Part shown: piece after piece, positions 1-64,000 of the stretch | How the letters are laid out: every line of letters starts with the position of its first letter | Numbering within the stretch: the first letter of the stretch is position 1 | DNA from: Geovibrio ferrireducens | Lineage (GTDB): Bacteria > Chrysiogenota > Deferribacteres > Deferribacterales > Geovibrionaceae | NCBI RefSeq assembly: GCF_026226615.1 | Contig: NZ_JAJAPB010000002.1 | Location: 1-64,000 of the forward strand | DNA: 64,000 nucleotides | Reading direction: 5' to 3' | Notes under the pieces: generated by a model | The model's input: the letters and a program-made list of their open reading frames with translations, nothing else | The model's database searches: none | Told to the model about the DNA's origin: nothing | Program-made: the position numbers and the translations under genes

Positions 1-276
1 GACGTAAGCTGCTGTCATTGCGAACCCTGAAAGGGGGAAGCGTCTGTACTGACAACATAAATCCGGACATCCTGTCGGATTTATGTACACGCTCGCGGCG
101 GGGTAAACCCGCCTTCGCTGCGCACGGCGCAGCCCCTGTCCGTGGGGCTGTTTACGTCATTTTGAACCCTGAAATCTCTATACATATTGAGAGACTGCTT
201 CGTCACTTTGCTCCTCGCAGTGACGTAAGCTGCTGTCATTGCGAACCCTGAAAGGGGGAAGCGTCTGTACTGACAA
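1..276. repeat. Composite dispersed repeat region with an exact 55-bp direct repeat
   Basis: Bases 1-55 and 222-276 are identical, and the left copy is cut by the window edge, so it may be longer. Between them lie a three-hairpin element (55-150) and an imperfect palindromic repeat (about 194-257). The latter carries the motifs TTCGCAATGAC and GTCACTGCGAGGAG on the minus strand. Related sequence recurs at 39837-40123, 53376-53591 and 63157-63285. No convincing gene was seen; the short open frames here are repeat-derived. Confidence 0.85.
55..150 (-). repeat. Three-hairpin dispersed element, copy A
   Basis: Read along the plus strand it shows three parts. The first is an 11-bp perfect stem (55-65 with 76-86) around a 10-nt loop containing ACATCCTGT. 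After the linker CACGCTCGCG comes a 6-bp stem (97-102 with 108-113) with a 5-nt loop. After the linker TTCGCTGCGCACGGCG comes a 7-bp stem (130-136 with 144-150). Copies B, C and D keep the linkers and loop core but have different, still complementary, stem sequences. The strand is given relative to copies B and D, which run the other way. Confidence 0.8.
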
Positions 277-316
277 TCCAAAATTTGCCATACATGGAGT
301 TGATGGAATTGCATGG

Positions 317-1744
317 TTAATTTCTGTTAATCATCACCATCTTAATCGTCATCATATCTTCCATGGCGAATTTAACGCCCTCTCTGCCGAGACCGGAGAG
401 CTTGTTGCCGCCGTACGGCAGATGATCGACCCTGAAAGTGGATGTATCATTTATCATCACTCCGCCAACATCAAGTTCATCAACGGCTTTCATCGCCTTA
501 TTTATATCTGTGGTGTATATACCCGCCTGAAGTCCGAAGTCCGAATCGTTCACTTTTGCCAGTGCATCGTCAAAGTTATCATACGCAACAATGGACACTA
601 CAGGTGCGAAGGTTTCCATGCACATTACCTTCATGTCCTCCGTAACGTTCGTAAGCACTGCGGGGTAATAAATCATGCCTTCCGCCCTGCCGCCTGCCGC
701 CAGTACAGCACCCTGAGCGACTGCCTCCTTAACCCACGCATCTATACGGTTAAGCTCTTTTGCATCTATCATGGGCCCAACATCGCACGCCTTATCCATT
801 GGATCACCGACTTTCAGAGCTTTTGTCTTTTCCACAAACAGCTTAGTGAACTCATCCGCACATTTGCTGTTTACATATATCCTCTGGAGGGAGATGCACA
901 CCTGACCGGAGTTTGAAAAAGCGCTGACAACGCATCTGGCGGCGGTTTTCTCAAGATCCGCATCCGGCTCAATGATTGTTGCCGAGTTGTTGCCGAGCTC
1001 CAGCGTAACCTTCTTGATTCCGGCCTTGCGCATTATCTGATCCCCTACTCCGGGCGAACCGGTAAAGGTAATCTTCTTGGTTTTCGGGCTTATAACTATA
1101 GTGTCTCCCACAGTTGCGCCTGAACCTATAACCACATTCAGCACTCCTGCGGGCAGGCCTGCTTTTTCCATTATTTCAGCGAGAATTATGGATGAGAGAG
1201 GAGTTGATGAGGCAGGTTTCAGCACCACAGTGTTTCCTGTGGCAATAGCCGGAGCAACCTTATGAGCCACAAGGTTAAGGGGGAAGTTGAAGGGGGTTAT
1301 GGCGCCTATTACACCTACAGGCTCACGCAGAAAGTAGCCCATGCGGTTTTCGCCGAACTTGCTGGCATCCACCTGAATTGTTTCGCCGTGGATGTGCTTT
1401 GCTTCCTCGGAGGCGAACTTGAATGTCTCCGCACTGCGAAGAACCTCGTTCATGGAGAACTTCCAAGCCTTGCCGGCCTCAAGGCAGATTATCTCTGCTA
1501 TCTCATCTGCACGTTCAAGTATGCCCTGCGCTGTCTTTTCCAGTATATCGGAACGCTTGTGCGCAGGCATTCTGCGGAAAAGCCTGAACGCCGCTTCCGC
1601 TGCGTCTATGGCCTCGTTGGTGAGCGTTTCATCAGCCTGAGGAACATAAGCAAAGGTTTCACCGCTGAATTTATTCTTTACTTCCAGTCCCTTACCAGTT
1701 TCAATCCATTTTCCGTTTACAAGTGTTCTGTAATGTTTGGGCAT
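317..1744 (-). CDS. NAD(P)-dependent aldehyde dehydrogenase
   Basis: This 475-residue protein is full length for the aldehyde dehydrogenase superfamily, which oxidises aldehydes to acids using a catalytic cysteine. Visible landmarks are PFNFPLN near residue 151, the cofactor-site lysine in VLKPASSTP, the general-base glutamate in LELGNNSA (about 249) and the catalytic cysteine in SGQVCISLQRI (about 283). The longest open frame starts at a GTG at 1759. The ATG at 1744 is preferred because AGAGGTG lies just upstream. It lies 59 bp downstream of the sigma-54-type regulator on the same strand, so it may share its transcript or be its target. Its motifs resemble the lactaldehyde/glyceraldehyde-3-phosphate type, but the substrate cannot be told from sequence. 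Confidence 0.85.
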   Translation of the reverse strand: MPKHYRTLVNGKWIETGKGLEVKNKFSGETFAYVPQADETLTNEAIDAAEAAFRLFRRMPAHKRSDILEKTAQGILERADEIAEIICLEAGKAWKFSMNEVLRSAETFKFASEEAKHIHGETIQVDASKFGENRMGYFLREPVGVIGAITPFNFPLNLVAHKVAPAIATGNTVVLKPASSTPLSSIILAEIMEKAGLPAGVLNVVIGSGATVGDTIVISPKTKKITFTGSPGVGDQIMRKAGIKKVTLELGNNSATIIEPDADLEKTAARCVVSAFSNSGQVCISLQRIYVNSKCADEFTKLFVEKTKALKVGDPMDKACDVGPMIDAKELNRIDAWVKEAVAQGAVLAAGGRAEGMIYYPAVLTNVTEDMKVMCMETFAPVVSIVAYDNFDDALAKVNDSDFGLQAGIYTTDINKAMKAVDELDVGGVMINDTSTFRVDHLPYGGNKLSGLGREGVKFAMEDMMTIKMVMINRN

Positions 1745-1803
1745 CTTTTCACCTCTCACGCTGTTTAACTTACAGCGTTATCAGGTGCAATAAACATGCC
1801 AGA

Positions 1804-3207
1804 TCAGGGAGTGCGCTTTTTAAGACGTTTGTGGAGAGCCTGTTTTGATATGCCTAAGAGCTTTGCGGCCTGACTCATGTTTTCGGAAACCGCAAGAGCC
1901 TCGTTAACTGCGTATTCGGAAACCTCGTCCAGAGTGGGAAAGCGCCCGAAGATTTTTTCAAGGGAACTGACGGTCTTATCATCCGGAGTCTGTAAAGCTT
2001 CGGCTCCGCCCAAGCGTCCGGCTATGATATTCTCTGTGATTACGCCGTCTGTGCAGCGCACAACAGCGTCATAGATATATGTTTTTAATTCTCGGATATT
2101 TCCCGGATACGCATGGGAGGTGAGCAGGCTCATAGCTTCCCTGCTGATTTCCGGCTTAGGCTTGCTGACGGTTTTAGCTGCCTCTTCCGCCAGATAATCC
2201 GCTATCAGCGGAATATCCTCCCTTCTCTCGCGAAGGGGAGGAACCTTTATGAGATGAGTGCTCAGCCTGTAATATAAATCCCTGCGGAACCCGCCGGAGG
2301 AAGCGGCGGAGCTGAGGTCTTTATTCGCCGCAGCGATTATTCTCGCCTCGCATCTTTTCGGTTTGTCAGAGCCGAGGGGATAATATATCCGCTCCTGCAA
2401 AAGACGCAGAAGCTTCACCTGAGAAACCTCGCTGAGATCCCCTATTTCATCCAGAAAGATTGTGCCCTGCCTTGCCCTTTCTATCAGTCCCGAACGCACG
2501 CCGTCCGCGCCGGTGTAGGCTCCTTTGGCGTGACCGAACAGGGTATCGGAGAAAAGCGTATCATCCAGACCGGAAACATCCACAGCCACAAACTCACCAG
2601 TGAAGCCGCTGACATCATGCACTGCACGGGAAAGCATCTCCTTGCCGGAGCCTGTTTCACCCAGAATAAGCACAGGCTGACCGCTGACCGCTATGGCTTC
2701 GATATACTGAAAAATACTGTGCATTTCGGCACTTCGGGTGACAATGCGGCTGAAAACATCTCTCCTGCGCAGACCGCCGCCGAAGTTAACCCCTTTCATT
2801 GTGAGAAGCTCGGAACGAAGAGCGCCTATCTCATGGGCATTTCTCAGCGCAGAACTGAATGTGTTCATATTTATCGGTTTTACAAGATAATCATGGGCGC
2901 CCAGCTTGAGACACTCAACAGCCACCTCGATCTCCGAATTGGCGGTGCAGATTATGACGGGAACCTGCGGCATCTGCTCTTTTATCTCACGCAGGACATC
3001 CTGTCCGGACTTGTGAGGCATATTGAGATCCAGAAAAACCACAGGAAAAGACATTCCCCGCAGGGTGTCCATAACCTCCCTTGAATCCTCAAGGGTCGTA
3101 ATATTTTTAATTCCCATTGTCTGAAGCAGAAAGGAATATGCCTCAAGCTCGTCCTTCTCATCATCCACCAGAAGAATGCTTGAGCCGTAGTTGTTGAAAT
3201 TTATCAT
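1804..3207 (-). CDS. Sigma-54-dependent NtrC-family response regulator
   Basis: This protein has three parts. A receiver domain (1-125) carries acidic residues near D15-D16 and the phospho-acceptor D60 in FLDLNMP. An AAA+ domain (about 155-390) has Walker A GETGSGKE, a GAYTGA loop (the usual GAFTGA with F to Y) and Walker B TIFLDEIGDLS. A C-terminal Fis-type helix-turn-helix lies around MSQAAKLLGISKQALHKRL. Such proteins activate RNA polymerase bearing sigma-54 after phosphorylation. The start overlaps the stop of the histidine kinase gene by 4 bp (ATGA), so the two form one operon and a cognate pair. The aldehyde dehydrogenase gene follows 59 bp downstream. Confidence 0.93.
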   Translation of the reverse strand: MINFNNYGSSILLVDDEKDELEAYSFLLQTMGIKNITTLEDSREVMDTLRGMSFPVVFLDLNMPHKSGQDVLREIKEQMPQVPVIICTANSEIEVAVECLKLGAHDYLVKPINMNTFSSALRNAHEIGALRSELLTMKGVNFGGGLRRRDVFSRIVTRSAEMHSIFQYIEAIAVSGQPVLILGETGSGKEMLSRAVHDVSGFTGEFVAVDVSGLDDTLFSDTLFGHAKGAYTGADGVRSGLIERARQGTIFLDEIGDLSEVSQVKLLRLLQERIYYPLGSDKPKRCEARIIAAANKDLSSAASSGGFRRDLYYRLSTHLIKVPPLRERREDIPLIADYLAEEAAKTVSKPKPEISREAMSLLTSHAYPGNIRELKTYIYDAVVRCTDGVITENIIAGRLGGAEALQTPDDKTVSSLEKIFGRFPTLDEVSEYAVNEALAVSENMSQAAKLLGISKQALHKRLKKRTP

Positions 3208-5327
3208 TCAGCCTCTGAGTGCTTCGGCAGGGACACAGTGAAAACTGTTTTCCCGTCACCGCTTTTTACGGTTATTGTGCCGTGCATTTCATTCTCGACA
3301 ATCATCTTCGCCATGTAAAGCCCCATGCCGGTGCCGGAGGCTGTGCCTTTTGTTGTAAAATAAGGATTGAAAATCTTCGGCATCATGCTTTCCGTTATGC
3401 CGCAGCCTCTGTCTGTGATGTGTATCATAACATTGTTTGCGAGGTTCTCAACATCGATTTTTATCTCTCTCGAATCCGCATCAGGATCAGAAGATAATTT
3501 TTCAACAACTGCATCCCGTGCGTTGGCAAGGATATTCACTATGACATGCACAAACTCACTTCTGTAGCCGTATACCACAAGTGCCGCATCATCAGGCACA
3601 TTCAGCTTCATTACGATTCCGCTCTGCTTGAAGTTTGGCTGCATGAGCTTCACCGAACTGTCCACAACATCCGCTATGCTGAAATGCTCCTTATTCTTGC
3701 TGGGTTTGAAGAAGTGACGGAAATCGTCTATGGTTTTGGACATAAATTGAATCTGTGAGTCTGCCGCGGTAACAAGCTTCTCAACAAATTCCTTAGAAAT
3801 CATATTGTTGTAAAAGGCGGACTGTATGCTGACGACATAGGTGGAAAGAGTGTTAAGCGGCTGACGCCACTGGTGGGCTATAGCGCCCAGCATTTCGCCC
3901 ATTGCTGCCATTTTCTGCGCCTGCCTGAGCTGCTGCTCGGCATTCACACGTTTTGATATATCCCTGATACTTATGAGGATAAACTCCTCCTTATTAAGAT
4001 GCTGGCTCTTGAGGTTAACCTCGCAGGGAAACTCTGTCCCGTCAGAGCGGAGAAAGCTCCACATGAATGACTGCTGCTCACCTTCACTGGCTTTGTTAAT
4101 GATCCGCCGAACCTTTTCAAGGCTTACCTCGCCGTCAGGCTGAATCTCAGGAGAGAGATCAAGCATGTTATTTCCGATTATGCCGTAGTGGTTTACTCCG
4201 AAGACTTCCTTCGCCTTCTCGTTGCACTCGACAATGATCATCCCCTTGCTGATGAGTATCGCATCATTTGCGACATGGAAAAGGGTCTGATAATGGGTTT
4301 CAACCTCCTTGCGCCTGTTTATGTTCCACGCAAGATCCTGATTCATACCGCTTATCTGTTCAGCATGCTGCAGCACTGTTGACTTATAGCGGCGGTTGTA
4401 AATAAAAAGCAGAAAGGCACTCACGCCCACAACAGACATAGTGAGCAGAACCATAAACCCCACAGCCCTGAGAGCGGATTCCGCAGCAAAAAGCATGGAA
4501 GTGCGCTCAGACAGGGCGTATGCCTCTTCCTTTGTCATGGTGGTGCAGAGATACCAGCCGACACTTGAGATAAGCTGATAGGCGAGGATATTCTCCTGTC
4601 CGCCGATTTTATATGAAAAAGTGCCTGAATCAGAGCTTTTGAAGTGCTCCATCACCCTTCTGAGAGTCGGGTCTGTGTCCTGAAGACTGTGAGTAAGCAG
4701 GAGCTCCTGATCAGGGTGCACCATGAATGTCCCTTCGGAGTTGACTATGAAGGAGTAGCCTGTTTCCGCCGCCTTCACGTTCATTACGTTCTTCACCAGC
4801 ATGTCCAGAATAATGTCGTTGCTGATTACGCCTATTACCCTGTCGTCCCTGTAAAGCGGCGCAGACAGGGCTATAACCATCTCTCTGGTTGTCATGTCTA
4901 TATACGGGGGTGAAACTGCCATCTTGCCCTTTTCCACCGCATTTATGTACCATGGGCGGACTCTGGGGTCGTACCCGGCAGGGGGAACCCACTCCGCTCC
5001 GTCTATCATGGTTCCGTCCTCAAGACCTATGTAAACATCGCTGAAATCCCCTGCGGCCAGCGCCATTTTCAGAACAGGCATGGAACTGGCTTCTGTTATG
5101 GGGTCTATTTTATTGATTTGGTCAATGGCAGAATCCACAACTTGCATCTGATGTTTAAGCCACATTTCAGTTGTGGCCGCAGCCTGAGCCGCCACATTCT
5201 GCTGGTGGGCAAGCACGGTGCTTTCTATTACCACATTGGCACTGTGATAGGTTACGCTCACCAGAACAATTATGGCGGCGAGAAGAACAGCAAGAACAAT
5301 TAATGAATTTCTCAGTTTGATTATCAT
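3204..5327 (-). CDS. Cache/PAS-domain sensor histidine kinase
   Basis: This 707-residue membrane kinase has an N-terminal membrane segment (about 5-30), an extracytoplasmic double-Cache-type domain (about 35-290, with WVPPAGYDPRVRPWYINA), a second membrane segment (about 295-325) and a PAS domain (about 350-465). A HisKA box IAHQWRQPLN and an HATPase domain (GCGITESMMPKIFNPYFTTK, then GTGMGLYM) follow. It should sense a small external ligand and phosphorylate the adjoining regulator. The longest frame begins with a TTG at 5390 that has no ribosome site. The ATG at 5327 has ACAGG upstream and puts the membrane segment at the very N-terminus, so it is used here. The ligand is unknown. Confidence 0.9.
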   Translation of the reverse strand: MIIKLRNSLIVLAVLLAAIIVLVSVTYHSANVVIESTVLAHQQNVAAQAAATTEMWLKHQMQVVDSAIDQINKIDPITEASSMPVLKMALAAGDFSDVYIGLEDGTMIDGAEWVPPAGYDPRVRPWYINAVEKGKMAVSPPYIDMTTREMVIALSAPLYRDDRVIGVISNDIILDMLVKNVMNVKAAETGYSFIVNSEGTFMVHPDQELLLTHSLQDTDPTLRRVMEHFKSSDSGTFSYKIGGQENILAYQLISSVGWYLCTTMTKEEAYALSERTSMLFAAESALRAVGFMVLLTMSVVGVSAFLLFIYNRRYKSTVLQHAEQISGMNQDLAWNINRRKEVETHYQTLFHVANDAILISKGMIIVECNEKAKEVFGVNHYGIIGNNMLDLSPEIQPDGEVSLEKVRRIINKASEGEQQSFMWSFLRSDGTEFPCEVNLKSQHLNKEEFILISIRDISKRVNAEQQLRQAQKMAAMGEMLGAIAHQWRQPLNTLSTYVVSIQSAFYNNMISKEFVEKLVTAADSQIQFMSKTIDDFRHFFKPSKNKEHFSIADVVDSSVKLMQPNFKQSGIVMKLNVPDDAALVVYGYRSEFVHVIVNILANARDAVVEKLSSDPDADSREIKIDVENLANNVMIHITDRGCGITESMMPKIFNPYFTTKGTASGTGMGLYMAKMIVENEMHGTITVKSGDGKTVFTVSLPKHSEAE

Positions 5328-5386
5328 CGGTTTACCTGTCCGTTTATTCAGGTATTTTGATGCAAATAGCGTGCCAGTTTTATTTT

Positions 5387-6100
5387 TCAAGGCAGATCTA
5401 TTCCTGCTTTTTTTGCCTGAGATCTGTGGAGCTCACGGCGGAGAGTGTACAGTTTTCCGCCCTTGCGGAAGTGTCTGCCCGTCTGCCTGAAATTAAATGA
5501 TATGCCCGCCGCCCTGCACTGCTCGCGTATTGAGAGCACCCAGTCATAGCTGCATTCCCTCGCCTCAATGCCTGACTCACCGCCGACTATGACGCACTCG
5601 ATGGAAGGTTTCAGGTAAGCAGATAAGTCTATAGCTTCAAGCAGCGGTTCGCATATGACAGACTTATGCTTCACCGGAACTTCCAGAAATAAGGGCAGAC
5701 GGAAGTCAGCCATTTTCTGATTCTCCGTGGTGCAGGCGATATGAACATTTTCATAGCCCTCACCCCAGTCCTCCGGGAGAGAGACATGGAAACGGTCAAT
5801 ACGCTTGGTTATGATGAAGAATGTGAGATCCGAACGGAAGCGGATCATCTCCCATATATCCCTGCGCCACTCATCCGCCTCTTCCAGAAAAAAGTCAGAT
5901 GTGAAACAGGTGTACACCAAATCGCTCCCGGTGAGCTTATAGTCTCCGCTTCTGGTGCATTTCAGCGGCAGGTTGAAGTTTCCCGTTTTTTCAACCTTGG
6001 AGCTGTCTTTATTGTGAACGGCATCCATGCGGTAAACGTAGCAGTTATCGCATCCGGGGCTGATTTTTGTGCATCCGTGCCATGGGTTCCAGATAGGCAA
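5387..6100 (-). CDS. DUF5131 (phage Gp37/Gp68-like) protein
   Basis: The N-terminus reads MPIWNPWHGCTKISPGCDNC, the signature of the DUF5131/Gp37-Gp68 family. Its clustered cysteines (C10, C17, C20) resemble a metal or iron-sulfur site, and members are often compared with radical-SAM-like barrels; the function is not established. GGESGIEAREC near residue 175 is another family block. Translation appears to begin at TTG (6100): GGAG lies about nine bases upstream, and no in-frame ATG precedes the conserved WNPWHGC block. It ends 59 bp before the histidine kinase start. It is close to the family's normal length, so probably intact. Confidence 0.75.
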   Translation of the reverse strand: MPIWNPWHGCTKISPGCDNCYVYRMDAVHNKDSSKVEKTGNFNLPLKCTRSGDYKLTGSDLVYTCFTSDFFLEEADEWRRDIWEMIRFRSDLTFFIITKRIDRFHVSLPEDWGEGYENVHIACTTENQKMADFRLPLFLEVPVKHKSVICEPLLEAIDLSAYLKPSIECVIVGGESGIEARECSYDWVLSIREQCRAAGISFNFRQTGRHFRKGGKLYTLRRELHRSQAKKAGIDLP

Positions 6101-6142
6101 AGGGGTTTTCTCCGTAAAAAGTCCTGAGATAATGTATAGTTC

Positions 6143-6171
6143 AAAAAAACCGCCCTTTACACGGGCGGTTT
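6143..6171 (-). terminator. Rho-independent terminator after ppnP
   Basis: Inverted repeat AAACCGCCC (6147-6155) and GGGCGGTTT (6163-6171) with a 7-nt loop. On the minus strand it is followed by a run of seven T (6143-6149). It lies 16 bp after the ppnP stop codon. Confidence 0.85.
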
Positions 6172-6186
6172 CGAAATCTCTGTCTG

Positions 6187-6501
6187 TTACTTTATGAAAG
6201 AGCAGCAGTAGTCAGCAGGCTTGGAGACTCTCAGTGTGAAGCTTGAGTTTGCGGGCACTTCAAATGTGCATTCGCCGTTTATTATCAGAGGTTCTCTCCT
6301 GTCAGGCAGATCAACCTCCAGTTCGCCGCTCATAAACTCCATAATCTCCGCCTCAGCAGTGTTGAAGGTGTATTCCCCTGCCTGCATGAAGCCAAGAGTT
6401 TTCACTGAGCCGTCCTCAAACCTAACCGTGCGGCTCACTACCTTGCCGCCGAAATATACGTTAGCTTTTTTCACCACAGAAACATTTTTAAATTCGTCCA
6501 T
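6187..6501 (-). CDS. ppnP: Pyrimidine/purine nucleoside phosphorylase PpnP
   Basis: This 104-residue single-domain cupin matches the YaiE/DUF1255 family in length and blocks (NVYFGGKVVSRTVRFEDGSV, GFMQAGEYTFNTAEAEIMEF, ELEVDLP, CTFEVPANSSFTL). PpnP enzymes cleave nucleosides with phosphate to give the base and ribose-1-phosphate, serving cytoplasmic nucleoside salvage. GGGGGAG lies upstream of the ATG, and a strong terminator follows, so it is probably a single-gene unit. The nearby ribose operon (12005-17901) is a loose functional neighbour in pentose metabolism, but no direct link is visible. Confidence 0.88.
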   Translation of the reverse strand: MDEFKNVSVVKKANVYFGGKVVSRTVRFEDGSVKTLGFMQAGEYTFNTAEAEIMEFMSGELEVDLPDRREPLIINGECTFEVPANSSFTLRVSKPADYCCSFIK

Positions 6502-6565
6502 TATCTCCCCCTGCTAAGAGTTTTATTCAGGAAAAGATAGCCTGAATCACGGGAATAATCATCAT

Positions 6566-9130
6566 TTATTTGCTGAATATGCCCGCTGTGCCGCCGCTGA
6601 TCAGGCTGGCCACGCTCTTAAGGGCGGCAGGCAGGGCAAAGATGCTCTGCACGGCTATGTATCTCGGTTCCCACTGCGGCTTGAACTTTTCCTTATAGCT
6701 GCGCAGACCTTTGAAGTTGTAGAACCTTTCCCCGTGTCTGTACATCACCCCAGCAAGCCTGTTCCAGAAAGGGGAGAAGGAGTGAAGCTCAAAGCCGGAA
6801 AGAGGCGCCATGCCAAGGTTGAAAAACTCATGGCCTTCATCCTTTGCATACAATATGAGCTTGATGAACAGGTATTCCATAACCCCTTTAGGCGCATCAT
6901 TTCCGTAGCGCATAAGGTCTATTGAAAGTTCATGCTTTGAGTCTGTCATCCATATATTTGCAAAGGCAACAGGTTTTTCATCCTTCATCACGGCGGCAAA
7001 AGGCATGCGTCTGAGGTAGTCCTCATTGAAGCAGCCGAGGGAAAAACGCTTCTCCCTGCTGTTCTTGGTTTGCATCCATTCATCCGAAATCTGCCTGAAA
7101 ACAGGCAGCATGGCGGACACCTCATCGCCTGAGAAAATTTTCAGGGAGCAGCCTTCCTTCTCGGACTTCTTGATTGTGTTGCGCATACCGCTCCAGTGGC
7201 TCCCCTCCAGTGAGAAACCTGTCAGCCTCACTCTGGCCTGTTCGCCGATTTTGAATATTTTAAGCCCCGCATCCATATAGTGAGGTATGTAATCTGCGCC
7301 GATCTCATAAAAAACCGCCCTGCATCCGTGCTCCTCACTCATTTTACGGAAACGGAATATAAGCTCCGCCGCTGATTCCTCCGGCCCCACAGGGTCGCCC
7401 ATGCTGATGAAGCTGCGCCCCTCAGTGCCGTACATAATAAAGCTTCTGCCGTCTTCCCCGAAGATGTACTGCTTATCCGGCAGATAAGCCAGATACGCTG
7501 TCGTATCATCACTTCCTGCCACTACAGGCTCAATGAGCTTATTTATATCATCCGTATACGGCACAAAGGCAGGCTTTGACGGCTGAATAAGCTTGAACAC
7601 CGCGAGTGCGGCAATGAGGGTAAAAAGACCCACCATAGCCCGGAGAAAGCGCGGAGCCTGATCATCAAAGGTGAATGTCCACCAGAGCTCGCTGCGGTAC
7701 TCCACATGCTTGTAAGAGAAAAAACCCAGCCATGTGAAAACAAAGAAAATGACCAGAATGGTAAACAGCCATTCCTTTGTCAGAACCTCGCTGAAAAAAG
7801 AGCTCTTTTTACTGTAAAGGCTGCGTGTGGGGAACAGGGCGAAGATTATAACCCCCTGCAAAGCAAAGGTTTCTATCTCCGCACCTTTGAGAAGCGAAAG
7901 CACAGCGCCCGCCGTAAGCAGAATAAGGGTAAGCTGGTAGGCAAGGTCTATTTTTTTGAAAAGCCCTCTGGAAAGTATAATAAGCCCCATCCCGGCGAGG
8001 CTTGCCAGAAAGTGGGACGACTCCATGAGGCTCAGCGGAATTATCTTCGCCAGAAAAGGCAGTCTGTCAGGGTTGACAGGTGTTGCACCGCTGAAAAGCA
8101 GGTAAGCGCCTCCAATGAAAACCACAGCCGCCATAAGCATAGGTGTTACGGCGTTGTACATTCTGCCGGCAAAAAGTATAGGCTTCATCATGGCTGATTT
8201 CAGCCTCAGAACCTCTGAAAACCCCATAAGGCAGGCAGCAGCAAGAAGCGGCAGAATATAGTAGGTTATCCTGAAAACAAGCAGTGCGCTTATGGCAGAA
8301 CTGATAGTTCCCTGCGGGAAGAAAGACAGCAGCACTGTTTCAAAAACCAGAAGCCCGCCCGGAACATGGCTGATGAGCCCCGCAGCCTGTGCCAGAATGA
8401 ACATGCCCAGAAAGCTGAAATAACTAATATTCACCGAATCAGGCAGCAGAACATAAAGCACCGCCGAAACACACAGCCAGTCAGCACATCCCACCAGAAT
8501 CTGCATCATGCCCAGCGTGGGCGAAGGCAGTGAGATGGGCATGCTGTAAATGCTGAAAGGCTCTCTGTATCTGAAAAGCAGAAATATGTAAGCAGCAGAG
8601 AGAATCAGCAGAAATGCGCCGATATAGTACAGGTTTATGAAAGGGATACCCCATGAGGCTGATACGGACGGAGGGCGGCTGACAAACATTATGCCGCTCA
8701 GGGTCACAAGCCCCAGCCAGAGAGTGGCCGAAGTGAAGACTATTACCTTTGATATGTCACCGAAGCTCAGTCCGCAGGCGGAATAGTACCTGTAGCGCAC
8801 GGAACCGGAAGCCAGAACGGAAAGCCCGATGGAGTTTCCGAAGGCGTAGCTTGTGAAGGAGGCAAGCATAACCTGCTTTCCCGCCACCTTTACACCAGCA
8901 TACCTCAGCCCCATAAAATCATACAGTGAGAGAACGCCAAAACTCACAAGGGTGAGCCCCACTGCGAGAATTTTTTTATAAGCAGGTATAGCGTTGAGAT
9001 CCGCGGCTATTTCGTGGATGCTGTGCTTATGCAGAAATGAATGGAGAAAAACTGCAAGGAGAACCGCAAGGACTGAATAAAAGGCGAAAAGCAGAAAGTG
9101 TCTGTTTTTCATGTATTTGATCAACTGCAT
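6566..9130 (-). CDS. mprF: Bifunctional phosphatidylglycerol lysyltransferase/flippase MprF
   Basis: This 854-residue protein has the MprF architecture. About fourteen hydrophobic segments in residues 1-515 (flippase/synthase membrane region, with SYAFGNSIGLSVLASGSVRY) are followed by a soluble GNAT-like aminoacyltransferase domain (about 545-840, with MGDPVGPEESAAELI and FNLGMAPLSGF). The family transfers an amino acid, usually lysine or alanine, from tRNA to phosphatidylglycerol and moves the product to the outer leaflet, lowering surface charge against cationic peptides. No clear ribosome site precedes the ATG at 9130; the Met at codon 7 is an alternative. It is transcribed alone. The amino-acid specificity cannot be read from sequence. 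Confidence 0.92.
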   Translation of the reverse strand: MQLIKYMKNRHFLLFAFYSVLAVLLAVFLHSFLHKHSIHEIAADLNAIPAYKKILAVGLTLVSFGVLSLYDFMGLRYAGVKVAGKQVMLASFTSYAFGNSIGLSVLASGSVRYRYYSACGLSFGDISKVIVFTSATLWLGLVTLSGIMFVSRPPSVSASWGIPFINLYYIGAFLLILSAAYIFLLFRYREPFSIYSMPISLPSPTLGMMQILVGCADWLCVSAVLYVLLPDSVNISYFSFLGMFILAQAAGLISHVPGGLLVFETVLLSFFPQGTISSAISALLVFRITYYILPLLAAACLMGFSEVLRLKSAMMKPILFAGRMYNAVTPMLMAAVVFIGGAYLLFSGATPVNPDRLPFLAKIIPLSLMESSHFLASLAGMGLIILSRGLFKKIDLAYQLTLILLTAGAVLSLLKGAEIETFALQGVIIFALFPTRSLYSKKSSFFSEVLTKEWLFTILVIFFVFTWLGFFSYKHVEYRSELWWTFTFDDQAPRFLRAMVGLFTLIAALAVFKLIQPSKPAFVPYTDDINKLIEPVVAGSDDTTAYLAYLPDKQYIFGEDGRSFIMYGTEGRSFISMGDPVGPEESAAELIFRFRKMSEEHGCRAVFYEIGADYIPHYMDAGLKIFKIGEQARVRLTGFSLEGSHWSGMRNTIKKSEKEGCSLKIFSGDEVSAMLPVFRQISDEWMQTKNSREKRFSLGCFNEDYLRRMPFAAVMKDEKPVAFANIWMTDSKHELSIDLMRYGNDAPKGVMEYLFIKLILYAKDEGHEFFNLGMAPLSGFELHSFSPFWNRLAGVMYRHGERFYNFKGLRSYKEKFKPQWEPRYIAVQSIFALPAALKSVASLISGGTAGIFSK

Positions 9131-9212
9131 AATGAGATATTAGCACAGTATGCGGCTAAAAGTGCATATGAAATATCAGAGAGCGGACTATGCAGCCCGC
9201 CCTCTGCCTGTT

Positions 9213-10076
9213 TTATCTGATAACTTCCTGAGCGGGAACAACCGCACCCTGATACTTCTCCTCTATGAAGGCCTTAACCTCAGGTGAGGCAAGCACTTCC
9301 GCAAGCTTTACAAGGGCCTCTTCGTTCGCCCTTTCGGCTTTTACAACAAGGATATTTGAGTAAGGCGACTCCTTATCCTCTATGACGATAGCGTCCTTTG
9401 AAGGGTTGAGCCCCGCCTCAAGAGCGAAGTTGGTATTGATCACCGCTCCGGAAACATCCTCAAGCACACGGGGAAGCTGAGCAGCGTCAAGCGCTCTTAC
9501 CGTAATCTTTTTTGGATTTTCGGTTATGTCCTGAACTGTCGCCTTGATGCCCGCACCCTCAGCCAGCTTAATAAGCCCAGTTTTCTCAAGGAGAACAAGA
9601 GCACGCCCGCCGTTTGTGGGGTCGTTGGGGATTGCGACTACAGCGCCCTCAGCAACTTCATCAATCGACTTAACCTTAGCGGAGTAAAAGCCCATAGGTT
9701 CAATATGCACCTTTGCCACAGCCTTGAGGTTCAGCTTATGATCTGCGCTGAATGACTCAAGATACGGAAAATGCTGAAAAAAGTTCGCATCAAGCTCACC
9801 TTTGTCCAGTGCGAGGTTCGGCTGAACATAGTCAGTGAATGTAATTATTTCCAGATTAACACCCTGCTCCGCAAGAATGGGCTTTGCAAACTCAAGTATC
9901 TCCACATGGGGAACGGGGGTCGCGCCTATTTTCACTGCGGCAGTCTGCTGTTCAGCGGAAACAGCCTCGCCTGCGGCCTCTTTCTCTTCCTTTTTGCTGC
10001 ATCCTGCGAAAAGAACCGCGGATGCGATCAGAACCGCCGCACCGAGCAGCAGTTTTCTTAAAGTAACACCTTTCAT
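9213..10076 (-). CDS. metQ: Methionine ABC transporter substrate-binding lipoprotein MetQ
   Basis: This NlpA/MetQ-family protein of 287 residues has a lipoprotein signal with lipobox LFAGC (cysteine near residue 26), followed by a charged linker of Lys and Glu. The binding domain begins at VKIGATPVPHVEIL and contains DYVQPNLALDKGELDANFFQH and AIPNDPTNGGRALVLLEKTG, both hallmark MetQ blocks. It delivers methionine to the MetNI importer in the inner membrane. AAGGAGG sits ideally before the ATG. It is the last gene of metN-metI-metQ, 14 bp after metI, which is the normal arrangement. Confidence 0.93.
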   Translation of the reverse strand: MKGVTLRKLLLGAAVLIASAVLFAGCSKKEEKEAAGEAVSAEQQTAAVKIGATPVPHVEILEFAKPILAEQGVNLEIITFTDYVQPNLALDKGELDANFFQHFPYLESFSADHKLNLKAVAKVHIEPMGFYSAKVKSIDEVAEGAVVAIPNDPTNGGRALVLLEKTGLIKLAEGAGIKATVQDITENPKKITVRALDAAQLPRVLEDVSGAVINTNFALEAGLNPSKDAIVIEDKESPYSNILVVKAERANEEALVKLAEVLASPEVKAFIEEKYQGAVVPAQEVIR

Positions 10077-10090
10077 GTACTCCTCCTTAC

Positions 10091-10768
10091 TTATATCTTT
10101 CTTCCGTAGCTGTAGCGAACCGCCAGCCTCATACCCAGTGTCTGGATAAGCTGAACAATTATCACCAGCACCGCCACGGTTATTATCATCACGTCTGTCC
10201 TGAAACGGTTGTACCCGTACTGAATGGCAAGATCACCCAGACCGCCGCCGCCCACAGCGCCTGCCATTGCCGTGTAGCCCACAACATTGATCGCTGTGAT
10301 GGCAGCACCCAGAATCAGCGAGCTTCGGGATTCGGGCAGAAGCACCTTTGTTATTATCTGCCGGAGGGAAGCACCCATGGACTGCGCCGCCTCTATCACA
10401 CCAGCGGGAACCTCTTTCAGAGAGGTTTCCACTATCCTTGCCACAAAAGGTGCGGTTGAAATAACAAGGGGGACAATAGCCGCAGTTGTGCCGATGGATG
10501 TGCCCACAACTGCCCTTGTAAAGGGTATGAGCGCCACCATGAGCACTATGAACGGAGCGGAGCGGAGAATATTGATCACCGTGCCGAGGGTTTTCTCCAC
10601 CAAGGGATTGGGGAGTATGTGCCCCTTGGAGGACACCACAAGGTAAATCCCCAGCGGCAGGCCGATGATATATGCCATTATGCCGGACGCGGCAACCATG
10701 TACAGAGTCTCCCACACTGCGGGGGAAACCAGACTGAGCATTTTCAGCAGGTAAACAGAATCAGGCAT
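10091..10768 (-). CDS. metI: Methionine ABC transporter permease MetI
   Basis: This 225-residue permease has five or so membrane segments and the BPD_transp_1 EAA loop (VIEAAQSMGASLRQIITKVLLPES) that docks on the ATPase. The C-terminal block INVVGYTAMAGAVGGGGLGD is typical of MetI. It forms the transmembrane channel of the methionine importer with MetN and MetQ. Its ATG overlaps the 3' end of metN by 8 bp, so translation is probably coupled. Confidence 0.93.
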   Translation of the reverse strand: MPDSVYLLKMLSLVSPAVWETLYMVAASGIMAYIIGLPLGIYLVVSSKGHILPNPLVEKTLGTVINILRSAPFIVLMVALIPFTRAVVGTSIGTTAAIVPLVISTAPFVARIVETSLKEVPAGVIEAAQSMGASLRQIITKVLLPESRSSLILGAAITAINVVGYTAMAGAVGGGGLGDLAIQYGYNRFRTDVMIITVAVLVIIVQLIQTLGMRLAVRYSYGRKI

Positions 10769-11795
10769 CCGCCCCTCCCCTGTTCAGATATGAAAAAATG
10801 AGGTTATTCCTTTTGAGATATTCGTGAGCCCGCCCTCGTTCGTCTTCCGTTCCCCGTATTTCCAGTATCAGGTTGCCGAACAGGGATGAACGCAGATGCT
10901 CAATGCTGCCGTAAAGAATGTTTATCTGTACGCCGCACTCGGTTATGAGCCCGTTTATTATAGGCTTTGAGGCAGTGTCGCCGAGAAAGTTAATCCGCAC
11001 AAGCTCCGCATCAGCGTGAGTTGAAAGCTCCCTCATAAGATCAGCAGGCAGTTCTGCGGGGAAAACGCTGGAAACAAACTCCTTTGCCGTTTCGGACTTA
11101 GGTGAGGTGAAAACCTCTTCCACCGCGGCGTCCTCAACACATTTTGAGTCATGAAGAACGGCAACATGTGTGCAGATCTCCTTTATCACCTTCATTTCGT
11201 GGGTGATTATGACTATGGTGAGCCCAAGCTCACGGTTTATGTCTTTAAGCAGATTGAGAATTGAGAGAGTCGTCTGCGGGTCAAGGGCAGAGGTGGCCTC
11301 ATCGCAAAGGAGAACATCCGGCTTGAGGGCAAGCGCCCTTGCTATGCCCACTCTCTGCTTCTGTCCGCCGCTTAGCTCCGAAGGATAAGCGTCCGCCTTT
11401 TCAGAAAGGCTCACAAGAGGGAGAAGCTCCGCAACCCGTTTTTTTATATCTGCCTTCTTCATGCCGTCTATTTCCAGAGGGAAAGCGATATTCTCCGCCA
11501 CTGTCCTTGAGGCAAGGAGGTTGAAATGCTGAAAGATCATCCCTATTCTGCGCCTTGCTTTGCGGAGTTCAGCGCCTGAAAGGGATGTGAGATCCTGCCC
11601 GCTGACAAGTATCTGCCCTTCCGTGGGTTTTTCCAGAAGGTTCAGGCAGCGCACCAAAGTGCTCTTGCCCGCTCCGCTGAGGCCTATAATCCCGTAAACG
11701 GAGCCCTTGGGAATATTGAGACTTACCCCTGCCAGAGCGCGCACAGAGCTTCGCCCTGTGGAGTAAACCTTGCTTAAATTGTTAATCTGAATCAT
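10761..11795 (-). CDS. metN: Methionine ABC transporter ATP-binding protein MetN
   Basis: This 344-residue ATPase has Walker A GLSGAGKST (about 38-46), Q-loop IFQHFNLL, signature LSGGQKQR, Walker B LLCDEATSALD and the H-loop in IITHEM. The C-terminal NIL/ACT-like domain (about 265-340) is the regulatory methionine-binding domain of MetN, so import is probably inhibited by intracellular methionine. The frame opens with TTG at 11798, but the ATG at 11795 has AGAGGA at good spacing. It is first in metNIQ. The leader upstream contains a promoter and a terminator-like hairpin, described separately. Confidence 0.93.
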   Translation of the reverse strand: MIQINNLSKVYSTGRSSVRALAGVSLNIPKGSVYGIIGLSGAGKSTLVRCLNLLEKPTEGQILVSGQDLTSLSGAELRKARRRIGMIFQHFNLLASRTVAENIAFPLEIDGMKKADIKKRVAELLPLVSLSEKADAYPSELSGGQKQRVGIARALALKPDVLLCDEATSALDPQTTLSILNLLKDINRELGLTIVIITHEMKVIKEICTHVAVLHDSKCVEDAAVEEVFTSPKSETAKEFVSSVFPAELPADLMRELSTHADAELVRINFLGDTASKPIINGLITECGVQINILYGSIEHLRSSLFGNLILEIRGTEDERGRAHEYLKRNNLIFSYLNRGGADA

Positions 11796-11810
11796 CAATT
11801 TCCTCTGCCA

Positions 11811-11885
11811 TTACCGAAAAAAGCGTCCCAAAACAAAAAGGCTAAGAGCTTTCCCGAAAAGGAACCGCTTAGCCTTGGCTTTCAT
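11811..11885 (-). CDS. Possible 24-codon leader ORF overlapping the metNIQ terminator
   Basis: A 24-residue frame starts at ATG 11885, with AGGTGAAGTGG upstream as a possible ribosome site, and runs through the whole terminator hairpin to a TAA at 11811, 15 bp before metN. The peptide is basic and then hydrophobic (KAKAKRFLFGKALSLFVLGR). If translated, ribosomes would melt the hairpin. It has no methionine except the start, so classical methionine-codon attenuation is unlikely. It may be fortuitous. Confidence 0.3.
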   Translation of the reverse strand: MKAKAKRFLFGKALSLFVLGRFFR

Positions 11886-11944
11886 ATATATATCCACTTC
11901 ACCTATATTTTTTATAGGTTAAAATACGTGTGCAAAAAAGTCAA
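11830..11944 (-). promoter_or_regulatory. metNIQ leader: promoter, palindrome and terminator-like hairpin
   Basis: On the minus strand TTGACT (11939-11944) is 17 bp from a -10-like TAACCT (11916-11921). That -10 overlaps a palindrome, ACCTATA/TATAGGT (11901-11919). Downstream, GGCTAAG and CTTAGCC (11868-11874 with 11840-11846) enclose an inner GGAA/TTCC pair and are followed by a T-rich run (11830-11839). This forms a factor-independent terminator about 35 bp before metN, which suggests attenuation or a short separate RNA. No S-box, SAM-II or T-box consensus was recognised. Confidence 0.6.
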
Positions 11945-12004
11945 CTTGTTTGTTTTAACATGAATGCACTATACGCACAGCCGCGTCATGTGTGAAGCTG
12001 AAAC

Positions 12005-12916
12005 TCAGAAACCGAGCAGATTCTGAACCTCATCAATTGAGGGCATTCCGTCCTGTGCGCCGTGCTTGGTGGTGGAAATGGCAGCAGCAGCGTTAGCAAA
12101 CCTCACCGCCCCCGCAAGCTCCATCCCTTCGCCGAGGGCATATGCAAGCCCTGCGTTGAATGTGTCACCCGCCGCAGTGGTGTCCACAGTATTTACCTTA
12201 AACCCTGCGACATGGGCAAGCCTGCCTTTCTCATATATGTAAGCTCCGCGGCTTCCGGCCTTCATCACGGCGGTTCTGACCCCTTTTGATGTGAGCGCTT
12301 TTCCCGCGGCTGCGAACCCTGCCTCATCATCAGGGCGGATTCCGGTCAGCGCTTCCGCCTCTGTTTCGTTAGGCGTTATTATATCCACAAGCTTAAGAAG
12401 CTCGGAGGGAACATTCCCCGCCGGAGCCGGATCAAAGATTATCTCAGTCCCTGCGGCTTTTGCCGTCCTTGCCGCCTCAAGCACCGCCTCCATGGGAATC
12501 TCAAGCTGGAGCAGAAGAAAATCGGCCTTTGCGATAAGCTCCTTCTTCTCTTTTATATATGCCGCATCCACCCTTCCGTTTGCGCCGGGTATAATGATTA
12601 TCGAGTTTTCCCCGTTTTCATCCACAGTGATAACCGCTATGCCGGTTGAGGTTTCCTCACGGGTTATGCCTTCGGTGCTTATGCCAAGCTTCCTGAAATA
12701 CTCCATGTACTGCGCAGCGTAAATATCATTGCCCAGCTTGCCTGTCATTACCGTTTCAGCGCCCAGTTTAGAGAGAGCAACAGCCTGATTTGCCCCCTTG
12801 CCTCCGGTGAAGGTGGAAAAGGATTCGCCCTGAACAGTTTCTCCCTGTTTCGGAAAACGCTTTGTTCTGGTAACAAGGTCTATATTGAGGCTTCCCGCCA
12901 CGCAGAATCTGCTCAT
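12005..12916 (-). CDS. rbsK: Ribokinase
   Basis: This 303-residue PfkB-family sugar kinase has the N-terminal signature GGKGANQAVALSKLG (about 38-52) and the C-terminal signature DTTAAGDTFNAGLAYAL with the catalytic aspartate. Ribokinase phosphorylates cytoplasmic D-ribose to ribose-5-phosphate. The ATG has AAGGAGG upstream. Its first codons overlap the LacI-type regulator by 4 bp, so regulator and kinase form one unit transcribed away from the rbsDACB transporter genes. The context and full length make ribose the likely substrate. Confidence 0.9.
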   Translation of the reverse strand: MSRFCVAGSLNIDLVTRTKRFPKQGETVQGESFSTFTGGKGANQAVALSKLGAETVMTGKLGNDIYAAQYMEYFRKLGISTEGITREETSTGIAVITVDENGENSIIIIPGANGRVDAAYIKEKKELIAKADFLLLQLEIPMEAVLEAARTAKAAGTEIIFDPAPAGNVPSELLKLVDIITPNETEAEALTGIRPDDEAGFAAAGKALTSKGVRTAVMKAGSRGAYIYEKGRLAHVAGFKVNTVDTTAAGDTFNAGLAYALGEGMELAGAVRFANAAAAISTTKHGAQDGMPSIDEVQNLLGF

Positions 12917-13959
12917 AAATCCTCCTTAAAGTCCCTGATGCTTCTGACGCTCTTTCTTTCTATAACTTCGCCGCCTATCATTATCTTTTCATAGGGCATG
13001 CGGCTCCCCTCTTTTATTCTCTGAGTAAGAAGGCTTACCGCCTTTGAGCTTATCTTCTTCTTGGAAACGCTCACGGTACTCAGCGGGGGTTCGGTCATGG
13101 ATGCTGCGGGCAGGTTGTCAAACCCCACAACGGAAACATCTTCCGGAACTGCATACCCCTTTTCCCTGAGGGCGCGGATGCACCCCATGGCTATTATATC
13201 ATTCACGCAGAACAGAGCGGAAGGCATCCCTGCTCCCGAACTGAGTATTTCAAGCATATCCTTATACGCGCCTTCATATCTGGAATCAGCAGTGAAAAAG
13301 AAGCGCTCATCCGGAGTAATTCCCGCAAGCTCCAGAGATTTCACGAAGCTGCGCTTTCTGTGGGCGAAGTTGCTTGTCTCCCTTTTTCCGGTGACAATGC
13401 CTATCTCCCTGTGCCCCATACGGACAAGGTGGGTGACAGCATTATAAACGGATGAATCATTATTCATATCCACAAAGTCAAAAGGCATGTGCGGGTAGAG
13501 AAGATCTATAAAAACCAGCGGTATGTGCGATTTCAGAAAATGGGCAATGTCCTCTTCGTCAAGCTCGGTTCCGAGTATTACCGCGCCGTCAGCGCCGGAG
13601 GAGTTAAGATAAGAGGTAACCTCAGAGGGATTAAAGGAGGAAAACGCCGTGACTTCAAGGGAATAGCCCTTACTGCCCGCCTTCATCTGCGCTCCGTCTA
13701 TATAGTCGGCTATGAATGCCTTATGATTTTCGTTAAGTATTTGCCCGTGTTTAACAATATTAACAAAGAGCAGTGCCCTGTGCCTCTTTCTCGGCATTCC
13801 GCCCTCAAGCCCCTTGTAGTTGTTTTCGCGGGCTATTTTAAGGATGCGCTCCCTTGCCTCCGGCCCCACGCCGGGCTTGCCGTTCAGCACGAGGGACACG
13901 GCGGCGGGTGAAACATCTGCAAGCTTTGCGATTTCTGCGACTGTTATATTTTTTTTCAT
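12913..13959 (-). CDS. LacI-family ribose operon regulator
   Basis: The N-terminus carries a LacI helix-turn-helix (ITVAEIAKLADVSPAAVSLVLNGKPGVG, residues about 4-31), and the rest is a periplasmic-binding-protein-like effector domain with VVGFDNLPAASMTEPPLSTV near the C-terminus. It probably represses the ribose genes and is released by ribose or a phosphate derivative. The frame opens at 13965, but AGGA is correctly spaced for the third codon, an ATG at 13959. It is transcribed with rbsK and divergently from rbsD. Paired operators in the shared intergenic region overlap its own promoter, so it is probably autoregulated. Confidence 0.85.
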   Translation of the reverse strand: MKKNITVAEIAKLADVSPAAVSLVLNGKPGVGPEARERILKIARENNYKGLEGGMPRKRHRALLFVNIVKHGQILNENHKAFIADYIDGAQMKAGSKGYSLEVTAFSSFNPSEVTSYLNSSGADGAVILGTELDEEDIAHFLKSHIPLVFIDLLYPHMPFDFVDMNNDSSVYNAVTHLVRMGHREIGIVTGKRETSNFAHRKRSFVKSLELAGITPDERFFFTADSRYEGAYKDMLEILSSGAGMPSALFCVNDIIAMGCIRALREKGYAVPEDVSVVGFDNLPAASMTEPPLSTVSVSKKKISSKAVSLLTQRIKEGSRMPYEKIMIGGEVIERKSVRSIRDFKEDL

Positions 13960-14000
13960 TATCATTCCTGAGGTGGGCGGAACATATTTGTTTTATACTT

Positions 14001-14090
14001 ATTATATCACATTTTAGTAGCGTTCAACTAAATTTTTAGTAAAATTTTACTAAAATATTTACTTGATCTCTTCTTACCGTCTGGTATCAT
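14001..14090. promoter_or_regulatory. Divergent rbs promoters with two matched operators
   Basis: Two operators have the same form, TTTAGT-N8-ACTAAA, at 14013-14032 and 14035-14054. The second lies inside a perfect 22-bp palindrome (14034-14055). The minus-strand promoter has TATAAT (14001-14006) and a TTGAAC -35 (14022-14027, 15-bp spacing), and it overlaps the first operator. The plus-strand promoter TTGATC (14063-14068) with TATCAT (14085-14090, 16-bp spacing) begins just beyond the second. The adjoining LacI-family protein is the obvious binder. Confidence 0.7.
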
Positions 14091-14111
14091 TATTTTATAA
14101 AGGGTGCTGAT

Positions 14112-14531
14112 ATGAAAAAGGGACAGCTTCTCAACAGCCGTATTTCGGCAGTTATTTCGGAAATGGGGCACACGGATACCATAGTTATAGCAGATGCAGG
14201 TCTGCCCATACCCGCTTCCGCGGAAAGGATAGACCTTGCCCTCACCACCGGAGTGCCGGATTTTATCACCACCCTGCTTAATGTCCTCTCCGAGCTTCAG
14301 GTGGAGAAAATCACCATAGCCGAAGAGATAATCAAGGCTAACCACACGGTCTGGGACATGATAACCGCTGTGGTGAAGAAAACCGCAAAGGCTCAGGGCA
14401 AACCCATTGAAACCGCCATGGTTTCCCATGAAAGGTTCAAGGAAATGACCAAAAACGCTAAAGCCGTAATCCGCACAGGGGAGTGCACCCCTTACGCCAA
14501 TATAATCCTGCATTCCGGAGTGGTATTCTGA
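14112..14531 (+). CDS. rbsD: D-ribose pyranase
   Basis: This 139-residue RbsD/FucU-family protein begins MKKGQLLNSRISAVISEMGH and has DAGLPIPASAERIDLALTTG, the conserved active-site region. RbsD interconverts the pyranose and furanose forms of ribose so that ribokinase can use the sugar. It is the first gene of rbsDACB, with GGGTG upstream of the ATG. Its TGA overlaps the rbsA ATG by one base. Confidence 0.93.
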   Translation: MKKGQLLNSRISAVISEMGHTDTIVIADAGLPIPASAERIDLALTTGVPDFITTLLNVLSELQVEKITIAEEIIKANHTVWDMITAVVKKTAKAQGKPIETAMVSHERFKEMTKNAKAVIRTGECTPYANIILHSGVVF

Positions 14532-16036
14532 TGAACGCTGCCCCCCTGCTTGAGATGAAAAACATCACCAAGACATTCCCCGGAGTAAAAGCTCTGGACA
14601 ATGTTTCCCTGCGCATTTTCTCAGGTGAGGTGATGGCTCTTCTCGGTGAAAACGGGGCGGGCAAATCGACCCTGATGAAAATACTCAGCGGTGTTTACAC
14701 AATGGATTCAGGGGAAATGACTTACGACGGCAAAAAGCTCATGGTGCGTGACCCGAAAGACGCGCAGAATAAAGGCATAGCCATCATCCATCAGGAGCTT
14801 AACCTTATACCCGAACTGACCGTGAGTGAGAATATATTCCTCGGCCGTGAGCCTGTAAACCCGTTCGGCAAGATAAAATACGCCGAAATGAACGCTCTGG
14901 CGGCGGAATACCTCACACGCCTCGGCGAAAAAACATCCCCCTCTGCGAAGGTTTCGTCCCTCAGTGTCGGTCAGGCGCAGATGGTGGAGATAGCCAAGGC
15001 GCTTTCCATGAACGCAAGAGTGATAATAATGGACGAACCCACGGACGCTCTGACTGATGTGGAGACGGAAAACCTTTTTAAAGTAATAAATGAGCTTAAA
15101 AACGACGGCAAAGCGCTTGTTTATATTTCACACAAGCTTTTTGAGGTGTTTGAAGTCTGCGACAGGGCAACAATCCTCCGTGACGGTACGTTTGTGGATG
15201 AAAAGCCTGTCTTTGAACTTGATGAGGAGAGCATAATCCAGCTTATGGTGGGCAGACCTCTTCTTGAAAGATACCCTAAGTCTGAGTGTGCGCAGGGAGA
15301 AGTTGTTTTCGAGGCGGACAGTCTCACCAACCATCTTGTAAGCGACATCAGCTTCAAGGTGAGGCAAGGCGAAGTTGTGGGCATAGCCGGGCTTATGGGC
15401 TCCGGCAGAAGCGAAGTCGCCAAAACGGTCTTCGGTGTGCTCCCGCTCACTAAAGGGGAGATCAGGCTGAACGGAAAGCCGCTCAAAATAACCCATCCGG
15501 CCGGAGCAATAGCAGAAGGCATATCATATGTATCAGAAGACAGAAAACAGCTCGGCCTCATACTCGGCATGACAATAAAAGAGAACATCACCCTGCCCGC
15601 CCTGAAAAAATATCAGAATGCGTTCAGGCATGTTTCATATGATAAAGAGACCGAAACCTCCGAGGAATACATAAAGAAAATGTCCATAAAAACCACAGGC
15701 CCGTCACAGAAGGTAGTAAACCTCAGCGGTGGAAACCAGCAGAAGGTGGCAATCGCCAAGGGAGTGGTCACCGAACCGAAGGTGCTTATTCTGGATGAGC
15801 CCACAAGAGGTGTGGATGTCGGCGCAAAGAAAGAGATATATGAGCTGATAAACCTGCTCAAGGCCGACGGAATGGCTATTATACTCATTTCATCCGAACT
15901 GCCGGAGGTTCTGGGCATGAGCGACCGCATACTCGTCATGAGTGCCGGGCGCATAGCGGGCGAACTCAGCAGAAGTGATGCCACACAGGAAAAAATAATG
16001 ACGCTCGCCATAAGCGGGCTTACGCAGACCGCCTGA
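14531..16036 (+). CDS. rbsA: Ribose ABC transporter ATP-binding protein RbsA
   Basis: This 501-residue protein is a tandem ATPase of the sugar CUT2 class. The first cassette has GENGAGKST, LSVGQAQM and IIMDEPTDAL. The second has the degenerate Walker A GLMGSGRSEV, then LSGGNQQK and LILDEPTRGVDVGAK, as usual for RbsA/MglA. In the first cassette the usual PT(A/S)ALT reads PTDALT. It energises ribose import through RbsC. A longer frame from 14483 is open, but the ATG at 14531 overlaps the rbsD stop and gives the family N-terminus. Confidence 0.93.
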   Translation: MNAAPLLEMKNITKTFPGVKALDNVSLRIFSGEVMALLGENGAGKSTLMKILSGVYTMDSGEMTYDGKKLMVRDPKDAQNKGIAIIHQELNLIPELTVSENIFLGREPVNPFGKIKYAEMNALAAEYLTRLGEKTSPSAKVSSLSVGQAQMVEIAKALSMNARVIIMDEPTDALTDVETENLFKVINELKNDGKALVYISHKLFEVFEVCDRATILRDGTFVDEKPVFELDEESIIQLMVGRPLLERYPKSECAQGEVVFEADSLTNHLVSDISFKVRQGEVVGIAGLMGSGRSEVAKTVFGVLPLTKGEIRLNGKPLKITHPAGAIAEGISYVSEDRKQLGLILGMTIKENITLPALKKYQNAFRHVSYDKETETSEEYIKKMSIKTTGPSQKVVNLSGGNQQKVAIAKGVVTEPKVLILDEPTRGVDVGAKKEIYELINLLKADGMAIILISSELPEVLGMSDRILVMSAGRIAGELSRSDATQEKIMTLAISGLTQTA

Positions 16037-16064
16037 TAAATACATTAAAGACGGGGTTATTTAT

Positions 16065-17003
16065 ATGAAAATGACGGTTAAGGAATTTCTGATCAGGTTC
16101 AGGCCGCTTCTGGGTCTGCTGATTCTTGCTGTGATAGTTTCGCTTCTGAGTCCGAGATTTCTCACCGTCAGCAATATCCTCAACGTCCTGCGCCAGACAT
16201 CCATTAACGCAGTCATGGCAGCAGGTATGACATTCGTCATCCTCACAGGCGGCATTGACCTTTCTGTTGGTTCCATACTCGCCATTTGCGGCGCTGTTGC
16301 CGCATTCATGATCTCAAGCGGGTTTGACCCTTATATAACCATAGCGACCACCCTTCTTCTGGGAACTGTTCTGGGAGTTTTCGCCGGGGTAATCATCACA
16401 AAGGGAAAGGTGCAGCCGTTCATCGCAACCCTTGTGGCTATGACTCTTCTCAGGGGCGCAACCCTTGTTTTTACAGACGGCAAACCCATATCAACCGGAT
16501 TTGACGAAGGCTCGGATGTTTTCGCATGGTTCGGAACAGGCTATGTTCTGGGGATTCCCGTTCCGGTTTTTCTGATGATTCTTGTTTTTGCCGTTTCTTA
16601 CTATGTGCTTAAGTACACCCGCTTCGGAAGGTATGTTTACGCTGTCGGCGGAAACGAAGAAGCCTCCAGACTCTCAGGTGTCAGGGTCAGCAGGGTCAAG
16701 ACCGCAGTTTACGCCATAAGCGGCCTTCTCTCCGCACTGGCGGGGATAATCCTCACCGCCCGCCTCTCCTCCGCGCAGCCCACAGCGGGTGCCGGGTATG
16801 AGCTTGATGCCATAGCTGCTGTCGTGCTCGGCGGAACAAGCCTCGCAGGAGGCGTGGGAACAATCTTCGGAACTCTGATCGGCGCACTGATAATCGGCAT
16901 ACTTAACAATGCACTTAACCTCATGAACGTGTCCTCATACTACCAGATGATCGCTAAGGGGGCGGTGATTCTCATCGCGGTCCTTATGGATAGAAAGAAA
17001 TAA
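16065..17003 (+). CDS. rbsC: Ribose ABC transporter permease RbsC
   Basis: This 312-residue inner-membrane protein has eight to ten hydrophobic segments and the BPD_transp_2 family pattern, including [17 protein letters not shown] near residue 55 and the cytoplasmic coupling block [17 protein letters not shown]. It forms the ribose channel with RbsA and receives sugar from RbsB. It lies 28 bp after rbsA and 22 bp before rbsB on the same strand. Confidence 0.93.
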
Positions 17004-17025
17004 CACTTATAAAAGGAGAGTCGGC

Positions 17026-17901
17026 ATGAAAAGGATCTTAGCTATCGCGGCGGCTTTCATTGCAATCACTGCAATGTCCGCCTTCTCTGCACAGAAACCC
17101 GTGGGGCTTGTTGTTTCCACACTTAACAACCCGTTCTTTGTAACGCTCAAGGACGGAGCCGTGGCAAAGGCAAAGGAGCTCGGTGTTCAGCTCATTGTTC
17201 TTGACTCGCAGAACGACCCCGCAAAGGAAATTGCAAACGTTGAAGACCTTCTTTCAAGAGGTGTCGCTGTTATACTCATCAACCCCACTGACTCTGACGC
17301 TGTGGGCAACGCAATCCGCATCGCAAACAGGGCGAAAGTTCCCGTTGTCACCCTTGACAGGGGCGCAAACGCTGGTCAGGTTGTTTCGCACATCGCCTCA
17401 GATAACGTAGCCGGCGGCAAAATGGCCGGCGAATACATAATCAAAAGCCTCGGCAAAAAAAGCAATGTTGTGGAACTTGAGGGAATACCCGGAACATCCG
17501 CAGCCAGAGACAGAGGCAAAGGCTTCAACGAAGCGCTTAAAGGTTCGCAGATCACTGTTATCGCCCGCCAGACAGCGGACTTCGACAGAACAAAAGGGCT
17601 TAACGTAATGGAGAACATCCTTCAGGCTCAGCCCGTGGTTGACGCTGTATTCGCCCATAATGATGAAATGGCGCTCGGCGCTCTCAGAGCTATTCAGGCT
17701 TCCGGCAGAAAAATCATGGTTGTGGGTTTTGATGCCACTGATGACGCTGTGAAAGCTGTTAAAGACGGCGCACTTTCCGCAACTGTCGCTCAGCAGCCCG
17801 CTTTCATAGGCGCTAAGGGTGTTGAGACCGCCAAAGCTGTTCTTGACGGCAAAAAGGTTCCCGCAAGCATACCCGTAGGGCTCAAACTCGTAACAAAATA
17901 A
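17026..17901 (+). CDS. rbsB: Ribose-binding periplasmic protein RbsB
   Basis: This 291-residue protein has a signal peptide (about 1-22, cleavage after a Ser-Ala-containing segment before QKPVG). The mature part is a Peripla_BP_4 domain with [15 protein letters not shown], the sugar-binding TLDRGAN block and [12 protein letters not shown]. It captures D-ribose in the periplasm for RbsAC. AAAAGGAGAG precedes the ATG. A terminator hairpin follows, closing the operon. Confidence 0.94.
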
Positions 17902-17924
17902 TACTTACATACATCACCACCCTT

Positions 17925-17950
17925 GGGCGGGGGAAACTCCGCCCTTTTTT
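17925..17950 (+). terminator. Rho-independent terminator of rbsDACB
   Basis: GGGCGG (17925-17930) pairs with CCGCCC (17939-17944) and is followed by six T (17945-17950). It lies 23 bp after the rbsB stop codon. Confidence 0.85.
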
Positions 17951-18024
17951 GCATTTTTTGCGGCTTTTTCCGTCAGACTCATGTATAAATAAGAATAAAT
18001 CTAAAAAGAACAAAGGGTTTCCCC

Positions 18025-18399
18025 ATGAATAAGACAAACGATCTGTTCAGCAAATCCGCAGGAGAATACACTTACGGCGGCAGAGTCTGGATCGACAAAG
18101 GCGGAAAAAACTTTCTCGGACTGGGCAAAATACACTTTCTTGAGCTTATCAAGCAGCACGGTTCCATGTCAAAGGCTGCTTCTATCCTCAATATGTCATA
18201 CAGCAAGGCGTGGGGTATTGTTGACTCCATGAACACTCTGGCCAAAAAACCTCTGGTTGTGAAGAAAACAGGGGGCGCAGGCGGAGGCGGAGCAGAGCTC
18301 ACCGAGGAAGGGGAGCGGGTGCTTGAACTTTACTGGGAGTTTTCAAGGAACTTCGAACTGTTTCTTCTGGAACAAAGAGAAGTTATAGAGCAGCTTTAA
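18025..18399 (+). CDS. ModE-type winged-helix regulator, DNA-binding domain only
   Basis: This 124-residue protein matches the N-terminal domain of ModE: RVWIDKGGKNFLGLGKIHFL, then a LysR-like winged helix (HGSMSKAASILNMSYSKAWGIV) and the wing GGAGGGGAELTEEG. Full ModE carries two extra molybdate-binding MOP domains; these are absent. Stand-alone versions are common and often regulate molybdenum or tungsten transport or enzymes. No molybdate genes are next to it here. It lies between the ribose operon and the CRISPR locus and has its own upstream gap. The effector is unknown. Confidence 0.8.
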   Translation: MNKTNDLFSKSAGEYTYGGRVWIDKGGKNFLGLGKIHFLELIKQHGSMSKAASILNMSYSKAWGIVDSMNTLAKKPLVVKKTGGAGGGGAELTEEGERVLELYWEFSRNFELFLLEQREVIEQL

Positions 18400-18432
18400 A
18401 AAGGCCTCCGCAGCAGGTGTTCTGCGGAAGCC
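18398..18432 (-). terminator. Terminator-like hairpin at the end of CRISPR array 1
   Basis: GGCCTCCGCAG (18403-18413) and CTGCGGAAGCC (18422-18432) form a stem with two mismatches and an 8-nt loop. On the minus strand the hairpin is followed by five T (18398-18402). It is placed to end pre-crRNA transcribed leftward from array 1, and it abuts the stop codon of the ModE-like gene on the other strand. Confidence 0.6.
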
Positions 18433-18496
18433 GCATGTTGTTTTCAGTGGTTTCCTGTCTCAGGATTCAGGAATTTTTCAGATATATCTTCTTTAC

Positions 18497-18946
18497 CTTC
18501 TAGGCTGCCTGTGCGGCAGTGAACATGTACGAGTGGGCGCTCTTCGCTACCGACATTTTCTAAGCTGCCTGTACGGCAGTGAACCAAGGACCCACTTCTC
18601 GACAATCAAATACAATTTTCTAAGCTGCCTGTGCGGCAGTGAACCGGCTCAATCCCCATCGCCCGAAGCAGCTTGTATTTCTAAGCTGCCTGTGCGGCAG
18701 TGAACATTAGGCACAACCACAAAACCGCATTTATCAGTTTCTAAGCTGCCTGTGCGGCAGTGAACGTTTCTCCTGCGCCTTCGGGTCCGTGTGTTGATTT
18801 CTAAGCTGCCTGTGCGGCAGTGAACTCTTTCCGCAAGAGTCAGATTCATATGCCTGAGTTTCTAAGCTGCCTGTGCGGCAGTGAACAGCGGTCATTGACG
18901 CTTTCAGGCATCGGATTATTTCTAAGCTGCCTGTGCGGCAGTGAAC
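18497..18946 (-). CRISPR. CRISPR array 1, type I-F repeats, 8 repeats and 7 spacers
   Basis: There are eight 28-nt repeats starting at 18497, 18557, 18617, 18678, 18738, 18798, 18859 and 18919, with spacers of 32-33 nt. On the minus strand the repeat begins GTTCACTGCC, has arms CTGCC/GGCAG and ends CTTAGAAA, like known I-F repeats whose hairpin is cut by Cas6f. Seven repeats have the loop GCACA; the one at 18557 has GTACA. The leftmost repeat has two mismatches, which marks the old (trailer) end. The leader is on the right, and transcription is leftward. Confidence 0.96.
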
Positions 18947-19077
18947 CGTAGACAGAATAGCAAAAAATTTTATCTATAAACAAGAAGCAAATTTTCAGCA
19001 TAAAAAACCCTTTTATTCAGTCCTTTTTGAAACAACTGGTATAAAAGGGTTTTTAATTTTGCTAAAAAAAAGGGTCA
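18947..19077 (-). promoter_or_regulatory. Leader of CRISPR array 1
   Basis: An AT-rich stretch lies between the newest repeat and the 3' end of cas6f. It holds AAAACCCTTTT at 19004, AAAGGG at 19044 and AAAAAAAGGGTCA at 19065, which lie 58, 98 and 119 bp from the last repeat base. The leader of array 2 has the same motifs at the same distances. On the minus strand the outer motif reads TGACCCTTTTTTT. The outer motif overlaps the cas6f stop codon. Confidence 0.75.
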
Positions 19078-19572
19078 AAACCAGGGAACAGTAGAAACAG
19101 AGCTTAGCCCGTATGTGCTGAACCCTTTTCCGGCTCCCGCGCCTGCTGCCTCTTCATGGCGGATGTAGAGGCGGAATTTCTGCCCGGTGCTTTTACTGTT
19201 CAGAGTTATAAAAGGCAGATCAAGCATCTTCGCTTTTGAGTCCGGAACCTTTAGCTTTGCTTCTTCTTCACTCATGCCAAACTTCCTGATGCTGCGTCTG
19301 CGGAGCCTTTCCGGGCTGCTTTTTGCCTGTACCCTGCTTACTATGCAATAGGCAGCATTATCCGGAACCTGGCGGATGCGCCCTATATCCGCATAGTCGG
19401 CCATGCGCCCCATAGCCTGATGCGAAATGACGCTCTCTAAAGACTCTTTTTCTCCGTGCAGCCGCATAACTTTGCCAAGGTTTTTCTGTCCGTTTTTTAC
19501 ATCGGGAAAACTTATGCCTACATCCCCTCTTGCCTGTTCAGCAAGAACAAGATGCAGCTTCTCAAAGAGCAT
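19075..19572 (-). CDS. cas6f: Canonical I-F1-type Cas6f (Csy4), N-terminally truncated
   Basis: This protein strongly resembles Csy4 of canonical type I-F systems, the endoribonuclease that cuts CRISPR repeats. It has the catalytic histidine in LFEKLHLVL (H7 here, equivalent to H29), VGISFPD, the arginine-rich helix SRVQAKSSPERLRRRSIRK, LPFITLNSKSTGQ and the C-terminal VPWF. It has 165 residues and lacks the first 22 or so (strand 1, HYIE...). Upstream in frame, codons VILN precede the Met and are then interrupted by TAG, so the 5' end is lost and no good ribosome site is visible. Its G+C is high (33 of 60 bases in 19141-19200), unlike the AT-rich cas genes beside it. It is probably a remnant, perhaps still foldable. 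Confidence 0.8.
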   Translation of the reverse strand: MLFEKLHLVLAEQARGDVGISFPDVKNGQKNLGKVMRLHGEKESLESVISHQAMGRMADYADIGRIRQVPDNAAYCIVSRVQAKSSPERLRRRSIRKFGMSEEEAKLKVPDSKAKMLDLPFITLNSKSTGQKFRLYIRHEEAAGAGAGKGFSTYGLSSVSTVPWF

Positions 19573-19629
19573 ATTCAGTATAACCTAATGCCAATCCTGT
19601 TTCTCCATAAAAAACGGCCGTTTGCTATG

Positions 19630-20181
19630 TTAAAACCAAGGAATAGTTGCGGTATTGCTAAGCCCAAAAAAGTCGAAACTGCCAAATGAAGGTTCAGTTT
19701 TTAACTCGCCAAAATTAATGTATCTGCGATGCTTATGCCCGTTTGAGACACTATCTAACTCAAGATATGGAAGCTCCAAACCCTTTGAAAACATTTTAGC
19801 TTTATAATTCTTTATGTCTTCTTCAGATATCGAGCCCCTATTTATTAGCCTACGAAGCTTTGACATGCTCATTGTAGGCTGTACTCTTGAGACAACTCTA
19901 TACATAACGCTTTCAGGGACAGGGTTTATCTCTGAGATAAGGCAATCTAGCTTCAATTTATCAAGCCATTCTCCATCCTCAAATTTTTTAAGCTCGCCTG
20001 CATTTCCATGTATACGAATAGTGTTCCCAAGCTTTACTTGATAATGAGGAAAGCTAACCCCGATTTCAGAACTCTTCATGTCATAAAGTTGTTTATGTAA
20101 GCATGTGTATGTTTTATTAAGCAAACAGTTTTCAGGTATATCTTTATTTGGAAGTAGCGTAACTTCAATATAATGCTTCAT
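19630..20181 (-). CDS. cas6f: Cas6f of the I-F2 (I-Fv) module
   Basis: This 183-residue full-length Cas6f begins MKHYIEVTLLPNKDIPENC. It has a histidine at exactly position 29 (CLHKQL), GVSFPHY, a diverged arginine/lysine helix (SRVQPTMSMSKLRRLINRG) and the C-terminal IPWF. It should cleave the repeat hairpin and stay bound to the crRNA 3' stem. AGAGG precedes the ATG, and cas5fv ends 11 bp upstream. It is AT-rich like cas3, cas7fv and cas5fv and clearly different from the second Cas6f at 19075-19572, so the locus has two Cas6f versions. Confidence 0.85.
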   Translation of the reverse strand: MKHYIEVTLLPNKDIPENCLLNKTYTCLHKQLYDMKSSEIGVSFPHYQVKLGNTIRIHGNAGELKKFEDGEWLDKLKLDCLISEINPVPESVMYRVVSRVQPTMSMSKLRRLINRGSISEEDIKNYKAKMFSKGLELPYLELDSVSNGHKHRRYINFGELKTEPSFGSFDFFGLSNTATIPWF

Positions 20182-20192
20182 ATTTTTTACCT

Positions 20193-21203
20193 CTAACGAA
20201 TTTTTGAAACATATGCTAATCCCTTCTTGCCAAGGTAAAAACTTGAAACACCCGCATGGTCTATAAGAGTGGATAACTCCTGCGCTCTCTCAGAACTTAC
20301 ATCAATATTGATGGTAAGACTCCCGCATGCTTTCCTCAGCGTATAAACAACCTCCCCCTCCCCTTTCAATCTCTCTTTTGCCATGTAGGGGTTGCCCCAC
20401 ACTTTTTTTTGCTCACATTTTGCATGGAATTTCATAAAATCTTTTTTCGTCAGCATCATTTTTGATATTCCGCTGATACAATTCTTTTTAGACAGGGCAC
20501 TTGAAATGTCATATTTAGTTTTTAGACGTTCAAGTTGAAGATAAAGTGCAGAGCAATAAAGGTTTAAAGGTTTTAAATTGCCTTTAGAATCAGCATATTC
20601 AACATCCTTAAAGCAGTTCTTCAATACATTAACGGCCAATGCGGCTAAACCTTCATTTTTGACACTTTTTTCTTTGTTTAACTTTTCAAGTCTTTCAACA
20701 ACTGAAATAGGATTCGGCTCTAAAGAAATATCTCCGGTAATATTTTCAATAATAAATCTGCATAATTCTTCGAAGTTTAAATATATTATTCCCCAGAGTT
20801 CTCCGGAATAGTCAGAGTTAAAAATTGGTGAATCTGTTTTGATAATACCGGAAAAAGCATTTTGGTCTGTGTTGCCGCTCATATTTCGGAGATATACGAC
20901 TTCGTTTGTAATTTTGGCTTCATCCGTGAATGTCACCTTATCTTCAATATCTTTAAAGTAATATTTACCATATTTCTCCTCATTTCTTGATTGATACAGT
21001 TTTTTCTGATCTCCAATAAGACGGCAGAGTATTCCCATAACCGTATCGTGGGTAACATCTCGCCTAAGATAGTTTTCTTTCTTTTTTTTCATACTCTGTA
21101 TAGAACCCACATAACTGCGGTCGTCCTTGGGCAAGGGTTCGTTATTGCTTCCGTCAAGAAATGAATTTCGCCATGATGATTCATATTGAATGAAAATCCG
21201 CAT
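20193..21203 (-). CDS. cas5fv: Cas5fv-like Cascade subunit of type I-F2
   Basis: This 336-residue protein resembles the Cas5fv subunit of the minimal I-F variant interference complex, which caps the crRNA 5' handle and takes over PAM recognition because Cas8f (Csy1) is absent. Support includes its position between cas7fv and cas6f, the size, the N-terminus MRIFIQYESSWRNSFLDG and the C-terminal block SSFYLGKKGLAYVSKI. Lysine-rich stretches fit RNA and DNA binding. AGGTG lies before the ATG, 8 bp after cas7fv. The identification rests on remembered family features and gene order. A search against Shewanella-type I-Fv proteins would settle it. Confidence 0.75.
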   Translation of the reverse strand: MRIFIQYESSWRNSFLDGSNNEPLPKDDRSYVGSIQSMKKKKENYLRRDVTHDTVMGILCRLIGDQKKLYQSRNEEKYGKYYFKDIEDKVTFTDEAKITNEVVYLRNMSGNTDQNAFSGIIKTDSPIFNSDYSGELWGIIYLNFEELCRFIIENITGDISLEPNPISVVERLEKLNKEKSVKNEGLAALAVNVLKNCFKDVEYADSKGNLKPLNLYCSALYLQLERLKTKYDISSALSKKNCISGISKMMLTKKDFMKFHAKCEQKKVWGNPYMAKERLKGEGEVVYTLRKACGSLTINIDVSSERAQELSTLIDHAGVSSFYLGKKGLAYVSKIR

Positions 21204-21211
21204 GAGTTCAC

Positions 21212-22156
21212 CTATTTCTTATAAAAATAAACAGCATAAGCAGATTCCGGCTTTTCTGAAATTAGACTCTCATCATGCTTGATACGCATCATTTTGTTGC
21301 TGTCGTTGTAGTCCACCAGAACAGAGTCGACAAACATATAAGATTTTGCCTGTCTGATGGATAAATCTTTGATTTTGCTGATAGTAAATTCAATTAAGCA
21401 TTGTATGGCTATATCGTCTAAAAGAATTCCAGCCTCACCTTCTTCAAATATTGTTCCTCTTCTTACGTAGTTAGAGTGAAATTCTGCTTTAGGACTCAAA
21501 TCAGGGTTAATTGACTTTATATATTGCTGGACTTCTGCTGCAACCTTTGCCCCATCATGATCTTCTATTTTCATTGCAGCACGATCAAACTTTGCATCTA
21601 AAGAAATAAACTGTAACTGTTCTATACTGATTGAACCGTATGAAATATATTTTGTATCGCCGAATGTTGTCTTTGAAAAAAAGGATGAACTGTCTCTGGT
21701 ACCTGCTTGTCCAAATTGTTCAAAATTACCGTTACCGAGCTGATCAACAAAATCTTCCAGAAGAAGGGGACTGGTTCGCTTGTTCTGTGATTTAGGTACA
21801 ACATACCCTCTTATTAAACCTGTTGCAGATGCAATAACTTTTTTCATGCCCTTATCTGATGCATAGTGGATATCAAATGCCTGCTCCCTAAATAAATGGT
21901 GACGAATACAATTCTGACTTATATAGAGGGGGGTGTCCTTGAAGTTAATATCTGTTGATTCTTTTTTATACTTATATCCATTATCTTTAACTTTTCCTGT
22001 CAGATTAGAATAACCGCGCAATTTAGGCAAAGTGTGATTTTCAACAGTTTTGCCATCTTCACCAGTAAGTACTGTGGGGCCGTTCCAATTAACAACGCCG
22101 TGACCGAGTGCTTCGATTTTGAAATCAACACTTTTAATTCCTGTGATTTTTTCCAT
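21212..22156 (-). CDS. cas7fv: Cas7fv-like backbone subunit of type I-F2
   Basis: This 314-residue protein has the size and features of Cas7fv, the repeated subunit that coats the crRNA spacer: [24 protein letters not shown] at the N-terminus, [20 protein letters not shown] and [22 protein letters not shown]. It lies between cas3 and cas5fv, as in known I-F variant loci. The frame opens at a GTG (22174), but AAGGAG precedes the ATG at 22156. That ATG begins two bases after the cas3 stop, so translation is coupled. No Csy1 or Csy2 gene exists in the locus, consistent with a minimal I-F2 complex. Confidence 0.78.
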
Positions 22157-22157
22157 A

Positions 22158-24755
22158 CTAATCTCCTTTTCCACTAATTTTACTGATATCTAAATAGCCA
22201 ACAGGCTGAGTATCAGACATGACATAATAAATTGAATTAGGATGCGGTGCTGAATTTATTTTGTTAAGATCTTCTGGTGTATAACTAAGATAGATGGGTT
22301 CAGTTTGTTTTCTGGCATTATTAAGTAACGAATTATCGTTATATGATTTCTTTGTTCCTTTGATATTATGGTGTTTTTTTGCCATAAAAGTTAAAAGATT
22401 TTTCCTGCTGTCTCCATTTCCACATATAACATGCATAGGAGCTGTGAGGAAATCAGCGTTGTCTTCTTCACTTACAGCGTAGTCATTTTTATACTCTATA
22501 CTCTGTAAAGAAGCCGCAGAACAAACTGCCATTTGTACAAACCTGTTTTCTCCTCTTAAAGAGTACTTTTTAATTTTTATTTTCACTTTTTTTGTTTCAG
22601 GAAAAGAAACAGGATCGAGAATTTTTGTATTAATGAGCTCAATACCTGTATTAAAAGACATAAGCAAATCTTCCTGAATAATTTCGTTTGAACTTTTATC
22701 TTGATAGAATTCGTTGTATATTTCGTATAATTCTTTGATAGTGACAGACTTATTAGTAATTCTATTTTTGATAAACTGATACCATCGTACAGCAGAACCA
22801 AAACAATTCTGTGAATTCAGAAAACGAGCGCATCTACTCTTTTGTCCTCCTTTTAAAATGCCTTCCGGGGCTGCATAGATGTAGATATTTTCTGCTGTAC
22901 TTTCACCGAATCTATCTAACCTGCCTAATCTTTGCAGAAAATTTTCAGCAGTTGTGAATTCTGAAATCATTGCAGAACAGCTTATGTTTAGTGATGCCTG
23001 AATTATCGGTCCACTACGCACAACATCATATTTCTTCGTACCGCCATAACAAAAATTTTGATATACCTTATCAAATAGGTTATCTCTATCCTTTTTCAGA
23101 AATTTTGAATGAAGAAGAAGAGAATTCTCATTTTTATGATTCATAATGAAACTGATTTGAGCCGTTGTTGCGGTGTTGCTGATAACGAAGGTATCTTTTA
23201 ATGGTTTGCTATAAAATGGGTTTAAATCATCATGCGCGCTTTCATCGTATTCAACAAATTGAATACGGTATGGGTTTGAGTTAAAACTCTCTATTCCTAT
23301 TACGTCTTCACAATCTATATCCAGAACATCTTTAACAAAAAGATAGTGAGGGGTTGCAGAAACTAGAAGCGTATGAGCATATTTCCCTTTGAGTTTTTTA
23401 CATTCAATCAACTCCATAAAAAGAAGATTAATTCCTGGAAGATTAATAAGTTCATGAAATTCATCAAAAATAACATGAGAATTCATAAATTGATTCAGAC
23501 TGGTTACGTGATTATGAGTTGTTATAGTGTTAATTATTTGGTCAACTGTGGTTATAACAATATCACCTGAAAACTGTTCAGAATGTTCTATCTGCTGTTT
23601 CTTTCCGTTTTTAATTAAGTACTTGAATTCTCCAGTATTAATTTCGATAGAAATTCCTGGAAGATAATCATTTGACGATAAGTCATTTAACAGACCCATA
23701 CAAACATGAATTCGCGGGCAAACCCATACTATTTTATCGGCATTTGTTAATTTCGCCCACTCTAACGCAATCTTCGTTTTTCCACACCCGGCAGGACCAT
23801 TCAGTACTGAAATATTTCCAGATAATGAAAGTTTTCCTGCGGCTTCGGACTGCAAAACGTTCCTATTGTTAAAAGGATATCTTGCCTCAAACCCTTTGAT
23901 ACAATTTTCTATATGTTCTCTAATATTTGACTTATGGCTAAATATATTTTCAACTAATTTATGCAAAGATTTATTTTTGATAAACCAGCTTAGTTCCTCA
24001 TTCTTAAGAGCAGAAACTATTCTGTCTGCTGAAATTACAGAAGACCGTATAAGACTATTTTTTGCATTTTTGAGAATCGTGCGTCTATAATCTAAAAAGG
24101 ATGATCTTTTACTGTATTGCTTATATTCAGGAAGCTTCATACCATCTAAAGATGCAAAAGGAACTTTATCTTGTGTTCTGTGGAAATCAGGTAATCTATT
24201 TGGATATCCGTAATCGTCTGCTATTGAATTCACATTATCAACAATATCAGATGATAAAATAAACAAATTATTTAGTTCATTTTCTCCTATATTTTTCAAT
24301 AGCATACTAAAGATTGTTGCTGCATCCTGAAAATCAGCCTTTCTTATGGGTTTTGCGTGGTGCCAGAATATAGCATGCTTTATTCGTTCAAGATTTTCTT
24401 GGTTAATTTTGTCAGAACGAGCCTGAAGTACAAAAAGCAAAAATGATATTTCGTTATGTCTCGGATGTTTTTCAAAAAGAGATTGTTTGTTTATGTGCTC
24501 CCCATCTTCCGGTATTTCCAAAAAACTCTTCGACAAATTATCAGAAACCCATTTGGAGTATACAGGTTCAACTTTTCCAATATCGTGGAGTGCTCCTCCG
24601 TAATATGTTGATTCGCATAGTTTTTCATCTTCCGGGACAGAAACAGATATAATTTTGGATGCAATATAGCCAACAGCAAAAAGATGCTCAGCTAAATCCT
24701 GTTTATTTGTATTTGCGTACATTCTGTTATTGGAATTATTTCTTATAGGTGACAT
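22158..24755 (-). CDS. cas3: Cas3 HD nuclease-helicase lacking the fused Cas2 domain
   Basis: This 865-residue protein has an N-terminal HD nuclease ([22 protein letters not shown], then [12 protein letters not shown]) and a superfamily 2 helicase with Walker [12 protein letters not shown] (about 327), [10 protein letters not shown] and DEFHEL in place of DEAH. The motif [12 protein letters not shown] lies in the second helicase half. Cas3 degrades the DNA strand displaced by Cascade. In known I-F systems a Cas2 domain of about 100 residues precedes the HD domain. Here the HD histidine appears near residue 24, so Cas2 is missing. The ATG is 24 bp from the stop of the broken cas1. The gene is very AT-rich (14 G/C of 60 in 22321-22380). 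Confidence 0.88.
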
Positions 24756-24779
24756 ATCAATATTTCCATTCTATTTTCA

Positions 24780-25319
24780 TTATACATTCTGCACATTTGA
24801 AATCTGTCCCAGAGCCCGTTTCAGCATGGTTTCATTAATATCAAATCTTTTTTCGTCAAAAAACCTGCTGTTAATCCATTTTTTACCTATCAAACCGATA
24901 CGTGCTGTCTGGAACATTTTTGCTGCCTCAAGCCGCAGGGTATCATCAAACCAGAACTTAGCCCAAGCCTGTAAGTACTCTGTGGGGCGGTATTCAGACT
25001 GCGGAGAAAACCACACAATGTCCGTGTTCATTTCCATCGCGCTGAAAAGAGGTGTTCCGCCGCCGCCACAAAAGCCAACCATTACCCCGGCTTTGGAAAG
25101 CTCACGCACAGCAGCCTGTGTCAGCGATGTGCCGGAGCCGAGAAGAATCACAGTTGTATTGGCAATGGGAATATTGTAGTAATGCGATTCCTTGCCCTTC
25201 TCCACCACATACTCGACCCGTCCGCCGTTTACAAGAACGCGGCAGTGTTCCAGATAGTAGAGATTTGCCCGCTTTGAAATAAGAATTGTTTTCATTTCAG
25301 AAGGAGTAAAAGTCTTCAC
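24780..25319 (-). pseudogene. cas1: cas1 of type I-F, truncated to its N-terminal half
   Basis: The 179 residues align well with the first half of type I-F Cas1 (PSEMKTILISKRANLYYLEHCR, NGGRVEYVV, IPIANTTVILLGSGTSLTQAA, VGFCGGGGTPLFSA, PQSEYRPTEYLQAW). The frame then ends after ISNVQNV. Normal I-F Cas1 is about 320 residues, and the missing C-terminal domain holds the metal-binding Glu, His and Asp needed for spacer integration, so it cannot be catalytic. Translation would start at GTG 25319, with AAGGA upstream. G+C is normal for the genome (37 of 60 in 25081-25140), unlike cas3 immediately downstream. A junction therefore lies near 24756-24800. Confidence 0.88.
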
Positions 25320-25345
25320 AGATCTATCCTTAATGCTTTTTGGAT

Positions 25346-25354
25346 ATTATAGCA
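25346..25354 (-). promoter_or_regulatory. Extended -10 promoter of the cas operon
   Basis: On the minus strand ATGCTATAAT gives a TATAAT (25346-25351) with the extended TGn motif. It lies about 27 bp before the cas1 GTG. No good -35 hexamer was seen at standard spacing. Confidence 0.55.
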
Positions 25355-25442
25355 TATCTGCAAAAAAGTTTGCTTTTCGTTATTCACTATTTGTCTTTGA
25401 GGCGGTGAACAAAAAAAAAATCAAAAACATTCCATAATCAGG

Positions 25443-25478
25443 TTGAAAAATCCTGTATACCTTATATTGTATATACAA
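25443..25478 (+). promoter_or_regulatory. vapBC promoter with overlapping palindromic operator
   Basis: TTGAAA (25443-25448) with TATTGT 16 bp downstream can serve as the promoter. The perfect palindrome TTGTATATACAA (25467-25478) overlaps the -10 and is a likely site for autorepression by the VapB AbrB-type domain. AGAGGTG follows before the vapB ATG. Confidence 0.55.
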
Positions 25479-25488
25479 GAGGTGCGTC

Positions 25489-25716
25489 ATGAGCTATGCA
25501 AAGGTTTTTAAAAGCGGAAACAGTCAGGCTGTGCGGCTTCCAAAGGAATACAGTTTTGATGTTGAGAAAGTTCGTATAAAGAAAATAGGCAGCATGATCA
25601 TTCTGGTGCCAGAAGGCGATGTCTGGGAAAATTTCAGGCTCTCTCTTGATATGTTTGACAGCTCATTTATGAGTGAGAGAAACCAGCCTGAAATTCAGGA
25701 AAGAGAGGTCTTTTAA
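25489..25716 (+). CDS. vapB: VapB/VagC-type antitoxin
   Basis: This 75-residue protein has a SpoVT/AbrB swapped-hairpin DNA-binding domain at the N-terminus (AKVFKSGNSQAVRLPKEYSF, the VagC signature). The C-terminal tail (about 50-75) would wrap the toxin. It should neutralise VapC and repress its own promoter, where a TTGTATATACAA palindrome is present. A strong AGAGG ribosome site precedes the ATG. The stop overlaps the vapC start, as in most vapBC operons. The pair lies between the cas operon and CRISPR array 2. Confidence 0.88.
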   Translation: MSYAKVFKSGNSQAVRLPKEYSFDVEKVRIKKIGSMIILVPEGDVWENFRLSLDMFDSSFMSERNQPEIQEREVF

Positions 25717-26117
25717 TGTACATGCTGGATACGAACATCTGCATTTATATCATTAAGCAGAAGCCTATGGAAATTGTTGATAAGTTTCAGTCATTCCCTC
25801 TGGGTTCAATCGGCATTTCCGTTATAACCCTTGCTGAACTTGAATACGGTGTAAGTAAAAGTCAGAGCATTCAAAAAAACAGAGACGCCTTAGCACTGTT
25901 TGTGACGCCGCTTGAGATTCTGGATTTTGACAATGCAGCAGCGGCTGTTTATGGAGAAATACGAGCCGAACTTGAAAAAAAAGGAAATATCATAGGTTCA
26001 ATGGATATGCTCATAGCCGCTCATGCAGTTTCAGTTAATGCAACTTTGGTAACAAATAACACAAAGGAATTTGAGAGAATAAAAAAACTGAAACTCGAAA
26101 ACTGGGCGCAGAAATAG
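25716..26117 (+). CDS. vapC: VapC PIN-domain ribonuclease toxin
   Basis: This 133-residue PIN-domain protein has the acidic active-site residues in MYMLDTNICIYI (D5), VITLAELEYG (Glu about 43) and GSMDMLIAAHA (Asp about 98), and ends with the usual TLVTNNTKEFERI. VapC toxins cleave tRNA or rRNA when the antitoxin is lost. The last codon and TAG stop (26115-26117) run directly into the oldest repeat of CRISPR array 2, overlapping the recognisable repeat by two bases. Pre-crRNA read-through would be antisense to this gene. Confidence 0.9.
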   Translation: MYMLDTNICIYIIKQKPMEIVDKFQSFPLGSIGISVITLAELEYGVSKSQSIQKNRDALALFVTPLEILDFDNAAAAVYGEIRAELEKKGNIIGSMDMLIAAHAVSVNATLVTNNTKEFERIKKLKLENWAQK

Positions 26118-28181
26118 CTGCCTGTGCGGCAGTGAACAGTAGTAGAGCGTTGAGAACACCCATTACAATCTTTCTAAGCTGCCTGTACGGCAGTGAACGG
26201 GTTGATGAGCAGTACTCAAAGCTGATTCTCTTTCTAAGCTGCCTGTGCGGCAGTGAACACTTACGGTAGTGTTTGTCAGGGTCACTGATATTTCTAAGCT
26301 GCCTGTACGGCAGTGAACCCTCAAAGGAACTTACGATAACGGCTTTTCGTTTTCTAAGCTGCCTGTACGGCAGTGAACATTATATCGGCTCTACAGCCAC
26401 CGCGATTTTCTTTCTAAGCTGCCTGTACGGCAGTGAACCAGAAAATCTTCAAGCTCGCTCGCTTCCATCGTTTCTAAGCTGCCTGTACGGCAGTGAACTT
26501 GCGCACTCTCGTTGCCCGCGGGGCGATACTTTTCTAAGCTGCCTGTACGGCAGTGAACCTCCATAGCGGCTTCATATCTCGCTTCCATGCTTTCTAAGCT
26601 GCCTGTACGGCAGTGAACTAGGTTCTCTCTGGTGTCAGTTAAACACCGTTTTTCTAAGCTGCCTGTACGGCAGTGAACTCAAAAAAGCCTGCACACAAGC
26701 CGGACGCTTAATTTCTAAGCTGCCTGTACGGCAGTGAACTTCTGACCGTGCGCCCTTCGGTCTTACTTTCATTTCTAAGCTGCCTGTACGGCAGTGAACT
26801 GAATTGCTAAAAGCAAGGGACGATCTTCGATTTTCTAAGCTGCCTGTACGGCAGTGAACTCAACCACCGTGCCTTCAAAACTGGTATCTGTATTTCTAAG
26901 CTGCCTGTACGGCAGTGAACATAGCCGGACTGAACTCATGCAATTTTGCTGATTTCTAAGCTGCCTGTACGGCAGTGAACGTTTTGATAACATATACACG
27001 CTATCCTTTGGATTTCTAAGCTGCCTGTACGGCAGTGAACGCCTTCCAAAAACGCCTGAATACGATAACAACTTTCTAAGCTGCCTGTACGGCAGTGAAC
27101 TCATATTCATTATGGTTGATGTAATAGCGCAGTTTCTAAGCTGCCTGTACGGCAGTGAACCTCAGCTATCGACTGAACCGTTTCTTCATAGCTTTCTAAG
27201 CTGCCTGTACGGCAGTGAACATGAGCCCGATTATCGAATCCGATGATGAACTTTTCTAAGCTGCCTGTACGGCAGTGAACGGAGTCAAGTCATTGCGCCA
27301 TTTGCCCGGCACTTTCTAAGCTGCCTGTACGGCAGTGAACAAACGCCGGAGTTGTTGAACCTGTTCCGACTTTTTCTAAGCTGCCTGTACGGCAGTGAAC
27401 ATGACTTGGCAAAAGCTGTAATGCTGCGTGAATTTCTAAGCTGCCTGTACGGCAGTGAACCTGCCCGAACTGCGGTTTCAGCAAGTGCGGAGTTTCTAAG
27501 CTGCCTGTACGGCAGTGAACGAACAAAATCATAATCCCCCTGAGTGTAAACATTTCTAAGCTGCCTGTACGGCAGTGAACCCGGCAGACCGGAGGAAAGG
27601 TGGTTAAGGCGATTTCTAAGCTGCCTGTACGGCAGTGAACCAGATTGCCAGTATATCCGCCAGCTGCAAGTCCTTTCTAAGCTGCCTGTACGGCAGTGAA
27701 CGATGCTATGATACAATATCAGGTGCCGTTTGATTTCTAAGCTGCCTGTACGGCAGTGAACGATAATGAGATTGCCCGCATGGGCATGCTTTCTTTCTAA
27801 GCTGCCTGTACGGCAGTGAACTTCCGTTATCGTCTATCACTTCCCAAGGAACATTTCTAAGCTGCCTGTACGGCAGTGAACTAGCCATGTTTACCTTACC
27901 TCGTTTTTTTAAATTTCTAAGCTGCCTGTACGGCAGTGAACGGAACATCATATCGGCGTATGGCATGAAGGCATTTCTAAGCTGCCTGTACGGCAGTGAA
28001 CCGGCTGTGACTGCTGTACCTGCACCAGATACCTTTCTAAGCTGCCTGTACGGCAGTGAACCTATAAAAAAATAACATTTTTTATTTTTGTATTTTCTAA
28101 GCTGCCTGTACGGCAGTGAACCATTAACCTCATATTCAGTCAATTCACGTATATTTCTAAGCTGCCTGTACGGCAGTGAAC
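26110..28181 (-). CRISPR. CRISPR array 2, type I-F repeats, 35 repeats and 34 spacers
   Basis: There are thirty-five 28-nt repeats from 26110 (degenerate, only 22 nt recognisable from 26116) to 28154-28181, with spacers of 32-33 nt. Read on the minus strand, the repeat begins GTTCACTGCC and ends CTTAGAAA. The hairpin loop is GTACA in nearly all units. The two GCACA exceptions are the oldest repeat (26110) and the third oldest (26231). The leader is at the right, so the array is transcribed leftward toward vapC. Repeats are otherwise almost perfectly conserved. Open frames across the array are repeat artefacts. Confidence 0.97.
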
Positions 28182-28312
28182 TGATTACATAATATCAGAA
28201 CATATTAACGCAAAACAGAAAATATTTAAAACTGCATTAAAACCCTTTTTTCTGCACCTTAGCTTCTGCATTGATAGTAAAGGGATAAATTCACGCATCA
28301 AAAAAAGGGTCA
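28182..28312 (-). promoter_or_regulatory. Leader of CRISPR array 2
   Basis: This AT-rich segment has AAAACCCTTTT at 28239, AAAGGG at 28279 and AAAAAAAGGGTCA at 28300. They lie 58, 98 and 119 bp from the newest repeat, the same distances as in the array 1 leader. The leaders are therefore homologous, and both arrays were probably expanded by the same adaptation machinery before cas1 was lost. Confidence 0.75.
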
Positions 28313-28707
28313 GAATACACAGGCTCTCTTCCAGTGCCTCACCACTTCGTTTCATATAAAAAACAGAATGGCTGAATTTTTTTTAAATATTCTTAACCAT
28401 CATTTTCAGCCTCATAAATAACTCGTTGTAACCTAGCTAACAATAAACAGCGTTTTGAAAAAGTATGTGTTTATTTTTTAATTATTGATAAAATGCTCAA
28501 AACTTTTCATTATGGTTAACTCAAAAAACTTTGCTGAAAGCGGCATTTGCTCAATATGCCCTATCCTTTTTTTATAATATAAAATCCATTCAATAATAGC
28601 TTTTGTTATCTTCCAAACAGAAAAAGATAAGCTTTGTAATAAATATTACAATTACAATGGGTCATTACATACCTCCCCTCAGTGAACTTCGGAGCCATCC
28701 AAACCCA
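28313..28707. other. AT-rich intergenic stretch without a recognised gene
   Basis: Nearly 400 bp between the array 2 leader and the promoter of the XRE-cupin gene. It is AT-rich on both strands. No tRNA, credible reading frame with a ribosome site, or repeat family was recognised. It may contain further leader or decayed mobile sequence. Confidence 0.5.
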
Positions 28708-28740
28708 TTGACATCTCATTAATGTTCAGTATAATGAACA
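28708..28740 (+). promoter_or_regulatory. Consensus promoter with inverted-repeat operator
   Basis: TTGACA (28708-28713) and TATAAT (28730-28735) are both perfect consensus, 16 bp apart. The -10 is embedded in TGTTCA-N6-TGAACA (28723-28740), a symmetric site well placed for autorepression by the XRE-cupin protein encoded 28 bp downstream. Confidence 0.75.
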
Positions 28741-28768
28741 GCATAGTGAAATAAAAAAGAGGTATATT

Positions 28769-29317
28769 TTGGACTTCGGCAAGAAAGTTAAGGAATTGAG
28801 ACATGAGCGCAAAATGTCTCTCCGTGACATGGCAAAAGTCAGCGGATGCAGCATATCTTTCCTTTCACAGGTTGAGCGGAACCTTGTTTCACCCACTGTT
28901 GCCAGCCTTCGCAAAATATCCGAAGCGTTAGGAGTCACCATAACCTCTTTTTTTGATGTAGCCGAAGGGGAAAAAGATACTGTTGTCGTTCGAAAAAATG
29001 AACGGGTTAAGTTAACTTCCAAGGCTTCCAAAGTTGTTTACGAATCCCTTAAGCCGAAGGGAGCCAACTCCGTTCTTGAACCGCTTTACCATATACTTGA
29101 AAAAGGTGCGTACAGCGGAAACGACTACAACCTGCATGTTGGGGAGGAGTTTGTATACGTACTTCACGGTCAGGTGGAGATAACGCTCGACAAAAAGACT
29201 ATGGTGCTTAATGCGGGCGACAGTGCCGTGTACAACTCCAACATTCCACATAGATGGAGAAACACTTATGACGGTGAGACCATACTCCTATGGGTCAATA
29301 CTCCGCCGACTTTTTAA
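28769..29317 (+). CDS. XRE-family regulator with C-terminal cupin domain
   Basis: This 182-residue protein has an N-terminal XRE helix-turn-helix (KMSLRDMAKVSGCSISFLSQVERN, about 14-37) and a C-terminal small-molecule-sensing cupin (about 105-178, with HVGEEFVYVLHGQVEITL and NAGDSAVYNSNIPHRW). Proteins of this type often control amino-acid or amine catabolism. It starts at TTG (28769), with AGAGG seven bases upstream. It is the first gene of a unit with proline dehydrogenase (15 bp away) and P5C dehydrogenase, so proline, hydroxyproline or P5C is a reasonable guess for its effector. Confidence 0.85.
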   Translation: MDFGKKVKELRHERKMSLRDMAKVSGCSISFLSQVERNLVSPTVASLRKISEALGVTITSFFDVAEGEKDTVVVRKNERVKLTSKASKVVYESLKPKGANSVLEPLYHILEKGAYSGNDYNLHVGEEFVYVLHGQVEITLDKKTMVLNAGDSAVYNSNIPHRWRNTYDGETILLWVNTPPTF

Positions 29318-29332
29318 AAATCGGAGAAAGAA

Positions 29333-30238
29333 ATGTTTAACACATTAATTGCGAACTCCATGCCTTACATGCCGAAAGCGCTGGTTGGTTTTTTTGCAAA
29401 AAGGTACGTCGCAGGCGCACTGCCTGAGGATGCCTTCCGCATGACCAAGGCTCTTAACGCTGAAGGGGCTATGGGAACTGTTGATTTGCTTGGCGAGTTC
29501 ACGGACGACATTAATAAAGCCAAACAAACGGTCGAAATGTACAAGCTTGTCCTCGACAACATTGAGGCGCAGAACCTTGATACGAACATATCCATCAAGC
29601 CCACTGCGTTTGGTATTCTCCTCAATGAGGAAACATCCACCAAGTACATGACGGAAGTAATAAGCTATGCGTACAGCAAAGGAATCTTTGTCCGCATAGA
29701 CATGGAAAACCACCCCTACACAGACTACACAATTGACCTCTACCTCACACTCAGCAAGGAAATGCCCAAAAGCTGCGGAACAGTTTTACAGGCATGCCTT
29801 AAACGCACACTGGACGACATAAAACACATAACAGAATCCACAGACCGGGCAAACATCCGCCTTTGCAAAGGTATTTACAAAGAACCCGATGACATAGCCT
29901 ACAACAACAGAAAGAAGGTTCAGGAAAATTTCCTTGCCTGCCTTGAACTGCTTTTCCAGAAAAAAGCATACGTCGGCATAGCCACACACGACGATGTTCT
30001 TGTGAACGGCGCTATGGAACTCATCAAAAAATATAAACTCGAAAAACATGAGTACGAATTCCAGATGCTTCTCGGAGTGCGCTCTGAGCTTCGTAAAAGA
30101 CTTCTTGCCGAAGGACACAGGCTCCGCATCTACACTCCTTTCGGAGAAGACTGGCTTCCGTACAGCATCCGCAGGCTGAAAGAAAACCCCGCCATAGTCG
30201 GCTCGGCTATTAAGGGCTTCCTCACCGGCGGTAAATAA
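29333..30238 (+). CDS. Proline dehydrogenase
   Basis: This 301-residue FAD-dependent TIM-barrel protein is of the PutB/PRODH type, which oxidises L-proline to pyrroline-5-carboxylate and passes electrons to quinone. Family blocks are NISIKPTAFG, VRIDMENHPYTDYTID, IRLCKGIYKEP, VGIATHDD, YEFQMLLGVR and RLRIYTPFGEDWLPYSIRRLKENP, the last holding the arginines that bind proline. It is a monofunctional enzyme without the PutA fusion. The P5C dehydrogenase gene follows 32 bp downstream, so product is handed on directly to glutamate formation. Confidence 0.93.
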   Translation: MFNTLIANSMPYMPKALVGFFAKRYVAGALPEDAFRMTKALNAEGAMGTVDLLGEFTDDINKAKQTVEMYKLVLDNIEAQNLDTNISIKPTAFGILLNEETSTKYMTEVISYAYSKGIFVRIDMENHPYTDYTIDLYLTLSKEMPKSCGTVLQACLKRTLDDIKHITESTDRANIRLCKGIYKEPDDIAYNNRKKVQENFLACLELLFQKKAYVGIATHDDVLVNGAMELIKKYKLEKHEYEFQMLLGVRSELRKRLLAEGHRLRIYTPFGEDWLPYSIRRLKENPAIVGSAIKGFLTGGK

Positions 30239-30270
30239 CCCTCTAATAATGAATACAAAAGGAGCAGCGA

Positions 30271-31905
30271 ATGAATAACGGCGTGTTTAACGTACCATTC
30301 CCCCAGAACGAACCGGTATTTGAGTACCGTGAAGGCAGCAAAGAGAAAAAAGAGCTCAAAGCCGCTCTGAAAGAGCTTTCTGAAAAATATACAGAAGTCC
30401 CCGTAATTATAGGCGGAAAAGAAATCAAAACAGGCAACACTGTTGAAATAACCGCCCCCTTTGACCATTCCATAAGGCTCGGCAAGTACCACAAAGCAGG
30501 CCAGCCCGAAATACAGCAGGCAATAGACGCCGCTATGGCAGCCAGAGAAGCCTGGGGCAAGATGCCTTGGTTCCACAGAGCGGGCATTTTCCTTAAAATC
30601 GCTGAGCTCATCTCCACCAAATACCGTGCGCAGATGAACGCGGCTACCATGCTTTCCATCGGTAAAACCGCTGTTCAGGCCGAAATAGACTCCGCATGCG
30701 AGTTGATCGACTTCCTCCGCTTTAACGTATATTTCATGCAGCAGATATATGCAGAGCAGCCCCTGCACAACTCAAAAGGCGTGTGGAACTCTCTTCAGTA
30801 CCGTCCTCTTGAGGGCTTCATACTCGCTGTTACGCCGTTCAACTTCACGGCTATTTCCGGCAACCTGCCCCTTGCTCCTGCGATGATGGGTAATGTGGTT
30901 CTCTGGAAACCGTCAGGCGACGCAGCCTATGTCCCAAATCTTCTTATGAAGATATTCAAGGAAGCGGGACTGCCGGACGGCGTGGTTAACTACGTTCCAT
31001 CCGATGCGAAAGACATATCAGCAGCAACCTTCTCCAGCCCCGACTTCGGCGGCATCCACTTCACAGGCAGCACAGGCGTTTTCAAAAATATCTGGGAAAC
31101 AATCGGCAAAAACATCTACACATACAAATCATATCCGAGGATTGTCGGCGAAACCGGCGGCAAGGACTTCATCTTTGCTCACAAATCAGCGGATCTTGAT
31201 GCTCTGGCTGTTGCCTCCGTCAGAGGCGCTTTTGAGTATCAGGGGCAGAAATGCTCTGCCGCATCAAGAGCATACGTCCCTATGAGCATGAAGGACGCTT
31301 ACCTTAAGAGAGTTAAGGAGCTTGTGGGCGAAATCAAAATGGGCTCACCCATGGATTTCAGAAACTTCATGACTGCTGTTGTCTCAAAAAGAGCCTACAA
31401 ATCAATCATCGCCTACATTGACTATGCAAAACAGGCAACTGATGCCGAGATAGTTATTGGCGGCGGATATGACGAATCCAAAGGCTGGTTCATCGAACCC
31501 ACTGTAATCACCACTCAGAACCTTGAGTTCAAAACTTTCAGAGAGGAGATCTTCGGGCCCGTTCTGACTGTTACCTTCTATGAAGACGAAAAGTATGAAG
31601 AATACCTGAAACTCTGCAACTCAGGCAACGAATACGCCCTTACTGGCTCCATATTCGCCAGATGCAGAGATGCGATAATCACAGCTTTCGAGCTGCTTGA
31701 GGACGCAGCGGGCAACTTCTATATAAACGATAAACCCACAGGAGCAGTTGTGGGACAGCAGCCTTTCGGAGGCGGCAGAGGTTCAGGAACAAACGATAAG
31801 GCAGGCAGCTACCTCAACCTTATCCGCTGGGTAAACACCCGCACTGTAAAAGAAACCTTTGTTCCGCCGCTTGCGATAGGCTATCCTCATATGGAAGCAG
31901 AGTAA
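30271..31905 (+). CDS. L-glutamate gamma-semialdehyde (P5C) dehydrogenase
   Basis: This 544-residue aldehyde dehydrogenase of the P5CDH class (PruA type) oxidises glutamate semialdehyde to glutamate with NAD. Visible features are VTPFNFTAISGNLPLAPA, the glycine-rich GGIHFTGSTGVF, the general base in VGETGGKDFIFAH, the catalytic cysteine in FEYQGQKCSAASRAYVP (about residue 327) and FGGGRGSGTNDKAG near the C-terminus. AAAGGAG precedes the ATG. It can receive P5C from both proline dehydrogenase and the HypD-like enzyme encoded downstream. Confidence 0.94.
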   Translation: MNNGVFNVPFPQNEPVFEYREGSKEKKELKAALKELSEKYTEVPVIIGGKEIKTGNTVEITAPFDHSIRLGKYHKAGQPEIQQAIDAAMAAREAWGKMPWFHRAGIFLKIAELISTKYRAQMNAATMLSIGKTAVQAEIDSACELIDFLRFNVYFMQQIYAEQPLHNSKGVWNSLQYRPLEGFILAVTPFNFTAISGNLPLAPAMMGNVVLWKPSGDAAYVPNLLMKIFKEAGLPDGVVNYVPSDAKDISAATFSSPDFGGIHFTGSTGVFKNIWETIGKNIYTYKSYPRIVGETGGKDFIFAHKSADLDALAVASVRGAFEYQGQKCSAASRAYVPMSMKDAYLKRVKELVGEIKMGSPMDFRNFMTAVVSKRAYKSIIAYIDYAKQATDAEIVIGGGYDESKGWFIEPTVITTQNLEFKTFREEIFGPVLTVTFYEDEKYEEYLKLCNSGNEYALTGSIFARCRDAIITAFELLEDAAGNFYINDKPTGAVVGQQPFGGGRGSGTNDKAGSYLNLIRWVNTRTVKETFVPPLAIGYPHMEAE

Positions 31906-31929
31906 CTTATTGATTATTCAGGTCGGGCG

Positions 31930-31990
31930 TTGACAAAAGGAGTTTTTGTGAAATGATATTCTAATCAACGATCAGACTATCGATTGATAG
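31930..31990 (+). promoter_or_regulatory. Promoter and imperfect inverted repeat upstream of the Liv-type transporter
   Basis: TTGACA (31930-31935) is 17 bp from ATGATA or 18 bp from TGATAT (-10 candidates at 31953-31959). An imperfect inverted repeat follows, ATCAACGAT (31964-31972) and ATCGATTGAT (31979-31988). It sits where a repressor could block early transcription. Confidence 0.5.
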
Positions 31991-32019
31991 AATACAACAC
32001 TAGTTAGCAGGAGGAAGCT

Positions 32020-33147
32020 ATGAAAAAACTGTTTAGTCTGTCACTTATGCTGATGGTAAGTGCGTTTTTCGCTGTTGGGGCGTTTGCAGCCGACACCATC
32101 AAAATCGGAGTACAGGCACCTATCACAGGCGAGTATGCAAACGAAGGACAAGGTATTGACAACGCTGCAAGACTTCTTGCAGAACAGTACAACGCCAAAG
32201 GCGGACTGCTTGGCAAAAAACTTGAAGTTTTCACATGCGATGATGAAGCTCAGGCAATGAAAGCAGCTATCTGCGCCAAAGAACTCGTGGAAAAAGGCGT
32301 CATCATGGTTATCGGTTCTTATACTTCAAGCGCTGCTGAAGCTGCACAGAGAACCTACTACCGCGCAGGCGTTCTTCAGACAACTGACGGCACAAGCGAC
32401 TCTCTCGTAAAAGAAGGCTACTGGACTTTCTTCAGAAACTCCAACCCCAACTCAGCCGCAGCTGAATTCACAGCAGACTACATGGTAAACGTTGCAAAAT
32501 TCAAACGTATAGCAATCATCTCCGACCACTCCAGCTATGCATCAGGACTTGCTGACGCTGTTACCGCTGAAGTGAAAAAACTTAAAGGCAGCATAGTGTA
32601 TTCCGGCAAAATCAAAGCTAACAGCCAGAACTTCACACCTGTTCTCACAAGCATCAAAGCCCTTAACCCCGATGTAATCTACTTCGCTGGCTACTATGCT
32701 GACGGCGGTCTTATCCGCGCTCAGCAGAAACAGCTTGGCATCAATGCTGAATTCATCGGCGGCGACGCTAACGACAACGTTGACTTCTTCAAACTTGCAG
32801 GCCCTGCCGCAAAAGATGCGAAAATAATCAACGTTCCCACTCCCGACATGCTTCCTTATGACAGCGCGAAAAAATTCCTCGCTGCATACAAAGCAAAATA
32901 CGGAAAAGAAATTCCTTCTATATGGTCTCTGCTGAACGCTGACGGTATGCTTGCATTCCTTACAGCAATCGAAAAACTTCAGACTACAGATACCAAAAAA
33001 ATCTCTGACTGGCTGCACAAAAACGAACTTAACGGCTATTCAGGCAAACTTAAATGGGACACAAGAGGCGAGCGTATAGGCTCTACCTTCATGGTTTACA
33101 ACATCAATGCTGATGGCAGCTACGGCGTTGCATACCCCAAACAGTAA
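32020..33147 (+). CDS. Liv-type amino-acid ABC transporter substrate-binding protein
   Basis: This 375-residue protein has a signal peptide (about 1-23, ending GAFAADT) and a Peripla_BP_6 domain (IKIGVQAPITGEYANEGQGIDNAARLLAEQYN, then VIGSYTSSAAEAA and FRNSNPNSAAAEF). It binds an amino acid in the periplasm for a LivHMGF-type importer. GGAGGAAG precedes the ATG. A strong hairpin after the gene should give it more transcript than the permease genes. Its position between proline catabolic genes and hypD suggests proline or hydroxyproline as ligand rather than leucine, but the sequence alone does not prove it. Confidence 0.88.
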   Translation: MKKLFSLSLMLMVSAFFAVGAFAADTIKIGVQAPITGEYANEGQGIDNAARLLAEQYNAKGGLLGKKLEVFTCDDEAQAMKAAICAKELVEKGVIMVIGSYTSSAAEAAQRTYYRAGVLQTTDGTSDSLVKEGYWTFFRNSNPNSAAAEFTADYMVNVAKFKRIAIISDHSSYASGLADAVTAEVKKLKGSIVYSGKIKANSQNFTPVLTSIKALNPDVIYFAGYYADGGLIRAQQKQLGINAEFIGGDANDNVDFFKLAGPAAKDAKIINVPTPDMLPYDSAKKFLAAYKAKYGKEIPSIWSLLNADGMLAFLTAIEKLQTTDTKKISDWLHKNELNGYSGKLKWDTRGERIGSTFMVYNINADGSYGVAYPKQ

Positions 33148-33168
33148 CAACCATTTCCACAAAATACA

Positions 33169-33194
33169 GGGCGGCGCATGCCGCCGCCCTTTTT
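33169..33194 (+). terminator. Hairpin after the substrate-binding gene
   Basis: GGGCGGC (33169-33175) pairs with GCCGCCC (33183-33189), followed by five T. It lies between the binding-protein gene and the livH-like gene in the same operon. It probably acts as a partial terminator or mRNA-stabilising hairpin that sets higher binding-protein output. Confidence 0.75.
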
Positions 33195-33288
33195 ACTCAT
33201 TATTCCCATAGGGGGTTTCATCTTTCTAGGTAAAGGAAAGATACTTGCTTCCCTATACTTAGAATGACGAAATATTAAGGAAAAGCGT

Positions 33289-34194
33289 ATGGATATATTT
33301 CTTCAGCAGGTAGTCAACGGTTTAATAATCGGCAGCATTTATGCTCTGGTAGCCCTCGGCTATACAATGGTTTACGGAGTTATGAAGCTCATTAACTTCG
33401 CACACGGCGATCTCGTTGCCTTATCGGCCTACATCGGTCTTATGTTTTACACTCAGCTTATAGGCATGGGTGTTATGCCACAGTCCATGGTGGTTATTAT
33501 GGTATTTGTGCTGACGGCAATTGTCGCTGCCGCTGTTGCGCTGCTTGTTGAGAGAGTGGCATACAGACCGCTGCGCAATGCACCGCGGCTTTCTGCGGTT
33601 GTTTCAGCCCTCGGCGCATCTATGATGATCCAGAACGGCATAATGCTTATCTGGGGTCCCAACATAACAATCTTTCCATCTGACATCCTTCCGGCAGCAA
33701 GCTGGACAATATACGGCATAACAATAACATTTGTTCAGGCCGCAATGATAATAATCACATTGCTTCTTATGGTTTCCCTCACTCTCTTCATCAACTACAC
33801 CAAAATGGGAACAGCCATCAGAGCCAGCGCCATCAATCAGGATGTGGCAAAGCTGATGGGTATAAATGTGAACATGATAATAATGATCATCTTCGTGGTC
33901 GGCGCTGTTCTCGGCTCCGTTGGCGGTCTTTTTATAGGAATGTACTACAGGGGAATCAGCTTCAACCTTGGATGGATTTACGGCCTTAACGCTTTCATAG
34001 CCGCAATTCTGGGCGGTATAGGGAACATTCCCGGCTCCATGGTGGGCGGCTATCTCCTCGGTCTTTTCACCGCTCTCATTGCAGGGTATGTTTCATCCAC
34101 ATGGGCAGAGGCGTTCACTTTCATTCTGCTTATCCTCATACTTATTGTGCGCCCCACAGGAATCCTCGGCGAGCGCGTAGCGGAGAAAGTATAA
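33289..34194 (+). CDS. livH: Branched-chain-type amino-acid ABC permease LivH-like
   Basis: This 301-residue BPD_transp_2 permease has about eight membrane segments and the LivH blocks ALGYTMVYGVMKLINFAHGDL, AYRPLRNAPRLSAVVSALGAS, MGTAIRASAINQDVAKLMGI and AILGGIGNIPGSMVGG. It forms half of the membrane channel with the LivM-like protein. AAGGAAAAG precedes the ATG. Its TAA stop overlaps the next ATG by one base. The gene name denotes family; the true substrate may be proline or hydroxyproline. Confidence 0.9.
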   Translation: MDIFLQQVVNGLIIGSIYALVALGYTMVYGVMKLINFAHGDLVALSAYIGLMFYTQLIGMGVMPQSMVVIMVFVLTAIVAAAVALLVERVAYRPLRNAPRLSAVVSALGASMMIQNGIMLIWGPNITIFPSDILPAASWTIYGITITFVQAAMIIITLLLMVSLTLFINYTKMGTAIRASAINQDVAKLMGINVNMIIMIIFVVGAVLGSVGGLFIGMYYRGISFNLGWIYGLNAFIAAILGGIGNIPGSMVGGYLLGLFTALIAGYVSSTWAEAFTFILLILILIVRPTGILGERVAEKV

Positions 34195-35141
34195 TGAAAA
34201 ACAAAGCAATAATCGGATACGCGATCCTTTTCGCAGTTCTGGCTCTTTTCCCGCTGGTGAACGACCCCAGATGGCTTACGGTGATAACTACCTTCTGCAT
34301 ATATTCCGTGGTGGCACTCAGCCTTGACATAGTTCTCGGCCGCGCCGGAATGTTTGACATGGGGCACGCGCTGTTCTTCGGTCTCGGCGCTTATATTACG
34401 GCAATCATGAATGTTCACTTCGGGCTTAATGTCCTTTTTGCCATCCCAGTGGTAATAGTTATTCCCGCTCTTTTTGCCATTGTGCTTTCCACTCCCATTG
34501 TTCACCTCAGGGGCGATTATCTCCTTGTTGCGACAATAGGCATGAACATAGTGTTTGAACAGGCTCTTAAAAATGACCTTTTCGGGCTTACAGGCGGCCC
34601 TAACGGAATATTCGGGCTTGATGCAAAAGTGTTCGGTTTTTATCTGGACGACAGTCTCACAATATACTACATAGCGTTCTTCCTTCTCCTTATCACGCTT
34701 CTGCTGATCAGAAACCTTGAAAAAAGCAAGGTGGGCAGAGCACTTCATTATATTCAGGAAGACCCCATAGCGGCGGAAAGCTTAGGGATCAGCACAAGGT
34801 TCTACCGTGTTTTCTCATTCGCACTGGGCGCTGCCATTGCCGGTCTTGCCGGTTTCGTATTCTCCATTCAGTACGCTGCCGTCAGCCCTGAGGCATTCAA
34901 CTTTATGACATCGGTAATATTCTTCGCCATCATTCTTGTGGGCGGAAAAGCATCAATCCCCGGAATTCTGGCCGGAACATTCATAATGTTCGTTCTCCCC
35001 GAAATATTCAGGGAGTTCGCCACGGCAAGGTACTTTGTATTCGGATTTGCGATGGTGGTGTCCATGATACTCCGTCCGGAAGGAATGCTCCCCGCAAAAT
35101 ACGGCAGACTGCCGAAATACGTAACGGAGGATAAGGCATGA
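34194..35141 (+). CDS. livM: Branched-chain-type amino-acid ABC permease LivM-like
   Basis: This 315-residue permease has the LivM pattern: VVALSLDIVLGRAGMFDMGHALFFGLGAY, HLRGDYLLVATIGMN, IQEDPIAAESLGISTRFYRVFSF and GGKASIPGILAGTFI. A longer open frame from 34101 lies mostly inside livH in another frame and is not used. The ATG at 34194 overlaps the livH stop (TAATG). It pairs with LivH to form the channel. The 3' end overlaps livG by 4 bp. Confidence 0.9.
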   Translation: MKNKAIIGYAILFAVLALFPLVNDPRWLTVITTFCIYSVVALSLDIVLGRAGMFDMGHALFFGLGAYITAIMNVHFGLNVLFAIPVVIVIPALFAIVLSTPIVHLRGDYLLVATIGMNIVFEQALKNDLFGLTGGPNGIFGLDAKVFGFYLDDSLTIYYIAFFLLLITLLLIRNLEKSKVGRALHYIQEDPIAAESLGISTRFYRVFSFALGAAIAGLAGFVFSIQYAAVSPEAFNFMTSVIFFAIILVGGKASIPGILAGTFIMFVLPEIFREFATARYFVFGFAMVVSMILRPEGMLPAKYGRLPKYVTEDKA

Positions 35142-35917
35142 GTCTGCTTGAGCTTAAAAACGTTACTAAGGTTTTCGGCGGCGTTGTCGCTATGGATAAG
35201 CTCTCCTTTAAGGTTGAGGAGGGGGATATATACGGGATAATAGGCCCCAACGGTGCGGGAAAAACCACTGCGTTCAACTGCATCACCGGGATTTACAAAC
35301 CTGAGGAAGGCGAAATAATCTGGAAAGGCGAAAACATAGCCGGAATGCACCCCTGTGACATAGCAGGAAAAGGCATTGTACGCACATTCCAGAACATACG
35401 CCTCTTCGGTAAGATGAGCGTTGCGGAGAATATTATCTCCGGCCGCCATCAGAAATCAAAACAGACATGGTTTCAGGGACTTTTCAGCACCCCCTTCTAC
35501 AGAAAGGATGAAAAGGAAAACTGGCTGAAAGTCAAAGAGATCATGAAATTCATGGGGCTTTTGGAATACGCCACAATCCCCACCCAGTCACTTGCTTACG
35601 GCATACAGAGGCGGGTGGAGATAGGCAGAGCCCTTGCAACCGACCCGGAACTCCTCATTCTTGACGAACCGGCAGCGGGGCTGAATGAGAAAGAAACGCA
35701 TGAGCTTATGGAGCTCATAAAGAAAATCAAGGAATCAGGCATTACAATACTTCTGATAGAGCATGACATGGATATGGTTATGCAGCTTGTAAACAAGATT
35801 ACTGTAATTAACTTCGGCAAAAAAATAAGCGAAGGAGATCCTGACTTCATACAGAACGACCCGGTGGTTATTGAAGCTTACCTCGGCAGCGAGGATGATG
35901 ACGAGGAGGCAAACTGA
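35138..35917 (+). CDS. livG: Amino-acid ABC transporter ATPase LivG-like
   Basis: This 259-residue ABC ATPase has Walker A GPNGAGKTT (about 36-44), the Q-loop in VRTFQNIRLF typical of LivG, a signature region that reads LAYGIQRRVEIGRALA (the family usually has Y/SYGxQR) and Walker B LLILDEPAAGLN. It energises import with LivF. It overlaps livM by ATGA and ends one base before the livF ATG. Confidence 0.92.
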   Translation: MSLLELKNVTKVFGGVVAMDKLSFKVEEGDIYGIIGPNGAGKTTAFNCITGIYKPEEGEIIWKGENIAGMHPCDIAGKGIVRTFQNIRLFGKMSVAENIISGRHQKSKQTWFQGLFSTPFYRKDEKENWLKVKEIMKFMGLLEYATIPTQSLAYGIQRRVEIGRALATDPELLILDEPAAGLNEKETHELMELIKKIKESGITILLIEHDMDMVMQLVNKITVINFGKKISEGDPDFIQNDPVVIEAYLGSEDDDEEAN

Positions 35918-35918
35918 C

Positions 35919-36635
35919 ATGGCAGAAAAACTCTTGGAAGTTAAAGACCTTTTTGTCAATTACGGAAGTATTCAGGCCATAAAAGGGATCGGCTTTGAAG
36001 TGAATAAAGGGGAGATTGTCTCCATACTCGGTGCGAACGGCGCAGGTAAATCAACCACTCTTCGCACAATAAGCGGCCTTATTAAGCCGAAAGCAGGGCA
36101 GATTCTCTACAAGGATGCTGATCTCGCCAAAATGCCCGCCCACAAGATAGTAAGGCAGGGTGTTTCCCACTCGCCCGAAGGCCGTCAGGTTTTCGGCACG
36201 CTCACGGTGGAAGAGAATATTAAAATCGGCGCTTTCGTGAAAAGCAGCATAGATAAAGACACTCTGGACTGGATATACGCCCTCTTCCCCAGACTTCTGG
36301 AAAGGCGCAAACAGCTTGCCGGAACTCTCTCCGGCGGTGAGCAGCAGATGCTTGCCATCTCCAGAGCGCTCATGTCCAAGCCTCAGCTTCTTCTTCTGGA
36401 TGAGCCCTCGCTCGGCATAGCGCCTATACTTGTTAAGATGATTTTTACTGCGATAAAAGAGATTTCTAAAACAGGCGTTACTGTTCTCCTTGTTGAACAG
36501 AATGCAAAAGCCGCACTCAAACTGGCGGACAGAGGCTATGTTCTTGATGTGGGCAAGGTGACAATCTCAGGCAATGCCTCAGACCTGCTCAACGACCCCA
36601 AGGTTCAGGAAGCATATCTCGGCAAGAAAAAGTAG
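35919..36635 (+). CDS. livF: Amino-acid ABC transporter ATPase LivF-like
   Basis: This 238-residue ABC ATPase has Walker A GANGAGKST, SPEGRQVFGTLTVEENI (LivF hallmark), signature LSGGEQQML and Walker B LLLDEPSLGIAP. It is the second ATPase of the Liv-type importer. An upstream frame start at 35871 lies inside livG. The ATG at 35919 has GAGGAGG at suitable spacing. No terminator was seen before the glycyl radical activase gene 34 bp downstream, so the operon may continue into hypD. Confidence 0.92.
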   Translation: MAEKLLEVKDLFVNYGSIQAIKGIGFEVNKGEIVSILGANGAGKSTTLRTISGLIKPKAGQILYKDADLAKMPAHKIVRQGVSHSPEGRQVFGTLTVEENIKIGAFVKSSIDKDTLDWIYALFPRLLERRKQLAGTLSGGEQQMLAISRALMSKPQLLLLDEPSLGIAPILVKMIFTAIKEISKTGVTVLLVEQNAKAALKLADRGYVLDVGKVTISGNASDLLNDPKVQEAYLGKKK

Positions 36636-36654
36636 AAAAACAGTTAATTTAAGA

Positions 36655-36683
36655 TTGTTTTAGTCTCTTTTGAGGTGTATAAT
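36655..36683 (+). promoter_or_regulatory. Possible internal promoter before the activase gene
   Basis: TTGTTT (36655-36660) and TATAAT (36678-36683) are 17 bp apart. A start near 36690 would leave only the GTG at 36694 as an initiation codon, so this promoter and the upstream start codons are mutually exclusive. It could be fortuitous. Confidence 0.35.
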
Positions 36684-37473
36684 AAAAGGTATAGTGTTTG
36701 ACATAAAGAAATATGCGATCCATGACGGCCCCGGAATCCGTTCAACGGTATTTTTAAAGGGCTGTCCGCTCTCCTGCATTTGGTGTCACAACCCGGAGAG
36801 CAAGGGCTTTGCCATTGAGCAGATAAAGAAGGAACTGAAGCTTGACGGCAAAGTTCTGGAAAGCATGGAGACCGTAGGAAAGGAGATGACCGTCAGAGAA
36901 GTCATGGAGGAGATCGAAAAAGACATTCTCTTCTATGAGGAATCAGGCGGCGGGGTAACCTTTTCCGGAGGCGAGGCTTTTGTTCAGCATGAGTTTCTGC
37001 TGGCTCTCCTGAAAAGCTGTAAGGAAAAAGGGATAAAAACCTGCGTGGATACCTCAGGCTATGTTAACAGAGGCATACTTGAAAAGGCCATTCCCCTCAC
37101 TGACCTGTTTCTTTATGACATAAAGCTCATGGATGATGGGCTGCACAAAAAATACTGCGGTGTGCCGAACGGACAAATCCTTGATAACTTCCGTGTCATA
37201 TTCGAAAGCGGCACGGAAGTGAGACTGAGGTTCCCTGTTATCCCCACTATCACGGATACGGAAGACAACCTCAGAAAAACGGCGGAGTTCGCGGCACAGT
37301 TCCCCGGAGTTCCGCTGGATCTCCTTCCCTATCATAAGATCGGAAAGGACAAATACCGCAGATTAGGACAGGAATACCTTATGGGCGGCATAGAAAAGCC
37401 GTCTGACGAATATATGCACCAAATTGCCGCTTTCTTCAACGGATACGGCATAAGGACCAAAATAGGAGGCTAA
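36670..37473 (+). CDS. Glycyl radical enzyme activase (radical SAM) for the HypD-like enzyme
   Basis: This radical SAM activase of up to 267 residues has the CxxxCxxC cluster in FLKGCPLSCIWCHNPESK, the GGGVTFSGGEAFVQHEF block and DIKLMDDGLHKKYCGVPN, as in activases that place the glycyl radical on GRE partners. The extra eight-cysteine ferredoxin insert found in many GRE activases is absent, as in PflA. The start is uncertain. A TTG at 36670 has no ribosome site, and a GTG at 36694 shortens the first strand. An ATA at 36682, four bases after AGGTG, would give the family N-terminus KGIVFDI. hypD starts 4 bp after its stop. Confidence 0.85.
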   Translation: MRCIIKGIVFDIKKYAIHDGPGIRSTVFLKGCPLSCIWCHNPESKGFAIEQIKKELKLDGKVLESMETVGKEMTVREVMEEIEKDILFYEESGGGVTFSGGEAFVQHEFLLALLKSCKEKGIKTCVDTSGYVNRGILEKAIPLTDLFLYDIKLMDDGLHKKYCGVPNGQILDNFRVIFESGTEVRLRFPVIPTITDTEDNLRKTAEFAAQFPGVPLDLLPYHKIGKDKYRRLGQEYLMGGIEKPSDEYMHQIAAFFNGYGIRTKIGG

Positions 37474-37477
37474 GCAT

Positions 37478-39832
37478 ATGACTGACAGGATTAAAAGACT
37501 CCGCGAAGAGAGCCTTGACGCAGTCCCCACTATTTCTTCTGAAAGGGGAGTTTTGTTAACAGAGTTTTTTAAAAGCGGTGAGGCGGACGGTCTGTCTGTT
37601 CCTGTTCAGCGAGCGAAAGCCTTCCACTACATAATGGCAAACAAGGAGCTTTACTTTCAGGACGGCGAACTCATAGTCGGCGAAAGAGGCCCAGCACCCA
37701 AGGCTACACCCACCTACCCTGAGGTGTGCATACATTCCAAAGAGGATTTTGACATCCTTCACTCAAGACCGAAGGTCTCCTTCAAAGTTGATGAGCAAAA
37801 CAGAAAACTCCACGATGATATTGTCTTCCCGTTCTGGTCGGGCAAATCTCACAGGGAGAAAGTTCTTGAGCACATGACAGATGAATGGATGAATGCCTAT
37901 GAAGCCGGTGTTTTTACTGAGTTTCAGGAACAGAGAGCGCCCGGACATACGGTTCTCGGCAAAAAAATATTCAGAACAGGGCTTAACGGACTGAAAGAGG
38001 AAGTCAGACAGGCTATTAAAGAGCTCGACTTCTTTAACGATCCCGAAGCCTTCAATAAAAATGAAGAACTCAAGGCAATGCTCATCGCCGCAGATGCTGT
38101 CATAAACTTCGCTGAGCGCAATGCTCAGGCACTGAAAGAGATGGCAGATAAGGAAAAAGACCCCAAACGCAAGCTTGAGCTTCAGGAAATGAGCGTGGTC
38201 TGCTCCAAAGTTCCCGCAAACGCTCCGGAAAACTTCTGGGAGGCATTGCAGCTTTACTGGTTCGTGCATATCGGTGTAATAACCGAAACCAACCCATGGG
38301 ATGCCTTTAACCCCGGCAGGCTTGACCAGCATCTTTATCCCTTCTACAAAGCGGATATAGAATCAGGCAAACTCACGGAGGAAGGCGCCAAGGAACTGCT
38401 CCACTCATTCTGGATCAAGTTCAACAACCACCCTGCCCCCCCGAAAGTGGGCATAACAGCCAAGGAATCCAACACCTACACAGACTTCGCCCTCATTAAT
38501 TTGGGCGGCGTAAAAGAGGACGGCTCCGACGGAGTTAACGAACTCTCATACGTGCTCCTTGATGTTATTGAGGAGATGAGGCTTCTCCAGCCCAGCTCAA
38601 TGGTGCAGATCTCCAAAAAAACACCTGACAGATTCCTGAAAAGGGCTCTGCATATCATAAAAACAGGCTTCGGCCAGCCCTCCATATTCAACACGGATGC
38701 GATCATTCAGGAGCTTATGCGTCAGGGGAAAGATATAGTTGATGCCAGAAACGGCGGCGCATCAGGCTGCGTTGAATCGGGCGCATTCGGGACGGAAGCA
38801 TACATCCTCTCCGGCTATTTCAACCTGTCCAAAATACTTGAGCTCACCATCTACGGCGGGTATGACAAATATACTCAGAAACAGATCGGGCTTGATATTC
38901 CTGCTGACTTCAAATCCTTTGAAGATCTCATGGAAGCCTATAAAAAGCAGCTTAACTACTTCATAGACATCAAAATACGCGGCAATATAGTTATTGAGCG
39001 TCTTTTTGCCGAATACATCCCCGTGCCTTTCCTCTCCATACTCACTGAGGACTGCATCAAAAACGGCATGGATTACAATGACGGCGGCGCAAGGTACAAC
39101 ACCACATATATTCAGGGTGTGGGTCTCGGTTCTGTGACAGACTCCCTCGCATCGCTGAAATATAATGTTTACGATCAGCAGATAATCAGCCTTGATGAAA
39201 TGAAAAAGGCTCTGGACGCAGACTTCGCAGGATATGACGAACTGCGTGCCCAGTTCCTTGAAAATACGCCCAAATACGGCAATGACGATGACTATGCAGA
39301 TGATCTGATGCGCATGGTTTTTGAAATCTTTTTTGAATCAGTAAACGGCAGACCGAACACAAGGGGCGGAGTGCACAGAATCAACCTTCTGCCCACCACC
39401 TCTCACGTGTATTTCGGCAGCGTTATAGGCGCACTGCCGGACGGACGAAGGAAAGGCATTCCCCTTTCGGAAGGCATATCCCCGGTTCAGGGTGCGGACA
39501 GACACGGACCCACGGCTGTTATAAAATCAGCCTCCAAAATCGACCACCTGCGCACAGGCGGCACTCTGCTTAATCAGAGATTCGCTAAGGAATTTATGTA
39601 CACTGAGGAAGGCATAGACAACGTTTGCAGGCTCGTCCGTTCATACTTCCGTATGGACGGCCACCACATTCAGTTTAACGTTGTGGATGAAAAAATACTC
39701 AGGGAAGCTCAGACCAAACCTGAAAACTACAGAGACCTTATTGTAAGAGTCGCCGGCTACTCCGACTACTTCGTTGACATAACCGACGAATTACAGGAAG
39801 AGATCATCAGAAGGACAGAGCACCAGCATTAA
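37478..39832 (+). CDS. hypD: Glycyl radical enzyme, trans-4-hydroxy-L-proline dehydratase (HypD)
   Basis: This 784-residue PFL-superfamily enzyme has the thiyl-radical cysteine in ASGCVESGAFG (C431, with the acidic E433 two residues on, as in dehydratases) and the glycyl radical site RVAGYSDYF (G760). Long blocks match HypD of Clostridioides difficile as I remember it: FTEFQEQRAPGHT, KVGITAKESNTYTDF, NTPKYGNDDDYAD, AVIKSASKIDHLRTGGTLLN and RMDGHHIQFNV. HypD removes water from trans-4-hydroxyproline to give pyrroline-5-carboxylate. The P5C dehydrogenase at 30271 offers an oxidative route to glutamate. GGAGG precedes the ATG. The last 16 codons are repeated downstream at 39938. Confidence 0.85.
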   Translation: MTDRIKRLREESLDAVPTISSERGVLLTEFFKSGEADGLSVPVQRAKAFHYIMANKELYFQDGELIVGERGPAPKATPTYPEVCIHSKEDFDILHSRPKVSFKVDEQNRKLHDDIVFPFWSGKSHREKVLEHMTDEWMNAYEAGVFTEFQEQRAPGHTVLGKKIFRTGLNGLKEEVRQAIKELDFFNDPEAFNKNEELKAMLIAADAVINFAERNAQALKEMADKEKDPKRKLELQEMSVVCSKVPANAPENFWEALQLYWFVHIGVITETNPWDAFNPGRLDQHLYPFYKADIESGKLTEEGAKELLHSFWIKFNNHPAPPKVGITAKESNTYTDFALINLGGVKEDGSDGVNELSYVLLDVIEEMRLLQPSSMVQISKKTPDRFLKRALHIIKTGFGQPSIFNTDAIIQELMRQGKDIVDARNGGASGCVESGAFGTEAYILSGYFNLSKILELTIYGGYDKYTQKQIGLDIPADFKSFEDLMEAYKKQLNYFIDIKIRGNIVIERLFAEYIPVPFLSILTEDCIKNGMDYNDGGARYNTTYIQGVGLGSVTDSLASLKYNVYDQQIISLDEMKKALDADFAGYDELRAQFLENTPKYGNDDDYADDLMRMVFEIFFESVNGRPNTRGGVHRINLLPTTSHVYFGSVIGALPDGRRKGIPLSEGISPVQGADRHGPTAVIKSASKIDHLRTGGTLLNQRFAKEFMYTEEGIDNVCRLVRSYFRMDGHHIQFNVVDEKILREAQTKPENYRDLIVRVAGYSDYFVDITDELQEEIIRRTEHQH

Positions 39833-39836
39833 CACA

Positions 39837-39928
39837 TTCCCATGACGGGAACGCGCCGTGCGGAGCGAAGGCGGGTTTACCCCGCCGCGAGCGTGTGGGT
39901 AAAAAACACAGGATGTAGTTTTTTACCC
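39837..39928 (+). repeat. Three-hairpin dispersed element, copy B
   Basis: The order is reversed relative to copy A. TTCCC/GGGAA (39837-39841 with 39847-39851) is followed by the linker CGCCGTGCGGAGCGAA and a 6-bp stem (39870-39875 with 39881-39886). The linker GCGAGCGTGT then leads to an 11-bp perfect stem (39897-39907 with 39918-39928) around a 10-nt loop ACAGGATGTA. It begins 5 bp after the hypD stop codon. Confidence 0.8.
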
Positions 39929-39937
39929 CATAAAATA

Positions 39938-40012
39938 GACGAGTTGCAGGAAGAGATCATAAGAAGGACAGAGCATCAGCATTAACACATTCCCATGACG
40001 GGAATGTGCCGT
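39938..40012 (+). pseudogene. Duplicated 3' end of a hypD-like gene
   Basis: This segment repeats hypD from codon 769 to its stop and about 30 bp beyond (compare 39785-39859). In the 16-codon part there are four base differences (GAA/GAG, TTA/TTG, ATC/ATA, CAC/CAT), all silent. The following ACACATTCCCATGACGGGAA is identical. It has no start and is not expressed as a gene. The silent-only divergence suggests the tail of a once functional second copy. Confidence 0.75.
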
Positions 40013-40025
40013 GCGGGCAAAAAAT

Positions 40026-40123
40026 GACACATAGCTGTGTCACTGCGAGGAGATGAAGCGACGAAGCAGTCTCTGAATATACAGAGAGATTGCTTCACAC
40101 TTTCAGGGGTTCGCAATGACGCA
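40026..40123 (+). repeat. Dispersed GTCACTGCGAGGAG palindromic repeat, copy B
   Basis: This holds TGACAC/GTGTCA around a 6-nt loop, CACTGCGAGGAG, GACGAAGCAGTCTCT, then AGAGAGATTGC and TTTCAGGGGTTCGCAATGAC. The ends are roughly complementary, so the unit can fold on itself. The same pieces occur at 194-257 and 53376-53440 with different inner palindromes. Confidence 0.75.
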
Positions 40124-40130
40124 GACAGCT

Positions 40131-40158
40131 AAACCTCCCTCAATCGGGAGGTTTTTTT
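40131..40158 (+). terminator. Rho-independent terminator downstream of hypD
   Basis: AAACCTCCC (40131-40139) pairs with GGGAGGTTT (40146-40154), followed by a T run to 40158. It can end plus-strand transcription from hypD and lies immediately after the stop of the convergent EamA gene. Confidence 0.85.
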
Positions 40159-40162
40159 ATGC

Positions 40163-41023
40163 CTAAGCCCTGCTTTTTATTATAAGGATGGCTATGCCCA
40201 GAAACAGGCAGGTGATGCCCATTCCGACCATGAAATTGATCTTTTCGCCGACAAGGAATATGCCGAGAATAGTTGCCGTAAGCGGTTCCACCAGCGAAAG
40301 AGTGGCAGTTGCGGAAACCGAAACAGTCCTGAGTCCTTTCGCAAACAGTATATATGACGCGGTTGTGGTTATAAGCCCCAAATGAACAGCAACCGCCGCG
40401 CCCTGCCAGCTCATAATCCAGCCTGTTTCAGAAACAAAAAGAATCGGCGAAAGCAGTACCGCACCCAGAAAAAATATTAAACCCACTGCGGCAGTTCCGT
40501 TATGATCCTTTATAAGCAACTTGGTGAGAAGCGCATAAAGCGCATAGGAGAACCCCGCCCCGAAGGCGCATATTATTCCCGGCAGACTGATCTGTATATC
40601 CCCGCCGCCGGAAAGTGCAAGGAGCGCACATCCCAGAATAGCGAGGGCTGAGGAAACGTACCACCGCATCCTGATTTTTTCATGAAGAATGAAATAGCCC
40701 AGAATACCCGCGCTGACAGGTGCGGAACCTATTGCGACTATGGTTCCCACTGCAACTCCGGTGAGCTTGACCCCTGTGAAAAAGGTAACCTGATACGCCG
40801 CAACAGCAAGCCCTCCCAAAAGCACATGAAGCCTGTTCCAGGGCGCACCGCCCTTGAAGCTGCCGGAAAAAACAGCAAGCAGAAGAAGTCCTGTTCCGCC
40901 TACCAGAAGTCTGAAAGCCCCGACTGTCATGGGGGATGCCCCTTCAGGGGCAAAAAACTGCGCAGTGCCTGTAGTTCCCCAGAGAACCGCCGCCGCTATG
41001 ATAAAAAAAACGCCTTTGCTCAT
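40163..41023 (-). CDS. EamA/DMT-family transporter
   Basis: This 286-residue membrane protein has ten hydrophobic segments in two EamA halves (first begins FFIIAAAVLWGTTGTAQFF, second near SLPGIICAFGAGFSYALYALLTK, with GLITTTASYILFAKGLRTVS and LVEPLTATILGIFLVGE). The drug/metabolite transporter superfamily exports amino acids, metabolites or toxins. The substrate is not predictable here. It is a single gene, convergent with hypD across a shared terminator region. Confidence 0.85.
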   Translation of the reverse strand: MSKGVFFIIAAAVLWGTTGTAQFFAPEGASPMTVGAFRLLVGGTGLLLLAVFSGSFKGGAPWNRLHVLLGGLAVAAYQVTFFTGVKLTGVAVGTIVAIGSAPVSAGILGYFILHEKIRMRWYVSSALAILGCALLALSGGGDIQISLPGIICAFGAGFSYALYALLTKLLIKDHNGTAAVGLIFFLGAVLLSPILFVSETGWIMSWQGAAVAVHLGLITTTASYILFAKGLRTVSVSATATLSLVEPLTATILGIFLVGEKINFMVGMGITCLFLGIAILIIKSRA

Positions 41024-41160
41024 AAAAATACCTTATATTTTAAACAATTAGTAACATTAGGAGAATATTCTCTTTAAGAATTAAAAGCAACATTAAAGAA
41101 TATAGGATAATTTTGAGCACAAAAAAAAGCCGATCGCATACGCAATCGGCTTTTCAGAAA

Positions 41161-41234
41161 TCGGGATGACAGGATTTGAACCTGCGACCACACCCACCCC
41201 AAGGGTGTACGCTACCAAGCTGCGCTACATCCCG
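41161..41234 (-). tRNA. tRNA-Pro(GGG)
   Basis: On the minus strand it folds as a cloverleaf: acceptor arm CGGGATG/CATCCCG with discriminator A, D arm GCGC-AGCTTGGTA-GCGT, anticodon stem CACCC/GGGTG with loop TTGGGGT (anticodon GGG), and T arm GCAGG/CCTGT with TTCAAAT. CCA is not encoded. The 5' half and upstream flank recur at 43208-43306, so it appears to be an integration site for the adjoining island. Confidence 0.9.
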
Positions 41235-41334
41235 CACTCTTTCCTGTTGGGGAATCCGTTTATATCAAAGAGAATAAGGTTAGTCAATAGCTTTTCTGTG
41301 TTTATGTAAAATTGTCCCATTTAATGTCGAAAAC
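41187..41334. repeat. Left flank of the Thoeris island (tRNA half plus adjacent sequence)
   Basis: 41187-41234 (5' half of tRNA-Pro) and 41289-41334 (starting AGCTTTTCTGTGTTTATG) both recur in the same order at 43208-43255 and 43263-43306. A 30-nt core is identical in the tRNA part. A shorter echo, AGGGTGTACGCT, occurs again near 41362 just before the integrase remnant. Confidence 0.75.
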
Positions 41335-41362
41335 CCAGCTTGTGCCCACTTTCGCACCCTGT

Positions 41363-41632
41363 TAGGGTGTACGCTCAGACCTCAATAGCACTCCATCTGG
41401 ATGGCACGTCAGCAACATGTTTACAAAGCTATTCAGAGAAGTCGGCTTACATCAGTTCACTGGAACGTATATTTTCCGCTATACGGTGATAAGCCTGCTT
41501 ATCTGTGAAGGGTGTACCGCCGAACAGGTAGCTCTAGCTGTAGGGCACGCTACGCCAGACACAACTATGAAAATATATGCAAAAATCCATTCAGAATATA
41601 AGCGGGAAATATTCAGTAAGTTATCGTATTGA
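41363..41632 (+). pseudogene. Tyrosine recombinase (phage integrase) C-terminal remnant
   Basis: About 89 codons are open from 41363, with an ATG at 41417. The translation contains a tyrosine-integrase C-terminus: the second active-site arginine region IFRYTVISLL, VALAVGHATPDTTMKIYAKI with the GH pair and the nucleophilic tyrosine. The N-terminal and core domains, including the first catalytic arginine, are missing, and a TAG lies immediately upstream in frame. It is a dead integrase. It sits between tRNA-Pro and the TIR/caspase pair and points to how the island arrived. Confidence 0.75.
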
Positions 41633-41642
41633 GATTAAAATA

Positions 41643-42620
41643 TTAGATTAGCTTCTTATCTACTAAATCCCAATAAAATTCTCCTAATGTTGTTAAACGA
41701 CAAGATTTACTTTCCATTGCAGCAAAGTACATATGATCCGCCCCTTCTGGTACAATTAAGTTAAGTCTATTCAATTTTTGGAGTAATTTAAATATTTCTT
41801 CTTTGTTTTTATTTCCCTCATCTGGACCTTTGAAAATAGCTTGATTTTTTGTAGGTTCGAAATCAGGATCAAGTTCAATCATTAGACTTTTATCGGAAAA
41901 AAGCTGGTACATTCTTCTCAAATCATCATGACTTACATTAGCAACAGATTTTCTTAGCCATACAAATTCACTTACATTAGTTTTGAACACAGGACGCTGA
42001 TCCCATGCCCCCAATGATTTATCAATGTGTGCGTACACTGAACCCATAGTTATTTCACCAAAGAGATTAGCCGCACTTCCTGATAATGCATCAACAAATA
42101 GTTTTGTAAAAACACCTGAACCGTGCTTTTCCATAGAATACTGTTCTCTGGTTGCAGCAGCAAGAATTGTAATACCTGTTGGAAGAATTGACCCATCAAT
42201 AAATGGGGTTTCACCTGCTATCCCTGCATAGCAACAATCTAATATTATTATCTTATTCCTAGCTTTCGAATTAGATGCAGAGTGCAACAAATAGGTCATG
42301 GGAACGCCATCATCACCGCTTTTAATTTCTGATGAAGATAAAAAGCCCCCTACTTGAGTTTTGGCAGCATGACCAGAAAAGTAGAATAAAGCAACACTTG
42401 GTTCCCCTGCAAACACATCATCAATACATGATTGCAAATATACTTTAGTTAAATGGTTGTCACAATTGTTACTTATCTCAAGACGTACATCGAAATTGCG
42501 TGTACCATCTGCGTTTCTTTCAAGTAGAGATGCCATTGAAATTGCATCGTTGACACATCCATGCAAACATGGAGCGTGTGTATAGTAGTCATTTCCAATT
42601 ATAATTGCTTTTCTTGGCAT
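41643..42620 (-). CDS. Caspase-like (C14) protease, effector of a type IV Thoeris-like system
   Basis: This 325-residue protein has an N-terminal caspase fold. RKAIIIGNDYY opens it, the catalytic histidine is H84 in ALFYFSGHA, and the catalytic cysteine is in IIILDCCYAG (C129/C130). A linker (LGAWDQRPVFKTN) leads to a C-terminal domain (about 225-325, ending LTTLGEFYWDLVDKKLI) that may be winged-helix-like and regulatory. The neighbouring gene encodes a TIR-like protein. In type IV Thoeris a TIR-made cyclic nucleotide switches on such a protease, which then degrades cell proteins to stop phage. The frame opens at GTG 42635, but AGGTG fits the ATG at 42620, 5 bp after thsB. Confidence 0.8.
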   Translation of the reverse strand: MPRKAIIIGNDYYTHAPCLHGCVNDAISMASLLERNADGTRNFDVRLEISNNCDNHLTKVYLQSCIDDVFAGEPSVALFYFSGHAAKTQVGGFLSSSEIKSGDDGVPMTYLLHSASNSKARNKIIILDCCYAGIAGETPFIDGSILPTGITILAAATREQYSMEKHGSGVFTKLFVDALSGSAANLFGEITMGSVYAHIDKSLGAWDQRPVFKTNVSEFVWLRKSVANVSHDDLRRMYQLFSDKSLMIELDPDFEPTKNQAIFKGPDEGNKNKEEIFKLLQKLNRLNLIVPEGADHMYFAAMESKSCRLTTLGEFYWDLVDKKLI

Positions 42621-42625
42621 TTCAT

Positions 42626-43024
42626 TCACCTGCACAACTCTTGTATAGCTTTAACAATAGATGTTGTTTGCCACTTGACAATTTTATCAGCATTATCTTT
42701 TACAGTTCTTGATGTGCGTTCACTTCCCCAGTATTCTATTGCAATAATTGGCTTGTTCATGTCATTTGCTATTTCAATCTCAATATTTATCCATTTGCTA
42801 TAAGTTGCATAGACACCAGCAAGGATTAGCACACAACTAACTCCTCTCATTTTTGCTTCAATCGCTTCTTTTAACTCTCTATCTGTCTTACTATGCACAG
42901 GATCATTTTTGGGAACTGAGTGGTTAAAATATTCAAAATTATGAGCGCCATTGAGGAGTTTAATTAACCCATCGTACTTATCTGAGTAACTCCATGAATG
43001 ACTAATAAAAAGTCTGTAAGTCAT
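42626..43024 (-). CDS. thsB: ThsB-type TIR-like protein (DUF1863) of Thoeris
   Basis: This 132-residue protein opens with YRLFISHSWSYSDKYDGLIKLL and continues with NHSVPKNDP, VLILAGVYATYSKWINIEIE and NKPIIAIEYWGSE. These are the hallmark blocks of the MTH538/DUF1863 TIR-like family used by Thoeris as infection sensor and NAD-derived signal producer. The glutamates in WINIEIEIA are candidate catalytic residues. AGGGGGA precedes the ATG. It is followed by the caspase gene, whose ribosome site lies in its last codons. The DNA is AT-rich relative to the flanks and lies between tRNA-derived repeats. Confidence 0.85.
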   Translation of the reverse strand: MTYRLFISHSWSYSDKYDGLIKLLNGAHNFEYFNHSVPKNDPVHSKTDRELKEAIEAKMRGVSCVLILAGVYATYSKWINIEIEIANDMNKPIIAIEYWGSERTSRTVKDNADKIVKWQTTSIVKAIQELCR

Positions 43025-43207
43025 AATTGTATCCCCCTGTGTTTTTATGTTTAGTATAAAAAGAAATCAACTAACCGTCAATAAGCTTCAAAGAGAATAT
43101 TTATAGAAATTCAAAATAAGCATACGATAACTAAAGCTACTTTTATCCTTAGTTTTTCTTGATTTCAGTACTCAGTTACGTTAGAAACACTTAAACAAGA
43201 AAGGGCA

Positions 43208-43306
43208 ACCACACCCACCTCAAGGGTGTACGCTACCAAGCTGCGCTACACCTCGTTACTCTAGCTTTTCTGTATTTATGTAAAAATGTTCCGTTTTGTC
43301 TTGAAA
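43208..43306. repeat. Right flank of the Thoeris island, partial tRNA-Pro copy
   Basis: Copy of the 5' half of tRNA-Pro with an altered anticodon loop, then AGCTTTTCTGTATTTATG and further similarity to 41289-41334. The 3' half of a tRNA is absent, so this is not a functional tRNA gene. Together with the left flank it brackets the integrase remnant and the TIR/caspase pair. Confidence 0.75.
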
Positions 43307-43351
43307 ATGCCGGAGTACCCCTCCTGAGCCATTTTTCTGAGGTAACTGCAT

Positions 43352-44098
43352 TCACCCTTGAGTAGAATTTATAATCCGCATTGCGGCACACGCGGCGCCG
43401 AAGCCGTTGTCTATATTAACCACTGTTATCCCGCCTGCGCATGAGGTCAGCATGCCCAGCAGAGCGGAGATTCCGCCGAATGCCGCTCCGTAACCCACAG
43501 AAGTGGGCACGGCGATCACCGGCTGGGAAACAAGGCCGCCTACAACACCAGCCAGCGCGCCTTCCATTCCCGCTGTGACAATAATCACCCTCGCTTTGCG
43601 TATATCCTCCAGCTTATCAAAAAGCCGGTGTATGCCCGCAACCCCCACATCAGAAATAAGTTCTGCCCTGCACCCGAACATGCGGCAGGTGACAAGCGCC
43701 TCCTCTGCAACAGGCAGATCGGATGTTCCGGCGGTGATTATGCGGATTTCGCCTTCTTTGTAGTGTATTGCATCCTTAATAAAACTCAGGGTGCGTCCAA
43801 GCTTATTGTACTCAGCACCGGGACAGGTTTTCATCACATACTCCGCCGTCTCAGCGGAAACGCGGGTGGCAAGCACATTGCATTTATCCTTGAGCCCGCA
43901 GAAAATATCCCCGACCTGCTCCGGAGTTTTGTTTTCTGCGTAAATAACTTCGGGAAACCCGTTCCGGAGCTCTCTGTGAAGGTCAAACTTGGTATGCCCC
44001 ACATCGGCGTATGGAAGATCGCGCAGTTTCGCCAGCCCCTCCTCCACACTCGTCCCGCCTTCTTTTATGCTGTTTAGGAGTTCTCTCAGCCTGTCCAT
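43352..44098 (-). CDS. larB: LarB, pyridinium-3,5-biscarboxylic acid mononucleotide synthase
   Basis: This 248-residue protein has a C-terminal AIR-carboxylase-like domain (RIITAGTSDLPVAEEALVTCRMFG, VIIVTAGMEGALAGVVGGL, VIAVPTSVGYGAAFGG, IDNGFGAACAA), which is diagnostic of LarB. LarB carboxylates and hydrolyses nicotinic acid adenine dinucleotide in the first step of nickel-pincer cofactor synthesis for lactate racemase and relatives. The frame opens at GTG 44110, but the ATG at 44098 has AGGA and overlaps the larC stop (TAATG). It is paired with larC. LarE and the racemase LarA are not in the window. Confidence 0.92.
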   Translation of the reverse strand: MDRLRELLNSIKEGGTSVEEGLAKLRDLPYADVGHTKFDLHRELRNGFPEVIYAENKTPEQVGDIFCGLKDKCNVLATRVSAETAEYVMKTCPGAEYNKLGRTLSFIKDAIHYKEGEIRIITAGTSDLPVAEEALVTCRMFGCRAELISDVGVAGIHRLFDKLEDIRKARVIIVTAGMEGALAGVVGGLVSQPVIAVPTSVGYGAAFGGISALLGMLTSCAGGITVVNIDNGFGAACAAMRIINSTQG

Positions 44099-45273
44099 TA
44101 TTTCCTGCACTTCCCTATCTGCGTGTAAACTTCCCCAAGGGGGATTCCGTGCTGTTCAGCCAGCTTTCTGCAATCCTCAAATTCCGGTTTGGAGCGGATT
44201 ATTTTTCCGTCCATAACGGCATTTTTCATCGCTACCGTGCCGAGGGGTGTTTCCAGCTTTTCAAATGATATTTCAAGCGTGTCTTTGCGTACCAGCGTGC
44301 TTTTTATGCCCAGTGTTGTTGTATGGAGAAAAAGAAGCTTCCTGAAACGGGCTGCATCCTCTTCCGGGCATAAGACGGAAACTGTAACGGCAGGGCGGTT
44401 TTTCTTCATGATAATCGGTGTAAAATGCACATCAGACGCACCCTCTTCCATCAGAAGATCCATGGCTGCGCCCAGCATTTCAGGCGTCATATCGTCTATA
44501 TTGCATTGCAGAAGAACAGCCTCACCTTTCAGACCGCTTTCGGCCTCAGCAAGAAAAACACGGAGAACATTCGGCACTTCGTTATCATTATGCCCTATTC
44601 CGTAGCCTGTTTTCTGTATGGTAAAGCCTGACACACCGCAGAATTTATCCGTTAATGCCGTCAGAATCGCCGCCCCGGTGGGTGTGCAGGTTTCTTTATT
44701 AACCTTGCCGAGGGTAACAGGCACACCCTTCAAAATCTCCGCTGTTGCCGGTGCGGGCACAGGCATAAGCCCGTGGGCACATTTAACCATACCTCCGCCC
44801 AGCTCCACAGCCGAGGAACGCACCTCATCAACACCGAGTGCATGGAAGCATATGGCAGCGCCAACTATATCCACTATAGAGTCTGTGGCTCCCACTTCAT
44901 GGAAGTGTACTTCGTACACCTCTTTTCCGTGCACTTTGGCTTCGGCTTCGGCAACTTTGAGGAAAATATTCAGAGCGGTACTCTTCACCCTGTCATCCAG
45001 TGCGCTGCCGTTGATCACAGCTTCTATATCCTTCAGATTCCGGTGATGATGGTGATGCCTGTGATCATGATGATGTTTCAGCACGACATCAACCCTTGTC
45101 CCTGAGATGCCTTTGCGCATGTCCCTGCATGTTCTGAGCTCAAATTCTCCATCAAGGCCTAGTTTTGAAAGCTCAGCACGGAGAAAATCCGCATCCACAC
45201 CGAGATCTATCATGGCGGCAAGGTTCATATCCCCGCTGATGCCTGAAAAACAGTCGTAATATAATATCTTCAT
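44098..45273 (-). CDS. larC: LarC, nickel-pincer cofactor nickel insertase
   Basis: This 391-residue protein matches LarC/DUF111 (MKILYYDCFSGISGDMNLAAMIDLG, VHFHEVGATDSIVDIVGAA, CTPTGAAILTALTDKF, LQCNIDDMTPEMLG, TPIIMKKNRPA). LarC inserts nickel in the last step of cofactor synthesis. A histidine-rich loop (HHHDHRHHHHH, about 67-77) probably holds nickel. In some lactobacilli LarC needs a ribosomal frameshift; here it is one continuous frame. It is co-transcribed with larB downstream. An aldo/keto reductase gene lies 14 bp upstream. Confidence 0.93.
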   Translation of the reverse strand: MKILYYDCFSGISGDMNLAAMIDLGVDADFLRAELSKLGLDGEFELRTCRDMRKGISGTRVDVVLKHHHDHRHHHHHRNLKDIEAVINGSALDDRVKSTALNIFLKVAEAEAKVHGKEVYEVHFHEVGATDSIVDIVGAAICFHALGVDEVRSSAVELGGGMVKCAHGLMPVPAPATAEILKGVPVTLGKVNKETCTPTGAAILTALTDKFCGVSGFTIQKTGYGIGHNDNEVPNVLRVFLAEAESGLKGEAVLLQCNIDDMTPEMLGAAMDLLMEEGASDVHFTPIIMKKNRPAVTVSVLCPEEDAARFRKLLFLHTTTLGIKSTLVRKDTLEISFEKLETPLGTVAMKNAVMDGKIIRSKPEFEDCRKLAEQHGIPLGEVYTQIGKCRK

Positions 45274-45287
45274 GCCGCCTCCGGCTT

Positions 45288-46490
45288 TTATCTTTTAAGG
45301 CTGTCCACAAACATTTTTATCACTCCTGCCGAGCGCTCCTCAAATCCCTCGCCCTCAAACTCTGCGGCAACTTCCTTAAGCACATCGGGAATGGGTATGA
45401 ACTGCGGACATTTGTCAATGCATTCCCCGCAGGAAACGCACATTGATGCATACCCCTTTTGCCCTTCCGCCATAATGCCGCTGAGGCCGAGAATGTAATG
45501 GAAGCTTGCACCTTCCATCCCGGTAAGGAAGGCGAGGTTGTAGCAGTTAAAAGCTCCCGGAATATCCACACCGACAGGACACGGCATACAGTAGCCGCAG
45601 CCTGTGCAGCCAACTTTCATAAGCTCCTTATACTTCTTACCGACACGGTCTATTATATTAAGTTCTTTTTCACTAAGCGAATCCGGAAATGAGCCGCAGG
45701 CGGAGGCGATATTCTCGTCTATGTGAGTCTCCTCATTCATGCCGGAGATTATAACCTTTACCTCCGGGTGGCTCCATATCCAGCGGAGTGACCAGTCCAC
45801 ATGGCTGCGCTTTGTGTCCGCCTCGTCCCATATCTGCTGAATCTCAGCGGGAGGAGTGGCAGCGAGATAGCCGCCCCGGAGAGGTTCCATGACGATAAGC
45901 CCCAGACCTTTTGAGGCAGCGTATTTGAGACCTGCTGTGCCCGCCTGAAATTCCTGATCGAGAAAGTTGTACTGTATCATGCAGAAATCCCAGTCATAGC
46001 TGTCAACTATCGGAGCGAAATCCGCCCCCTGACCATGGAAAGAGAAGCCTGCATTCACAATACGGCCGTCTTTTTTTGCCTGATCCAGAAACTCCCTTAC
46101 TCCGAGATCCTTCACTGTTTTCCACAGTGTTCCGTTCAGGGTATGAACAAGGTAATAATCTATTTTATCAGTGCCGAGTTTATCAAGCTGGGCATTAAGA
46201 TACTTGTCCATATCCGCTCTGCTCTCAAGCAGCCATGAGGGAAGCTTGGTCGCCAGCTTCACCTTTTCACGGTATCCGTCTTTAAGGGCTTTTCCAAGGA
46301 CAATTTCGCTCTCACCGCCGTGATAAGGCCATGCGGTGTCCACGTAGTTCACTCCTCTGTCTATGGCACTGCGTATCTGGCTGATGGCTCTTTCCTCATC
46401 CACTCTGCCGTTCTTCATCGGCAGACGCATACACCCGAAGCCGAGAGCAGAAAGCTCATCGCCCGATTTCGGCATTGTTCTGTACTGCAT
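45288..46490 (-). CDS. Aldo/keto reductase with C-terminal 4Fe-4S ferredoxin domain
   Basis: This 400-residue protein has an N-terminal aldo/keto reductase barrel (LGFGCMRLPM, VNYVDTAWPYHGGESE, IDYYLVHTLNG) and a C-terminal domain with two cysteine clusters (CTGCGYCMPCPVGV and CVSCGECIDKCP). These should bind two 4Fe-4S centres and link the reductase to ferredoxin-type electron flow. The family is common in anaerobes, and substrates are mostly unknown. The frame extends to a GTG at 46529, but AAGG precedes the ATG at 46490, which also fits the family start. It lies 14 bp from larC. Confidence 0.88.
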   Translation of the reverse strand: MQYRTMPKSGDELSALGFGCMRLPMKNGRVDEERAISQIRSAIDRGVNYVDTAWPYHGGESEIVLGKALKDGYREKVKLATKLPSWLLESRADMDKYLNAQLDKLGTDKIDYYLVHTLNGTLWKTVKDLGVREFLDQAKKDGRIVNAGFSFHGQGADFAPIVDSYDWDFCMIQYNFLDQEFQAGTAGLKYAASKGLGLIVMEPLRGGYLAATPPAEIQQIWDEADTKRSHVDWSLRWIWSHPEVKVIISGMNEETHIDENIASACGSFPDSLSEKELNIIDRVGKKYKELMKVGCTGCGYCMPCPVGVDIPGAFNCYNLAFLTGMEGASFHYILGLSGIMAEGQKGYASMCVSCGECIDKCPQFIPIPDVLKEVAAEFEGEGFEERSAGVIKMFVDSLKR

Positions 46491-46801
46491 AAAACACCTT
46501 CTGATTTTAACTGAATTGTACACACGCACATTGCGTATCTGAACTTAAGTTTATGATTAATTGTAATAAATGCAGAAATGATTGCAATATACGTTTCTGT
46601 CTTAATATTGCCTGTTTCTGCATTCCGGTGCTTGCCCTGAAAGCAAATTAGGATTAAAATGGTTTTATTCACCTGTTCAAAGCAACATTTGTTTTATATC
46701 TCCCGCTTTTTGTGTATAATGCTTTATGTTACTTTTAACAAAACAGAAAATATAGTCAGAAACAATTATAAAATATATTTTTTTACGCTTTGAGGGCAAA
46801 A

Positions 46802-48061
46802 ATGGTCAGGAATCTGCTCATAAGAGTTTCAGATTTAAAACCGGGCATGATCGTAACTAAAACAGATAAGGAAGGGATCTACTTTCCTTATTACGGGGCA
46901 CCCATAGAAAATGATGAACCCATAAAGCTCCTGATCGAATCAGGTGTGGAGAGGGTCTTCATACGTGTTGATGTTAATGATCTGCCCGCCGAAAAAAAGC
47001 CTGAGCGTGAAAGCGTTATCATCACCGAGCTGCAAAAGCAGACCGATCCCAACATTGATTTCAGCATTATCAAAGAGTTTGCCCCTACAATAGAAGAGGT
47101 TATAAAAGCCGAAACCATACATAAAAGAACAAAAGAGGTCACGAAAAAAGTCCTCACAGATGTGCGGATGGGTAAAACGCTGGACACGTCAGCAACAAAA
47201 GAGGTAGTGAACGAGCTTGTGCTTACCTGCCTGAACAGCCCGAATGTTTTCCCTAATATGACAAGGCTTAAGGACTTTGATGACTACACATTCACCCACT
47301 CGCTCAATGTAAGCATAATAAGCATAGCCATAGGCCGCAGACTGGGGAAATCGCCTTCCGAGCTTAATCTGATAGGCACAGCGGGGATTATGCATGATCT
47401 GGGCAAAATGAAAATCCCCGAAAAGATACTCAACAAGCCGGACAAGCTCACGGACGAAGAGTTCCGCATTATGAAACAGCACCCCGTGCGCGGTTATGAT
47501 CTGCTTAAATACTATTCCAAGCTGCCGGAAGATGTTCTGCTTTCGGTTTTGCAGCACCATGAAAAAGCGGACGGTTCAGGCTATCCCGGCGGAATAAATG
47601 AAAAACAGATTAACCCGATGGCAAAAATAATCGCAATTGCCGATGTTTACGATGCTGTCACCAGTGACAGGGTGTATCATCAGGGCAAATCACCCGCAGA
47701 AGCCCTCAAGCTTATTTTTGAAGGTTCGGGCAAGCACTTTAACGAAACTCTGGTCAAATTCTTCATAAATATCATGGGCATATACCCTGTAGGCACACTT
47801 ACAATGCTTGATACCCATGAAATGGCCGTAGTTTTTGACAGCAGGCAGGATGATATATTAAAACCTGTGGTGATTGTGATCAGCAATGAAAAAGGAACTC
47901 GTGTTCAGCCTTATCTTCTGGATCTGAAAAATCAGGACAGCAGCACTTCAACTAAAAAGATTATTTCATCAATAAAAAGCGACAGCTACGGCGTGGACAC
48001 GAACGGAATAATTGAATCGTTCGTAAAGGAACATAAACTCGCCCACCCCCTGAACAAATAG
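46802..48061 (+). CDS. HD-GYP domain cyclic-di-GMP phosphodiesterase
   Basis: This 419-residue protein has an N-terminal DUF3391-like region (about 1-130) and an HD-GYP domain (about 155-330). Its motifs are HSLNVSIISIAIGRRLG, MHDLGKMKIPEKILNKPDKLT, QHHEKADGSGYPGGI and ADVYDAVTSDRVYH. HD-GYP enzymes hydrolyse the second messenger cyclic di-GMP. The sequence retains the metal-binding HD and the GYP triad, so activity is likely. A TTG at 46790 is open, but GAGGG fits the ATG at 46802. It is transcribed alone from an AT-rich 270-bp upstream gap. Confidence 0.88.
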   Translation: MVRNLLIRVSDLKPGMIVTKTDKEGIYFPYYGAPIENDEPIKLLIESGVERVFIRVDVNDLPAEKKPERESVIITELQKQTDPNIDFSIIKEFAPTIEEVIKAETIHKRTKEVTKKVLTDVRMGKTLDTSATKEVVNELVLTCLNSPNVFPNMTRLKDFDDYTFTHSLNVSIISIAIGRRLGKSPSELNLIGTAGIMHDLGKMKIPEKILNKPDKLTDEEFRIMKQHPVRGYDLLKYYSKLPEDVLLSVLQHHEKADGSGYPGGINEKQINPMAKIIAIADVYDAVTSDRVYHQGKSPAEALKLIFEGSGKHFNETLVKFFINIMGIYPVGTLTMLDTHEMAVVFDSRQDDILKPVVIVISNEKGTRVQPYLLDLKNQDSSTSTKKIISSIKSDSYGVDTNGIIESFVKEHKLAHPLNK

Positions 48062-48087
48062 AGCGGGCGCAAACACAGGTATAGAGA

Positions 48088-48525
48088 TTACTTGCAGCAG
48101 TTGCCCTTCTTCTCAAAGCAGAGTTTTCTGTCCCTGAACTTTTCAAAAAGGATTCTCTTCGCAACATAAACCGGAACTTTTGAAAGGAGTGCAAAACGCA
48201 CAGCATCGGAGGGTCTGGCATCCACAGAGCGTTCCTCTCCGTTTACAATGATAAAAACCTTGGAAGTAAAAACTCCGTCCTCATAGCCGTCAATGACAAC
48301 CCTTTCAGGAAATGCACTGCCCAGAGAAGAAAGTATATCCGTGGTAATGCCGAATATACTCAGATTCTCAGCTTCTTTACCGCAAAGAAGCGAATGCAGG
48401 GTATTCGCGCTCTCCTCTCCCACGGGTATGGGCAAAATTTCCAGACCCGAAACTGATTCAAGCAGAATCATGCATCTGCCTGTAAGCGGCTCCCGCATAA
48501 CACACTTTAAGCCGACTTCTATCAT
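48088..48525 (-). CDS. Bifunctional nuclease family (DUF151) protein
   Basis: This 145-residue protein matches the BFN/DUF151 family (EILPIPVGEESANTLHSLLCGKE, then SVDARPSDAVRFALLSKVPVYVAKRIL). Some plant and Thermotoga members have nuclease activity or structure, but the cellular role in bacteria is unclear. The C-terminal UvrB-like extension seen in some members is absent; a short cysteine-containing tail (KKGNCCK) ends the protein. Its ATG follows the miaB stop directly (TAAATG), so the two are translated together. Confidence 0.82.
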   Translation of the reverse strand: MIEVGLKCVMREPLTGRCMILLESVSGLEILPIPVGEESANTLHSLLCGKEAENLSIFGITTDILSSLGSAFPERVVIDGYEDGVFTSKVFIIVNGEERSVDARPSDAVRFALLSKVPVYVAKRILFEKFRDRKLCFEKKGNCCK

Positions 48526-49842
48526 TTAATCCTCCGCTGCCTCACCGAAAAAACTGTTGGGTTTCGCTTCATTTATTATAACATCAGTAATATCGCCCAC
48601 GGATAAAACTTTGCTGCTGGTAAAATTTACTACCCTGTTCTGCCTGTTTCTTCCTGTATACACACCGCCGTCACGTTTGCTGAAGCCTTCGGTCATAACC
48701 TCAACCCTTCTGCCTGTGTAGCTTTCGGATATTTCCGCGCTGATTTTCTTCTGCAAATCAAGCAGACGGGCTAGACGCATTTTTTTGTCAGCGGGCTTTA
48801 CATCATCCTCCAGACTTTCCGCCTTAGTTCCGGGGCGGACAGAGTAGGCGAAGGCGAACAGCGATTCATAGCGGATCTCCTCCAGTGCGGCGAGTGTTTT
48901 TTCAAAGTCTTCCGCTGTTTCACCGGGAAAGCCGACAATAAAATCAGAAGAAAGAGCAAGCGAAGGGACAAGTTCCTTGGCTCTCAGCACCTTATCTCTG
49001 TATTCCTCGTAAGTGTATTTTCTGTTCATACGTTTCAGAACCCCGCTGCTTCCTGCCTGCAAGGGTAAATGCAGACTTTCGCATACCTTGTCCAGATCAC
49101 GCATGGCGTATATAAGCTCATCGGAAAAATCCTTGGGGTGCGAGGTGACAAACCTGATCCTCTCGATCCCGCTTATATCATGCACCTTATATAAAAGTTC
49201 CGTAAAATTAATATTTTCGTCAAGGTTTTTTCCGAATGAGTTCACATTTTGTCCCAGGAGGGTTATCTCCTTGACCCCTTTGTCAGCGAGGAATTTTACC
49301 TCATCCAGAATTTCCGCGGAGTGTCTGCTTTTCTCACGTCCGCGGACATAAGGCACTATGCAGTAAGAGCAGAAGTTATCACACCCTTTCATTATAGTCA
49401 CAAAGGAACTGTGCCCCGCCTGCCGTCCGAACACGGGAACCTTAAGCTCGCCCCCTTCAAACTCGGTGTAGCAGACCTTCTCCCCATTCTCCACCATCTC
49501 TACAGCCTCACCAATGCGGGCGATAGCATCCGTTCCCAGAACAAAGTCAGTCTGCGGATAACGCTTAAGCAGGGCTTCACCGTCCTGCTGCGCCACACAT
49601 CCGCAGACACCGATTTTGAGGTTCGGGTTTTTCTTCCTGATTTTCTTAAGTCTCCCCAGTTCGCTGGATACTTTATGGTGGGGTTTTTCCCTCACGCTGC
49701 ATGTATTTAAAAGTGCGTAATCAGCTTCTTCCGGTGTTTCCGCCTGAGTAAAGCCCATGGCGGAGAAGAAGGAAGCCAGCCTTTCCGAGTCGTACTCATT
49801 CATCTGGCATCCGTATGTGCTTATGTAAAAACTTCTGCTCAA
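48526..49842 (-). CDS. miaB: tRNA-2-methylthio-N6-dimethylallyladenosine synthase MiaB
   Basis: This 438-residue methylthiotransferase has an N-terminal domain with three cluster cysteines (STYGCQMNEYDSERL, LLNTCSVREKP, CGCVAQQDG), a radical SAM domain (KGCDNFCSYCIVPYVRGRE) and a C-terminal TRAM domain. MiaB adds the methylthio group to A37 of tRNAs that read UNN codons. Initiation is at TTG (49842), with GGAG about eleven bases upstream; no earlier or nearby ATG would keep the conserved STYGCQMN block. It follows the sugar transferase stop after two bases. Confidence 0.94.
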   Translation of the reverse strand: MSRSFYISTYGCQMNEYDSERLASFFSAMGFTQAETPEEADYALLNTCSVREKPHHKVSSELGRLKKIRKKNPNLKIGVCGCVAQQDGEALLKRYPQTDFVLGTDAIARIGEAVEMVENGEKVCYTEFEGGELKVPVFGRQAGHSSFVTIMKGCDNFCSYCIVPYVRGREKSRHSAEILDEVKFLADKGVKEITLLGQNVNSFGKNLDENINFTELLYKVHDISGIERIRFVTSHPKDFSDELIYAMRDLDKVCESLHLPLQAGSSGVLKRMNRKYTYEEYRDKVLRAKELVPSLALSSDFIVGFPGETAEDFEKTLAALEEIRYESLFAFAYSVRPGTKAESLEDDVKPADKKMRLARLLDLQKKISAEISESYTGRRVEVMTEGFSKRDGGVYTGRNRQNRVVNFTSSKVLSVGDITDVIINEAKPNSFFGEAAED

Positions 49843-49844
49843 AA

Positions 49845-51263
49845 CTAATATGCTCCTTCTTTTTTAATCACTGCCTTCACTGTCTTTAAAATTATCATTA
49901 TATCAAGCCATATGCTCCAGTTTACAACATACCAGCTGTCAAGCCCCACACGGAAGGGGTAGTCGGTGTCGCTCCTTCCGCTGACCTGCCACAGGCCTGT
50001 AATCCCCGGCCGCACCATGCAGTAGTATTCGCCGTCCCTGCCGTAATATTCATCCAGCTCTGTCCTGATAATAGGCCTTGGCCCCACCACGCTCATATCC
50101 CCTTTCAGTACGTTGATGAACTGGGGCATTTCGTCTATGGATGTTTTTCTTATAAATCTGCCCACTTTTGTAACTCTGGGGTCATCCTTAAGCTTGAATG
50201 AGGCTTCCCACTCAGCCCGCTTTGCAGGGTCGCTTTCCAGAATCTCTTTCAGACGGACATCGGCATCCTTATACATTGAGCGCATCTTCAGGACTCCGAT
50301 GAGTTTTCCGCCCCTGCCTATGCGCTTGTGGCTGTAGAAAGGCGAACCCTTGGACTCAAGACGGATGGCAATTGCCGCAGTTATTATTATAAGCCCTGCA
50401 AAAGGGAGCACAAGGAGGGTAAATGCTATATCAAAAGCCCGTTTTGCTATCTTGTTGGCTGTTGAGACCAGATTGTTTTTTGATTTCAGCACAAAAAGCT
50501 TGTTATTAAAGAGGTAATGGAACTCACTGTTCATCATCGCCGCCCTTCCGGGTTCCGGCACGGTTATTATCTTGCCCACTCTCCGCCTTACGCTGGTGGT
50601 CAGGGCGGTTATTTCATCATGGCTCATCTCGTCTTCAACGAAGACAACCGCAGAAACATCATCCAGCAGTTTTTCTATATCACCGCCAAGAACAGGGTAG
50701 GCAGCATTTCTGACCTTCACAGTGTCCGTGCTGCTGCCGCTTACAGGGTAAAAGCCTTTAAGCTCATAGCCGTACCCTTTTTCAGCCAGAAGCGCGGCTG
50801 CTGCCTCGGAAGCGGATTCCCCTGTGCCTGCTATGATTATTTTTTCAGTACCCAGACCCATTGAAAAAAGGAATCTTTTGCCTATTCTCCGCACCAGAGG
50901 GAAAAGGAAAATACCGTAAAAACACATGAATACAAGGGTAAGACGCGATACCATATCTGTCATTTTACCTACAGAAACTATGGCAAATATAAGTACAAGG
51001 CTGAACACGACTGCGCTTATCAGCCCTCTGGTTTCATCGAAAGTGGTTAGTCTTCTGGTATACAGCCCTTTGTAGGCAATCACGGAAATAACGATAACAG
51101 GCATCCACCAGAAGCCCGCAAAATACATGAAGGAGAAGCCGAATCTTGTGACCTCAGGGAAGAGAATATCGACTGTATTTCTGGATATTACCGCAGCTTC
51201 GAGGGTGATGTAATAAGTGAGCAGGTCAATGAGCATGACAGCGGGTGCAAAAGTCCATCTCAT
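49845..51263 (-). CDS. Polyprenyl-phosphate sugar phosphotransferase (WbaP/exopolysaccharide type)
   Basis: This 472-residue protein has about five N-terminal membrane segments, a nucleotide-binding-like middle domain and a C-terminal bacterial sugar transferase domain (from FDIAFTLLVLPFAGL). The last contains FYSHKRIGRGGKLIGVLKMRSM, RKTSIDEMPQFINVLKGDMSVVGPRP and MVRPGITGLWQVSGRSD. It starts O-antigen or exopolysaccharide units by moving a sugar-1-phosphate onto undecaprenyl phosphate at the inner membrane. The exact sugar is unknown. It overlaps the GT9 gene by 4 bp and lies in the heptose/LPS gene run. Confidence 0.9.
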   Translation of the reverse strand: MRWTFAPAVMLIDLLTYYITLEAAVISRNTVDILFPEVTRFGFSFMYFAGFWWMPVIVISVIAYKGLYTRRLTTFDETRGLISAVVFSLVLIFAIVSVGKMTDMVSRLTLVFMCFYGIFLFPLVRRIGKRFLFSMGLGTEKIIIAGTGESASEAAAALLAEKGYGYELKGFYPVSGSSTDTVKVRNAAYPVLGGDIEKLLDDVSAVVFVEDEMSHDEITALTTSVRRRVGKIITVPEPGRAAMMNSEFHYLFNNKLFVLKSKNNLVSTANKIAKRAFDIAFTLLVLPFAGLIIITAAIAIRLESKGSPFYSHKRIGRGGKLIGVLKMRSMYKDADVRLKEILESDPAKRAEWEASFKLKDDPRVTKVGRFIRKTSIDEMPQFINVLKGDMSVVGPRPIIRTELDEYYGRDGEYYCMVRPGITGLWQVSGRSDTDYPFRVGLDSWYVVNWSIWLDIMIILKTVKAVIKKEGAY

Positions 51264-52315
51264 AGTTTAATAAACCTCCCGGCGGCCTCGAAGACTGAGT
51301 TCACTGATATTTCATCCATAGATCTGCCCTCTTTCTCCTCAAATCCGAGGCTGATATAGGGCTCCGCACACGCAAGCGAAATGGAATTTTCGCCCGCAGC
51401 ACCCCATCTTTCCGGACGGACAGCACCGCATATGTCCACCACAGAGCAGCCAAGAGCGGATGCAAGGTGCATTATGCCTGTATTTACACTGATTACAAGT
51501 GAAGAAGATTTAAGCAGACGTGCAGTCTCCGCCAGAGAACACCCGGCAGCATTCACAGCCTTTGAGGCGGAAGCGAACCCTTCCGCACGTTCAAAATCAG
51601 CCTCTGAGCCCGTGACGGTTATCTCACAGCCTTTTGCTGTCAGCCTTCCGGCAAGCTCAAGCCATCTCTCCTGCGGCCACTCCTTAAGATACCAGCGTCT
51701 GCCTCCGGAAAACATATGAAAAACTACGGATTTATCCTTAGCTTCCGTTTCGGTGAAATCTATATGAGGATTTGAGCCTGTGGTTATCCCCGCTGCGCGG
51801 GCCAGACTCCGGTAATTGTCAAGCTCATGGACATTCTGCGAATGCTTCACAGATATATCATAGCAGTAATGCCTGTACTGGTTTTCGGTATTAAAGCCTG
51901 CGGTAAAAGCGGAATCAAAGCATGAGGCAATAAACGCATCAAAGCGCGGCCACGAGCCGAAATCCAGAACGAAATCGAAATGCCCCAGCCCTTTCACCGT
52001 CCTAGCAGCGTTCACCGGGTTTTTATGGTTTATAATAATGACCCTGTCAGAGGGCATAAACATTTTTACTATGGAAGCGTTATCCGCCCCGCAGACAAAA
52101 ACAAGCTCAGCATCAGGGTAAGTTCTTCTGAAATCACTGACAATTGCGGATATAAGAACAGTGTCCCCTATTGCGGCGGTTTTAAGGAAGGCAGCCCTGC
52201 GGACTTCACCCTTTAAGGCTTTCTTCCTTCTGAAAAGTGATTTGGCATAAAGCAGAACCGGACCCGCATATTTGTCAGCATTGCGGATTAGGGAACCTGT
52301 ACGGAGGTGTTTCAT
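51260..52315 (-). CDS. Glycosyltransferase family 9 (ADP-heptose:LPS heptosyltransferase type)
   Basis: This 351-residue GT-B protein of family 9 has AAFLKTAAIGDTVLISAIV near residue 43, DFVLDFGSWPRFDAF, and the C-terminal donor site SLVISVNTGIMHLASALGCSVVDICG. Family 9 members transfer heptose to the LPS inner core. Immediate neighbours hldD and hldE make ADP-heptose, which supports that role. AGG-rich sequence precedes the ATG, 3 bp after hldD. Confidence 0.87.
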   Translation of the reverse strand: MKHLRTGSLIRNADKYAGPVLLYAKSLFRRKKALKGEVRRAAFLKTAAIGDTVLISAIVSDFRRTYPDAELVFVCGADNASIVKMFMPSDRVIIINHKNPVNAARTVKGLGHFDFVLDFGSWPRFDAFIASCFDSAFTAGFNTENQYRHYCYDISVKHSQNVHELDNYRSLARAAGITTGSNPHIDFTETEAKDKSVVFHMFSGGRRWYLKEWPQERWLELAGRLTAKGCEITVTGSEADFERAEGFASASKAVNAAGCSLAETARLLKSSSLVISVNTGIMHLASALGCSVVDICGAVRPERWGAAGENSISLACAEPYISLGFEEKEGRSMDEISVNSVFEAAGRFIKL

Positions 52316-52318
52316 AAA

Positions 52319-53260
52319 CTATTTTATGTAACCGCCTGTCTTTTCCAGAACATCAAGATAAGCACCTACCCCCTGCTCCAGCGAAAGAAACTCAGCCGCA
52401 TATCCGGCTTTCCTCAGGTTAGTGAGATCGGCCTGGGTATATTTCTGATATTTTCCTTTAAGCTGTTCGGGGAAAGGAATTATCTCCGATTCAAAATTTT
52501 TGCCGTATCTTGCCTTGAAAACTTCCGCTATATCAGCAAAACTTCTGGCCTTCCCTGTGCCGCAGTTAAAAATGCCTGAAACACCGGGGTTCTCATAAAG
52601 GAACATATTCACCGCAACAACATCGTTTACATGAATAAAATCCCTGCGGAACTCCTCACTCCCTTCAAAAAGCCTGACCTTAGCGCCTTCCTTATGCTGA
52701 TTAAAGAAATGGAAGGCTACGGAAGCCATTTTCCCCTTATGATTTTCCTGCGGGCCGTAAACATTAAAATAGCGGAGACCAGCAACCTGAGTGCCGACAT
52801 TCTTTATATTGCGGAAATAGTTATCAAACGAAAATTTTGAGAAAGCGTAAACATTCAGCGGGTACTCGCATTCGGGCTTCTCCGCAAACCCCTCATCACC
52901 GTTGCCGTAGACAGATGCGGAAGAGGCGTAAATGAACCTTGCGCCGCGCTCCATGCTGTAATGCAGAAGCTCCTTGCTGTACTCGTAGTTGTTCTGCATC
53001 ATGTATCTGCCGTCTGTCTCCATTGTGTTGGAGCATGCGCCTTCATGGAAAAATACTTTTATGAAAAACCTGTCCTCTCTGAGAACGGAGAGAAAATCTC
53101 GTTTATCTATAAAATCATTGTATTTAAGCTTATTCAGGTTCAGGTGCTTCGCGGGGTTATCCAGACTGTCAACAATAATGATATTGTCCTCACCCATATC
53201 GTTAAGCCCTTTTACTATGTTGCTCCCGATAAATCCTGCTCCGCCTGTTACAACTATCAT
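52319..53260 (-). CDS. hldD: ADP-L-glycero-D-manno-heptose 6-epimerase
   Basis: This 313-residue extended short-chain dehydrogenase has NAD-binding MIVVTGGAGFIGSN, the catalytic YAFSKFSFDNYF (Tyr and Lys) and GLRYFNVYGPQENHKGKMASVAFHF. HldD inverts ADP-D,D-heptose to the L,D form used in LPS core. The frame opens at GTG 53269, but AGGTG suits the ATG at 53260, which also gives the family start. Its pathway partner hldE is upstream across a repeat-filled 325-bp gap. Confidence 0.93.
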   Translation of the reverse strand: MIVVTGGAGFIGSNIVKGLNDMGEDNIIIVDSLDNPAKHLNLNKLKYNDFIDKRDFLSVLREDRFFIKVFFHEGACSNTMETDGRYMMQNNYEYSKELLHYSMERGARFIYASSASVYGNGDEGFAEKPECEYPLNVYAFSKFSFDNYFRNIKNVGTQVAGLRYFNVYGPQENHKGKMASVAFHFFNQHKEGAKVRLFEGSEEFRRDFIHVNDVVAVNMFLYENPGVSGIFNCGTGKARSFADIAEVFKARYGKNFESEIIPFPEQLKGKYQKYTQADLTNLRKAGYAAEFLSLEQGVGAYLDVLEKTGGYIK

Positions 53261-53331
53261 AATAAACACCTTCCTTTTTAACTAACCGAAATTCCTGCGT
53301 CCGGTGAAAAACTGTTCCGCATGCTTCTCAA

Positions 53332-53440
53332 ATCCCCCTCTGTCCCCCTTTTTTAAAGGGGGAAGTGACTCTTCACCCTTTCAGGGTTCGCAATGACGCT
53401 CATATGAGTCACTGCGAGGAGCAAAACGACGAAGCAGTCT
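53332..53440 (+). repeat. Poly-C/G hairpin and GTCACTGCGAGGAG dispersed repeat, copy C
   Basis: A short hairpin with CCCCC and GGGGG arms (about 53345-53363) is followed by CCCTTTCAGGGTTCGCAATGAC, an inner palindrome CTCATATGAG, and GTCACTGCGAGGAG to GACGAAGCAGTCT (53376-53440). The order matches the copies at 194-257 (opposite strand), while the inner palindrome differs. No gene was seen. Confidence 0.75.
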
Positions 53441-53450
53441 GTCCTTAATA

Positions 53451-53591
53451 GCTGCAATTCCTACATCCTGTGGAATTTCAGCACACGCTCGCGCCTTGTT
53501 AAACAAGGCTTTTCAGCAAGCTTGGTACAGAAACCGCCGAAATCAAAACGGCGGTTTTGCTCCGCACGGCGCAGTTCCTTCCATGGAACTG
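53451..53591 (-). repeat. Three-hairpin dispersed element, copy C, with an inserted extra hairpin
   Basis: An 11-position stem with one mismatch (53451-53461 with 53472-53482) has the 10-nt loop TACATCCTGT. Next come the linker ACACGCTCGC and a 6-bp stem GCCTTG/CAAGGC (53493-53498 with 53504-53509). About 45 bp of extra sequence containing CCGCC/GGCGG arms precedes the linker TTGCTCCGCACGGCG. The last stem is 7 bp, CAGTTCC/GGAACTG (53572-53578 with 53585-53591). It abuts the hldE stop codon. Confidence 0.78.
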
Positions 53592-54986
53592 TTACCTTTT
53601 ACTCTTCTCCAGTATTGACGTTGTCGAATACCCGTTAACGAAGCTTATGAGGACAGTTTTTCCGGCGTGTTCACGGCCGATGACATCCTCTATTTTATAG
53701 TCTGCACCCTTAACAAGTATGTCGGGGCGTATTTTGCTTATCAGTTCGAGAGGTGTGTCCTCACCGAACTTAACAACATAATCCACGGATTCCAGTGAGC
53801 AGAGAACCTCCGCCCTGTCATCCTCTGAGTTGACTGGTCTTGACGCACCTTTGAGCCTGCGGACGGAGTCATCCGTATTCAGACCAAGAATAAGAACATC
53901 CCCAAGCTTTTTCGCCTCTCTCAGGTATGTGACATGCCCTTTATGAAGTATATCAAAGCATCCGTTGGTGAACACTATGGTTTTGCCCGCTCTTTTCAGG
54001 TTTTCAGCTATGCGCAGCATGGCATCAAGCGATGTTGCCGCATGGCTGCTGCCTTCATCATTAAGCTCATTTATATAAACAGGCGCAGTGCCTATTTTGC
54101 TCACTACTATTCCGGCGGCTTTGTTGGCTGTGCATGATGCGGCCTCCATTTCATAACCCTTCGCGAGAGATACCGCCAGAGTTGCGACAACAGTATCCCC
54201 TGCACCGGAGACATCGAAAACCTCTTTCGCCTCGGTGGGGATATGCTTCACACTTTCAGGGGTGACAATGCTCATCCCCTTGTGAGAGCGGGTTACGAGA
54301 AGACACTTAATGCCGTATTCTGCCAGAATTTCCCGTGCGGCGGCGGTGATTTCATCATCAGCATTTTCAACGCTCCTGCCTGCCGCTTCGGCAAGCTCGT
54401 TGACGTTGGGCGTAACAATGTCCGCACCCTTGTACCTGCTCCAGTCATGCCCCTTGGGGTCAACTATAACCTTTTTACCGTATTCTGCGGCTTTTTCGAT
54501 CACATACCGGCAGACTTCATCGGTGCAGATACCTTTCCCGTAGTCTGAGAGAACCACAGTTCCGCATTCCGCGGCGGCATTATCTATAAAATTTTTATAT
54601 TCGTCACTGAGGCTGACCGGAACAATCTCTTCAAAGTCCAGCCTGACAACCTGCTGTTTTTCACCGATTACACGGAGCTTTGTCACTGTGGGAAGCTCAC
54701 GTTCAACAAAGCAGCACTCAGCACCCAGCTCACCCAGAAGCCCTTTCAGGGTAACGGCATTATCATCCCTGCCGCAGGCTGAAAGCATAACACCCTTTGC
54801 CCCCAGATGGGTTATATTGCTGAGGACATTCCCCGCACCGCCAAGAGTGAGTCTGGTGTCCTTCACCCTCACAACGGGAACCGGAGCCTCCGGTGAAATT
54901 CTGCGGACAGAGCCGAAATAATATTTATCAAGCATAACATCCCCTACTACGAGGACTTTAGTGCCTGTAAAGTCATAGTTTGACAT
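53592..54986 (-). CDS. hldE: Bifunctional heptose-7-phosphate kinase/heptose-1-phosphate adenylyltransferase
   Basis: This 464-residue fusion has an N-terminal PfkB-type kinase (TGTKVLVVGDVMLDKYYFG, TLGGAGNVLSNI, DVSGAGDTVVATLA) and a C-terminal nucleotidyltransferase (TIVFTNGCFDILHKGHVTYLREAKKLGD). HldE phosphorylates D-glycero-D-manno-heptose-7-phosphate and later adenylates heptose-1-phosphate for LPS core synthesis. The frame reaches 55040, but AGAGG fits the ATG at 54986. hldD and a heptosyltransferase lie downstream. Confidence 0.94.
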   Translation of the reverse strand: MSNYDFTGTKVLVVGDVMLDKYYFGSVRRISPEAPVPVVRVKDTRLTLGGAGNVLSNITHLGAKGVMLSACGRDDNAVTLKGLLGELGAECCFVERELPTVTKLRVIGEKQQVVRLDFEEIVPVSLSDEYKNFIDNAAAECGTVVLSDYGKGICTDEVCRYVIEKAAEYGKKVIVDPKGHDWSRYKGADIVTPNVNELAEAAGRSVENADDEITAAAREILAEYGIKCLLVTRSHKGMSIVTPESVKHIPTEAKEVFDVSGAGDTVVATLAVSLAKGYEMEAASCTANKAAGIVVSKIGTAPVYINELNDEGSSHAATSLDAMLRIAENLKRAGKTIVFTNGCFDILHKGHVTYLREAKKLGDVLILGLNTDDSVRRLKGASRPVNSEDDRAEVLCSLESVDYVVKFGEDTPLELISKIRPDILVKGADYKIEDVIGREHAGKTVLISFVNGYSTTSILEKSKR

Positions 54987-55049
54987 GAAGATTACCTCTA
55001 AGAAATCTGACGTGTTTTTAGCATTTTTTAACGTGCGCACGCAACGGAA

Positions 55050-55772
55050 TTAATTAAGCCTTGCCCTGAGTTCGCCCAGTTTTTCTGCCGCATCCGTGTA
55101 TTCAGTCTGTCCGGATTCCACCTGCTCGAACCAGTAGATAGCGTCGTACAGTTCCGCATTAGAAACATCCGGCAGGTCTCTCAGGCTGATGTAGACATCC
55201 ATGCCCGCCTTGTATGCAGCGGAGCTTCTCATCGCCTTGCCTTCGGGGGAGAGAGCTGACAAACGGTTGAAGCTTTCGAAAGCCCTTCTGTAGTTGCCCT
55301 GTTCGTAAAAGCTTTTCGCCCTGCGGTATGCAACGTCCGGAGCCTTATTCAGAAGCGGCTCCGCATCACGTGATATGCGTTCAATAAGCCTGTCCGCATT
55401 CTCTTTGGAGGGAGCAGTGGAAGGAACCCTGTCCAGAAGTTCAAGGGCGCGGACAATATTCACCCTCGCCTGATCGGAGTTGCCCTGCATGGCGAGGTTA
55501 ACAGCCTCTTCATAAAGGCGTGAAGCTTCCCTGTAGTTCTCCTCTCCGGTTACTATGTCGTAAAGCTTTGCCTTAAGCAGGATAGCCTTCCGGTTGAGGA
55601 TATTTTTATCCATTGATTCCTTTACTTTTTCGTGAGCCTCAAAATATTTCTTCTGTTCATAAAGCTTTACCGCTTCATTATACAAAGCATGACTCTCATC
55701 TGACAAATAGTTGTAAAGCAGAGCACCGAAAAAGACCGAGATCAGCACGAAGCCTATGAGAAATTTTTTCAT
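55050..55772 (-). CDS. Membrane-anchored tetratricopeptide-like protein
   Basis: This 240-residue protein has an N-terminal hydrophobic anchor (MKKFLIGFVLISVFFGALLYNYL), then helical repeats resembling TPR units (ALYNEAVKLYEQKKYFEAHEKV, EASRLYEEAVNLAMQGNSDQARVNI, RRAKSFYEQGNYRRAFESFNRL). It probably lies on the periplasmic face as a scaffold. The ATG overlaps the stop of the preceding secreted protein by 4 bp, so the two likely act together. The hldE open frame begins just downstream. No specific function is recognised. Confidence 0.65.
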   Translation of the reverse strand: MKKFLIGFVLISVFFGALLYNYLSDESHALYNEAVKLYEQKKYFEAHEKVKESMDKNILNRKAILLKAKLYDIVTGEENYREASRLYEEAVNLAMQGNSDQARVNIVRALELLDRVPSTAPSKENADRLIERISRDAEPLLNKAPDVAYRRAKSFYEQGNYRRAFESFNRLSALSPEGKAMRSSAAYKAGMDVYISLRDLPDVSNAELYDAIYWFEQVESGQTEYTDAAEKLGELRARLN

Positions 55773-56977
55773 TTTATCTGTCCGCTTAAATAAGCCTTAA
55801 GTTCGGCACTTTTTATTTTCTGCGCCGCGGCGGATGCCTTGCTTCTGTCCCCCATCCCTATGTGGGCAAGGGCAGCGTAATAGTAATCACGGTCATCCGT
55901 ACCTTTGGAGGCGACTTCCAGAAGGCGGCCGAACCTTTTTTTACGGTAAAGAAGCTCAGCTATATCAAACTTATTGGAACAGGCGGCAAACTCACCGAAG
56001 GATTTGCCGTCATACAGGTTTTTATCTATCATATAAGGCACATATTCGCATACGCCGCGCACTGCCGAACCGAAAGCATCCACATCTGCATCAAGGGGGG
56101 TTTTGCCTGATTTGATAAGGCATGCTGTCTTTGTTTTGGCAAAATCAGCGTTTTTCTCCTTGATGCATCCGTCCAGAAGCGCACAGTCAAAATCCGCTCC
56201 GGTCTGTTTGTATGACTCAATGGCACGGCAGAAGGCTGCGGATTCAAGTCCGTAGCTTTTGCGGTTTGCCTCAAAGCTTGTTATATATGATTTGTAGTCC
56301 TTGATATTCCAGAGCCTGTCCAGAGCGAGATTAACCATGTCCGCATCCTTATAAACTCCGTAAACCTTCCAGAAATAGTCATAGTTGCCGTTTTTATAGA
56401 AGAGAACTCCGAAATATTTTGCCTGCTCGGCGGTAAGGTTTTTGGGGTTAATGCCTGAGAACAGAGCCTCAGCGGCTTTCGGGTCGCCCTGAGATTTCCC
56501 TGCGGCGGCAAGGAGCACCTTGGAATCGTTTGATGCGGAGGCAACAGCCCTGGCAGCGGCGGAATCCATCGGGCAGGATGATTCGGTATAAACCGCAGCA
56601 CCTGCGGCGGATGTGCCGGAGATAAGCTCTTTTCTCGCCTCTGCGCAGTCTCTGCGGATCAGAAAGCGCATCTTATCCCCTTTGATCACATTCTGATCGA
56701 AGCGGGAATCAGCCACACTCTCAATTTTGGCAAAATATGAGTACGCCCCGTCCGTGTCCCCATCTTCAAGGAGGATGCGGTACATGAGATACTCTGCGTA
56801 ATGCCTGTTAGCCTGATCAGGAGAATCGGCCAGATAAGCCTCAAAGCCCATTCTGGCAACGCTGTTCAGTCCGTCCTTATACGCGTTCAGACCCATAAGG
56901 TAGTCCCCTTCATCCGCACCGGCGGAACCAAAGGCGAGCACACTTACAAGCAGAAAGGCTGTCAGTCTTCCAAACAT
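55769..56977 (-). CDS. Secreted protein of unknown function, possibly repeat-solenoid
   Basis: This 402-residue protein has a signal peptide (MFGRLTAFLLVSVLAFGSAGADEG, cleavage after about residue 21). The mature chain is alpha-helical, alanine-rich, with TPR/Sel1-like spacing (GDYLMGLNAYKDGLNSVARMGFEAYLAD, YAALAHIGMGDRSKASAAAQKI), and has about ten cysteines spread through it. It is not a family I can name. It overlaps the upstream FAD/FeS oxidoreductase gene by 16 bp and the next TPR gene by 4 bp, so all three are probably one transcript. Confidence 0.6.
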   Translation of the reverse strand: MFGRLTAFLLVSVLAFGSAGADEGDYLMGLNAYKDGLNSVARMGFEAYLADSPDQANRHYAEYLMYRILLEDGDTDGAYSYFAKIESVADSRFDQNVIKGDKMRFLIRRDCAEARKELISGTSAAGAAVYTESSCPMDSAAARAVASASNDSKVLLAAAGKSQGDPKAAEALFSGINPKNLTAEQAKYFGVLFYKNGNYDYFWKVYGVYKDADMVNLALDRLWNIKDYKSYITSFEANRKSYGLESAAFCRAIESYKQTGADFDCALLDGCIKEKNADFAKTKTACLIKSGKTPLDADVDAFGSAVRGVCEYVPYMIDKNLYDGKSFGEFAACSNKFDIAELLYRKKRFGRLLEVASKGTDDRDYYYAALAHIGMGDRSKASAAAQKIKSAELKAYLSGQIK

Positions 56978-59790
56978 TCCTTAAGCACCTCAACCGGGTG
57001 TTTTACTGTTTTACTGCCCAGATGCTGCATCTGGATTGTGCAGGTGGGGCAGTCCGTCACGCCGTAATCGGCCTCGGATTCGTTAAGCTTGTCCAGCATC
57101 GGCTTGCCGATCTTTGTGCTGAGCTCAAAGTTGTCCGCCTTCATCCCCCAGCTTCCCGCCATTCCGCAGCAGTTGCTGTTAAGGTCTGTCACCTTAACTC
57201 CGGGAAGGGAGGCAAGCATCTCCACAGAGCAGTTGTTGTCTGCCTGCACTTTCATATGACATGATTTATGATAGGAAAGTTTCAGATTTTTCTCTTTAAC
57301 TCTCAGCCGGTTTCTGCGCTGATTCACAAGGGCGGTGACATGGATGAGCTTTTTGCTCACCGCCTCCACCTGAGAATCGCTCATAAGAAACTTCCATTCC
57401 TTAAGGAGCGACAGCCCGCAGGAAGAGCATGAAACCACAACATAGTCCGCCTCTTCCATTGCTTTGCCCCAGCTTGCGAGGTTCTTCTTAACCCTCAGCT
57501 TCGCATCCTCGGTCATCCCTTTTGAGAGGAAGGGGATACCGCAGCAGAACTGCTCCGGCAGGACAACCTCACAGCCTATGTGCTCCAGCACATCCATTGT
57601 GGCCATGCCCAGTCCGGGGTTGATATAGCTGGCGTAGCATCCTGCAAAATAGACAACCTTAAGCTCGCCTTTTTTACGGAAAGCGCGGCTCTTTGCCCTC
57701 TCGAAGAGCGATTTGCCCTCAAATCCCACAAAAGGACGCTCAGCGGTGACTCCGGTCATAACTTCCACAACCTTGCGGTTGAGCTTGAGCTTCATAGCCT
57801 TAGTGATCAGCGGGCTTATCTTATGGGTATATTTTCCGAGAAGATCACAGTTAGAGATTATTTTATTATCAAGCCCCGCACCGTACTTTTTAACATACAT
57901 CGCCTTTGCTTCAATGGAGAGTTTGGGGATATTGACATTGGACGGACATTCCATCACGCAGCTTCCGCAGTTTACACATTTGTTGATAACGTTCTGGAAA
58001 GCCTCCTCGTACAGGGAATCATTGTCTATAGTGCCGCTTATAAGCGCGCGGAGAACATTCGCCTTCGCCTTCGGGGCGGCGGTTTCGTCCCTTGTGGCTT
58101 TATAAACCGGGCACATCCTTGTTGCGGAGGTAACGGTTGTGCACTTTGAACAGCCGTGGCATTTTTCAGCCTCGTCAGTGAAGCCTTCGTTCCATACAAG
58201 GTGCTTTCCGCTTAAGTCCATGCTGCGGTAGTCGGAACCGAAGCGGAGGAATTTCATCATCTGCTCATCGTCACAGACGGTTTTTATATCGGGGTTGAGG
58301 AGATCCTCAACATCAAAAGCCGCTTTTGTTTCAAGGAAAAGCGGGTAAATATCCTTATACTGTTCTTTGATATATGCGCTTCTCAGTCTGCCGTCTCCGT
58401 GCTCGCCGCTTACAACTCCGCCAAGGGAGTTCACAAGCTTAAACACATCATCTGCAAGGATTTTCAGCATCTCTATATCATGCGGGTCTTTCAGATCAAG
58501 GAGCGGTCTGGTGTGGAGAAGCCCCTTTGCTATATGCCCGTAAATGACAAACTCCGCCCTGTGGCCTCTCAGTATGGCGTACAGACCTTTGAAATAGTCC
58601 ACCAGCCTGTCCGTAGGCACTGCCGCATCCTCAATGAGGGCGAGGATCTTCTTGCGCCCTTTAAGCTTATAGAGTATAGGCACAGCCGCCTTGCGCACAG
58701 CCCAGAACTTCGCCGCCTCCTCTTCCGATGCCGCCACGGAGGCAGACGAGGAGAGATCCTTAATATCAGCCATGGCCTGTTCGGCCAGTCTGCGCACCTC
58801 TTCCCTGTCATAACCGTCGTACTCAATCATCAGAACGTTGTCCACACCTTCGGGTATGGCTTCCTTAAGTTTAGCGTCCGATTCTCTGGCAAGGTTGAGG
58901 AGTGATTTATCCATTATTTCAATGCCGGAAGGTGCGGAAGGCAGAACCCTCTGCACAGCCTGAGCGGACTTGACTATATCATCGAAATAAGCAACCACGA
59001 GGCTGTCAAAATCGGGCTTTTCATGCAGACGGAAGGTAAGCTCCGTGACTATGGCGAGTGTGCCTTCCGAGCCGCCCAGAAGCTTGCCTATGTGCAGCCC
59101 GCCGTTCTCTGTCAGCCCTCTTAAATTGTAGCCGGAAACATTACAGCGGATTGAGGGGTAGGCGTTCTCTATCTTCTCTTTATTATCTTCATAAAGCCTG
59201 TACAGCTTTTTGAACTTAGGCGGAAGCTTGTCAAACGGGGTGGTTTCAAGGGTTTTGATGGTGGTTTCCGTTCCGTCTGCGAGGATAAGCTTTGCATCTT
59301 CTATATAGTCGGAAACATTGCCGTATTTAACGGAGTGCGCTCCGCTGGCGTTTGTTCCGTACATCCCGCCGAAGCTGGCATATTCGCCGCTTGAAGGATC
59401 GGGAGGAAAGAAAAGCCCCTTTCCCCTGAGCTCAACTTCAAGCTCGCCGAAGCGGTAGCCCGGCTGACAGGTAAAGGTTTTCCCCTTTTCATCCAGTTCC
59501 ACAAGGGTGTTCATGTATTTGGAAAAGTCAAGTATCAGCCCCTTCCCCACGGCAGAACCGCAAAGGCCGCTGCCTGAACCTCTTGTGTGGATCGAGAGCC
59601 CGTAGCGGGATGAGAACTTCACCACTGTTTTAATGTCGTCTTTATCGCGAGGATACACCACGCAGGCCGGCTCCACCCTGAAAATGCTGCCGTCCGTTGA
59701 GTGCATGTATCTTCTTATTTTATCGGTGTAAACATCACCCTTAACATTTTCCGAAAGCTCTTCAAAAATATTTTTGGTCAGTTGAGGCAT
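56962..59790 (-). CDS. FAD- and Fe-S-binding oxidoreductase, D-lactate dehydrogenase type
   Basis: This 942-residue fusion has three parts. A FAD_binding_4 domain (about 40-215, IHTRGSGSGLCGSAVGKGL) is followed by an FAD-oxidase C-terminal domain (about 250-510, with VVSGEHGDGRLR). A GlpC-like part follows with clusters CHGCSKC and CVNCGSCVMECP (about 545-640) and two CCG blocks (CCGIPF and NCCGMAGSWG). Proteins of this layout oxidise D-lactate or other 2-hydroxyacids and pass electrons to quinone. D-lactate is a guess supported by larBC in the same window. AGGAGA precedes the ATG. It is full length. Confidence 0.85.
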   Translation of the reverse strand: MPQLTKNIFEELSENVKGDVYTDKIRRYMHSTDGSIFRVEPACVVYPRDKDDIKTVVKFSSRYGLSIHTRGSGSGLCGSAVGKGLILDFSKYMNTLVELDEKGKTFTCQPGYRFGELEVELRGKGLFFPPDPSSGEYASFGGMYGTNASGAHSVKYGNVSDYIEDAKLILADGTETTIKTLETTPFDKLPPKFKKLYRLYEDNKEKIENAYPSIRCNVSGYNLRGLTENGGLHIGKLLGGSEGTLAIVTELTFRLHEKPDFDSLVVAYFDDIVKSAQAVQRVLPSAPSGIEIMDKSLLNLARESDAKLKEAIPEGVDNVLMIEYDGYDREEVRRLAEQAMADIKDLSSSASVAASEEEAAKFWAVRKAAVPILYKLKGRKKILALIEDAAVPTDRLVDYFKGLYAILRGHRAEFVIYGHIAKGLLHTRPLLDLKDPHDIEMLKILADDVFKLVNSLGGVVSGEHGDGRLRSAYIKEQYKDIYPLFLETKAAFDVEDLLNPDIKTVCDDEQMMKFLRFGSDYRSMDLSGKHLVWNEGFTDEAEKCHGCSKCTTVTSATRMCPVYKATRDETAAPKAKANVLRALISGTIDNDSLYEEAFQNVINKCVNCGSCVMECPSNVNIPKLSIEAKAMYVKKYGAGLDNKIISNCDLLGKYTHKISPLITKAMKLKLNRKVVEVMTGVTAERPFVGFEGKSLFERAKSRAFRKKGELKVVYFAGCYASYINPGLGMATMDVLEHIGCEVVLPEQFCCGIPFLSKGMTEDAKLRVKKNLASWGKAMEEADYVVVSCSSCGLSLLKEWKFLMSDSQVEAVSKKLIHVTALVNQRRNRLRVKEKNLKLSYHKSCHMKVQADNNCSVEMLASLPGVKVTDLNSNCCGMAGSWGMKADNFELSTKIGKPMLDKLNESEADYGVTDCPTCTIQMQHLGSKTVKHPVEVLKECLED

Positions 59791-59888
59791 TGTTTCTCCT
59801 GTTGTTTATGGGTTCTGTAACCTATAATAATAGATGATCTCCTGAAAATATAAAGACATAATTTATCAAAAAATAATAAGGCAGGGTT

Positions 59889-60662
59889 ATGGAAAAGCTA
59901 ACATATGAAAAGAAAAACAGAATAGCTTATATCACCTTGAACAGACCGGAGGCACTGAACGCCCTTGATGAGGAGCTTAACAGGGAGCTTGAAGAAGTAT
60001 GGGACGATTTTGCTTTATGCTCCGAAACGGACATAGTGATCATAACCGGAGCGGGAAAATCATTCTGTGCCGGGGCAGATCTCAAGACATTCATACCAAA
60101 ATGGAAAAAAGCAGACCTCTATTCACTCAGGCAAAACGCCCAAACAGGCCTTGCCGGGGGGATAACCAGAGGAAAGCACAGAATATACAAGCCAGTAATT
60201 GCCGCTGTTAACGGTCATGCGATAGGCGCGGGATTTGAACTTGCCCTCGCATGCGACATACGGATAGCATCTGAAAAAGCAAAATTCGGAGTATTTGAAA
60301 CCCGTTATGGTCTGCATCAGGGGGACGGAGGTTTGGTTCGCCTCTGTGCAATTGCAGGAACAGCCGTCGCCGCTGATCTCTCCATGACAGGCAGGGAAAT
60401 CAGCGCTGAGGAGGCACTGAAGCTTGGTCTGGTGAGCAGGGTTGTTCCCGCAGAGGAACTAATGAAAACAGCCGAGGAATACGCCGGGATGATACTGAAA
60501 AACAGCCAGCGTGCCGTACGCTCAGTAAAAGAAACCATAATTAATATTCAGGGGTGCTCCTTTGATGACGCTTTACGGCTCGAAGCGATAAACGGATACT
60601 CATGCCTCGGTGATTTTTCGGAGGCGGAAGAAAGGTTAAAGGCCTTCATCAAAAAACAGTAA
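59889..60662 (+). CDS. Enoyl-CoA hydratase/isomerase family protein
   Basis: This 257-residue crotonase-fold protein begins MEKLTYEKKNRIAYITLNRPEALNAL. It has the oxyanion-hole segments SFCAGADLK and VNGHAIGAGFELALACDIRIAS. The usual catalytic glutamates are replaced or shifted near RYGLHQGDGGLVRLC, so the exact reaction (hydratase, isomerase or other) is open. It is transcribed alone on the plus strand, divergent from the FAD/FeS oxidoreductase gene. No other beta-oxidation genes are nearby. Confidence 0.85.
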   Translation: MEKLTYEKKNRIAYITLNRPEALNALDEELNRELEEVWDDFALCSETDIVIITGAGKSFCAGADLKTFIPKWKKADLYSLRQNAQTGLAGGITRGKHRIYKPVIAAVNGHAIGAGFELALACDIRIASEKAKFGVFETRYGLHQGDGGLVRLCAIAGTAVAADLSMTGREISAEEALKLGLVSRVVPAEELMKTAEEYAGMILKNSQRAVRSVKETIINIQGCSFDDALRLEAINGYSCLGDFSEAEERLKAFIKKQ

Positions 60663-60736
60663 ACGCCGCCCGCAAAAAAAGCAGCCGCGGAAAGTATAGC
60701 TTGATAAATCATCCGCTTCGGTATTATCTTCTGCCT

Positions 60737-61690
60737 ATGAAAAAAACTGTAATCGGAATCACAATCGGCGACCCTGCCGGAATAGGCGCTGAAATAGCCG
60801 CCAAATACGCACTGAACCAGCCGGAAAGCGTGAGGACAGTCTTCATAGGCTACCGCTTCATACTGGAAGATGCGTTCAGGAATATACTGAAAACGGAAAT
60901 GCCCGAAATAGAGATCATTGAACCGGATGAAAAAGCGGACTTTGAAATAGAATACGGAAAAATAAAGGGCGAATACGGAAAAGCATCCATGCTTTTTGTT
61001 GAAAAAGCTGTGAGAATGGCGCAGTCAGGGGAAATTGACGCCGTTGTCACCTGCCCCATTAATAAAAAATCCATTCAGCTCGGCGGGTACAGCTTCCCCG
61101 GACACACTGAATTTTTAGGTTATCTCACTGATACAACAGATTTCTCCATGCTCCTTGTCGGGGACAGGGTGCGCACTCTCCTTGCCACAACCCATGTGCC
61201 CCTGTGCAACCTGACAGCTAAGCTGGATGTTCATACGGTGCTCACCGCCATACGCAACGCCCATAACGCTGGCAGATTCTTCTGCAAGGGTGCGCCGAAA
61301 ATCGCTGTTCTTGGACTTAACCCCCACGCCGGAGACAACGGAGCCCTTGGGGACGAGGAGCAGAGCATAATTTCCCCTGCCATTGAGCAGGCAGTAAAGG
61401 AAGGCATAAACGCAGGCGGGCCATACCCAGCGGATTCGCTTTTCCCGAAGGTACTCAAGGGCGAGTTTGACTTTGTGGTGTGCATGTACCATGATCAGGG
61501 AATGATCCCTGTTAAGATGGAATCCTTCGGCAATGCTGTGAACGTTACCCTCAACCTGCCAATTATACGCACCTCCGTAGACCACGGAACCGCATTTGAC
61601 ATAGCCGGAAAAAACACAGCCTCCCCCTCCTCTTTATACAGGGCGGTGAAGGTGGCACAGGAAATGGTGATTAATGCTCGATCTGCTTAA
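60737..61690 (+). CDS. pdxA: 4-hydroxythreonine-4-phosphate dehydrogenase PdxA
   Basis: This 317-residue protein begins MKKTVIGITIGDPAGIGAEI and has VTCPINKKSIQLGGYSFPGHTEFL, LGLNPHAGDNGALGDEE, CMYHDQGMIPVKM (metal-binding histidine) and RTSVDHGTAFDIAGK. PdxA oxidises 4-phosphohydroxy-threonine in pyridoxal-5'-phosphate synthesis. A longer TTG start at 60701 is open. The ATG at 60737 gives the family N-terminus, although neither has a clear ribosome site. It overlaps rsmA by 17 bp, the well-known pdxA-rsmA pairing. Confidence 0.93.
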   Translation: MKKTVIGITIGDPAGIGAEIAAKYALNQPESVRTVFIGYRFILEDAFRNILKTEMPEIEIIEPDEKADFEIEYGKIKGEYGKASMLFVEKAVRMAQSGEIDAVVTCPINKKSIQLGGYSFPGHTEFLGYLTDTTDFSMLLVGDRVRTLLATTHVPLCNLTAKLDVHTVLTAIRNAHNAGRFFCKGAPKIAVLGLNPHAGDNGALGDEEQSIISPAIEQAVKEGINAGGPYPADSLFPKVLKGEFDFVVCMYHDQGMIPVKMESFGNAVNVTLNLPIIRTSVDHGTAFDIAGKNTASPSSLYRAVKVAQEMVINARSA

Positions 61691-62474
61691 ACTTTTCAAA
61701 GAGGAACAGGGAAGAACGAAAAAAGCGTTCGGACAGCACTTCCTCACCAACACGCATATACTCGATCTCATAGTGAGCGCAGCAGAAATAGAGAAAGGCG
61801 ACCATGTTCTTGAGATAGGCCCCGGCTGCGGTGTACTTACCCACAGGCTGCTTGAGGCGGGCGCAAACGTGACCGCAGTTGACATAGACGGCGAACTGGT
61901 TTCATTCCTCAAGCGCTATCTGCATGTTTACAAAAACTTCCGTGTAATCCATTCGGACTTCATGGAGTTTGACACTTCCCTCCTTGAAACGGACAGGCTG
62001 AAAATAATCGGCAACCTGCCGTACAACGTGTCCGTGGACATCACAGCCAAATGTACTGAACTGCACGGCATAACTGACCGCATGATATTCATGTACCAGA
62101 AAGAGGTCGCGGACAGAATAGCAGCGAAATCTGGCTCAAAGGCATACTCATCCATAACCGTTATGACCGATTACTTCTATGATAAGAAGAAAATAAAGGA
62201 CATTTCCGGCGGCAACTTTTATCCCAACACAAAAGTGTTTTCATCGATCCTGAAATTCACTCCCCATGCCAAGGAAAATGTCGGTAACGAAAAGGAGTTC
62301 CTCGCTTTCCTGCGGAGGTGCTTCACTCAGAAGCGCAAAACACTCCGCAATAACCTCATGGGGGTCGAAAACCCCGAAACGGTGATAGAAAAAGCAGGGC
62401 TTAAGCCTTCCATCCGTGCGGAGGAGATGAATCTGGAAGATTTTATACGCCTTTTCAGGATAATAAATGATTAA
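61674..62474 (+). CDS. rsmA: 16S rRNA (adenine1518/1519-N6) dimethyltransferase RsmA (KsgA)
   Basis: This 266-residue methyltransferase has KKAFGQHFLTNTHIL, SAM motif I in VLEIGPGCGVLTHRLLEAG, the acidic VDIDGEL, and the catalytic NLPYNVSV. KsgA dimethylates two adenines in helix 45 of 16S rRNA during 30S maturation. The frame overlaps pdxA by 17 bp and the exonuclease gene by 8 bp, so translation is coupled. Confidence 0.94.
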   Translation: MLDLLKLFKEEQGRTKKAFGQHFLTNTHILDLIVSAAEIEKGDHVLEIGPGCGVLTHRLLEAGANVTAVDIDGELVSFLKRYLHVYKNFRVIHSDFMEFDTSLLETDRLKIIGNLPYNVSVDITAKCTELHGITDRMIFMYQKEVADRIAAKSGSKAYSSITVMTDYFYDKKKIKDISGGNFYPNTKVFSSILKFTPHAKENVGNEKEFLAFLRRCFTQKRKTLRNNLMGVENPETVIEKAGLKPSIRAEEMNLEDFIRLFRIIND

Positions 62475-63084
62475 TAAACCCATCGAGGAACTGACCTTTA
62501 CCGTATTTGACACGGAAACAACGGGCATGTCGCCGGAAAAAGGCTCAAGGCTGGTTGAGATCGCCGCAGTGAAAATCGAGCCTAACCTCACACTGAACCT
62601 CCAGAACCGATTTGAAACCCTCATAGATCCCTGCTGCGAAATACCCTATCAGGCTTACAAAGTTCACGGCATAAGCCGCTCTATGGTGCGGGGCAAGCCC
62701 ACTGCTGAAATAGTTATACCCGAATTTGTCAGCTTCGTGGGGGACAGCATAGCCATAGCCCACAATGCGGGATTCGACTGCAAATTTGTTTACCACACAC
62801 TGGAAAAATGCCAGCCTTCACATAGTTTTACAAAAATAATAGATACAATAGGCCTCGCCAGACTTGCGTTTCCCGGACTGACAAGCTATAGTCTTGACAA
62901 CCTGATGTCACAATTGGAACTGGATATTCCCGTTCCCGCCGCATACAGGCACAGGGCACTGTTTGACGCTGCGCACACGGCGCTTCTCACCGTGCGCTGT
63001 TTTGAGGCTCTCCACGCAAAAGGTGTGCGCACAATGAAGGATCTCCTCGGCAGACAGGGGAGACTGTTCTATAAATGGCTGTAA
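62467..63084 (+). CDS. DEDDh 3'-5' exonuclease (DnaQ/RNase T-like)
   Basis: This 205-residue exonuclease domain protein has ExoI motif VFDTETTGMSPEKGSRLVEI (Asp and Glu), ExoII SIAIAHNAGFDCKFV and ExoIII YRHRALFDAAHTAL (His and Asp). These are the four acidic residues plus histidine of the DEDDh class. It resembles the proofreading epsilon subunit of DNA polymerase III or stand-alone exonucleases. No BRCT or UvrC-like extension is present, so the substrate is uncertain. It overlaps rsmA by 8 bp. Confidence 0.85.
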   Translation: MINKPIEELTFTVFDTETTGMSPEKGSRLVEIAAVKIEPNLTLNLQNRFETLIDPCCEIPYQAYKVHGISRSMVRGKPTAEIVIPEFVSFVGDSIAIAHNAGFDCKFVYHTLEKCQPSHSFTKIIDTIGLARLAFPGLTSYSLDNLMSQLELDIPVPAAYRHRALFDAAHTALLTVRCFEALHAKGVRTMKDLLGRQGRLFYKWL

Positions 63085-63193
63085 TACAACAGGAAAAAAC
63101 AGACCTGTTGCATAAAATACAAAAAAACAATAAAATCATCAGTTGTGTTTGATTGTTTTGAACACAGGATGCAGTTTTTGTATTATTACGGAA

Positions 63194-63285
63194 GGCACAG
63201 GAAGTGCCGCCGCCGTGCGAAGCGAAGGACGGTTCATCCGTCCGCGAGCGTGTATGCAAAAAACGCAGGACGCGGTTTTTTGCAT
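63194..63285 (+). repeat. Three-hairpin dispersed element, copy D
   Basis: A 5-bp stem GGCAC/GTGCC (63194-63198 with 63204-63208) leads through a CGCCGTGCGAAGCGAA linker to a 6-bp stem GGACGG/CCGTCC (63227-63232 with 63238-63243). GCGAGCGTGT follows, then an 11-bp perfect stem (63254-63264 with 63275-63285) around the 10-nt loop GCAGGACGCG. A decayed extra copy of the terminal hairpin, ACAGGATGCA, lies near 63164. It sits 28 bp before accD. Confidence 0.8.
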
Positions 63286-63312
63286 TATTAAATCAGAAGG
63301 AGACTAACCCAT

Positions 63313-64000
63313 ATGGGAATAACCGACTTTTTGTTGGAAAAGATCACCAAAGTCAGCTCTCAGAAAAAGGACATGAAAGAAAATATATGGAGCAAATGCT
63401 CCGGCTGCGGGGAAATAAGCTACCGTCAGGAAATAGAGGACAACTACCAGTGCTGCCCCAAATGCGATTTTCACTTCCCCGTTTCTGCAATGCAGAAGAT
63501 AGAGTACATCATAGACCCCCATTCCTTTATAGAGTTCGACGCAGGCATCCGCTCCCTTGACCCGCTGAAATTCAAAGACAGTAAAAAATACCCGGACAGA
63601 ATAAAAGCCGCAGTCAAAAAAATGGACATGAATGACGCATTCGTGGGCGGCATGGGAAAAATCAACGGCCGCGAAGTGAATATCGGCGGTATTGAGTTCG
63701 GATTCCTCGGCGGCAGCATGGGCAGCGTTGTGGGCGAAAAAATCACCAGACTGGTGGAAAACGCAGTGAAGCACCGCAGACACGTTATCACCATATCCTG
63801 CTCAGGCGGCGCGAGAATGCAGGAGAGCATACTCTCCCTCATGCAGATGGCAAAAACATCCGCAGCCCTCGCCAAACTCCGCATGGAAGGTCTTGGGCAT
63901 ATATCACTCCTCACTGACCCCACAACAGGCGGCGTTACTGCAAGCTACGCCATGCTCGGCGATGTGATAATAGCTGAGCCCAAGGCTCTGATCTGCTTTG
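63313..64000 (+). CDS. accD: Acetyl-CoA carboxylase carboxyltransferase beta subunit AccD (partial, cut by window end)
   Basis: The frame starts at ATG 63313, with AAGGAG upstream, and runs off the window. It encodes about 229 residues: MGITDFLLEKITKV, a four-cysteine zinc ribbon (KCSGCGEI and CCPKCDFHF, about 36-58) and the carboxyltransferase core with GGMGKINGREV, EFGFLGGSMGSVVGEKITRL, CSGGARMQESILSLMQMAKT and SLLTDPTTGGVTASYAMLGD. AccD works with AccA to move the carboxyl group from biotin to acetyl-CoA for fatty-acid synthesis. About 50 C-terminal residues are expected beyond the edge. Confidence 0.95.
   Translation, partial: MGITDFLLEKITKVSSQKKDMKENIWSKCSGCGEISYRQEIEDNYQCCPKCDFHFPVSAMQKIEYIIDPHSFIEFDAGIRSLDPLKFKDSKKYPDRIKAAVKKMDMNDAFVGGMGKINGREVNIGGIEFGFLGGSMGSVVGEKITRLVENAVKHRRHVITISCSGGARMQESILSLMQMAKTSAALAKLRMEGLGHISLLTDPTTGGVTASYAMLGDVIIAEPKALICF

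Follow-up and report, generated by a model that had tools for sequence, protein, structure and literature searches.

The question raised by this locus is how a chromosomal CRISPR-Cas system of Geovibrio ferrireducens came to hold only half of cas1 and a cas3 devoid of a Cas2 domain beside two CRISPR arrays. The stretch of DNA analysed (the window) is 64 kb long, and coordinates are given as positions within it. The source genome is a draft of 2.97 Mb in 46 contigs, rated 100% complete with a contamination estimate of 0.08%; the window lies on a contig of 385 kb. The first-pass annotation had attributed both losses to one event at about 24756-24800 that removed the end of cas1 together with a neighbouring Cas2. 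This account is contradicted by the gene order of related species, by a scar of a resident csy3 gene and by the type I-Fv identity of cas3. With a probability of roughly 87%, we instead favour replacement of the effector in situ, whereby a foreign type I-Fv (I-F2) cassette took the place of the middle of a resident type I-F1 operon, leaving a predicted interference-only system.

The ancestral arrangement is preserved at the same locus of two congeneric species, G001 and G002, in which an array is followed by cas6f, csy3, csy2, csy1, cas2-3, cas1, vapBC and a second array. In both species this is a complete I-F1 operon, with cas2-3 genes encoding 1056 to 1058 residues and cas1 genes encoding 325 or 326. 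In the window, vapBC and the two arrays with their leaders have been retained, but only half of cas1 and the greater part of cas6f survive. Of the genes that together define type I-F1 (csy1, csy2, csy3, cas6f, cas2-3 and cas1), only remnants of cas1, csy3 and cas6f persist, and a search of the whole genome found no Csy1, which is present in both congeners. In a more distant relative (G048 contig 1, 1004182-1008010), Cas2-3 matches in two places, as if the gene had been interrupted.

The resident cas1 (Cas1f, I-F1; 24780-25319, minus strand) is truncated to an open reading frame of 179 codons, in which codons 1 to approximately 173 are followed by six non-Cas1 codons and a stop; the terminal residues NVQNV are not those of a Cas1. 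The match to the Cas1f profile covers positions 1-162 of 307, and DNA homology to the intact congener gene (325 aa) stops at approximately position 24798, after about codon 173. Over 174 residues the remnant shares 88% amino acid identity with the Cas1 of G002. Residues E190, H254, D265 and D268 of Pseudomonas aeruginosa Cas1, which we take to be the metal ligands, are matched by identical letters at identical positions in the congener protein. All four fall within the lost half and all four were absent when checked, bearing out the earlier claim that Cas1 is cut at 179 codons and has lost its catalytic half. For the remnant, dN/dS against the congener is about 0.05, and five amino acid changes lie on its branch compared with four on that of the intact copy. 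A clipped resident cas6f shows a similar pattern. The break therefore appears to be young compared with the divergence of the species, within the limits of fragments this short.

Upstream of cas1, the promoter region of the former cas1 operon (25320-25488, minus strand) is conserved in both congeners and now lies 5' of the chimeric operon. Within it, the element GTTCACCGCCTCAAAGACAAAT (25389-25414, minus strand) resembles the 5' half of a CRISPR repeat and is likewise conserved in both congeners; it may control the cas operon in the manner of a crRNA-like regulator. The vapBC toxin-antitoxin pair (25489-26117, plus strand) lies between cas1 and array 2, as it does in the congeners. Its dS relative to the G001 copy is only 0.12, while that of neighbouring genes is near or beyond 1, so that vapBC seems to have moved recently between species.

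The cas3 gene (22158-24755, minus strand) encodes an 865-residue Cas3fv with HD and helicase domains whose motifs are intact. Alignment to the Cas3fv profile (1049 bits) spans positions 104-946 of 951, beginning only at position 104. Furthermore, the Cas2 family PF21384 (Cas3_I-F_Cas2) was matched in the Cas2-3 of a congener and in standard I-Fv Cas2-3 proteins and was absent from the window's Cas3. When the protein was aligned to Cas2-3 fusions, the match began after their Cas2 domain. The statement that Cas3 starts at its HD domain without Cas2 was thus correct. The accompanying comparison with known I-F systems was right as to the loss of Cas2, but the systems meant were I-F1, whereas this cas3 is I-Fv. 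The protein shares at most about 49-50% identity with anything found and occupies a long branch in the Cas3 tree. An I-Fv-like Cas3 of 882 residues without Cas2 is deposited as PDB 9g44, either in native form or as a trimmed construct. Since cas3 is foreign and cas1 is resident, the Cas2 absent from this Cas3 never stood beside this cas1. It is a feature of the foreign gene's family, whereas the resident Cas2 disappeared when the resident cas2-3 was lost in its entirety.

A complete cas1 and cas2 elsewhere in the genome had been named as a finding that would refute the loss. No complete Cas1 was found outside this locus in a genome-wide search with PF01867, TIGR03637 and TIGR00287, and no Cas2 was found in the genome with PF09827, PF21384 or the whole congener Cas2-3 as queries. 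In relatives searched identically, TIGR03637, PF21384 and the Cas2-3 queries all gave matches. These results support the loss, genome-wide, of every recognisable spacer-recording gene, with no Cas1 and Cas2 to act in cis or in trans in a draft assembly from which plasmids may be missing. With neither a Cas1 catalytic domain nor a Cas2, new spacers should not be added, and the arrays should be frozen.

The middle of the operon is occupied by I-Fv interference genes, all on the minus strand. Next to cas3 lies cas7fv (21212-22156; NF040577, E=1e-141, 471.8 bits, cut-off 200). Its start is probably the ATG at 22156, as supported by alignment of the sequence MEKITG, and the listed open reading frame begins with a GTG at 22174. 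It is followed by cas5fv (20193-21203; PDLC02041, 459 bits; PF20158, Cas5fv_helical) and a cas6f of 183 residues (19630-20181), the product of which is 32% identical to congener Cas6f and up to 59% identical to I-Fv Cas6f. All four genes are full length with motifs intact. Their G+C content is 33-37% (33.1% for cas3) against 46-50% in cas1, the clipped cas6f and neighbouring genes. Of the 51 genomes searched from the phylum, only this one has Cas7fv. With Cas7fv, Cas5fv, Cas6f and Cas3fv present and Csy1/Cas8f absent, the effector is of subtype I-F2 (I-Fv). The adaptation module is not, as there is no Cas2-Cas3 fusion beside cas1, which is itself truncated and of I-F1 origin.

Both edges of the cassette were inspected for traces of the earlier operon. 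At the left junction (24756-24798, minus strand), resident cas1 runs into the part of the imported cas3 that corresponds to the Cas2-Cas3 linker. Approximately 22-42 bp here have no significant match to resident I-F1 genes, and no traces of an I-Fv cas1 or cas2 were found at this junction. A candidate csy2 footprint, GTGCAGAATGT (12 bp, approximately 24785-24797, where cas1 ends in VQNV like Csy2), was discarded after scoring no better than shuffled sequences. On the right, a 43-bp csy3 scar (19591-19633, minus strand), corresponding to congener codons ~167-182, lies just 3' of the imported cas6f stop. It is identical to G002 csy3 at 39 of 43 positions, with a score of 66 compared with shuffle maxima of 27-32, and was the only significant match in a Csy3 protein search of the 64-kb window (87.5% over 16 residues, E=5e-4). 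Beyond it lies the clipped resident I-F1 cas6f (19075-19586, minus strand), with DNA homology from codon 18, an open reading frame (19075-19572) without the first 22 residues and 87% amino acid identity to the only cas6f of G002. The succession of a csy3 fragment and a cas6f beginning at codon 18 indicates that, on the right, the old operon was broken at two points.

The arrays are those of the resident system. Array 1 (18497-18947, minus strand) has eight repeats, mostly GTTCACTGCCGCACAGGCAGCTTAGAAA, and a resident leader at approximately 18948-19080. Array 2 (26113-28182, minus strand) has 35, mostly GTTCACTGCCGTACAGGCAGCTTAGAAA, with a resident leader to its right that is homologous to those of G002 and G001. 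The repeat occurs genome-wide only in these two arrays, in 43 copies. The GCACA-type repeat GTTCACTGCCGCACAGGCAGCTTAGAAA, identical between the congener and array 1, is also the commonest repeat near I-Fv loci (25 loci), and the GTACA form of array 2 is present in six. Because resident repeats are identical to many I-Fv repeats, the swap would be workable. A GTACA loop is found in 34 repeats (33 of them in array 2; 26199-28182) and in neither congener's arrays, and the older, leader-distal end of array 2 carries the GCACA form. Use of the GTACA repeats as a clock was abandoned, since GTACA also occurs in I-Fv loci. No spacers are common to the window and its congeners (best 18/32), none of three spacers was matched exactly, over 32 nt, in the viral contigs, and array 2 gave no significant match to phages; where it matched plasmids, the hits resemble those to other CRISPR arrays. 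Resident I-F1 spacers would be expected to carry a flank compatible with the I-Fv PAM. The I-Fv system of Shewanella putrefaciens is reported to read a 5'-GG-3' PAM (PMC12714560).

For comparison, 84 I-Fv loci were collected, of which 70 were readable, with no less than 1.45 kb of sequence ahead of the HD domain. The Cas2 domain was intact in 61 of these. In the other nine it was wholly (L036, L046, L056, L062, L082, L083 and L110) or partly (L085 and L094) missing, with effector genes intact where readable; in L036, L046, L062, L083 and L110, Cas3 begins at the HD domain and the effectors are intact. A clade of adaptation-less donors was sought and not supported: a quick Cas3 tree with long branches required nine changes for ten Cas2-less loci including the window, so that Cas2 losses are scattered over the tree and the loss recurs. 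Terminal branches of Cas2-less Cas3 proteins are longer (mean 0.40 versus 0.15, Mann-Whitney p=0.001), a difference that sampling could also produce. Remnants of I-F1 csy genes were found in none of the 84 loci, using congener csy1-3 queries that are sensitive to fairly close relatives only.

Several of these loci merit individual description. In L085 (6887-12605, a SAR324 MAG), cas1 is cut at codon 108, effectors are intact and 37 repeats are present. Codons 1-108 directly adjoin a cas3 keeping only Cas2 residues from ~77, and adaptation seems to have been lost by a single deletion in an otherwise normal I-Fv locus. L110 (7411-12525, on a 363-kb IMG/VR contig) is an adaptation-less I-Fv system comprising an 861-residue Cas3 without Cas2, cas7fv, cas5fv and cas6f. 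In L082 (7340-12626, Gallibacterium salpingitidis), the I-Fv effectors lie between ordinary chromosomal genes, with cas1 and Cas2 absent within 7 kb upstream. Two Cas6f genes lie near one I-Fv locus in a Methylococcaceae MAG (L063, 12055-14506).

In situ replacement accounts for foreign effector genes at the same locus between resident flanks and arrays. Counted against it are the absence of a close donor (best Cas3 identity 49%, on a long branch), the lack of a significant resident scar beyond cas1 at the left junction and the draft state of the assembly. A single deletion at about 24756-24800 in one ancestral I-F locus, in which cas1 lost its end along with the Cas2 domain next to it, would explain why the two truncations abut there, and such a deletion seems to be what happened in L085. 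We nevertheless regard it as highly improbable here: the two genes on either side differ in origin, cas1 being 88% identical to its resident I-F1 counterpart and cas3 being I-Fv with no more than ~50% identity to anything found, there is a second, scarred breakpoint at csy3/cas6f, and the synteny of the congeners contradicts it. An assembly chimera might be entertained for a draft of 46 contigs. However, the cassette is bordered on either side by resident flanks and scars, both arrays have resident leaders, contamination is estimated to be low and the contig is long, which together make this explanation extremely improbable. A dead locus, in which neither adaptation nor interference works, would suit a recent and messy rearrangement, and the activity of a Cas2-less Cas3 is itself a prediction. 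Four full-length cassette genes with intact motifs, the conserved cas1 promoter region and the uniform repeats render such a state unlikely.

Given in situ replacement, the state in which the cassette arrived allows two versions. It may have come complete, with its own cas1 and Cas2-Cas3 fusion, losing both through a deletion at the left junction in the same or a later event. We give this about even odds: a Cas2 domain is the rule among readable I-Fv loci (61/70) and comparable Cas2-eroding deletions are seen in L085 and L094, set against an extra step and the failure to find an I-Fv cas1 or cas2 trace at the junction. Alternatively, the cassette may already have been adaptation-less, from a donor resembling L036, L046, L062, L083 or L110. 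Such loci exist, one of them on a viral contig, and one step fewer is needed at the left junction, but none is closely related to the window's Cas3 and Cas2-less loci form no clade; we consider this version possible, at somewhat less than an even chance.

In situ replacement suggests the following course. A foreign cassette of cas3, cas7fv, cas5fv and cas6f would have entered a complete I-F1 operon. The resident cas2-3, csy1, csy2 and csy3 would have been lost, and cas1 would have been deprived of its catalytic half and cas6f of its 5' end. The imported Cas6f would then cut transcripts of the inherited resident arrays, the crRNA would assemble with Cas7fv and Cas5fv, and Cas3 would degrade targets without Cas2. 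No new spacers would be added, and the old memory would still be used.

The window resembles the I-Fv/I-F2 systems of S. putrefaciens CN-32 and of Legionella and Acinetobacter plasmids in its cas3-cas7fv-cas5fv-cas6f order, its lack of csy1 and its identical or nearly identical repeats. Standard I-Fv carries cas1 and a Cas2-Cas3 fusion (PMC12714560), whereas the window is without both and its arrays belong to the resident I-F1. It sits at the same locus as the I-F1 systems of G001 and G002 and has arrays, leaders and vapBC in common with them, as well as the first half of cas1 and the bulk of cas6f, but cas2-3, csy1, csy2 and csy3 have been replaced, with only the 43-bp csy3 scar remaining. 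Adaptation genes are commonly missing on plasmids and other mobile elements, where chromosomal Cas1-Cas2 is thought to compensate (PMC9071438). Like these adaptation-less class 1 systems of plasmids, phages and transposons, including I-F3 on Tn7-like elements, the window has effectors without cas1 and cas2; unlike them, it is chromosomal, has kept Cas3 for cleavage and has no helper Cas1-Cas2 that could be found in the genome.

Exchange of effector modules in situ has been described as frequent, with pressure from viral counter-defence proposed as the reason (PMC6452270, PMC12669027); the latter describes such exchange for cas9. As in known exchanges, a resident adaptation gene and arrays are kept here beside distantly related effectors, but in this case the swap destroyed the adaptation module and left readable scars. 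In the literature covered, which was incomplete, we found no description of Cas2-less I-Fv loci or of an I-F1 to I-Fv swap. It is conceivable, though doubtful, that interference-only I-Fv cassettes with a Cas2-free Cas3 are travelling effector replacements: able to land in resident I-F1 loci because the repeats match, they would take over the spacer memory there and escape anti-I-F1 inhibitors at the cost of acquisition. Within I-Fv, the Cas2 domain has been lost repeatedly while Cas3 stayed intact, as the nine of 70 readable loci elsewhere attest. Effector module exchange is generally deduced from conflicting phylogenies; in this genome, one such event has left legible scars. Memory appears to have been separated from machinery, with spacers of the old I-F1 system apparently used by a different effector.
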